Part shown: positions 1 through 33,254 of the stretch, one piece after another
Layout: each line of letters begins with the position of its first letter
How positions within the stretch are numbered: the stretch's first letter is position 1
From: Candidatus Bathyarchaeota archaeon
GTDB taxonomy: Archaea; Thermoproteota; Bathyarchaeia; Bathyarchaeales; Bathycorpusculaceae
DNA length: 33,254 bases
NCBI GenBank assembly: GCA_003141855.1
Contig: PLNS01000013.1
Coordinates: forward strand, 85,370 to 118,623
Direction: 5' to 3'
Position numbers and translations under genes: made by a program
The notes under the pieces: generated by a model
The model's input: the letters and a program-made list of their open reading frames with translations, nothing else
Database searches by the model: none
What the model was told of the DNA's origin: nothing

Positions 1-392
1 TCGACGGAATCAGCCAAGCTGGATTCAGAGAGGTCGACGGAGTAAGCGTTAACATTGAAGTTCAAGATTTCAGGGAAGGAACAGACAACCCTGCAGTATC
101 CAAGACGGTTCCAGGCTTAATCCATTACGGACCCCTCACGCTCAGAAACGCCGTAACAGGGAACGCAGGCAACAAGGATTTATGGAACTGGATAAAACAA
201 GTCATCGACGGCGACGAAGTGAAGAAAAATGTTTCCATCGTTGTTATGGATAGGAAGGGGAATGATAAGTTAAGGTTCAACTTGACGGGGGCTTGGCCGA
301 GCAGTTGGCGTTTAGGCAAATTGGATAGTCATTCGGGGGCGCCGCTGATTGAGGAAATGGTTTTGCAGTATGAGACGCTGAGCGTCGCATAA
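1..392 (+). CDS. Phage-like tail tube protein (gp19/TIGR02241-type), 3' part
   Basis: The frame starting at base 3 is open from the window edge to TAA at 390-392, giving 129 residues with no start inside, so the gene begins upstream. The sequence shows the hallmarks of the T4 gp19-like tail tube family: GFREVDGVSVNIEVQDFREG, then PGLIHYGPLTLRNAVTG, DLWNWIKQVIDG, a short charged strand (MDRKGNDKLRFNL), GAWPSSW and a final IEEMVLQYETLSVA. Family members are about 145-150 residues, so roughly 15-20 residues are missing. Known members form the inner tube of contractile phage tails and of extracellular contractile injection systems. Sheath, baseplate, spike and AAA+ genes would be expected to the left, outside the window. 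Nothing to the right looks phage-like, so this may be the right border of the cluster. Injection system versus provirus cannot be decided from here. Confidence 0.88.
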   Translation, partial: DGISQAGFREVDGVSVNIEVQDFREGTDNPAVSKTVPGLIHYGPLTLRNAVTGNAGNKDLWNWIKQVIDGDEVKKNVSIVVMDRKGNDKLRFNLTGAWPSSWRLGKLDSHSGAPLIEEMVLQYETLSVA

Positions 393-398
393 GTAAAC

Positions 399-415
399 AA
401 GACCAAGTCTTTTCC
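399..415 (+). terminator. Short hairpin with T tail after the tail tube gene
   Basis: AAGAC and GTCTT (399-403 and 407-411) pair around a CAA loop and continue into TT. It lies 7 bases after the tail tube stop and just before the end of the leftward small membrane ORF. Archaea usually terminate on T-runs, so the role is inferred. Confidence 0.35.
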
Positions 416-419
416 ATCA

Positions 420-647
420 TTACCTAAGTTCAGCGTTTGTTGCGCTTTCTTGGGCTTTTTTGATTGCCAAGATTAAAACTGTGTAACCGACAGATAATGT
501 GGCAATTGTCCAGCCTGACACTAAGTATCCATAAGCCAACCACACGAAAAAACCCATGGCTATGTTGAACACTTGAATTAGAGCTATGATTTTTACCAAT
601 CGCCAAATATTTTGAAAAGAAAGCTGAAGCAAACCAAGTTCCACCAA
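420..647 (-). CDS. Small hypothetical membrane protein (two predicted helices)
   Basis: A 75-residue leftward frame starts at a GTG (647). It has two hydrophobic stretches, roughly residues 17-40 (IIALIQVFNIAMGFFVWLAY) and 44-62 (WTIATLSVGYTVLILAIKK), followed by a polar tail. No family is recognised. The frame stays open a little upstream of the GTG without an ATG, and no clear Shine-Dalgarno site is visible, so the start is uncertain. Another leftward frame (430-744) overlaps it but has no coherent hydrophobic pattern. The gene converges on the tail tube gene. It may be real because the two helices and the lysine-rich end look protein-like, but the evidence is thin. Confidence 0.4.
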   Translation of the reverse strand: MVELGLLQLSFQNIWRLVKIIALIQVFNIAMGFFVWLAYGYLVSGWTIATLSVGYTVLILAIKKAQESATNAELR

Positions 648-793
648 AAAACACTTTATTAAATAAACTGAGCGCTGTAAAGATAAATTCTCTTTTGCTT
701 AATATTGGTATGTGGTTGCAGTAGACCAGTAACAAGTTTAACATTCATTGAGGTAACGCTATTTGAATGATTCATCATTTTTGAGAAAATCAC

Positions 794-812
794 TTTTTCC
801 TAAAAGGAAAAA
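794..812. repeat. Perfect 7-bp inverted repeat upstream of the CDGSH gene
   Basis: TTTTTCC (794-800) and GGAAAAA (806-812) are separated by TAAAA. It lies about 100 bases upstream of the CDGSH gene start, before an AT-rich probable promoter (TTTTTATTAATC near 886). It could be an operator or a hairpin ending leftward transcripts; neither is shown. Confidence 0.35.
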
Positions 813-914
813 TCGGAAAAAATAACAAAAAATTTAACTAACCGAAAAGGATTCTTTTTGAACTAGCACCCTATCGGATAATTTTTATTAATCATTAAAT
901 AGAGATGGAATTAA

Positions 915-1640
915 TTGGAAAACAAAGAAACTTCAAAGGCAAACGATAATTCCAGGATACATGTTCTAAAGAATGGCCCATACCTGGTTTCTGGAAACAT
1001 TCCTTTAATTAACATGACAATTCAATGCGACACTCACGGCATACCCGCTCAATGGGTGATTGGCGAAAAACTGAAAACAACAGAAACTTATATTTTGTGC
1101 CGATGTGGGCAATCCAAAAACAAGCCCTTCTGCGACGCAACCCATGTGCAAGTGAACTTCGATGGAACAGAAACCAGCGATAATGAGCCCTATGAAAAAA
1201 TGGCAAAAGAAATTGATGGCCCCACATTAAAACTAAAAGATGCTGAAATATTGTGCGCGTCAGCACGTTTTTGCCATCGGGGCGGCGACATTTGGCAGGT
1301 AATCCCAAAATCAGATGAACTCTGGGCAAAGAAAAACGCGATCGAAAATGCCTGCGACTGCCCGTCAGGTCGGCTAGTAGTCATCGATAAGGTGGGTGGC
1401 AAAACGATTGAGCCATCGCTTGAGAAATCAATAGGATTAATTAAAGACCCAGCCATTGGCGTGGATGGTCCGCTTTGGGTTCGCAGCGGAATCCCCGTTT
1501 ATTCAGCCGAGGGAGTTGCCTATGAGGTTAGGAACAGGGTGACTCTTTGCCGTTGCGGAAAATCAACTAACAAGCCGTTTTGTGACAGCAGTCACTACCC
1601 GGAAGAAGACAGAGAGGTGATTGAAAACGAGCAAAAGTAA
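915..1640 (+). CDS. CDGSH-type iron-sulfur protein with two CDGSH motifs and a central Cys-rich domain
   Basis: A 241-residue protein. Residues 62-77 carry CRCGQSKNKPFCDATH and residues 212-227 carry CRCGKSTNKPFCDSSH. Both match the C-X-C-X2-S-X3-P-X-C-D-x-x-H pattern that binds a 2Fe-2S cluster with three Cys and one His (C62/C64/C73/H77 and C212/C214/C223/H227). The canonical CDGSH is varied to CDATH and CDSSH. Between them, CASARFCHRGGDIWQ (114-128) and CDCPSGRLVV (147-156) give further cysteines, typical of the PF06902-like (Fer4_19/DUF1271) segment found in such multi-domain proteins. The start is TTG at 915; the ATG at 905 is out of frame. The protein is probably cytoplasmic, with a redox or cluster-storage role. 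It overlaps the thioredoxin gene by 20 bases, so the two are likely co-transcribed. Confidence 0.9.
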   Translation: MENKETSKANDNSRIHVLKNGPYLVSGNIPLINMTIQCDTHGIPAQWVIGEKLKTTETYILCRCGQSKNKPFCDATHVQVNFDGTETSDNEPYEKMAKEIDGPTLKLKDAEILCASARFCHRGGDIWQVIPKSDELWAKKNAIENACDCPSGRLVVIDKVGGKTIEPSLEKSIGLIKDPAIGVDGPLWVRSGIPVYSAEGVAYEVRNRVTLCRCGKSTNKPFCDSSHYPEEDREVIENEQK

Positions 1641-1962
1641 AATTCGCAAGTCCCAACAAGGGGAAAGCAACGTTGACGGTTTATTGAAAGGTAAGGAGAA
1701 AGCGTTCGTTTTATTCTATGCTTCGTGGTGTCCGTTCTCGCAGCGGTTCTTGCCGATTTTTGAAGACTACGCCAAAGGAAACCCTGATGAATGCATAAGC
1801 GTCGTGATAGATGACAAGCCGGATTTATGCGAAAAATACGAAATAGAATACTACCCGACAGTGCTGCTTTTCAAGAAAGGCGAAGTTGAAAAAAGACTCG
1901 ACGCCACGCCAGGAATCGGGCTAACCAAAAAGCAACTCAAAGAACTTACAGCTAACCCATAA
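1621..1962 (+). CDS. Thioredoxin-fold protein with a monothiol CPFS site
   Basis: A 113-residue thioredoxin-like domain: the first strand and active site are in FVLFYASWCPFSQRF (residues 29-43), the helix follows, and the cis-Pro loop is in YYPTVLLFKKGE. The active site is C-P-F-S instead of C-G-P-C, so the resolving cysteine is replaced by serine; the other cysteines (near 58 and 70) are elsewhere. That favours a monothiol role such as mixed-disulfide or cluster chemistry over classical dithiol reduction. It starts at TTG 1621 behind GAGGTGA (1614-1620) and overlaps the end of the CDGSH gene, which indicates translational coupling. About 15 N-terminal residues rich in Lys/Ser precede the fold. 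There is no signal peptide, so it is probably cytoplasmic. Confidence 0.85.
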   Translation: MKTSKSKIRKSQQGESNVDGLLKGKEKAFVLFYASWCPFSQRFLPIFEDYAKGNPDECISVVIDDKPDLCEKYEIEYYPTVLLFKKGEVEKRLDATPGIGLTKKQLKELTANP

Positions 1963-2019
1963 AGCCTCTGTCTTTGATTTTTGTGCAAAAAGAAAAGAGC
2001 GTTTTTTGATTTTCCACAG

Positions 2020-2370
2020 CTAACGTTTAGTTGGCTCTGGAATGGGCGTTTTGCTGTATATGATGTTGCTGATTGAGTTTTGGTCGTTTTTTAAATCGTA
2101 GTTTTCGCATGCTCCCACTTTACCGCCTTTTTCTTGTCCTTGTTTTAGTTTGCACACGTGAAGCATCTTAAAACTGAGCAGTCTCAAGTTTCCTTCTGAA
2201 CGGAACCAAACATTGTATTGTCCCTGTTTTTCCTTAACGATAGCTACTATGTCTGACTGAAAATCGCCTGTTTTGTGCACGTATTCTTTGATTGTACGGT
2301 TATGCGGCACAAGTATCTTGAGTTTTAATGTGTCATGTTTACATTCCCAGCAAATGTTCGTGTTATTCAT
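2020..2370 (-). CDS. Hypothetical protein with four cysteines (possible zinc site)
   Basis: 116 residues, not recognised. It starts with ATG at 2370 behind a GGGA Shine-Dalgarno sequence (ggtagggaatcATG on the minus strand). An N-terminal C-W-E-C pair (residues 8 and 11) and a later pair in HVCKLKQGQEKGGKVGACEN could form one four-Cys zinc site around a beta-rich core (GQYNVWFRSEGNLRLLSF). It converges with the thioredoxin gene and lies alone between that gene and the P-type ATPase. The good ribosome site and regular charge pattern argue that it is real; the function is unknown. Confidence 0.6.
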   Translation of the reverse strand: MNNTNICWECKHDTLKLKILVPHNRTIKEYVHKTGDFQSDIVAIVKEKQGQYNVWFRSEGNLRLLSFKMLHVCKLKQGQEKGGKVGACENYDLKNDQNSISNIIYSKTPIPEPTKR

Positions 2371-2556
2371 GATTCCCTACCGCTTTCTGGTTTAGCGCGA
2401 TACCACAAATAACGTTTTTTGAGAACGCTAATTTGCTTGCTTGTTAAATGCGGTTGACAGACTACTGCAAACAGCATGCTTACTTGCCAACTCGGCTTCG
2501 CTAAAACCAGTTTTCAACTTTACAAACACTGAACATTGAGGTTTTCTGCTGAGTTT

Positions 2557-5500
2557 TTATTGTTGCGTCAGTAATTGTTGGTATTCAGGGTTAACTTTTC
2601 CCCACTTATTGAGAATTACCGCGTTTATTTTGCGCCAGTCTTCGCCTATGGTGAGCCACATTGGACCGCTGAAAACATCCTTTTTAACGTAGTCTTTTAG
2701 GGTTTTCTCACGTTTTATGGTTCGTTTGGTCCAGTCAACACTGATTAATCCCGAGCGCCTCAGGTATTGAAGGTTTCGAGCCAACTGGTTTGGGTTTATT
2801 GGGTAATTAATTGCGCTGTTTAAATCGTCCGTTAATGATTCGATTGAGAATTCATCGTCAGGACGAAGACTTATCACTGCAATCATGTCCTGCATGAATC
2901 TGACTGTTCGGTCCGAGTAAACGGTTTTAACTTTTGGCACCCGAACCTGTTCTAAACGGTGAGCATTGTGTTTGTAGAACCATCTTTTGACGGTTTCAGC
3001 CAGCACTGCGTATGCACCTAGAATCCCCGCTAAAGCTAAGTAAAACATAGGTGGAGGGGGCACAAACTGGAAAAATGCACCTATCGGCGTGTATGGCACT
3101 ATTATAGCAAAGCTGATGACGGCTAGTAGCATTATGGCTAGATATTTGCTTGGTTTACTCTTGTAGAAAGGTACTCGCCTGGTTCTTATAATGAGAACTA
3201 CTAGCGTTTGTGAGCATAGAGACTCTATAAACCAGGCTGTCTGGAACATGTGCTCTGGCATGTGGGGATCCGCGGACGCTGGAACCATGGGGAGGAATAT
3301 GAAGAGCATGATAAAGAATGTCGCGAAATCGAAAAGCGAGCTTACTGGACCTATAATTATCATAAACCTTCTTATGAAGGAAATATCCCATCTTTTCGGC
3401 CTTTCAATGTATTCTGCATCAACGTTGTCGGTTGTCATCACTGTTTGGGATGTGTCGTAGAGCAGATTGTTTAGAAGGATTTGAATGGGTAGCATCGGCA
3501 AAAACGGCAAGAACACTGAACCGCCAGCTGCGCTAAACATGTTGCCGAAGTTAGAGCTTACACCCATCATGATGTACTTCATTGTGTTTCCGAAAGTTTT
3601 GCGTCCTTCGAGCACACCTTGCGCTAGCACTGTTAAATCGTTCTTAAGCAAGATGATGTCGGCTGATTCTCTTGCGACATCCACTGCGTTGTTGACTGAA
3701 ACGCCAACATCAGAGGTTTTCAAGGATGGCGCGTCGTTGATGCCGTCGCCCATGAAGCCGACGACATGGCCATTTCTCTTTAAAAGAGTGATTATTCGGT
3801 CTTTTTGGGCAGGAGTTACACGTGCGAAAACGTTTACTTCTTCAACTATTGCTGAGAGCGCTTCATCTGACAACTTGGAAATCTCGTTTCCGAGAGCTAT
3901 GCCCTTAACTTCAAAACCTAGTTCACTGCAAACTTTTCTTGTGACAAGCTCGTTGTCGCCCGTGAGGATTTTTAATTCAACGCCGGCTTTGTTTAGCAAC
4001 TCCAGAGACTCTTTGGCTGTTTCTTTCGGGGGATCAAGAAACGCGACAAATCCCAAAAAGGTCATGTCGCATTCGTCGTTTATGGTGTAAACGGCTTTTT
4101 CTTCTTTGAGTTTTTTGCTTGCAACGCCTAAGACTCTTAAGCCTTCAGCGCTTAAGTCGAAGTATTTCTGCTCAATTTTTTTGCGGTCTGCTTCGTTAAT
4201 GTCTGAGATTGTGCCTTCAAGTTCATAGTAAGAACATACTTTGAGGATTTCTTCGGGGGCGCCTTTTGCTATGAAGAATCTTTGTTTTTCTTTTTCAACT
4301 ACTACTGAGACGCGTCTTCGGACAAAATCGAAGGGTACTTCGTCGATTTTTTGGAATGCTGAAATGTTAATTTCTTCGTGTTTGAGGATGGCTTCGTCAA
4401 GTGGGCTTTTGAGTCCTGTTTGGAAGTGACTGTTCAAGAAAGAATAAAGTAGTACTTTGTCGTCGTCTTTTCCTTCTATGTTTATGTGGAGGATGAGTTT
4501 TATTTGGTTCTCTGTAAGCGTTCCAGTCTTGTCAGTGCATAGAACGTTCATACTGCCAAATGTTTCAATTGATGAAAGACGCTTAACGATGACGCCTTTC
4601 TTGGACATTGCCATGGCGCCTTTTGAAAGGTTTATGGTGATAATCATGGGTAGAAGTTCAGGTGTCAAACCTACGGCAAGCGCAACAGCGAAAAGCAAAG
4701 CGGTTAATATTCCATTTGCATTGGGGTGAAGAAGCGCCTGTATCATGAAAACGAATATGACCAAAAGAAAAGTAACCTGCATAATAAGGAAACCGAACCT
4801 TTTAACGCCAATCTCAAATTCGGTTTCAGGAGCTTTCTCAACAAGTCTTTGAGCGATTTTTCCATATTCAGTGGAACCACCTGTTTTGACCACAACGGCC
4901 ATTGCTGTTCCACTTACAATTGAAGTGCCTAAAAAGAGGTAATTAGTCCATTCAGTAATCGATGGTTCTTCGGCTTTCACGGACAACGTTGTTTTTTCCA
5001 CCGGGAAAGATTCGCCAGTTAAGGATGATTGGTTTACGAATAGGTCTTTTGCTTCGATGACTCGCGCGTCAGCGGGAGTGATGTCGCCTGCAGAAAGAAA
5101 GATTATGTCTCCGGGAACAACCAATGGAAGTTTAATTTCCTGTTTAACCTTGTCTCTTAACACCGTTGCGGACGTGGCGACTTTTTCTCTTAATAATTCG
5201 GCTGCTTTTGAAGCGTTAGATTCTTGATAGTAAGCTAAGAATACGCTTAGAAAAACCATGGTGTAAATTACTACTACGCTTGGAATTGACCCAAGGGCTG
5301 CAGAAACTGCGCCTGCAATCATTAATATTATTACAAGTGGACTTTTGAAACGTGAAAGAAAATTTAGGATGGCTGCCCGTTTCTTTTTTCGGGCAAGTTC
5401 GTTGTGGCCGTAAATTTCAAGGCGTTTTTCGGCTTCTTGAGAATCAAGACCTGCCGACGAGGTTTCTAAGCGAGCGAGCAATTCATTAACTGGAAGACTG

Positions 5501-5586
5501 AGGTATTCCCCAGCACTTAAGTTTGGCTGCATAGAGGCAACTAATTTTTTGTTTGAATTGGTGCCTTTTTGAAATTTTTGCGCCAC
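2557..5586 (-). CDS. mgtA: Magnesium-type P-type ATPase (MgtA-like, P3B) with extra C-terminal domain
   Basis: 1009 residues. All P-type ATPase landmarks are present: actuator loop LTGESFPVE (from 189), M4 motif GLTPELLPMI (306-315, characteristic of the MgtA/P3B class), phosphorylation site DKTGTLT with Asp352, KGAPEEIL in the nucleotide domain, LTGDN (541-545) and GDGINDAPSLKTSDVG (613-628). Hydrophobic segments near 84-120, 265-318, 680-720, 740-770, 785-800, 817-835 and 848-868 fit ten membrane helices. Family proteins move Mg2+ into the cell at the cost of ATP. MgtA enzymes are about 860-900 residues and end after the last helix; this one continues about 125 residues (885-1009) with a winged-helix-like pattern (SIESLTDDL, NQLARNLQYLRRSGLISVD). 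The start is GTG 5586 (MAQKFQKG); a TATA-like GTATTTTATTG lies upstream. It is transcribed alone. Confidence 0.93.
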   Translation of the reverse strand: MAQKFQKGTNSNKKLVASMQPNLSAGEYLSLPVNELLARLETSSAGLDSQEAEKRLEIYGHNELARKKKRAAILNFLSRFKSPLVIILMIAGAVSAALGSIPSVVVIYTMVFLSVFLAYYQESNASKAAELLREKVATSATVLRDKVKQEIKLPLVVPGDIIFLSAGDITPADARVIEAKDLFVNQSSLTGESFPVEKTTLSVKAEEPSITEWTNYLFLGTSIVSGTAMAVVVKTGGSTEYGKIAQRLVEKAPETEFEIGVKRFGFLIMQVTFLLVIFVFMIQALLHPNANGILTALLFAVALAVGLTPELLPMIITINLSKGAMAMSKKGVIVKRLSSIETFGSMNVLCTDKTGTLTENQIKLILHINIEGKDDDKVLLYSFLNSHFQTGLKSPLDEAILKHEEINISAFQKIDEVPFDFVRRRVSVVVEKEKQRFFIAKGAPEEILKVCSYYELEGTISDINEADRKKIEQKYFDLSAEGLRVLGVASKKLKEEKAVYTINDECDMTFLGFVAFLDPPKETAKESLELLNKAGVELKILTGDNELVTRKVCSELGFEVKGIALGNEISKLSDEALSAIVEEVNVFARVTPAQKDRIITLLKRNGHVVGFMGDGINDAPSLKTSDVGVSVNNAVDVARESADIILLKNDLTVLAQGVLEGRKTFGNTMKYIMMGVSSNFGNMFSAAGGSVFLPFLPMLPIQILLNNLLYDTSQTVMTTDNVDAEYIERPKRWDISFIRRFMIIIGPVSSLFDFATFFIMLFIFLPMVPASADPHMPEHMFQTAWFIESLCSQTLVVLIIRTRRVPFYKSKPSKYLAIMLLAVISFAIIVPYTPIGAFFQFVPPPPMFYLALAGILGAYAVLAETVKRWFYKHNAHRLEQVRVPKVKTVYSDRTVRFMQDMIAVISLRPDDEFSIESLTDDLNSAINYPINPNQLARNLQYLRRSGLISVDWTKRTIKREKTLKDYVKKDVFSGPMWLTIGEDWRKINAVILNKWGKVNPEYQQLLTQQ

Positions 5587-5689
5587 AAACTATGCCGCCA
5601 TTAAACCGTACAATAAAATACACTGCCCTTAAAGGAGTTTCTAAAAACCTGTGCTTAAAACCTAAAAAATTGGGGAAATTTGTTTGGAG

Positions 5690-6451
5690 TTATTTCCATT
5701 TGGTCAGTATTTCTTCACGTTGGAAGGTTGCTTTGCTTAGGTAGAAGAGCGCTATGTCTGCAACTGCTAAAGCCGCTGAAACACCTATGGCTAATAGGGT
5801 TGAGATTTGGGCGCTTGTTGAAGCAAATATCACAACGAAAACCAGTGGCAACACAATTAAGCCGCCTAACTGCTGAGCTGCCCGTATATCATTCACTTTT
5901 GAGGACACGATTATGTTTGCTTCAACACTCATTATGCAGGCTAACGGTGCAATTACTCCAATTACTAAAAGCCAGTACGGGTTAGGTATCAAGAAGGTGC
6001 CTATTTGAGGGGTTGTATATGACCAGAAATCAATTATTATGGCAGATATGGCGGCGCCAATGTAAGTTACAGCCATGCATGGGATGAAGGCGGCTAAGCT
6101 TTTGCCAAGTAACAGTTCACCGTCCGTCGTCGGGGTAGCCAGTAAGGGTTCGAGGCTTTTCTCGATTTTTTCTCCAACAAAACTGTACGATGCAATGATT
6201 GATGGGAGAATTGCTGGGATGAGAACGAAGTACATTGTTGCTAACCCTACGATTTGATTTACGGCAGCAAAAAGTTGATCGTGCGTGAGCTGAACTGAGG
6301 ATATTTGTGCGTTTAGGGCAAATATGAAAATCACAGGTAAAACAACGCCCAGTATGATTGGCATGGCGATTAATGAGTAGAGCACATACTTGTTTTTGCG
6401 GAAAACGCTGAGGTCTTTTTTGGTTACAATCCATGATTTCCAAAGCCTCAT
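5690..6451 (-). CDS. ABC-2 type transporter permease
   Basis: 253 residues with about six hydrophobic segments (near 27-48, 70-90, 118-140, 155-175, 200-216 and 221-240). The cytoplasmic stretch SFVGEKIEKSLEPLLATPTT followed by DGELLLGK is the conserved coupling region of ABC-2 permeases. The start codon overlaps the stop of the upstream ATPase by 4 bases (ATGA at 6448-6451), so the two proteins are made together and form an exporter, probably as a dimer of each. The substrate cannot be read from the sequence; relatives handle sodium, antibiotics or polysaccharides. Confidence 0.88.
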   Translation of the reverse strand: MRLWKSWIVTKKDLSVFRKNKYVLYSLIAMPIILGVVLPVIFIFALNAQISSVQLTHDQLFAAVNQIVGLATMYFVLIPAILPSIIASYSFVGEKIEKSLEPLLATPTTDGELLLGKSLAAFIPCMAVTYIGAAISAIIIDFWSYTTPQIGTFLIPNPYWLLVIGVIAPLACIMSVEANIIVSSKVNDIRAAQQLGGLIVLPLVFVVIFASTSAQISTLLAIGVSAALAVADIALFYLSKATFQREEILTKWK

Positions 6452-7377
6452 TGAGCTGAAGCCTCCCTGATAAGTTTTAAGTAAACATCCTCAAGCGTTG
6501 AACGCAACTCCGTGACGTATTGGATGTTGCCGCCTGCTTGCACGATTACCCGCACAACTTCAGGGTTGTCTTTTTCAGGGTCATCTATGTTGAGGATTAA
6601 TTTGTTGTCGCTTGTACGCAAGTTTTTAACAGCGTTCAATTTTTGCACAGCAGCCACAACCAAACTTGATACATTATCCAAATGCACTATCGTTTTCCGA
6701 TTGTAAAGGCTCCGCTCAAGATTTTTGGGCGAATCAACCGCGATTAACTTGGTTTTTAAGATGGCGATTCGGTCGCAGAGCCGTTCTGCTTCATCCAAAT
6801 TATGAGTGTTAAGAAAAATCGTCCGTTTCTCTTTTTTAAGCTCCAAAATGAAGTCTCTTACGGTTTTTGCGGCTTCAGGGTCAAGGTTTGCCGTGGGTTC
6901 ATCCAAAAATAGGACTTGCGGGTCATGGATGAGGGCTCGTGCAATGGCAATTTTTTGTTTGGTGCCTTTGCTGAACGTGCCTACTGCGTCTTCTCGGCGC
7001 TCCCAAATACCCAGCAACGTTAATAGGCGCTCAATGTTTTCCCTGCGCTTGTTCTCTGGGACCTCGTAGAGTTGCCCATAAAAATCAAGGTTCCGATAAG
7101 CACTTAAACTATCGTATAACCCCACGTTTTCAGGCAGGAACCCGACCATTTTCCTGATTTTGAGGCAATCGTTCTCGTTGTCTATGGTGTAGTCGCCTAT
7201 TTTGGCTTCGCCGCTGGTTTTGCCGATTAAACAGCAGAGCATGCGCACCGTGGTGGTTTTGCCTGCTCCGTTGGGTCCAAGGAAACCGAAAACTTCCCCC
7301 TTTTCAACGTGTAGTGTGACGTTGTCTACGGCGGTTAGGTTGCCGAATTTTCGGGTTAGGTTTTTGGTGTCAATCAT
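6448..7377 (-). CDS. ABC transporter ATP-binding protein (ABC-2/NatA-type)
   Basis: 309 residues. Walker A is GPNGAGKTT (34-42), the signature is FSKGTKQKIAIARAL, and Walker B with the catalytic Glu is VLFLDEPTANLDP, followed by the H-loop in FLNTHNLDEAERLCDR. The signature reads FSKGTKQ rather than LSGGQ, common in exporters of the CcmA/NatA group. The C-terminal 80 residues form the extra regulatory domain usual in this group. It is second in a leftward operon: 26 bases after the zinc-ribbon gene and overlapping the permease start by 4 bases. Confidence 0.92.
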   Translation of the reverse strand: MIDTKNLTRKFGNLTAVDNVTLHVEKGEVFGFLGPNGAGKTTTVRMLCCLIGKTSGEAKIGDYTIDNENDCLKIRKMVGFLPENVGLYDSLSAYRNLDFYGQLYEVPENKRRENIERLLTLLGIWERREDAVGTFSKGTKQKIAIARALIHDPQVLFLDEPTANLDPEAAKTVRDFILELKKEKRTIFLNTHNLDEAERLCDRIAILKTKLIAVDSPKNLERSLYNRKTIVHLDNVSSLVVAAVQKLNAVKNLRTSDNKLILNIDDPEKDNPEVVRVIVQAGGNIQYVTELRSTLEDVYLKLIREASAQ

Positions 7378-7403
7378 GCCTGGGTGTCCAGCGATTTTAT
7401 GAT

Positions 7404-7667
7404 TTAGGTTTTTTCGTATTTGGAGTCTTCTATCCGTTTCTTCTCCAGTTCTTCCTCAGTTAGTTCTGGCGTGGCATCCTGTTGCTGTTTTGCTTCTGGC
7501 GACCAAGTGATTGGGTCTTTCACTGATGAGTAAATGTTGAGCCAACTTCTTTTTCCGCAGGCGGGGCATTTCACGTAATGTAGTGGACCAACATGCGGCG
7601 CCATTACTGCTCCGCCGAGCCCTTGTTCAAAAACGTTTCTGCATTTCCTGCATTTTAATCTAGCCAT
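7404..7667 (-). CDS. Small zinc-ribbon protein
   Basis: 87 residues. C-R-K-C at 6-9 and C-P-A-C-G-K-R at 34-40 make a classic four-Cys zinc ribbon separated by a Gly-rich loop (EQGLGGAVMAPHVG). The C-terminal half is a charged, probably disordered tail rich in Glu, Gln and Lys. It starts at ATG 7667 and is the first gene of the zinc ribbon-ATPase-permease operon, so it may regulate or accompany the exporter. No specific family function can be assigned. Confidence 0.75.
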   Translation of the reverse strand: MARLKCRKCRNVFEQGLGGAVMAPHVGPLHYVKCPACGKRSWLNIYSSVKDPITWSPEAKQQQDATPELTEEELEKKRIEDSKYEKT

Positions 7668-7749
7668 GTCAATCGAGTTTGTGAAGTGCCGATTGGAGAT
7701 TAAAATGTTTGTTTGGGAGGAGATGGTTTTTGCCGTGGATTTTGCTTGT

Positions 7750-7800
7750 AAAAGTATAAAGGCACATGCAAACTAAGACTTAACGATTAAGCAAGGGATG
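7750..7800 (+). promoter_or_regulatory. TATA box and Shine-Dalgarno site of the channel-like gene
   Basis: AAAAGTATAAAGG (about 7750-7762) matches an archaeal BRE/TATA box. It lies about 50 bases before the ATG at 7808, with AAGGGATG (7793-7800) as ribosome site in the short leader. Confidence 0.55.
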
Positions 7801-7807
7801 AACAGGA

Positions 7808-8164
7808 ATGTTTGAGCATCATCACGAAAAACTTTTACCTAGAAGCATATTCCTCAAGCGCTTAGCCAAGTATGCACTCATATCTCTCAGCCTGATTCTT
7901 GCTTCATTGGTAATTGGTATGGTTGGTTATCGTGTGCTTGAAGGTTACTCGTGGGTTGACTCTTTCCTCAATGCCGCCATGCTGATGGGCGGAATGGGGC
8001 CAGTTGGCACCTTGCATTCGGATGCGGGAAAAGTATTCGCAGGAATATACGCATTATACTGCGGATTAATCGAGTTGGTTGCAATTGGAATTTTTGCTGC
8101 TCCAATCGTACACAGGTTCCTGCACCACTTCCATTTAGAGGGCGAGCACAAACAAAAACAGTAA
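7808..8164 (+). CDS. Two-helix membrane protein resembling a K+ channel pore domain without the selectivity filter
   Basis: 118 residues. Helix 1 is about 22-43 (YALISLSLILASLVIGMVGY) and helix 2 about 76-100 (VFAGIYALYCGLIELVAIGI). Between them lies WVDSFLNAAMLMGGMGPVG (49-67), then a hydrophilic turn and AGKVFAGIYAL. This layout (helix, pore helix, filter loop, then a G-K-x-F start of the inner helix) closely follows two-helix potassium channels, but the T-V-G-Y-G-D filter is replaced by GGMGPVG. The ends are His-rich (EHHHEK, HRFLHHFHLEGEH), which could bind metal or sense pH. Potassium selectivity is therefore unlikely; ion channel ancestry is inference. It is a single gene with its own promoter. 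Confidence 0.75.
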   Translation: MFEHHHEKLLPRSIFLKRLAKYALISLSLILASLVIGMVGYRVLEGYSWVDSFLNAAMLMGGMGPVGTLHSDAGKVFAGIYALYCGLIELVAIGIFAAPIVHRFLHHFHLEGEHKQKQ

Positions 8165-8282
8165 AAGCTGTTAACCAAATCAGAAAGCTTTCCTATGTGA
8201 ATTCAAAAGTTACCACAGATACTTCTTGAATTGATAGTTTGTTTTGTTAATCTTTTTTAGAAGCGCCTGTTTGTTTCTGGAT

Positions 8283-9524
8283 ATGACTACTGCCATGTTT
8301 TGGCGCAGGAACACCCTGCCAAACGGTTTAAGAGTGCTACTGTTCCCGCGGGAATCGGCAAATACTACCCAGTTATCCATCGCTGTAGAGTATGGGTCGA
8401 ACCAAGAACCCGAAGAAATTGCTGGAGTCGCCCATTTCCTTGAGCACATGATTGCAGGAGGTTCGGCAAAACGAATACATTTATCCCGAAGCGTTGAGAA
8501 TTCGGGTGGAATTTTAGATTTATACACAGACCACGAGCACATGATGACTACGATGGACATCTTACCAGAGGAATTACCTGAAGCTTCCTTTGTCATTTCA
8601 GAATTGCTCTTTAACTCGGATTTTGAGGAAGAAAAATTCAGTAAAGAGCGCAAAATAATTCTCAATGAGCTAGCGGAAGCTTCAGATGACCCAGCAGAAA
8701 GGATTGAGGAATTACTGCTGAAGAGTTTGTTTAAAAAGCATCCTGTGAAGCGCCCAGTTGGAGGTTTTCCGAAAACCATAAAACGTTTAACTTTAGACCA
8801 ATTAATGAATGCGCATAAAACAAATTATGTTCCTCAAAACATGATATTGATTTTAACGGGTAATATCTCAGAAAAAAATGTTGAAATGGTTCTCAAAAAC
8901 TTCGCGAACAAAACTATCAAGGAACCACTTTCAAGAAAAACGTATCCAGTTGAACCAGCTAAACCTAAACCGCTTGTTGTTGAGAAAAAGCCTGGAATAG
9001 CTCAAACATACTTAAGCATTGGTGCAAGAACGGTTTGTTCAAGTCACCAAGATGCGCCTGTGTTAGATTTGGTAAGTGCGTTACTTAGTGGAGGCACTAG
9101 TTCACGTTTATTCATAGAACTGCGGGAAAAGAACGCTTTTACCTATGATGTTAACTCGGACCATAACAAGGGTTTAGATTTTGGTTACTTCAGCATTAAC
9201 TGCGCGGTGAAGAACAAAAATTTGGTTAAAGCAAAGAGCTTAATTCTTAATGAATTATCCAAGTTGAGAACCGAAAAGGTCCCGCTCGATGAATTGGAAA
9301 AAAACAAGAACCTGATCGTAGCGGATATTCTAAGAGGAATGGATAACCCGCAGGATTGCCCGGATATTCTTGCTTATTTGGAAATGCATTTTAAGAATGA
9401 GACCGCATTGGTCGAGTACATTGGTAAGGTAAAGGCTGTTTTAAGTGAAAACATAATGGACGTTGCCAACATTTACCTTCAAGAGGATTATTTTTCAACG
9501 GTCCTTCTTAAGCCGACGAAATAA
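8283..9524 (+). CDS. M16-family zinc metallopeptidase (half-size, M16B-like)
   Basis: About 413 residues from ATG 8283. The frame is open back to TTG 8244, and ATG 8295 just before WRRNTLPNGLRVLLFP is also possible. The inverted zinc motif is HFLEH (long-frame residues 64-68), and the third ligand Glu lies in IILNELAEASDDP about 75 residues later, as in pitrilysin/MPP-like enzymes. The second half carries the partner-domain pattern (YLSIGART, LLSGGTSSRLFIELREKNAFTYDV). The length equals one M16 half, so the active enzyme should be a homodimer or need a partner; no second M16 gene is adjacent. There is no signal peptide, so a cytoplasmic peptidase is likely. Confidence 0.9.
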   Translation: MTTAMFWRRNTLPNGLRVLLFPRESANTTQLSIAVEYGSNQEPEEIAGVAHFLEHMIAGGSAKRIHLSRSVENSGGILDLYTDHEHMMTTMDILPEELPEASFVISELLFNSDFEEEKFSKERKIILNELAEASDDPAERIEELLLKSLFKKHPVKRPVGGFPKTIKRLTLDQLMNAHKTNYVPQNMILILTGNISEKNVEMVLKNFANKTIKEPLSRKTYPVEPAKPKPLVVEKKPGIAQTYLSIGARTVCSSHQDAPVLDLVSALLSGGTSSRLFIELREKNAFTYDVNSDHNKGLDFGYFSINCAVKNKNLVKAKSLILNELSKLRTEKVPLDELEKNKNLIVADILRGMDNPQDCPDILAYLEMHFKNETALVEYIGKVKAVLSENIMDVANIYLQEDYFSTVLLKPTK

Positions 9525-9905
9525 TTATTCTCTCTGGAATGAGTTTTTGAAAATTTGTGTTAGTGAGGTGCCGTTTGACAGACTCCTAACTGCCGTAAAA
9601 GGATGCCCAGAGATACACATTTGGGAGCCTAAGCCCCATAGTGCATAACTGGAAAACAGAGCCTTAATTCGGCTGCAGGTTTGTCTGCCAAACGACTTGA
9701 TGTTTCTCGTTTCTCGGCAAATACCTACTCATTTAATAGAAAATAAAAATTTGTGGGAGTACACAAACAGTCACAAGCCAGATTTTCGCCTTTCTGGCTT
9801 CGCAAGATGCTGTGAAAACGTTGGGAAGCGGTTGTTGTTCATGTTTGAGACCACAAGTTTTCATATAGTTTAATTGCTCTTAATGGTTGGTTAAGTTGGA
9901 TTTCG
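9525..9905. other. Non-coding stretch between M16 peptidase and zinc-ribbon gene
   Basis: No convincing gene is seen. One hairpin-capable repeat occurs: AAGCCAGA (9775-9782) and TCTGGCTT (9793-9800) around a 10-base loop. A TATA-like TTTTCATATAGTTT (about 9857-9870) sits 36-49 bases before the next small gene and may be its promoter. Confidence 0.4.
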
Positions 9906-10052
9906 TTGATTTCGCGTTACAAAGTTAATTGTCCAAAATGCGGAAAAGAGCTTACTAAACCAAATAAAAAACTAGAGAACGCTGTTTTCTGCATAGCTCT
10001 CTTCACATGTGATATATGCGGTACGTCAATCAAGTATGCTACGGAATTTTAG
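9906..10052 (+). CDS. 48-residue zinc-ribbon protein
   Basis: This short frame starts at TTG 9906 and ends at TAG 10050-10052. The product begins with a basic stretch, then NCPKCGKEL (C9, C12) and FTCDICGTSIKYATEF (C35, C38). The two C-P-x-C-G/C-D-x-C-G knuckles are exactly what a four-Cys zinc ribbon requires. GTTGGA (9895-9900) can act as a weak Shine-Dalgarno site, and a TATA-like box lies about 40 bases upstream. The spacing of cysteines and the conserved knuckle residues make chance unlikely. The function is unknown; proteins of this size often bind nucleic acid or a partner enzyme. Confidence 0.6.
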   Translation: MISRYKVNCPKCGKELTKPNKKLENAVFCIALFTCDICGTSIKYATEF

Positions 10053-10296
10053 GTATTGGCGTATAGATTACCATTTAATTTTTCTTTTTGGGGTAAACTA
10101 TGATGCAATCACTTTGGTTAAATCTGCTTAACTTATTTTTTGCCCTATCCTGCAAGTTGCAATAGGTTCTTTTTTTCTATCGAGAGTTGATTTTGAAAAA
10201 AGGGTTTCAGAATAAAGATATTTTTTGTGACTTTTTTTATTGATAGTAAAAGAGACGGTGGGAAAGAATGAGAGGTGGAGGTAGGTCAACCCGCGT

Positions 10297-10321
10297 TTGG
10301 TTCTTTATATAAAGAAACCAA
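10297..10321. promoter_or_regulatory. Palindromic TATA region
   Basis: TTGGTTCTTTATATAAAG followed by AAACCAA is a near-perfect palindrome around the 12-bp core CTTTATATAAAG, which contains TTTATATA. It could serve as TATA box for transcription toward the FtsX gene, with a start near 10335, right at the first operator. The leader would then be about 190 bases. Confidence 0.5.
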
Positions 10322-10333
10322 TCGTGTTGTTTG

Positions 10334-10355
10334 TTAGTCAAGAAACTTTGACTAA
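10334..10355. promoter_or_regulatory. Operator copy 1 (TTAGTCAA-N6-TTGACTAA)
   Basis: Perfect 8-bp inverted repeat with a 6-base spacer (GAAACT), the shape of a site for a dimeric winged-helix repressor such as MarR/PadR types. The binding protein is not in this window. Confidence 0.6.
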
Positions 10356-10366
10356 GCTTTTTGGAG

Positions 10367-10388
10367 TTAGTCAAGAAACCTTGACGAA
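10367..10388. promoter_or_regulatory. Operator copy 2 (TTAGTCAA-N6-TTGACGAA)
   Basis: Second copy with one mismatch in the right arm and nearly the same spacer (GAAACC). It lies 33 bp from copy 1, about three helical turns, so dimers would sit on the same face. It directly precedes AAAAAGCTTTTAACG (10386-10400), a possible second BRE/TATA box. Confidence 0.58.
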
Positions 10389-10524
10389 AAAGCTTTTAAC
10401 GCATAAGCCTCTAAGTCGGCAGATATGAGCAAAGCCATCTTCGGTAATACTTGCACTGCATTCAACTGGGTGTTCTAATGAGTAGCTTTAAAAGCAATTC
10501 AAACAATCAAGGGATTGATACCAA

Positions 10525-13401
10525 ATGCCACTAATGTACCCCATTAAACACGTCTTCCGCAACTGGAAACTCTTCACCGCACTCCTAATCGGCATAGCCC
10601 TTGCAGCAACCTTTTTCGCGGGCATAAGTGTAAAGGCTAATTTAGCCGCTCAACAGTCACTCGATAAGCAACTTAGCTCCGTGCTAACCGATATGCAGTT
10701 TACTGCACCCCTAAACTCCTCCAACCTTGCCCTGGCTTATCAAAACATAACTGGGATTCACGGCGTTAAGCAAGTTGATACGCGCGCTCAAATCTACGGT
10801 ACTCCCATAAGTTTACCGACCAATAACTACACCAGTGTTCAGTACACGCAGATGGCTTCTTTTCCAAATACATCAAGAATATACGATGAATGGTTAAACA
10901 AGCCAGTGGGCGGCATTCCAGAAAACTACACCTACATTATTACAGGCAGCGACCTCGCAAGTAAAGTCGCAATTGGCGATAACATTACAACGATGATTCA
11001 ATTTTATACCCCCAAGTACTACAACACAACCACCATTTACGTCAACCTTACAGTGGCGGGCTTTGCCCAATTAACCGATAAAGGAAACGCCCTTGTAACA
11101 GGCAGCGACTACTACGACCCCATACTAAGTAACTACCGAGGCGGTTCTAGTTACAAAAGTGACCTGATGCTTGTCAGTTGGGAAAACACCCTCCAAAAGC
11201 TCTGGGCCACCACCCCCGATTCAAGCACCCTTAGCATCTCATTTGCCATCTATGTGGATCGTGCAAAACTCGTCAGTCCCTGGAACATGGAGGGGTCGAT
11301 TAGTAGTATACAGGTAATAGCCGATACCATAAAGAACGAGATTCTTGCCAATTACCTATCTGAGGGTTTCTTAAACAACAACTTGGGTAATACACTCTCG
11401 AATTACCAGAGCAACTTCTCAAATACCCTCGTGAGTTTCTTTGTGGTTTCTATACCTATCTTCTTTGTCGCGTGGTATCTTGGCTCAACGGTTTCTGATG
11501 TATCCTTTAACATTCGAAGAAGAGAAATCGGGCTCTTATCAACTAAGGGACTCTCAAGCGGACAAATACAAAGAATGTTCTTAACTGAAGCCTTAGTGAT
11601 AGGTCTTGTCGGCGGAGCTCTCGGCGTAGTGGGTGGCTTAATTTTAAACCAATATTACGCTGGCGGGGTAGACCTAAATAGTCTCTTTACCTCACAAATG
11701 TTTAACCCAACTATCATGGTAATCACTATTGCTTTCGGTGTAATCTTGGCGTTGCTCTCAGTGTTTTGGTCATCTCGAAAAGCTTCCAGATTAGCTGCCG
11801 TTGATACACTTAGAAGTTACATGCCTACAGAATTGGACAAACCGCATCGAAAAATATTGCCGGTGATTGCGCTTATCCTTGGAACATACAAAATTGTAGT
11901 TTTTATCTTAGGAATAAACATCTCTTTATTGTTTAATCAACTGAATGCAGTTGGCGGAAACATCTTCGTAAGCGTGCTTCAGTATCCTCTTACCTTGTTT
12001 GATGCATTGCTAACATACATCGGGCCTTTCCTATTCTTCTGGGGAGTCACAATACTGTTAATCCGAGACTCCACTAAATTCCAGCAATTAGCATCCAAAA
12101 TATCATCGCTAATGGGTGACTTGGGCGCGTTGGCAGCAAAAAACGTAAGAAGAAACCCTGCTCGCCTAGCCGCCATAGCTTTCCTGATTGCCCTAATCAT
12201 CGGATACAGTGTCCAAGTGACTGGGCAAATTGCAAGTCAACAAGATTACATTGTTAGACAAGTTAAAACTAACGTTGGCGCGGACGTGACTGTTAGTGTG
12301 GTAAATGCCACAAAAGGGCAAGCAATCTTAGATGATATAGTGGCGAATGTTTCTGGCATCAGGAATGCAAGCATAGAACGTTCACTTGCGGCTACGCTAA
12401 GCGACCAAGGCGGATCCCTGAACGTAAAACCCATTGATCCTGCCTCATGGGGCGCGTCTGCGTATTATGAGCAAGGATGGTTCAGCGGAACCAGCGTCGA
12501 ACAAATGCTAAAAGAAATGCAAGGAAACAACAACACAATTATTCTAGACCGCACCCTTGCCAAACAACTTAACAAAAATTTATATGATGAAGTAGCAATC
12601 GATTTCCATTCGTGCGCACGTAAACTACGAATAATCGGATTCTACGGTCCCGAGCCCGCTGGCAACATTGGACCTGGACAGGGTATCAGCTATCAATCTG
12701 GGTCTGGATCGGGATTCGCCTCGACCCAAATATACTACTACTCTGGATACGCGTCGTATGTGCCAGCGAACCTCTTCAATGTAAGTAGTCCCTTCAGCGA
12801 CATCTACAAACTAGAGACATTTAACACAAACATCGTAATCAAACTCAACCCAGGCGCAAACGGAACCGACGTAGCCAACCAGATTCGAACCTTAGAGGGA
12901 AACGAAATTTACAGCGTCTCCTCTTTTGATGAACAATGGCGACAGTCACAAGCAATGAACGACCCCACGACATACGGTAGCATGCAGATCCTGGACATTC
13001 AAAGCTTAGGACTCGTGTTCGCGGTCCTCTCAGCCTCAGTTGGAACAGCACTAATAGCCATTGTCAGCTTAAAGGAACGAAGCCGCGAAGCCACCCTGAT
13101 GAGCGTTAGAGGCTTGTCGTATCGGCAACTAGTCTTTATGTTCCTCACAGAAAGCATGGCCATCATAACCTTCGCCGTTATCCTTGGCGTAGTTGTTGGG
13201 ATAATAATCGTTTACGGCACCGTAACTTCAGCCAACGCTGTTTTCCCACAGCTTGTCACGCAACGCCTCATTTTCCCCGCAAACGCCATAGCCACCATAG
13301 GCACCTACATAGCTCTCATATACGCTTCTACAATCGGGGCAATCTTAGTAATGTCAAGTCAATACGTAACAAAACTTGAGAAGATGGTTAGATCAAGATG
13401 A
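10525..13401 (+). CDS. FtsX/MacB-type ABC transporter permease
   Basis: 958 residues. An N-terminal membrane helix (about 15-35, LFTALLIGIALAATFFAGIS) is followed by a large extracytoplasmic domain rich in Asn/Thr/Tyr. FtsX domain 1 is at about 300-420 (FNIRRREIGLLSTKGLSSGQ and flanking helices), further helices lie near 440-515, a second anchoring helix near 550 (LAAIAFLIALIIGYSV) precedes another external domain, and FtsX domain 2 spans about 829-950 (LKERSREATLMSVRGLSYRQ). Such permeases move lipoproteins, peptides or lipids, or transmit force to cell-wall enzymes; the substrate is unknown. The start is ATG 10525 behind AAGGGA (10509-10514); ATG 10534 is an alternative. It overlaps the ATPase start by 4 bases (13398-13401). 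Twin operators upstream suggest it is regulated. Confidence 0.9.
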   Translation: MPLMYPIKHVFRNWKLFTALLIGIALAATFFAGISVKANLAAQQSLDKQLSSVLTDMQFTAPLNSSNLALAYQNITGIHGVKQVDTRAQIYGTPISLPTNNYTSVQYTQMASFPNTSRIYDEWLNKPVGGIPENYTYIITGSDLASKVAIGDNITTMIQFYTPKYYNTTTIYVNLTVAGFAQLTDKGNALVTGSDYYDPILSNYRGGSSYKSDLMLVSWENTLQKLWATTPDSSTLSISFAIYVDRAKLVSPWNMEGSISSIQVIADTIKNEILANYLSEGFLNNNLGNTLSNYQSNFSNTLVSFFVVSIPIFFVAWYLGSTVSDVSFNIRRREIGLLSTKGLSSGQIQRMFLTEALVIGLVGGALGVVGGLILNQYYAGGVDLNSLFTSQMFNPTIMVITIAFGVILALLSVFWSSRKASRLAAVDTLRSYMPTELDKPHRKILPVIALILGTYKIVVFILGINISLLFNQLNAVGGNIFVSVLQYPLTLFDALLTYIGPFLFFWGVTILLIRDSTKFQQLASKISSLMGDLGALAAKNVRRNPARLAAIAFLIALIIGYSVQVTGQIASQQDYIVRQVKTNVGADVTVSVVNATKGQAILDDIVANVSGIRNASIERSLAATLSDQGGSLNVKPIDPASWGASAYYEQGWFSGTSVEQMLKEMQGNNNTIILDRTLAKQLNKNLYDEVAIDFHSCARKLRIIGFYGPEPAGNIGPGQGISYQSGSGSGFASTQIYYYSGYASYVPANLFNVSSPFSDIYKLETFNTNIVIKLNPGANGTDVANQIRTLEGNEIYSVSSFDEQWRQSQAMNDPTTYGSMQILDIQSLGLVFAVLSASVGTALIAIVSLKERSREATLMSVRGLSYRQLVFMFLTESMAIITFAVILGVVVGIIIVYGTVTSANAVFPQLVTQRLIFPANAIATIGTYIALIYASTIGAILVMSSQYVTKLEKMVRSR

Positions 13402-14297
13402 ATGGATTAAACATAAAAATCAGAGACCTAGTCAAAGTGCACCATACTGGTAAAATCGAAGTACAAGCCCTCCGTGGACTAAACTTAGACATCACGCCAG
13501 GCGAACTAGTTTCCATAATCGGACCCAGCGGAAGCGGCAAATCAACCCTACTCAACATCATCGGCGGCCTAGACAAAGCCACCGCAGGCTCAGTTCAAGT
13601 CGGCGAAAAAACCGTAACAGCCCTATCCGTTAGGCAACTTGTCGATTACAGAAGAAAAATCGTCGGACACATCTTCCAAAACCTAAACCTAATCCCAACA
13701 TTGACAGCAAAGGAAAATATCGAGTTTTCAATGGTTGCTTCGGGCGTTGCACGGGGAAAGCGCAAACAGCGAGTGCAAGAACTCCTCAAAACAGTTAGCT
13801 TACTAGACCGTGCCGATCATAAGCCTGAAGAGTTAAGCGGCGGAGAACAGCAAAGAATCGCCATAGCGGCTGCGTTGGCAAATGACGCACCTGTTCTTTT
13901 GGCTGATGAGCCAACTGGCGAGTTGGATACTGCAAACGCAAGAATCATAGTGGAGTACCTCGTCAAAGTGAACCGCGAACTCGGCAAGACCATAGTAATG
14001 GTTACTCATGACCCGAGCGTTGCTAGGGCATCAAACAGGATTCTTCGCATTGAAGATGGCTTAATTAAAACGTCGTTGACACCTTCAGAAGTTATTGTTC
14101 AAGAGAAAGCTGTTTCCTACGTTGACCAGCTCAAAGACAGGATTAGCGAGATATATGTGCAGTTGGATCAGTTTGATGGCGATTTTAGGTCAGGGAAAAT
14201 AGACGGTGATGAATATGTTCAAAAACGGCAAAGCCTCAAGCATATTAGGGATAGCCTCAAAGAAGAGCTTTCAAGAATGGGCGTAATTCCGCCTTAA
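13398..14297 (+). CDS. ABC transporter ATPase (MacB/LolD type) with coiled-coil tail
   Basis: 299 residues. Walker A is GPSGSGKST (42-50), the Q-loop is Gln94 in HIFQNLNLIP, the signature is LSGGEQQR (146-153), Walker B is VLLADEPTGELDT (166-178), and the H-loop His is in VMVTHDPSVA. These are hallmarks of the LolD/MacB group that works with FtsX-type permeases, and the start overlaps the permease stop in ATGA. After the normal end of the domain (about 225) comes a 70-residue charged helical tail (VSYVDQLKDRISEIYVQLDQ and KRQSLKHIRDSLKEELSR) that probably forms a coiled coil. Confidence 0.92.
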   Translation: MNGLNIKIRDLVKVHHTGKIEVQALRGLNLDITPGELVSIIGPSGSGKSTLLNIIGGLDKATAGSVQVGEKTVTALSVRQLVDYRRKIVGHIFQNLNLIPTLTAKENIEFSMVASGVARGKRKQRVQELLKTVSLLDRADHKPEELSGGEQQRIAIAAALANDAPVLLADEPTGELDTANARIIVEYLVKVNRELGKTIVMVTHDPSVARASNRILRIEDGLIKTSLTPSEVIVQEKAVSYVDQLKDRISEIYVQLDQFDGDFRSGKIDGDEYVQKRQSLKHIRDSLKEELSRMGVIPP

Positions 14298-14324
14298 TCG
14301 ACCTCTTTTTTAAAACGAAAGTAC

Positions 14325-14349
14325 CCGCAGCCCATTATGTTGGTTGCGG
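14325..14349 (+). terminator. Hairpin downstream of the ABC ATPase
   Basis: CCGCAGCC (14325-14332) pairs with GGTTGCGG (14342-14349) around a 9-base loop: eight pairs including one G-T. It lies 28 bases after the ATPase stop, after a T-run (14305-14311) that could itself stop transcription. A role in forming the mRNA 3' end is inferred. Confidence 0.35.
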
Positions 14350-14449
14350 TAAAACCCAGAATTTCCAAGCTCTTCCTCTAAACAACCCCCATAAAACACA
14401 TTCACTTCCAATTACCCCTCCACTGCCTATAGAATCCGTTTATTCGCTT

Positions 14450-14460
14450 GTTTTAAATAT
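14450..14460 (+). promoter_or_regulatory. Probable radA TATA box
   Basis: TGTTTTAAATA lies about 35-45 bases before ATG 14495, which predicts a transcript starting near 14480 and a very short leader. GTGAAG (14486-14491) can serve as the ribosome site. Confidence 0.45.
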
Positions 14461-14494
14461 CCCTAACAATACATCATCTAAAAGTGTGAAGATT

Positions 14495-15547
14495 ATGTCC
14501 GAAGACACCGACGTTGAAGCGCAGGAAAACAGCGAAGAACCAGAAGAATCCATACTGGAAACAAACAAGAAAAAATACCAGTTCATAGAAGACCTGCCAG
14601 GAGTTGGTCCAGCAACAGCGCAAAAACTCAAAGAACTCGGCTACCACACCGTGGAATCCTTAGCCATGGCAACCAGCCGTGAACTTGAACCAGTCGGAGT
14701 AAGCGAGAAAAAAGCCTTCCAAGTCATTGAAGCTGCACGCTCATCCATCGGCATCTCATTTATCCGAGCAGACGAACTCTTCAAAATGCGCCAAAGCGTC
14801 CTTCGGATAACTACAGGCAGCAAAGCCTTAGACAAACTCGTCGATGGCGGCTTAGAAACCCAAACCATAACAGAATTTTACGGCGAATACGGCAGTGGCA
14901 AAAGCCAAATGTGCCACCAACTATGCATCAACGTCCAGTTGCCTCCAGAAAAAGGCGGACTAAACGGTGCAGCCTTGTACGTTGATACAGAGAACACTTT
15001 TAGACTGGAACGCATAGTGCAGATGGCAAAGTTTGCAGGCTTAGACCCAGCAGAAGCCATTAAGAAAATTATTTACGCTGAAGCCTACACTTCAGACCAC
15101 CAAATGTTCCTTTTAGAAAACGCTGATGAAATAATCAAGGCAAACAACATCAAACTAATCATAGTAGACTCATTAACCGCCCACTTCAGAAGCGAATACA
15201 TCGGAAGAGAAATGCTCGCGCCAAGACAACAAAAACTCAACAAACACATGCACAAACTCATCGCCTTAGCAAGAGCATTCAACGCCGTAGCAGTCGTAAC
15301 CAACCAAGTCATGGCAAAACCAGACCAGTTCTTCGGCGATGCCATTCACCCAATAGGCGGAAACATCGTCGGTCACACAAGCAACACACGAATCTACCTC
15401 AGACGAGCATCCCATGGACCAATACGCATCGCAAGACTAGTTTCAAGTCCATATTTGCCAGAAGGCGAGGAAATCCTTAAAGTAACCGAGAACGGAATAG
15501 AGGATGTCTCTGAAGAAGAGAAAGCAACCAAACCTCGTGGACGCTAA
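14495..15547 (+). CDS. radA: DNA repair and recombination protein RadA
   Basis: About 350 residues from ATG 14495; the frame is open to GTG 14486. After an acidic N-terminal tail comes the helix-hairpin-helix domain (FIEDLPGVGPATAQKLKELG, 30-49), the polymerisation motif FIRADEL (89-95), Walker A GEYGSGKSQ (130-138), Walker B LIIVDSLTAHFRSEY and the DNA-binding loop after TNQVMAKPDQFFGD with HPIGGNIVGH. RadA is the archaeal Rad51 recombinase that forms filaments on single-stranded DNA and drives strand exchange in the cytoplasm. Walker A has Ser where many RadA proteins have Thr, a harmless swap. The upstream TATA box and the 3-base gap to the next gene define an operon of two. Confidence 0.97.
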   Translation: MSEDTDVEAQENSEEPEESILETNKKKYQFIEDLPGVGPATAQKLKELGYHTVESLAMATSRELEPVGVSEKKAFQVIEAARSSIGISFIRADELFKMRQSVLRITTGSKALDKLVDGGLETQTITEFYGEYGSGKSQMCHQLCINVQLPPEKGGLNGAALYVDTENTFRLERIVQMAKFAGLDPAEAIKKIIYAEAYTSDHQMFLLENADEIIKANNIKLIIVDSLTAHFRSEYIGREMLAPRQQKLNKHMHKLIALARAFNAVAVVTNQVMAKPDQFFGDAIHPIGGNIVGHTSNTRIYLRRASHGPIRIARLVSSPYLPEGEEILKVTENGIEDVSEEEKATKPRGR

Positions 15548-15550
15548 AGT

Positions 15551-16021
15551 ATGCCGATTTCACAAGCCTTAGTTACCAGGTACTTCCAGCTCATAGTCAG
15601 CAGGCAATTTACCGAAGCTGAACGCGAGCTGGAGCGAGTCAAACAAAAAATGCAGAAAACCGAATGGAACAGAGGATATTTCAGGGCGCTTTACGGCATG
15701 TATCTTTCACGCAAAAACAGCGCTACAGACGACTATGCATTTTTCTCAAAAATAGATTTAAGTGACAAAGTAAACCTGCATGCTTACCGAAAAGAGTTCC
15801 TCGAACACATGGGCAACGGCTTACATGGAGACTTTGACCGCGGATACTTTTCAGCTTGGGCAGACTGTATGCGTATAATAACGCGAATGGATGTTCCAAG
15901 TCCACAGAACAGTAACGGCAAAGTTGCTGGAGAAGAAGAAAAAATCGAAACGCTAAGAAGCGATAAGAGTCAAGCTACTATAGCGAATTTTCTGCAAAAA
16001 ACTGAAGATAAACAAGAATAA
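15551..16021 (+). CDS. Uncharacterised RadA-operon protein with C-terminal PIP-box-like motif
   Basis: 156 residues starting 3 bases after the radA stop, so almost certainly co-translated with it. Residues 1-110 are helical and rich in charged and aromatic residues (LVTRYFQLIVSRQFTEAERE, WNRGYFRALYGMYLSRKN, FDRGYFSAWADCMRIITRM), with no recognised family or catalytic motif. Residues 111-140 look disordered. The end reads QATIANFLQKTEDKQE (141-156); Q-x-x-I-x-x-F-L matches the PCNA-interacting peptide (QxxhxxF/Y-F/L) and resembles archaeal tails of replication factor C. The position behind radA and the tail suggest a factor linking recombination to the sliding clamp. That role is inference. 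Confidence 0.8.
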   Translation: MPISQALVTRYFQLIVSRQFTEAERELERVKQKMQKTEWNRGYFRALYGMYLSRKNSATDDYAFFSKIDLSDKVNLHAYRKEFLEHMGNGLHGDFDRGYFSAWADCMRIITRMDVPSPQNSNGKVAGEEEKIETLRSDKSQATIANFLQKTEDKQE

Positions 16022-16030
16022 AAGAAAAAT

Positions 16031-16038
16031 GTTTTTTT
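16031..16038 (+). terminator. T-run terminator after the radA operon
   Basis: GTTTTTTT begins 10 bases after the stop of the PIP-tailed gene, in the junction with the leftward membrane gene. Archaeal RNA polymerase commonly stops at such runs. Confidence 0.4.
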
Positions 16039-16333
16039 AACCCATCACTGCATGGATTGCCGTGTAGAACAGCACAAAGAACGCTATCCAACTAAAGAAG
16101 TACATACCTATTGCTGTACTCAAGATTTTTGATTGCTTCTCTATTTTAGTTTTGTAGAATCCTCTTAGGATGTAGTAGGTTATGAAGTAGATGAGTAGGG
16201 CTACTGTTATGCTGTTTAAGAGGGTAGTTATGTCATTTATGCTGCTAAATAATGCAGCTATAACCGCAGTTATTGCCCCTGCAACTATTCCTAAAGCAAC
16301 TCTTAACCAGTAAAGCTGAACTACAGGTGTCAT
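16037..16333 (-). CDS. Small hypothetical membrane protein (three helices)
   Basis: 98 residues with hydrophobic segments at about 8-28 (YWLRVALGIVAGAITAVIAA), 36-57 (LLNSITVALLIYFITYYILR) and 72-96 (LSTAIGMYFFSWIAFFVLFY). The loop GFYKTKIEKQSK between helices 2 and 3 is positive, placing it on the cytoplasmic side. No family function is recognised. It converges with the radA operon. Confidence 0.65.
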   Translation of the reverse strand: MTPVVQLYWLRVALGIVAGAITAVIAALFSSINDITTLLNSITVALLIYFITYYILRGFYKTKIEKQSKILSTAIGMYFFSWIAFFVLFYTAIHAVMG

Positions 16334-16451
16334 GTGAATCTAATCCTTGGCTGAGTATATTTTGTTCTTACTTAAAAAAGATGCCTAAGTATTAATCGTT
16401 TCCGCTGTCTGAACTTTGTTCCCCTGCAACTTTACGGGTTTTAGTGAAAAC

Positions 16452-16466
16452 GGTTATTTTATAGCC
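16452..16466 (+). promoter_or_regulatory. Probable TATA region of the NFACT gene
   Basis: GGTTATTTTATAGCC lies about 30-40 bases before the GTG start at 16495, consistent with a short leader. Confidence 0.4.
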
Positions 16467-16494
16467 TACTCCAATATAGAGTCCATTACCACTG

Positions 16495-18561
16495 GTGGAT
16501 GCCTTGCGCAAAAAAGAGTTCTCAAGCTTTGACATTGCCGCAGCAATCAAAGAACTAAAAACAACATTAGCCGATTCCAGAGTGAACAACATCTACCAAC
16601 TCAACGAGAAAACCGTAATCTTCAAACTCCACAAAACAGACAAGCCGCCTATACGACTGGTGATGGAAGCAGGCAGAAGATTACATGCCACCAGCTACGC
16701 TGAAGAAAACCCAGCTGAACCCCCGGCATTCTGCATGGCACTAAGAAAGTATCTGCGTGGCGCCTGGGTGGCTGGCATTGATCAGTTTGAGTTTGAAAGA
16801 ATCGTAACAGTTAGCTTTCGAACCAAAACTGGCCTGTTAAAGCTCGTGGTAGAGCTTTTCGGCGAAGGCAACATCATACTAACAAACGAGCAAAACGTAA
16901 TTATTCACGCGTTAGCCTTCAAAAAAATGCGCGACCGCGACATCCTGCACAACGTAGTTCTTCAGCTTCCGCCTTCAAGCGGCAAAAACCCCTTCAAAGT
17001 AACCCAGAGTGAACTGGAAGAAGCTTTGAAGAATGCTGGCGATGTTGAAGTTGTCAGGCCGTTGGCGCGTTTCTTGGGGGTTGGTGGAGTTTACGCTGAA
17101 GAAATCCTGCTACGAGCCAACGTGGATAAAACCAAGCCCTGCAGCGCTTTGGCAAGCGGTGAAGTTGTGGGGATTTTTGAAGCTCTACAAACCCTGCTGG
17201 CAGCGGTTTCAGGCGGCAACTTGGAGGCTTGCATAGTTTTGGGTGAAGATGGAGACTTTGTGGATGTTGTGCCCATCAAGCTTAAGCGTTATGAGGGCTG
17301 CAAGGTGCAAGTTTACGATTCTTTCAATCAGGCTTTAGACGAATTTTACTTACGGGTTACTGTGGCTGAAAGGGCTGTTGACCGTGTGGAAGTTGACAAG
17401 TTAAAGAAAGAAGCCGAACGGCTAAGACGCGTTGTAGCGGAACAGGAAAAATCCATCCGTGAAGATGAAGCCAAAGCAGAACGAGACAAACTAATCGGTA
17501 ACACCATCTATGCTCACTTCAACGAACTCCAAACATTCCAAGATCAACTCATAAAAGCTAATCAGCAAGGCAAAGACTGGAACACAGTAATCGCTGAAGC
17601 TTTAGCTACAAAGAAAACGGGCAAAATACCTGAAGCCTACATTGAATCGTTTGACGGCAAGAATCTTGCTTTGAACCTTTGCATGGATAGTTTTCATTTT
17701 AGCTTTAGCTTGAGACTTTCGCTTTTTGATAATGCTGCAGAGTATTATGATCGGGGAAAAAAGGCGAAGCAGAAATCTGGTGGCGCATTAACCGCGTTGG
17801 AGAATTCAAAGAAAAAGCTCGCCAAAATCGAACGAGAGTTGCTTCAAGCGGAAGAACTCAAAAGCCTCAAACCAGCCGAAATCATGGAAGCACTCTCTAA
17901 ACGCAAAGTCGCGATGGAGAACAAAGAGTGGTATGAAAAATTCCGCTGGTACACTTCCTCGGATGGTTTCTTGGTGGTTGCTGGCAAAGATACGGTCAGC
18001 AACGAAGTGCTCATAAAAAAGTACACCACACAGGAGGATGCGGTTTTTCACGCTGAAATCACTGGCGCACCCTTCGTCGTCATCAAATCAGAGGGCAAAC
18101 CGATAAGCGAGCAGGCGCTGCGTGAAGCGGGCGAGTTTGCGGCTTCTTTCTCGCGGGCTTGGCGTGAAAACGCCGGTTCAGTAGATGTTTACTGGGTTAA
18201 GCTTGACCAGTTAAGCAAGAGTGGTCCTTCTGGGGAATCGGTTCCTCATGGCGCCTTCTTTGTTGTGGGCAAACGCAACTGGATGCGCAACGTACCTCTT
18301 AGGGTTGCGGTTGGCATAATTGTGGGGGAAGAAACAAGTTTTGTTGGGGGTCCAGTGGAAGCGGTGAAGGCGAAAACCAAAGCGTACCTGGTCATCCTTC
18401 CAGGCGATTTAGCTGGCAAAGAGTTGCTAAAGCAAATGCTCAGATCCTTGATGCTAAAGCTGTCCAAGGAGCAACGGGAAAAGGCAGGTAAAACGTCGAT
18501 TGAACAGGTCAGGGAGTTTGTGCCCTACACGAAAGGTACGATAAATCTGAAAGCAACTTGA
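16495..18561 (+). CDS. rqcH: NFACT/RqcH-family ribosome quality control protein
   Basis: 688 residues. NFACT-N (about 1-180) opens with EFSSFDIAAAIKELKTTLAD, including the conserved Asp13. A helix-hairpin-helix-like segment follows (ARFLGVGGVYAEEILLRANV, 191-210), then a coiled coil (about 285-360, VDKLKKEAERLRRVVAEQEK) and NFACT-R/DUF814 (about 478-600, KFRWYTSSDGFLVVAGKDTV). Family proteins bind the 60S/50S subunit with a stalled peptidyl-tRNA and in many lineages add C-terminal tails. The D-R motif needed for tailing appears as E-R (FEFERIV, Glu101-Arg102). It starts at GTG 16495. A CCCCA/TGGGG repeat just after the stop (18574-18578 and 18587-18591) may mark the end of the transcript. It is a single gene. 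Confidence 0.93.
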   Translation: MDALRKKEFSSFDIAAAIKELKTTLADSRVNNIYQLNEKTVIFKLHKTDKPPIRLVMEAGRRLHATSYAEENPAEPPAFCMALRKYLRGAWVAGIDQFEFERIVTVSFRTKTGLLKLVVELFGEGNIILTNEQNVIIHALAFKKMRDRDILHNVVLQLPPSSGKNPFKVTQSELEEALKNAGDVEVVRPLARFLGVGGVYAEEILLRANVDKTKPCSALASGEVVGIFEALQTLLAAVSGGNLEACIVLGEDGDFVDVVPIKLKRYEGCKVQVYDSFNQALDEFYLRVTVAERAVDRVEVDKLKKEAERLRRVVAEQEKSIREDEAKAERDKLIGNTIYAHFNELQTFQDQLIKANQQGKDWNTVIAEALATKKTGKIPEAYIESFDGKNLALNLCMDSFHFSFSLRLSLFDNAAEYYDRGKKAKQKSGGALTALENSKKKLAKIERELLQAEELKSLKPAEIMEALSKRKVAMENKEWYEKFRWYTSSDGFLVVAGKDTVSNEVLIKKYTTQEDAVFHAEITGAPFVVIKSEGKPISEQALREAGEFAASFSRAWRENAGSVDVYWVKLDQLSKSGPSGESVPHGAFFVVGKRNWMRNVPLRVAVGIIVGEETSFVGGPVEAVKAKTKAYLVILPGDLAGKELLKQMLRSLMLKLSKEQREKAGKTSIEQVREFVPYTKGTINLKAT

Positions 18562-18621
18562 TGTAAAGCTGACCCCCATGTGTTCTTGGGGTTAATTGCC
18601 CCCTTTAAGTGAAAAAGTTGC

Positions 18622-18945
18622 TTATTGTGGACGCTGAAAGAGCTCCGTTGAAAATACTCTGTAATTTTCTATTCGTGGAGGGCTTTCAAGTGAGTCTTGG
18701 ACTTTTTTGATGGCTCCGGCAAACACATCTTGTTCAGACTTCTTTAGGGCGTCTTCATCTTGCCAAAGCGTTAAGATAGTTACCGCATTTGGGTCCTCAT
18801 AAGAAAGCAGCGACATATAACCGCGAAAACCCTGTGCATCCTGTGCTAAAGTGTTTAGAATACGATCAAGTTCTGAAAAACCCTCGTCCCGTTTCCCCTT
18901 TTTGAAATACCAAAAAGACATTCTGGCTAAAACCAAATCATTCAC
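18622..18945 (-). CDS. ABM-domain (dimeric alpha/beta barrel) protein
   Basis: 107 residues with the antibiotic-biosynthesis-monooxygenase pattern: LARMSFWYFKKGKRDEGFSE, a central GFRGYMSLLSYEDPNAVTIL and LTLWQDEDALKKSEQD. These small ferredoxin-like domains dimerise into a barrel and include monooxygenases and haem-degrading enzymes, but many have no known activity. The start at ATG 18945 has AGGTGA immediately before it and a TATA-like GCTATAAATG about 30-40 bases upstream. Confidence 0.75.
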   Translation of the reverse strand: MNDLVLARMSFWYFKKGKRDEGFSELDRILNTLAQDAQGFRGYMSLLSYEDPNAVTILTLWQDEDALKKSEQDVFAGAIKKVQDSLESPPRIENYRVFSTELFQRPQ

Positions 18946-19055
18946 CTAAAAATAAATTGTAACTCCTTTCATTTATAGCTTAACGTTGACATTTCTGTGT
19001 GTTACGCGGTTAGGTGATTGCTGGTTGGGTACAATAGTTTTTTATTTTTTGTGGA

Positions 19056-19070
19056 CTACTAAGATAGTAG
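19056..19070. repeat. Palindrome CTACTA-AGA-TAGTAG
   Basis: Perfect 6-bp arms with a 3-base centre, about 27 bases before the ATG of the decayed GyrI-like gene. The position suits a repressor operator. Confidence 0.35.
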
Positions 19071-19096
19071 ATTAAAAATCACAAAGGGCCGGTTTA

Positions 19097-19491
19097 ATGG
19101 ATAAAATCGACTTAAAGAAAGAATTAAAGCACCTGTATAATCCCTCGTCAAAGGAAGTTGTGGCCGTAGATGTTCCACTATGAATTTTCTTGTGATTGAT
19201 GGAGAAGGCGACCCCGCATCACCGCAATACATGGCGGCAATTGAAGCCTTGTTTGGGGTTTCTTATGCCCTCAAGTTTATGGTTAAGAAGGGCAAAGGTG
19301 TGGATTACGCGGTTATGCCATTGGAGGGTTTATGGTACTCTGCTGAAGGACCCAGCATCGCAAAGATACATGCTTTCACTCTTAAAAGTGGACACGCTTT
19401 AAGCGGTAAGCACCATGAAATTTGCCTCAACAACCCAAGCAAGACCGCGCCAGAAAAGTTGAAAACAATCCTAAGGCAACCTATGAAATGA
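19097..19491 (+). pseudogene. GyrI-like small-molecule-binding domain gene, frameshifted and internally deleted
   Basis: The first frame (ATG 19097 to TGA 19181-19183) encodes MDKIDLKKELKHLYNPSSKE and ends VVAVDVPL. The next frame (ATG 19180 to 19491) continues MNFLVIDGEGDPASPQYMAA, then SYALKFMVKKGKGVDYAV and MPLEGLW. Together these match the N-terminal half of the GyrI-like/COG4832 family, in which VDVP runs straight into MNFL, so a frameshift separates them. After GLW the sequence jumps to YSAEGPSIAKIHAF, KHHEICLNNPSKTAPEKLKT and RQP. In intact relatives about 70-80 residues lie between those blocks (WKWTAMIMQP-like and M-H-I-G-P-Y), so there is also an in-frame deletion near 19336. The ATGA overlap might still allow both pieces to be made, but a whole domain is impossible. 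Confidence 0.8.
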
Positions 19492-19599
19492 AACAGGCTT
19501 AATGGCTCAAAAAATGCCAATACCGACCTACCCCCTATAGGTTTCTGCAACCTATTTCTATTAGGCTCCAAATATGCCGCTCTTTAGGCTGTATTTGAT

Positions 19600-20103
19600 T
19601 TAATTCTGTTTAATTCGTTTTGCTAGTTCTGCGATTTGTTTTCTGAATTTCTCTCTCATTTTTGTGAAACGCATGGCTGCCGAAGGATGAATGACCTGGA
19701 TGTATTCTATGCCGTCTATTCTCGGGGTTTCTTTTGCAGATGCGCCCAAGAGCACGATTATTTTTGGTTTAATAAAACTGATTTGAGTGATTAGGTAGGG
19801 TAGGCATGCCGCAACTTCATCGGAGTAGGGTTTTCGGTTTTCTGGTGAAACATGCTTGACAATGTTTGTTATGAAGATGTCTTCGCGTTTTATGCCGTAT
19901 TCAGCGAGCGTTTTGGTTAGGAATTTTCCTGCTCTGCCAACAAAAGGTCTGCCCAATTCATCTTCATCGGCTCCTGGGTTCTGTCCAATAAGCATGACTT
20001 TGGCGTTTAGGGGTCCTTCACCGGGCACGCCATGTTTTGCGCCCTGCCAGAGCCTGCATTTTTTGCAGCCGTAGATTTGCCTGTTCAATTCGTCCATCAA
20101 CAT
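19600..20103 (-). CDS. Family-4 uracil-DNA glycosylase, compact form
   Basis: 167 residues. Motif A is GQNPGADEDELGRPFVGRAG (40-59) and motif B is HPSAAMR (139-145), as in type-4 UDGs that remove uracil from DNA. The iron-sulfur ligands should be four cysteines; C13, C16 (GCKKCRLW) and C100 (AACLPYL) are present, but the third is His84 (IVKHVSPENRKP, where relatives have V-K-C-R-P-P-x-N-R). The region between LLGASA and HPSA is about 20 residues shorter than usual, which explains the small size. It is leftward and alone; ATG 20103 or ATG two codons later could be the start. Confidence 0.88.
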   Translation of the reverse strand: MLMDELNRQIYGCKKCRLWQGAKHGVPGEGPLNAKVMLIGQNPGADEDELGRPFVGRAGKFLTKTLAEYGIKREDIFITNIVKHVSPENRKPYSDEVAACLPYLITQISFIKPKIIVLLGASAKETPRIDGIEYIQVIHPSAAMRFTKMREKFRKQIAELAKRIKQN

Positions 20104-20240
20104 ATGTGTCAGCCTGTTGTTGGCTATTAACAGTCACGCAACATTAAAAAATGCCTCCTAACTAATATTTAATCAAGTTCTTGTCTGTAAAAACAGGAAC
20201 ATATTCGGTGGTTTTAGGCTAAATTTACTGAGGAAAAAAA

Positions 20241-20543
20241 ATGACAAATGAAGAATCAGTCTCTGAATCTCTAATCGGCAGCGCGGTTCGCGTTCTAATG
20301 AGAGTTGCTTTTGCCTTTGAACCTTTAGCGCCCACAGCCATTACGGTGCTGATGAATCAGCAGTTGCACCGATTTAAGGAAGCAGGGGCAATCGGGGAAT
20401 ACAAAACTCACACCAAGCGCCTCGGCAAGTACCACTACCGAATCGAGATTGACTTGGATTTGACGGGTATGCAAGCGGTTCATCTTTTGGGTAACTTGTT
20501 TCCTAAACAGTTAAGCAGGTTTAGGAGGTGGTTCCATGACTGA
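20241..20543 (+). CDS. Hypothetical protein, first of a small gene pair
   Basis: 100 residues, no family recognised. It reads as a helical N-terminal part (LIGSAVRVLMRVAFAFEPLA), a middle segment with an amphipathic helix (VLMNQQLHRFKEAG), a beta segment (KYHYRIEIDLDLTG) and a basic end (LFPKQLSRFRRWFHD). It starts at ATG 20241 behind GAGG (20231-20234). The imperfect repeat GTTC...CTGT/ACAG...GAAC (20177-20200) lies upstream. It overlaps the next gene by 8 bases, so both are probably translated together. Confidence 0.7.
   Translation: MTNEESVSESLIGSAVRVLMRVAFAFEPLAPTAITVLMNQQLHRFKEAGAIGEYKTHTKRLGKYHYRIEIDLDLTGMQAVHLLGNLFPKQLSRFRRWFHD
20523..20531 (+). promoter_or_regulatory. Consensus Shine-Dalgarno site inside the end of the first gene
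   Basis: AGGAGGTGG lies 4 bases before ATG 20536, within the coding sequence of the upstream gene. It is the strongest ribosome site in the window and fixes the start of the 50-residue gene. Confidence 0.7.
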
Positions 20544-20688
20544 AATGGGTGAAAAGAAAGGCAAATTGAAAGTAACAATTGAACTCGAAGTTAATGAGGA
20601 ATTGATGAGTGTGGTTAAAGATGCAATGTCTAAGGCTTCCGTGAAGATTCCTGAGATGATGAGGCGAGGCGGAGAAAACAAACAGTAA
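20536..20688 (+). CDS. 50-residue hypothetical protein
   Basis: ATG 20536 to TAA 20686-20688. The product has a basic start (EMGEKKGKLK), a beta strand (VTIELEVNEELM) and a helix (SVVKDAMSKASVKIPEMMRR). It overlaps the upstream gene by 8 bases and has a consensus AGGAGGTGG ribosome site, which is firm evidence for translation. No function can be given. The strong site suggests it is made in excess over its 100-residue partner, and a complex of the two is plausible. Confidence 0.65.
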   Translation: MTEMGEKKGKLKVTIELEVNEELMSVVKDAMSKASVKIPEMMRRGGENKQ

Positions 20689-20714
20689 ATATTCTGCCTA
20701 GATTATTTCCGAAT

Positions 20715-20731
20715 ATTTTTCTTATTTTTTT
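20715..20731 (+). terminator. T-rich terminator between convergent genes
   Basis: TTTTTCTTATTTTTTTA-like run between the stops of the 50-residue gene and the leftward 91-residue gene. The opposite strand carries only A there, so it would serve the rightward transcript. Confidence 0.45.
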
Positions 20732-20741
20732 AGAAAACCAT

Positions 20742-21017
20742 CTATGCTTTGCTTGCCATATCCAGCACCTGTTTTATCAAGTCGTCGCGGATGCGTTCGG
20801 CTTCGGCTTCAGCAGCTTTAGGGTCCTTCACTTTTTGTTTGTGCTTTGCAACGTGGGCTTCAATAGCTTCGCTCATAAGCTTAACGTTGGGAACTAACAT
20901 AATCTTAGCCTCACAAGAACATTTAATCACGGGCAATCCTTTGTTGCCACCGATTTTTTTCTTGGCAATATGACTTGGCACTACTTTGACCCTCGCTTTT
21001 TGTGTTCCACGTATCAC
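20742..21017 (-). CDS. Hypothetical protein with CxC...HxxxH zinc-finger-like pattern
   Basis: 91 residues. A basic N-terminus (TQKARVKVVPSHIAKKKIGG) leads to IKCSCEAKIMLVPNVK with C33 and C35, then a helix EAIEAHVAKHKQK with H55 and H59. This C-x-C...H-x3-H arrangement is finger-like, and the protein ends in a charged helix (KAAEAEAERIRDDLIKQVLD). It starts at GTG 21017 behind GCGGGTGAT, with a TATA-like TTTATAG about 15 bases upstream. It is possibly a nucleic-acid-binding protein; not recognised further. Confidence 0.65.
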   Translation of the reverse strand: MIRGTQKARVKVVPSHIAKKKIGGNKGLPVIKCSCEAKIMLVPNVKLMSEAIEAHVAKHKQKVKDPKAAEAEAERIRDDLIKQVLDMASKA

Positions 21018-21214
21018 CCGCGCTACTTCTATAAAGGTTTATTTCCAAACTACAATATATCGTGGGGCAAAACCTTACCAGCAGGAAATATTTTGAAAAA
21101 ACAAGCTATCACACTTCAGTTTGTGGCTTGCTTAACTTCAAGAACACAATGTTTTTTTTGGTTCAGAGAAAGACTTTTTACCCCAAAACAAACACTCTGT
21201 ATTAAGGGATAAAC

Positions 21215-21526
21215 ATGAAGTTTTTAGTCATACAAAAAATCAAACGTGAGGTCCCCATAGAGAAATGGGCAAAACTGCTTCCCCTACAATTCAAATACTT
21301 CGAAAATCTGGAAAAAGAAAAAACACTCGAGGTCTACTATCACCTCATCGGGCAACAGGGCAGCATGCTCGTAGTCAACGTTGACTCAGACGAGAAACTC
21401 TCCAAAATCATCGGCCAAGACCCCATGTTCTTCGATTCTGAACGCGAAATCTACCCCTTAACCACTCGCCAAACACATGAAAAACAAATCCGAGAACTCC
21501 TCCAGCCAGAGCCAGCGGGTTTTTAA
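21215..21526 (+). CDS. Small dimeric-barrel protein (muconolactone isomerase/DUF3303-like)
   Basis: 103 residues: FLVIQKIKREVPIEKWAKLL, then TLEVYYHLIGQQGSMLVVNV, DSDEKLSKIIGQDPMFF and EREIYPLTTRQTHEKQI. The strand-helix-strand order and the G-Q-Q-G-S-M-L-V-V-N-V turn match the ferredoxin-like barrels of the muconolactone isomerase type. Enzymatic function is unknown. It starts at ATG 21215 behind AAGGGA and stands 2 bases before the methyltransferase start, so the two form an operon and may act on the same compound. Confidence 0.7.
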   Translation: MKFLVIQKIKREVPIEKWAKLLPLQFKYFENLEKEKTLEVYYHLIGQQGSMLVVNVDSDEKLSKIIGQDPMFFDSEREIYPLTTRQTHEKQIRELLQPEPAGF

Positions 21527-21528
21527 CC

Positions 21529-22083
21529 ATGGGTTGCCATGGCGGTTTTAGCCTCGACGATGCAACAAGACGCTCATGGTACAATCCCGAAGCCATCCTG
21601 CAGAACCTGCAAGCAGGCATGGTGTTCATGGACATAGGCTGCGGCGACGGCTTCTTTACCATTTTAGCTGCAAAAAAGGTGGGCTCAAACGGGAAAGTCT
21701 ACGCCGTGGACACTGACGCCTCAGCGATTGAACGACTCAAACAAAAAGCTAAAACGGAAGACTTAAAGAACATCACTGCCAAGGCGGGCAAGGCTGAAGA
21801 CACTGTTTTCTGCACGCAGTGCGCCGACTTCGTTTTCTATAGTATGGATTTGCATGATTTTGCCGACCCCGCAAAAGTGCTACAAAACGCTAAACAAATG
21901 ATAAAGCCAAATGGGCGACTAATCGATTTGGATTGGAAGAAAATTGATATGCCGTTTGGTCCGCCGGTCTCCATAAGGTTCAGCGAGGAAAAAGCAGCAG
22001 GCTTGATGAGGTCTGCGGGTTTTACTGTGGCAGACGTTAGGGATGCTGGACCGTACCATTATGCGGTAACGGCAAAACCATAA
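21529..22083 (+). CDS. Class I SAM-dependent methyltransferase
   Basis: 184 residues. The SAM-binding motif I is FMDIGCGDGFFT (33-44), motif II acidic residue is in KVYAVDTD, and the post-motif region DFVFYSMDLHDFADPAKVLQ and RLIDLDWKK follow the Methyltransf_11/25 order. An N-terminal G-C-H-G-G sequence with two histidine/cysteine residues is unusual for simple methylases. The substrate is not predictable. It follows the barrel protein by 2 bases and converges with the hydrolase gene. Confidence 0.88.
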   Translation: MGCHGGFSLDDATRRSWYNPEAILQNLQAGMVFMDIGCGDGFFTILAAKKVGSNGKVYAVDTDASAIERLKQKAKTEDLKNITAKAGKAEDTVFCTQCADFVFYSMDLHDFADPAKVLQNAKQMIKPNGRLIDLDWKKIDMPFGPPVSIRFSEEKAAGLMRSAGFTVADVRDAGPYHYAVTAKP

Positions 22084-22090
22084 TTTTGGC

Positions 22091-22726
22091 TTACTCTGCG
22101 TTTGCGTAGAGCTCAAGCAAATCATGCTTAAACCTGTCGGGACAGTCTTTGTAGGCGGAGTGGCTTGCGCCGTCGTAGACGATGAGTTTAGCATGGGGCA
22201 GTTTGTCGGCTAAGGTGCGCATGTCTTCGCTTGCAATTACGTTGTCTTCGGAACCCCAAATTATCGTTGTTGAAAACTTGAATTGGCTAAACGACCGCAC
22301 CAAGTCTAGTTCAAGCGCTCTTGCAGGCGCAACCAACAATAAGCCTTTCACTGGGAACTTTGTGGCGTACCGCAGTGCCATGTTTCCGCCTATGCTGGCG
22401 CCGACAAGTACAGGCGCCGCTGAACCAAAAACAGTTTTGACTGCCTCGTTTACGACTGTTATGTTTTTTTCTGGGTCGCGGGTTTTGGGTTGGCACTGGC
22501 TCTTTAAGCCGTAAGGCATGTCTAAAGCCAGAAACGGCACGTGTTTTTCCATTAAAAGTTCTGTTATGCCTGTGCGTTGCCAAATATCGATGGTGTAGGA
22601 TAAGCCGTGCAGGAAAACGATTGGAACGCCAGATGCAGTGTAGATTAAGGCTTGGCACTTGTGGCTTGCAACGTTTAACGTTTTCTCCAAACCCGATTTC
22701 TCCACGCTTGCTATGCACTCAGCCAC
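22091..22726 (-). CDS. Alpha/beta hydrolase
   Basis: 211 residues with the full serine-hydrolase triad: oxyanion strand IVFLHGLSYTIDIW (36-49), nucleophile elbow VGASIGGNMAL with Ser111, Asp161 in IIWGSEDNVIA and His189 in DGASHSAYKDCP. Size and the short cap region fit a small esterase/lipase-type hydrolase. It starts at GTG 22726, with the AT-rich AATTAAATGTTATAA upstream as probable promoter. It converges with the methyltransferase, 7 bases apart. Confidence 0.9.
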   Translation of the reverse strand: MAECIASVEKSGLEKTLNVASHKCQALIYTASGVPIVFLHGLSYTIDIWQRTGITELLMEKHVPFLALDMPYGLKSQCQPKTRDPEKNITVVNEAVKTVFGSAAPVLVGASIGGNMALRYATKFPVKGLLLVAPARALELDLVRSFSQFKFSTTIIWGSEDNVIASEDMRTLADKLPHAKLIVYDGASHSAYKDCPDRFKHDLLELYANAE

Positions 22727-22784
22727 TTATAACATTTAATTTGTGTTTGCGAAAGGCATAATAGCCTTAAAAAACCACTATTTT

Positions 22785-23273
22785 ATGGTGAATTTTTTGA
22801 CGGTTAAAGTCGGCGACAAAGCGCCTGATTTCACGCTTCCTTCCCAAATGGGCGACAACGTGACCCTCTCAGAGTTTTTCGGCAAAAAGAACATAGTCCT
22901 GTACTTCTATCCCAAAGACGAATCGCCCGGCTGCACAAAAGAAGCCTGCACTTTCAGGGACAGCTATCAAGAACTGACAAATTTGGGCGCTGAAGTTCTT
23001 GGCGTAAGCGGTCAAAGCGTGGAATCCCACAAGTCCTTCGCCACCCATTATGGCTTACCGTTTATTCTTCTCAGCGACAAAGAAAATATGGTTAGAGAAC
23101 TGTATGGAGTGCCTTCAACCATGGGTATCATTCCTGGGCGAGTCACCTACATCATCGACAAGAAAGGCATCGTCAGACACGTTTTCTCTTCGCAAACCCA
23201 AGCGCAACGGCATGTGGAAGAAGCCAAGAAAACCCTTATGGAACTAGAGAAAGAAGAGCATGTCACCGCTTAA
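22785..23273 (+). CDS. bcp: Peroxiredoxin, BCP/PrxQ type
   Basis: About 162 residues. [20 protein letters not shown] opens the fold; the peroxidatic Cys is in [17 protein letters not shown], and the second Cys five residues later is the resolving Cys typical of atypical 2-Cys BCP/PrxQ enzymes. It reduces hydroperoxides with electrons from thioredoxin in the cytoplasm. Start: ATG 22785 is given, but TTG 22797 is well placed behind GGTGA (22788-22792) and yields the usual start of the family; the frame is open to GTG 22743. The gene is followed after 24 bases by the CysRS-like gene. Confidence 0.92.
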
Positions 23274-23297
23274 ACGGCTTAAACGGAGAAGCATTCA

Positions 23298-24536
23298 TTG
23301 CTCAACATTTACAATACGCTAACACGAAAAATCGAGCCTTTCAAGCCCTCAGAAGACAGGGAGGTTAAAATGTACACTTGCGGCCCATCCACATACCAGC
23401 CAGCCCACATCGGAAACTACCGCACCTTCCTCTTCGAAGACATACTCCAGCGCTACATGGAATATTCAGGGTACAACGTTAAGCGACTAATGACGCTAAC
23501 TGACGTAGAAGACAAGGCTATTGCGCAGGCAAAAAAAGAAAACCTAACCGTGGAAGAGTTAACGCGTAAAAACGAAGCGGTTTTCTTCAAGGACTTGGAG
23601 CTTTTAAAAATCAAAAAGCCTGACTACCCAGTCAGGGCTTCGACGGCGGTAAATCAAGCTGCCGACTTGATTTCTAAGCTCGTAGAGAAAGGCTACGCTT
23701 ACTATTACACCTATAAAGGCGCCAAAAACGTTTACTTTGACCCCTTAAAATTCCAGGATTTCGGAAAACTTGCGTATCTGGACATGAGCAAATGGCCCAA
23801 GAAGAAACGCCGATTCCACAAAGACACCTATCCAGGAACGCCTTGGAACCGTGGGGATTTTGTGCTTTGGCATGGCTGCGAACAAGACAACAACGTATGC
23901 TTCCAAACGCCGATTGGCAGCGGGCGACCTGCGTGGAACATTCAAGATGCAGCCATCGTAACCAAGCACTTAGGCTTCACGGTTGACGTTGGATGCGGAG
24001 GAATTGACAATTTGGTTAGGCACCACGACTATACGCTTGCGGTTGCGGAAGCGGTTTCAGGTAAACAGTTCTCAAGGTACTGGCTTCACGGCGGCCACCT
24101 GTTTGCAGATGGCAAAAAAATGTCCAAGAGCACAGGCAACGTCTATTACCCAAGCGACCTGTCAGCCAAAGGCTTTGGCGGCGGGCAGTTGAGGTTCTTT
24201 CTTATCTATGGACCATACAGGCAAAAACTAAACTTCACGTTCAAAAAGTTGGCTGAAACCAGCCGAAAACTGGATTCTTTCAGAAGCATGGTTGCGGACT
24301 TGCAGGAAGCAAAACCGTCAAGCCAAGCCGAAACGCAAGAAACCCTAACCAGCAACATCGTTTCTGATTTTGAAAAACACATGAACAATGATTTAGACGT
24401 GAAATCTGTTTTTGACAACCTATACAAAACAGCCAGTGAACTTCATGAAATGCGCCAATCGTTGGGGGCTGATGATTTAAAGAATGTGTTAAATGGTCTG
24501 CGCAGGGTTGACAGCGTGCTGCAATGTATCTTTTAG
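23298..24536 (+). CDS. cysS: Cysteinyl-tRNA synthetase family protein with divergent zinc site
   Basis: 412 residues, shorter than the usual 460-480. Class I signatures are HIGN (37-40) and KMSKS (274-278). C28 of MYTCGPSTY is in the place of the first zinc ligand. The second ligand position (C in W-H-x-E-C-S-A) reads WNIQDAA, with Asp217; the fourth (E in H-H-E-N-E) reads HHDYTLA, with Thr; only C28 and the first His of HH are kept. An extra Cys233 precedes GGIDNLVRHH. The C-terminal region is truncated relative to a full anticodon-binding domain. It starts at TTG 23298 behind GGAGA (23285-23289), in an operon with the peroxiredoxin. It may be the cellular CysRS or a ligase paralog; see the finding. 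Confidence 0.85.
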   Translation: MLNIYNTLTRKIEPFKPSEDREVKMYTCGPSTYQPAHIGNYRTFLFEDILQRYMEYSGYNVKRLMTLTDVEDKAIAQAKKENLTVEELTRKNEAVFFKDLELLKIKKPDYPVRASTAVNQAADLISKLVEKGYAYYYTYKGAKNVYFDPLKFQDFGKLAYLDMSKWPKKKRRFHKDTYPGTPWNRGDFVLWHGCEQDNNVCFQTPIGSGRPAWNIQDAAIVTKHLGFTVDVGCGGIDNLVRHHDYTLAVAEAVSGKQFSRYWLHGGHLFADGKKMSKSTGNVYYPSDLSAKGFGGGQLRFFLIYGPYRQKLNFTFKKLAETSRKLDSFRSMVADLQEAKPSSQAETQETLTSNIVSDFEKHMNNDLDVKSVFDNLYKTASELHEMRQSLGADDLKNVLNGLRRVDSVLQCIF

Positions 24537-24541
24537 GGCGC

Positions 24542-24790
24542 TTAGACTAATTCGCCCACAAGCTTCACTCTTGCGAACGCTTCGTCTCGGTGCGGCGCCA
24601 TCTCTAACTCTTCAGTTAAGTCTTTTCCAGCGTCATGCATGCCCATGTGGTCTCCTTCCATCCAGAAACTGCTATCCGTGACTTCGTAGACTTTGCCTTG
24701 GTATGCTATGTAGGCTGGTTTACCGTTTTTTCCGTTATTTTGCTGTAGTTCTAGGCGTGTTATCTTTTTTTGTTCTGCCAAAAAATTCAC
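24542..24790 (-). CDS. Cytochrome b5-like haem-binding domain protein
   Basis: 82 residues. KPAYIAYQGKVYEVTDSSFW is the usual opening of the family, followed by GDHMGMHDAGKDLTEELEMA and PHRDEAF; His48, His52 and His67 are present. The pattern matches the short, stand-alone prokaryotic cytochrome-b5-like/MAPR-type domain, which binds haem or hydrophobic ligands and is cytoplasmic. It converges with the CysRS-like gene (5 bases apart) and is the only gene of its transcript. Confidence 0.85.
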   Translation of the reverse strand: MNFLAEQKKITRLELQQNNGKNGKPAYIAYQGKVYEVTDSSFWMEGDHMGMHDAGKDLTEELEMAPHRDEAFARVKLVGELV

Positions 24791-24850
24791 CTTATCTTTA
24801 CTGTCTAAAAGTTTGAGGATGGCTTTAAACGTTTTCAGGGCTTGCTGAAG

Positions 24851-25915
24851 TCAGTTTCTTATAACGGGGCTGGTTGATGATTGGTAAGCGGCGTTTATGT
24901 TGACGCTGCCTAAGTTTGTTCGGCTGTTTATTTCAATGTTGCTTGCAGCAGGGTAATTGTCGGATTGGATGGGGGATTGGTTGCCTGAAAAATGCTGCAA
25001 ATCCGAATGTATACTTCCCAAGTTAGTTTGCGAAATGATTTTTGCTCCAACGTCGCCGTCGATTTGCAAGCCAACGTTTACTGAGCCTAATTCTGTGACC
25101 GCGTTAACTTGCAGGTTCCCTTGGAGCGTTTTGGTTTCGGTTATATCCATAGTAACTGAGCCAGCGTTTGTCTGTAAAGCAACGGTATTGTTTCCTTCAA
25201 TGTTGACTTGACTCATTCGAAAGTCCACGCTTCCAGCTTGAGTTCTAAGAGTCACGTTTCCTGCAACTGTCACGTTCTGCAGGTTCGCTTGAACAGCGCC
25301 CGCTACCGATTGCAGGTTAAGGAACTCAAAAGTTGCGGGTTTATCAGCAGTGAGGCTGACTTGCCCCGCTTGTGAGGTAACGTTGAGGTTTAGCGTTAAC
25401 GCTGGGTTAAGGTAAATGTTGCAGTCAACGTTGAGTCTTGAAAAAGAAGGGGATTCCGTAATCTTTGCCGTTATTGTTAACTCGTTGTTTTCGGTTTGAT
25501 TGTAAAAGGTTACTTGCATGGGGCTATCGCTGCCGCCGCCGAAGTTGCTTTTTGAACCTGTCCCCTCAAGGGTGATTATGAAATTATCGTTGGTTACGTT
25601 TTGGGTGAAAACGTTTACTTTAAGCCCTTCAGTTTGAACATTAAGGTTTAACTTGTTAATGTTAATCGTGTTGTCTTGGTATGTTTGCCCAAAGTTCACC
25701 GTCGAGAACGGTGCAGCAAGCAATGCAGCAACCACTACACCCACAACTAAAATGGCAACTAACGCAACGGCTACTATCATAATGGGGTCATTTTTAATGG
25801 GCTTCATCGGAGTTGATGGAGCTGGGGACACATAAGTGGCGACTGGTGTTCCGCATTTCTGGCAGAAACGCGCAGTCTCATCAAGTTTAGTTCCGCATCT
25901 ACGGCAATAGGGCAA
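24851..25915 (-). CDS. Zinc-ribbon, single-membrane-helix protein with beta-repeat (DUF4097-like) external domain
   Basis: 354 residues from TTG 25915, chosen because GAGG lies 8 bases upstream and the product then begins PYCRRCGTKLDETARFCQKC; the frame is open to 25969. An N-terminal zinc ribbon (C-x-x-C-G...C-x-x-C-G) is followed by a Pro/Thr linker and a membrane helix (MIVAVALVAILVVGVVVAAL), then about 260 residues rich in Asn, Thr and Val with repeats of the N-L-G-S-V-N-I and A-G-S-V kind (TELGSVNVG, TNLGSIHSD, TNLGSVNINA). This is the right-handed beta-strand repeat pattern of DUF4097-like adhesin domains. The topology suggests the ribbon inside and the repeats outside the cell. Promoter-like GCTTAAATTTT lies about 40 bases upstream. 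Confidence 0.78.
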   Translation of the reverse strand: MPYCRRCGTKLDETARFCQKCGTPVATYVSPAPSTPMKPIKNDPIMIVAVALVAILVVGVVVAALLAAPFSTVNFGQTYQDNTININKLNLNVQTEGLKVNVFTQNVTNDNFIITLEGTGSKSNFGGGSDSPMQVTFYNQTENNELTITAKITESPSFSRLNVDCNIYLNPALTLNLNVTSQAGQVSLTADKPATFEFLNLQSVAGAVQANLQNVTVAGNVTLRTQAGSVDFRMSQVNIEGNNTVALQTNAGSVTMDITETKTLQGNLQVNAVTELGSVNVGLQIDGDVGAKIISQTNLGSIHSDLQHFSGNQSPIQSDNYPAASNIEINSRTNLGSVNINAAYQSSTSPVIRN

Positions 25916-26040
25916 CTGTTGAAACCTCAAGCTACGAGGTATGCGTTTACAAAATTTAAGCATTACCAAAAATAAACTTCACAGTGCTTCATAGCAATTT
26001 TAATAAGGTTGGGGCTGAACGATTTGTTGGAGATATCCGT

Positions 26041-27738
26041 TTGCCTGAGAAAGTTTTAGTTACATCTGCTTGGCCATACATCAACGTCACGCCGCACCTT
26101 GGCAACCTTGTCGGTTCAGTTTTGTCCGCCGACGTTACAGCCCGCTACTACAGGCTGAAAGGCGACGACGTGTTGATGGTGAGCGGTTCAGACACGCACG
26201 GCACCCCCATCGAAGTGGAAGCCATAAAGCAAGGCATAACGCCTAAAGAGTTAACCGACCGCAACCACGCCAAAGTCGCTGAACTCTTCCGCAAATGGGA
26301 CGCCTCCTTTGACAACTACACCAGCACAGAGAACCCAATCCACAAGCAATTCGTCCAGAAAACCTTGCTTGAAATCCAAAAAAACGGTTACATATTCGCT
26401 CAAGACACCCAAATGCTCTACTGCGAACACGACCAGCGCTTCTTGCCCGACCGCTTCGTAGAAGGCAAATGCCCCTATTGCGGTTGCGAGAAAGCCCGCG
26501 GCGACCAATGCGACTTGTGCGGCAAGCTTTTGGAGCCAACTTTGCTGGTGGACCCTTACTGTGTAATCTGCAAAAGTAAACCCACGGTGAAAACTACTCG
26601 CCACTGGTACATCGACCTCTCCAAACTCTCCGAACCCCTAACCCAATACCTAAAAGATAACCAGCAGCTTCCAGCCAACGTCAAAAACTTCAGCTTAAAC
26701 TGGATAAAAGAAGGCTTAAAACCCAGAGCCGTCACCCGCGACGTCGAATGGGGCATCCCAGCACCCTTCCCAGGAGCGGAGGGCAAAACCGTCTACGTTT
26801 GGGTGGACGCCGTCTTAGGCTACGTTTCCGCAACCATCGAACAGTCCCAGCGTATGGGTGAGCCTGAGAAGTGGCGGGAGTTCTGGTTTAACAAGCAAGC
26901 CAAAACTTTGTATTTCGTGGGCAAGGACAACATCCCCTTCCACACAATCATTCTGCCAGCGTTGCTTTTAGCTTCAGGGGAGGGCTATAATTTGCCGTGG
27001 AACGTTTCCGCCACCGAATTCCTCCAGTTCAAGGGCCAAAAAGCCTCCAAGAGCCAACGCGTCGGCATCTGGATAGACGAAGCCTTAGAAATGTTCCCCG
27101 TCGACTACTGGCGCTTCTTCCTCATAGCCACAAGACCCGAAAGCAAAGACACCAACTTCACATGGACAGCGTTCATCGAGAAAATCAACGCTGACCTAAA
27201 CGACACATTCGGCAACTTTATCCACCGAACCCTAAGTTTCATAAACAGCAAATTCGACGGGCAAATCCCAGCGCCAACCAAACTCGACAAAGACGACGAA
27301 GCAATATTACAAGCGGTAAAGGAGAAAGTGGAACAGGCGGCCAAGGAAATTGAAGATTCATGGCTGCAATCCGCCACAAACACCCTCATCGGCATAAGTC
27401 GCATAGGAAACCAGTACCTAAACGACAAGGAACCATGGAACCTGATGAAAACTGACAAGGAAAAAGCTGGAACCATCTTTTACGTGGCGACGCAAGTGGT
27501 TAAGGCAGTCGCCGTGGTATCTGAGCCATTCATGCCCCAGACGGCACAGCAGCTTTGGCAAACACTAAACCTCCCGGGAAGCGTTCAAGCGAGCAGTTGG
27601 AGCGAAGCCTTAAAACCCATAGAAGCAGGGCACAAAATCGCGAAGCCCCAACCGCTATTCCACAAAATAGACGCCGACGAAACAAAACTCGAAGAAATGC
27701 TGGCGCAGATAAGAGCAAAGCAGGCAGGTCCAAAATAA
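26041..27738 (+). CDS. metG: Methionyl-tRNA synthetase
   Basis: 565 residues from TTG 26041, preceded by GGAGAT (26029-26034). The start gives the usual PEKVLVTSAWPYIN; an upstream frame to GTG 25984 is less likely. Class I motifs are HLGN (in TPHLGNLVGS) and KASKS (GQKASKSQ), with catalytic region GIWIDEALEMFPVDYWRF. Two zinc knuckles (CEHDQRFLP...CPYC and CDLCGKL...CVICKSKP) show the double-zinc archaeal/MetG1 type. It lacks the C-terminal tRNA-binding EMAP domain. It charges initiator and elongator tRNA-Met in the cytoplasm. The PHP gene follows after 13 bases. Confidence 0.95.
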   Translation: MPEKVLVTSAWPYINVTPHLGNLVGSVLSADVTARYYRLKGDDVLMVSGSDTHGTPIEVEAIKQGITPKELTDRNHAKVAELFRKWDASFDNYTSTENPIHKQFVQKTLLEIQKNGYIFAQDTQMLYCEHDQRFLPDRFVEGKCPYCGCEKARGDQCDLCGKLLEPTLLVDPYCVICKSKPTVKTTRHWYIDLSKLSEPLTQYLKDNQQLPANVKNFSLNWIKEGLKPRAVTRDVEWGIPAPFPGAEGKTVYVWVDAVLGYVSATIEQSQRMGEPEKWREFWFNKQAKTLYFVGKDNIPFHTIILPALLLASGEGYNLPWNVSATEFLQFKGQKASKSQRVGIWIDEALEMFPVDYWRFFLIATRPESKDTNFTWTAFIEKINADLNDTFGNFIHRTLSFINSKFDGQIPAPTKLDKDDEAILQAVKEKVEQAAKEIEDSWLQSATNTLIGISRIGNQYLNDKEPWNLMKTDKEKAGTIFYVATQVVKAVAVVSEPFMPQTAQQLWQTLNLPGSVQASSWSEALKPIEAGHKIAKPQPLFHKIDADETKLEEMLAQIRAKQAGPK

Positions 27739-27751
27739 TCGAGGCTCGCTG

Positions 27752-28414
27752 ATGCAGATAAAAGCAGACCTCCATGTTCACACTACCTACTCGAAAGATT
27801 CACTGATAACCCCAAAAGACCTTGTTTATTACGCGAAGAAACGCGGGTTGAACGCTGTCGCCGTCACCGACCACAACCAGCTCGAAGGCGCCTACAAAAT
27901 AGCTAAAGAAACAGACTTCCTAATTATTCCTGGTATGGAAGTCTCCAGCAGCGACGGGCATATTGTTGCGCTCAACATCCATGAGCTCATCCCCCGAGGT
28001 TTTAGTGCTGTAGAGACAGTAGAGCGGATTCATAAGGCAGGCGGAGTCGCAATCGCATGTCACCCCTACGTTCAATTCAAGGGGTGCCTAAGGGAAAAGG
28101 TCTGCGCAACCTTTGATGCTATAGAAGTCATTAACGCCCGAGCTTTCCCATTCAAAAACAGCGTGAAAAAGGCTGAGGAAACCGCGGAACGTTTGAAGCT
28201 TTCACGTGTGGCTGGAACCGACGCGCATTATGGTCCCCAAATTGGATATGGGTACACGGTTATTGAGGCGGCTGAACCCAGCGTTGAAGCCATAGCTAAA
28301 GCCATCGTGGAGGGGCACTGCCAACCCTTCGGTCAACCTGTGCCTTTTACCTTGAACCTTCAGCAGGAACTTCAAAGGGTAAAGCGGATGGCAAAAAAAT
28401 TCATCCACACCTAA
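27752..28414 (+). CDS. PHP-domain metal-dependent phosphoesterase
   Basis: 220 residues. Metal-binding motifs appear in order: DLHVHTTYSKDS (6-17), VTDHNQLEGA, GMEVSSSDGH, IACHPYVQFKG and GTDAHYGPQIG. These are the classical PHP blocks carrying His/Asp/Glu ligands for up to three metals. The closest type is small stand-alone PHP phosphoesterases (TrpH/YciV-like), which act on nucleotides or oligonucleotides, but the substrate is not determined. It starts at ATG 27752 behind GAGG (27741-27744), in an operon with metG. Confidence 0.9.
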   Translation: MQIKADLHVHTTYSKDSLITPKDLVYYAKKRGLNAVAVTDHNQLEGAYKIAKETDFLIIPGMEVSSSDGHIVALNIHELIPRGFSAVETVERIHKAGGVAIACHPYVQFKGCLREKVCATFDAIEVINARAFPFKNSVKKAEETAERLKLSRVAGTDAHYGPQIGYGYTVIEAAEPSVEAIAKAIVEGHCQPFGQPVPFTLNLQQELQRVKRMAKKFIHT

Positions 28415-28452
28415 GAAACAATCATTTACGAAAGCGGTTTTGCACTTGCCAA

Positions 28453-29283
28453 TTATGACGACTTATTGTTGGAGGAATTGAGCCTGAAAGCCAACAAATC
28501 CAAACCAATCTTCTTCGCATCCCGAACAGGATTAACTTTTGAGGCACCCTTATTCCTCTCAGCCCATTCAACCGCCACTTCCACTACTGGAAAACCGAGT
28601 TTTTTGCAGCGCACAATCATTTCAGTGTCAAAGAAGTAACCGTCTGATTTAGAAACGTTCAACACTGCCTCTGCTACTTCGCGGCTCATTGTTTTGAAGC
28701 CACATTGGTGGTCATGGATGCCGTCAAGAAAAAGCAGCCTAACCGCCAAGTTGTAGGTTAAACTAAACAGCGTTCGAGAGACACGGCGTTGAACGCGCGA
28801 GCCCTTGACATGTCGGGAGCCGATTGCCATTCCCCCGTTCTCTTTAACTACCCGTAGAAGCTGCGGCAAGCATTCAAGGTTAGTTGCTAAGTCGACATCC
28901 ATGAAAGTTATGATTTTGCCCTTCGAGGAGCTGAGGGCGTTTTTGATGGCTTTACCTTTTCCTAAACGGGTCGGCGAATGAAGTAAAACAAGGCGCGGGT
29001 TGCGCTTGGCCATTTTTGCAACAATAACATCTGTGCCGTCGGTGCTGCCGTCTTCAGACACGATTATTTCGTATGATTTGGAAAAGGACTGGACAGCTGC
29101 TTCAACTTCGAGCACGCACTTTTCAATTTGTGCTGCTTCGTTGTAGGCTGGCAGCAGGATTGAAATTTCTTTGTTAGGCGCCCCACTCTTCAAGTTGTAT
29201 TCAACCTTTCCCAAACTGGGAAAACAAATGATTCTATACCATAAATGAATTGCGTATTTCCCCCAAAATTTTAACAGCGGCAT
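28453..29283 (-). CDS. Glycosyltransferase family 2 (dolichyl-phosphate sugar synthase-like)
   Basis: 276 residues. GT-A domain: ISILLPAYNEAAQIEKCV, VSEDGSTDGTDVIV, PTRLGKGKAIKNAL, and the DxD motif in MDVDLATNL, then GSRHVKGSRVQRRVSR and DHQCGFKTMSREVAEA. These match the DPM1/DPG synthases that transfer a hexose from a nucleotide sugar to dolichyl phosphate on the cytoplasmic face of the membrane. It has no membrane helix of its own, so it must bind the membrane peripherally. The start at ATG 29283 is 3 bases from the opposite gene; TAAAAAGAGT (29301-29310, minus strand) fits a TATA box of a leaderless transcript. The lipid-linked sugar could feed the GT-C enzyme next to it. Confidence 0.92.
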   Translation of the reverse strand: MPLLKFWGKYAIHLWYRIICFPSLGKVEYNLKSGAPNKEISILLPAYNEAAQIEKCVLEVEAAVQSFSKSYEIIVSEDGSTDGTDVIVAKMAKRNPRLVLLHSPTRLGKGKAIKNALSSSKGKIITFMDVDLATNLECLPQLLRVVKENGGMAIGSRHVKGSRVQRRVSRTLFSLTYNLAVRLLFLDGIHDHQCGFKTMSREVAEAVLNVSKSDGYFFDTEMIVRCKKLGFPVVEVAVEWAERNKGASKVNPVRDAKKIGLDLLAFRLNSSNNKSS

Positions 29284-29286
29284 TCC

Positions 29287-31044
29287 GTGAGCTATCGCAA
29301 ACTCTTTTTAGACGCAAGCATTAATTCTCATTCTAAAAAGGGGTCGCTAAACATTACCTCAACAATCGGCAACAGCGGGCAGCCTCCATCTATAAAAGCG
29401 AAGCTAGGCCAGCGACTCAAAAGTAGTCTAAATCGGCAATGGCAGACAGTTGTTGTGTTCGGGAAAGTGCACCGCTATCGACTGGCATTGGTTGTGTTCT
29501 TGGTTATTTTTGCTGTTGCTTTGTTGTTTAATTTGGGTTATATGTCGGTTCAATGGGATGAAATGCCCCACTTGTATGGCGGCTTACTTCTTAGCCATGG
29601 GCAAACGTGGGATTACATGACAACCTATGGTTATTATCCTCCAATCTTCGACCTCGTGACAACAGGCTACTTCCAAATATTTGGAGTAAGCCAGATTGCA
29701 GGGCGTTTGGTGGCTGTTACTTTTTCGTTGCTGGCGATTTGGCTGTTATTCGAGTTTACCAAGCGGACTTACGGGCAAAGAAACGCGTTAATCGCAAGTG
29801 TCCTTTTGGGTACGATGCCGGGGTTCTTTTGGCTCTCCAGAGTAACCATGCTGGAAACCATGCTCATCTTCTTCTTCACCCTGGTAATGTTTGCTTTCTA
29901 CTCGTGGATAACCAAGGATACTTACAAGACGCTTCTCTTCAGCGGCTTAGCTTTAGGCATAGGCGTTTTGGCAAAGTACCAGATTGTAGTTGCCACCATA
30001 GCGATGCTTTTGAGCATTCTGTTTCTGTGCAGGAAAAAATTGAAGATTAGATTTACAAAGTTTTTGCTGATTTGTGTGGTCGTGGTTTTGGTTGTGGTGC
30101 CGTGGTTTTTAATGATTTACCACTACGACGGAGTAACCAAATTTGAAACCATCAAGTACGTTATGAGTGAAGGCGGAGAAGACCGACCTGCCTACAGCAA
30201 CCGATTCCAACCCATCCCCGTGTACTATCTGGTTGAGATGGCTTGGCCGTTTAACGACATAGCCGTTCACCCCATCTCGCTGCCGATTTTTGCTTTAGGC
30301 TTGTGCGGCTTGGGTTTGTTTGCTTACCGAAGAAAAAAACAGGACATCTTTTTCCTTACGTGGTTTGTGGTGGTTTATGTTTTCTTCACGATTATTCCGA
30401 ACAGGCAGTGGCGGTATGTGACCCCGCTTTTTCCCATCTTAGCCATTTCAGCCGCATGCTTCATCATGTTCCTCTACGGCAGAGTCCACGCGTGGAAACC
30501 TCAACAGGTCGGAATCAAGGGCGACCGCTTGAAGAAGCTTGCATCTGCATTCTTCATCGTCATAATAGCGTCTACGGTTGCTTACGCCAGTTATGATTCT
30601 TATCAGATGACCATTAGAGACCAAATCCACATTCCGATACAAGAAACCGCGGAGTATTTGGCGGCGCATTTGGACCAAAACCAGTCAGCCGTGCTCGTTT
30701 GCGCCTTCAACCTTCTTGACCAGGACATGTTCAGGTTTTATTTGCCTTCAAACATGTCCAGAGACCAAATCTGGCAGTACCCAGCCCTGGCGGTCGATGC
30801 TTTTACGCCTAACTTTAACATTACAGAATTTGTCAGCTTATGCGAGGAACGAAATGTAAAATACATTATTCTTTTTGACTGGGGACCGCACACGAAATTT
30901 TTCAATACAACATTAGATTATATGCAAGTCCAAACCCTGATTTCTGACACGCACAGGTTCGGAGACCCGTCAGATCAGCCGTTCTTCGGTCCTTTCTCGA
31001 ACAACAAAGGATACAGGCTTTTCTTAGTTCGCTTCCTAAGTTAA
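29287..31044 (+). CDS. GT-C glycosyltransferase, PMT/ArnT-like (PMT_2) membrane protein
   Basis: Up to 585 residues with ten or more hydrophobic helices from about 66 on (LALVVFLVIFAVALLFNLGY and later LLAIWLLFEF, LIFFFTLVMFAFYSW, VVVLVVVPWFLMIYH, IFFLTWFVVVYVFF). The first outer loop carries the acidic motif WDEMPHLYGG, the catalytic Asp-Glu of PMT/ArnT enzymes, which move sugar from a lipid phosphate to protein or lipid outside the cell. The C-terminal third is soluble. The annotated GTG at 29287 lies 3 bases from the opposing start; a clear TATAAAAG at 29391-29398 falls inside the frame, and in-frame GTG 29455 or 29467 could be the true start, trimming a non-conserved-looking N-terminus. 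The divergent GT2 neighbour probably makes its donor. Confidence 0.88.
   Translation: MSYRKLFLDASINSHSKKGSLNITSTIGNSGQPPSIKAKLGQRLKSSLNRQWQTVVVFGKVHRYRLALVVFLVIFAVALLFNLGYMSVQWDEMPHLYGGLLLSHGQTWDYMTTYGYYPPIFDLVTTGYFQIFGVSQIAGRLVAVTFSLLAIWLLFEFTKRTYGQRNALIASVLLGTMPGFFWLSRVTMLETMLIFFFTLVMFAFYSWITKDTYKTLLFSGLALGIGVLAKYQIVVATIAMLLSILFLCRKKLKIRFTKFLLICVVVVLVVVPWFLMIYHYDGVTKFETIKYVMSEGGEDRPAYSNRFQPIPVYYLVEMAWPFNDIAVHPISLPIFALGLCGLGLFAYRRKKQDIFFLTWFVVVYVFFTIIPNRQWRYVTPLFPILAISAACFIMFLYGRVHAWKPQQVGIKGDRLKKLASAFFIVIIASTVAYASYDSYQMTIRDQIHIPIQETAEYLAAHLDQNQSAVLVCAFNLLDQDMFRFYLPSNMSRDQIWQYPALAVDAFTPNFNITEFVSLCEERNVKYIILFDWGPHTKFFNTTLDYMQVQTLISDTHRFGDPSDQPFFGPFSNNKGYRLFLVRFLS
29391..29398 (+). promoter_or_regulatory. 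TATA box inside the annotated N-terminus of the GT-C gene
   Basis: TATAAAAG, a consensus archaeal TATA box, predicts a transcript start near 29420. It lies about 57 bases before in-frame GTG 29455. Its position inside the longer frame makes the N-terminal 50 residues doubtful. Confidence 0.4.
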
Positions 31045-31048
31045 ACGC

Positions 31049-31495
31049 TTAAACAGTTTCTAGAAACTCAAACCCTGTTTTCTCGTTTTTGGCTCGTTTA
31101 GCGGAACCGCCAGCCAACTCCAAAATGACCACTTCGCCGATTTGCCAAACATCCACACCCATCCGCACACAACCCGTAACGGCAGTGTCGTTTCTTCCGA
31201 AGCTTGCATGCATGTGCAGCTTGGGTTTGCCTTCTTCATCTGTGAAAATTGTTCCTACGCCGCAGGCTTCGTGGACGCCCCTCAAAAACGTAACCATGGG
31301 TTCTGGAGGCATCGCGTTGCCGTCTTTTGGTCCCACAACAACTTTGCTTTTGTCTTGGGCGCCGCCGAGGAAGAAGCAGAGGGCGCTTTTGACTTGTTTT
31401 TGGGCTGCGAATTTTTCTATGACTTCGTGGAGTCGTTCGTCATGGTGGAGTCTGAGTATGAAGATTCTTCCGAGGTTGGCTTCAGTGTAATTCAA
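31049..31495 (-). CDS. PPC/DUF296-domain protein
   Basis: 148 residues. The PPC fold signature is visible: IFILRLHHDERLHEVIEKFA, then SALCFFLGGAQDKSKVVV, and LHMHASFGRNDTAVTGCV, followed by VVILELAG. The LHxH-A-x-x-G-R block and the preceding G-G-A loop are the conserved core of PF03479, which is a trimeric domain found in plant DNA-binding proteins and in stand-alone archaeal/bacterial proteins of unknown function. His residues in the block may bind metal. It converges with the GT-C gene (4 bases apart). Confidence 0.88.
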   Translation of the reverse strand: MNYTEANLGRIFILRLHHDERLHEVIEKFAAQKQVKSALCFFLGGAQDKSKVVVGPKDGNAMPPEPMVTFLRGVHEACGVGTIFTDEEGKPKLHMHASFGRNDTAVTGCVRMGVDVWQIGEVVILELAGGSAKRAKNEKTGFEFLETV

Positions 31496-31594
31496 GGTTT
31501 CTTGCCTCTTTTATGCTTAAAACGGAGAATATCAACTATAAAAGAGTTAAACTGAGGCAAAACTACTCTGTTAAAAAAGCAGGCGTTTTGCTGT

Positions 31595-31769
31595 TTATAT
31601 TCTGTTTAGGTAGAGTGTTTGTTTTGCGTCTTCTTTTCTTTTCGGTGTAGGCACGTTTGAGCTACTGCCGTCTGCTAATGTAACCGTTGTTTCAAAGGCT
31701 ACGGGGCAGTTTGAGCGGTGCCTTACTTCATTTTTCTGTGACGTATTTTTCGACCTCTTGAAGAGCCAA
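31595..31769 (-). pseudogene. Possible frameshifted small gene
   Basis: On the minus strand, TTG 31769 opens a frame reading ALQEVEKYVTEK that meets TGA at 31730-31728. In another frame across the run GAAAAATGAAG the reading continues EVRHRSNCPVAFETTVTLAD and then GSSSNVPTPKRKEDAKQTLY to TAA at 31597-31595. The joined product would be about 58 residues. A TATA box (TTTATAAG, 31794-31787) lies about 20 bases upstream of the TTG, as for a leaderless transcript. No family is recognised, so this may be chance; a sequencing error in the A-run would restore an intact gene. Confidence 0.3.
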
Positions 31770-31898
31770 CGTAATATCAGAGTATACTTATAAACATTGT
31801 CCTACTTTTAAATCTCTTGTGAACCAGCAATTAATATTGAAAATAATAAGCGATTATACACTCCAACGTGGTTAATTCTAAACAGTTATCCTTGCTTT

Positions 31899-32486
31899 TT
31901 AGCGGTTGAAACGGTCGTTTTTCCACACATTGGCGCTGTCACTATAGCCCCTGCGCTCCCAGAACCCCAACTCTTTGCCCCTTGTAAACCGCAAATGCAC
32001 CACCCACAACGCGCTCTTGTAGGCATATTTACTTGGAACAATCAATCGCACGGGAAAACCTAACCCTTCATCCAGCGCTTCACCCTTAAGTTTGTAGGCT
32101 AAGAGCACATCGTCGCCTGCAAGTTCCTCCCGAAAAAGCGAAGTCGTGTAGTTGTCGGCGCACTCAAAAGTCGCGGCTTTCGCCACGTCCTTGGGCTTGA
32201 CGAGTTTCTCGATGTCTCTTATGCACACGCCTTCCCACTTGCAATCCAGTACGCTCCAGCCTTCCACGCAGTGAAAATCGCTGACGGAAACAGTTTGGGG
32301 TAACTTCAGGAAACCATTCCAGCCGAGTTTTACGGGGTTTTCGACTTCGCCGTCAACGGTCAAGGTGTAGCTTTCGAGTTTTAGTTGGGGGTTGGTTGAG
32401 GTTATGCCTAGATGATCAGTACCCCAGCGTAAGATGCGGTCTGTGGCGGTTTGGTCTGGCGGTAATTTTCGGTTTTTAGAAGTCAA
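31899..32486 (-). CDS. Molybdopterin-dependent oxidoreductase (sulfite oxidase/MsrP catalytic-domain family)
   Basis: 195 residues. The PF00174 core is clear: LTVDGEVENPVKLGWNGFLK, then SDFHCVEGWSVLDCKWEGV with Cys73 as the molybdenum-binding cysteine, ECADNYTTSLFREELAGDDV, LLAYKLKGEALDEGLGFPVR, and LIVPSKYAYKSALWVVHLRF. It is the small, single-domain type without dimerisation or haem domains and without a signal peptide, so it may be cytoplasmic. The electron partner and substrate are unknown. The start at 32486 leaves an N-terminal stretch of 20-30 residues before the conserved domain. Confidence 0.9.
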   Translation of the reverse strand: MTSKNRKLPPDQTATDRILRWGTDHLGITSTNPQLKLESYTLTVDGEVENPVKLGWNGFLKLPQTVSVSDFHCVEGWSVLDCKWEGVCIRDIEKLVKPKDVAKAATFECADNYTTSLFREELAGDDVLLAYKLKGEALDEGLGFPVRLIVPSKYAYKSALWVVHLRFTRGKELGFWERRGYSDSANVWKNDRFNR

Positions 32487-32541
32487 GAATTACCACTAAT
32501 CAAACATATCGATTTGGAAGAGAAAAAGGTTGCTTAACCCA

Positions 32542-33254
32542 TCAGCCTGTTTGGAAAAAGCTCGACAGCTGCTTCTGCCTTGGCTCTTCCCTGCTGAAAC
32601 CTGAAACCCTCACGCCGACCCTCCGCACTTCAAGCGTGGATTCCGCCAAGAACTTCTCAAAAAGGGCTCTGACGTTTCTTCTGATTGTTTCTTTGTCTTT
32701 TGCGGGTTGCTCAAGCGTTATGGACCTGCTCTTGCAGCTTAAATCAGTCATAACCACGTAAATCGCCACCTGCCTAAAACTCAGGTTCTTCCCCGCCACT
32801 TCTTTGAAGACGTCTTCGGTTAATTCGTCGGTTTTATGCAGAATAAACTCTAAGTCGCGTGTGTCCTGCTTTAGGGTGCCGATTCGGCTTATTGATTCAG
32901 CTTCACCCTGCTCCACAACGGGTTCGTTGTCTACGGCGTTTGCGGCATTGTGGAAGTAGATGCCCATTGCTTTCCCGAAAACCTCGATAAGCCTTTGCGC
33001 ATCGAACTTTGCCAGGTCGCCGATTGTTTTTATGCCCATCTGCTCCATTTTGGCACAGGTTTTTTTGCCAACACCCAAAAGCCGATCAACCGCCAACGGC
33101 GCAAGGAAAGCCTCTGCCTCGTAGGGTTTGATGATGGTTAAGCCGTCGGGTTTTTGGCTGTCGCAGGCGATTTTGGCGATGAGCTTGTTTGGTCCGACGC
33201 CCACCGAAAATGAGATGCCGACTTGGTTTTTAACGTCAACCTTGATTTTTTGGG
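32542..33254 (-). CDS. dinB: DNA polymerase IV (Y family, DinB/Dpo4), C-terminal part
   Basis: The frame continues past the right edge: reading in from 33252 gives KIKVDVKNQVGISFSVGVGP, then NKLIAKIACDSQKPDGLTII, the palm region of Y-family polymerases. The thumb helix-hairpin-helix follows (PLAVDRLLGVGKKTCAKMEQ, MGIKTIGDLAKFD), then the little-finger domain (ISRIGTLKQDTRDLEFILHK and SFRQVAIYVVMTDL). The tail reads RQKQLSSFFQTG, where Q-K-Q-L-S-S-F-F is a canonical PCNA-interacting box. The enzyme copies past DNA damage. About 237 residues are visible; the catalytic N-terminus lies outside the window. Confidence 0.95.
   Translation of the reverse strand, partial: QKIKVDVKNQVGISFSVGVGPNKLIAKIACDSQKPDGLTIIKPYEAEAFLAPLAVDRLLGVGKKTCAKMEQMGIKTIGDLAKFDAQRLIEVFGKAMGIYFHNAANAVDNEPVVEQGEAESISRIGTLKQDTRDLEFILHKTDELTEDVFKEVAGKNLSFRQVAIYVVMTDLSCKSRSITLEQPAKDKETIRRNVRALFEKFLAESTLEVRRVGVRVSGFSREEPRQKQLSSFFQTG

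Follow-up and report, generated by a model that had tools for sequence, protein, structure and literature searches.

Directly downstream of the recombinase gene radA, a Candidatus Bathyarchaeota genome encodes a small helical protein, here called X, which by sequence carries a PIP-like motif in its tail. The partnership with PCNA is putative. The libraries searched contain no description of the X family (it has no entry in Pfam, NCBIfam or PDB), as the preliminary description of this DNA had proposed. The motif is genuine and confined to certain lineages, probably as an addition to an older protein of the RadA neighbourhood. The best explanation of the whole is that X is a RadA accessory adaptor with a PCNA tether acquired in Bathyarchaeia, and we give it an even chance. 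Its parts carry different weights. X probably binds PCNA. Contact with RadA, which we infer from gene order only, is somewhat more probable than its absence. That both belong to one function is at best an even bet.

The window (the whole stretch of DNA analysed, 33,254 nt) belongs to a MAG with a 2.39-Mb assembly. The features considered here are the following:

14486 to 15547, plus strand: radA, recombinase RadA of 353 amino acids (PRK04301, 457.8 bits; TIGR02236, 439.5 bits; both above cut-off).
15551 to 16021, plus strand: gene X, an open reading frame of 156 codons conserved in relatives, encoding an undescribed helical protein of 156 amino acids.
15551 to 15886, plus strand: conserved helical core of X, residues 1-112 (AlphaFold2, pLDDT 87.8, pTM 0.82).
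15887 to 15961, plus strand: variable linker of X, residues 113-137, predicted disordered (low pLDDT, conservation 0.40).
15962 to 15994, plus strand: tail motif of X, DKSQATIANFL, residues 138-148; the candidate PIP-box QATIANFL is residues 141-148, nt 15971-15994.
15995 to 16018, plus strand: last eight residues of X, QKTEDKQE, non-conserved (conservation 0.21).
16037 to 16333, minus strand: EMC6-like small membrane protein, convergent with X; homologues beside X match PF07019.
16495 to 18561, plus strand: NFACT/Rqc2-family protein (PF05833, 235.7 bits; PF05670, 113.4 bits), conserved in position.

Three nucleotides separate the X gene from the radA stop (stop at 15547, start at 15551), a spacing that the preliminary description gave correctly. 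The window RadA has an intact Walker A (GEYGSGKS) and appears by sequence to be a bona fide recombinase of the active type. Walker A is also kept in the RadA proteins neighbouring X in relatives. The C-terminus of the window RadA has no PIP-box. Neither has any RadA tail in the loci examined, which disposes of the idea that RadA bears the motif where X has none, and leaves room for X to supply the clamp contact. On the other side of X, the window's own EMC6-like copy, too diverged alone, has no significant Pfam match. It is identified through its homologues beside X, because these exceed the Pfam cut-off (PF07019 EMC6, 34.1 and 31.2 bits; cut-off 23.3).

Searches with the window X against Pfam, NCBIfam, PADLOC, PHROGs and PDB sequences gave no convincing match. 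X matches no enzyme family in Pfam at E≤1 or in NCBIfam, so the earlier statement that it has no enzymatic motif holds. Scanning 53 diverse members gave only scattered weak matches, some of them TPR-like. More precisely, the TPR profiles matched only single members at E around 0.004-0.05, none confidently. The likeness to TPR-like repeat proteins consists of helix pairs and a repeated GY..AL-type packing stretch; Foldseek returned no TPR protein with support. In the open-access literature, our search turned up neither a description, for this phylum, of a protein encoded downstream of radA nor a dedicated partner of RadA there that bears a clamp motif. The loading and removal of RadA in archaea are poorly understood. 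The X family merits a name and a structure even if the bridge is not real.

X is present in all 61 relatives' genomes searched, and profile searches found it in 111 of the 114 good genomes of the class Bathyarchaeia. Elsewhere in the phylum it occurs in about 49 of about 169 sampled genomes (profile search, counted from its output). In several near-complete genomes of other families, X was not found even with a broader profile. The X-less genomes examined from those families encode a RadA of more distant type, with other neighbours.

AlphaFold2, with an alignment of the window's family, predicts with confidence a five-helix core (residues 1-116, pLDDT 87.8, pTM 0.82); the alignments used for folding were shallow, consisting of the window and the related loci found for it only. 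The predicted helices span residues 5-16, 20-33, 38-55, 73-88 and 94-112. Residues 117-142 have pLDDT below 50, and the tail after them about 50. Foldseek against PDB gave no supported fold match for the core (best E 2.3). EW..GY..AL.G in one half of X and DFDRGYF.AW.D in the other occupy corresponding places (hhalign P=82%, 15 columns), a hint of a weak or degenerate internal repeat. A diverged X paralogue is present in one genus, away from radA (L085, 3050-3490, minus strand; L087, 2968-3408, minus strand). In it, an N-terminal C2H2-like zinc finger (CxxC...HxxxxH) is fused to the X core, with weak Pfam support (E about 0.001-0.002). The finger hints weakly at a nucleic-acid setting.

QATIANFL fits the pattern Q-x-x-h-x-x-a-h of the PIP-box consensus, archaeal and eukaryotic (PMC3504372, PMC6881253). 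The preliminary description had X ending in these residues. The fit to the pattern stands, but the ending is slightly off, as eight residues (QKTEDKQE) follow before the C-terminus. The motif lies in a predicted flexible region near the C-terminus, the placement looked for in a PIP-box. Every one of the 64 proteins of the window's family (f1) matches Q-x-x-[ILM]-x-x-[FY]-[hydrophobic/aromatic]. Position 1 is Q and position 4 is I, M or L in 64/64. Position 7 is always aromatic (F in 62, Y in 2). Position 8 is L in 44/64, the window included, and aromatic in 14. Neither the FL nor the Y form speaks against PCNA binding, because 43% of confirmed PCNA motifs miss one aromatic (PMC6881253).

The rest of the tail behaves differently. 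Within f1, the mean top-residue frequency is 0.82 for the core and 0.77 for the motif (residues 137-149); it falls to 0.40 across the linker and to 0.21 in the residues behind the motif. The distance from core to motif varies by 18 residues among the 64 relatives, and 1-66 residues follow the motif. The motif is kept in 64/64 although the linker changes both its sequence and its length, so selection appears to act on the motif itself. QALVTRYF (residues 5-12) also matches the pattern but was discarded as a PIP-box: it falls within helix 1 of the predicted folded core, and similar forms occur in tail-less relatives. This match is probably structural.

Outside f1, the motif is present in some sister families only. 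Family f2 has QTDIF[QR]FL in 3/3 proteins, f7 has Q-T-x-h-x-x-[YW] in 9/9, and the f25 tail reads QTTLDKF. In f4 and f6 it is mixed among members. No PIP-box is present in X of f3, f5, f8, f9 or the other class families examined, nor in the X tails of the sampled families elsewhere in the phylum. Thirteen of 23 tails outside f1 match Q-x-x-[ILMV]-x-x-[FYW], whereas shuffling the individual tails gives an expectation of 0.2; the tails were picked mostly one per genus, and their shared ancestry means that the shuffle value overstates independence. In family f30 (L148-L150, L155, L157), X has, in place of a PIP-box, a longer C-terminal tail rich in lysine.

The window's genome contains a PCNA gene, and its FEN1 ends in ...KVSLEKWFG. 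The likeness to clamp-loader tails claimed earlier is not seen in this genome's best match to the clamp-loader large subunit (RFC-large), whose frame ends in ...DFLIKMNRF, without a PIP-box.

In the adaptor explanation, radA and X would form one transcription unit, and X would thus be made together with RadA. The core (about 112 residues) probably engages RadA or RadA-bound DNA. In the window's family, the flexible linker would carry the PIP-box, which would dock on PCNA. X would in this way recruit or modulate recombination where the clamp marks the DNA, for example at forks that have stalled or are restarting, or in repair synthesis after strand invasion. Outside the PIP-bearing lineages, the role of the core would have to work without the PCNA tether. 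If the bridge is true, it would be one meeting place of replication and recombination in archaea.

Several results argue for the adaptor. In the order-level loci with the primary copy, and in about 26/40 loci outside the class, X lies on the strand of radA within tens of bases of it, often overlapping. The motif is fixed in f1 while the linker drifts, and it recurs in f2, f7 and f25. In the structural model it adjoins a predicted disordered arm, and the genome has the PCNA gene. Against it, most of the X family lacks a PIP-box, and the core persists without adjacent radA. Likewise, outside the class the linkage to EMC6 exceeds that to radA, and no fold match gives a molecular function.

A bolder reading is less likely than not. 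X might be the founder of an undescribed archaeal family of RadA filament regulators that gained a PCNA tether in Bathyarchaeia, with recombination controlled at the sliding clamp. It would then be a prokaryotic functional parallel to the PIP-box RAD51 regulators, with an unrelated helical fold. The eukaryotic example is PARI, a RAD51-interacting PIP-box anti-recombinase. It resembles X in the proposed function, a connection between recombinase and PCNA. However, PARI is a large helicase-like protein, and it is likened to X by this proposed function, not by sequence.

The same core with its tail present, degenerate or absent in sister lineages is a natural experiment. In another explanation, the core might work with RadA everywhere, and the PIP tail might do a separate clamp-dependent job, such as holding X at the replisome, instead of bridging RadA and PCNA. 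The conservation of the core with radA in PIP-less lineages fits this, and so does the variable presence of the motif among families within a single order. Nevertheless, the f1 motif is fully conserved on the product of a gene that tightly follows radA, and bridging is therefore the simpler reading in that family. We consider the separate job unlikely, with roughly one chance in five or a little better.

The gene order of the block is radA, X, the convergent EMC6-like membrane gene and NFACT. In the window's order, every locus examined has the primary X copy after radA and on its strand, and in nearly all of them the two genes overlap or lie within tens of bases of each other. Adjacency outside the class was counted from scripted tables of loci and from reading those tables. 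There, X is adjacent to radA in about 26/40 loci sampled, and EMC6 lies within 100 nt of X in about 36/40, which makes it the commoner link. X is away from radA in about 14/40 of these loci and in family f16 inside the class. In f30, f32, f47, f52 and f56, EMC6 and mostly NFACT stay beside X and radA is elsewhere. The genomes searched from these five families and from f16 encode RadA elsewhere, some of more distant type. The radA-X linkage is thus widespread and strong, but not absolute, because some lineages hold X beside EMC6 and NFACT with RadA elsewhere. EMC6 and NFACT are neighbours of X as faithful as radA. In much of the phylum, the EMC6 homologue (16037-16333, minus strand, in the window) adjoins radA/X and NFACT, so that EMC6, NFACT and a recombination gene are linked there.

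These counts bear on the claim, made in the preliminary description, that X is a RadA-PCNA adaptor. It had named homologs without the tail, or found away from radA, as grounds for refutation. Many homologs are of one or the other kind, so the claim is refuted in its general form. At the level of the lineage it is not refuted: primary copies stay next to radA in all order-level loci examined, and the motif is kept throughout f1 and recurs in some sister families, though it is absent from most class families and from all those sampled elsewhere.

The radA linkage could also be hitch-hiking. X would then act with EMC6 and NFACT, in membrane insertion and ribosome quality control, and the tail would serve another partner. 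That EMC6 and NFACT remain beside X where radA is elsewhere supports this explanation. On the other hand, EMC6 is convergent with X and so is not co-transcribed with it, whereas X lies on the strand of radA with a 3-nt gap or an overlap. In addition, the tail matches the PIP consensus very well (PMC6881253), and in f16 X is mostly without NFACT and partly without EMC6. We regard hitch-hiking as improbable, at about one chance in five.

Two described archaeal systems resemble the radA-X pair. NucS/EndoMS, which is co-transcribed with radA in Thermococcus, is a clamp-interacting DNA-repair protein in an archaeal radA transcription unit (PMC8228993). It differs in being a nuclease, whereas X matches no nuclease family and comes from another archaeal lineage. 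The PolB2-iRadA-PPB2 set also includes a small helical protein whose gene accompanies that of a RadA homologue, and clamp motifs occur in some members only, on iRadA or PolB2 (PMC11791011). In that set PPB2, a three-helix trimer whose N-terminus reads MGRT, lies next to a catalytically dead iRadA (PMC11791011). In contrast, the X locus has an active-type RadA and the motif on the small protein. X was rejected as PPB2 (arCOG07300) on the Walker A of its RadA, its five main helices and its MPISQAL N-terminus. X belongs to neither NucS nor PPB2; it differs from them in predicted architecture, partner and motif placement.

RecX is a recombinase modulator, often encoded next to recA. It resembles X as a small helical protein directly downstream of a recombinase. 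No RecX family matches X in Pfam at E≤1, and no RecX structure is among the Foldseek PDB matches. That X is a divergent relative of PPB2, or an archaeal counterpart of RecX, is very improbable: X is small, helical and beside the RadA gene, and the set includes a clamp motif, as PolB2 mutasomes do (PMC11791011), but the helix number, the N-terminus, the RadA type and the RecX searches all speak against it.

In one locus (L185, 857-2164, minus strand), a single frame reads through RadA and X. We did not take it as proof of interaction. Because the RadA part misses its last ~45 residues, the frame more likely reflects a deletion or an assembly error than a true fusion.

The RadA proteins themselves vary. 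Several genomes (G048, G096, G310, G092 and G109) encode two or three RadA-like proteins that differ markedly in type, with 46-69% identity to the window RadA, and X is not tied to one type. In four loci (L139, L162, L167 and L194), the radA frames have 700-860 codons, against the usual of about 340, and in two of them Walker A was not found. These long frames are probably radA inteins.
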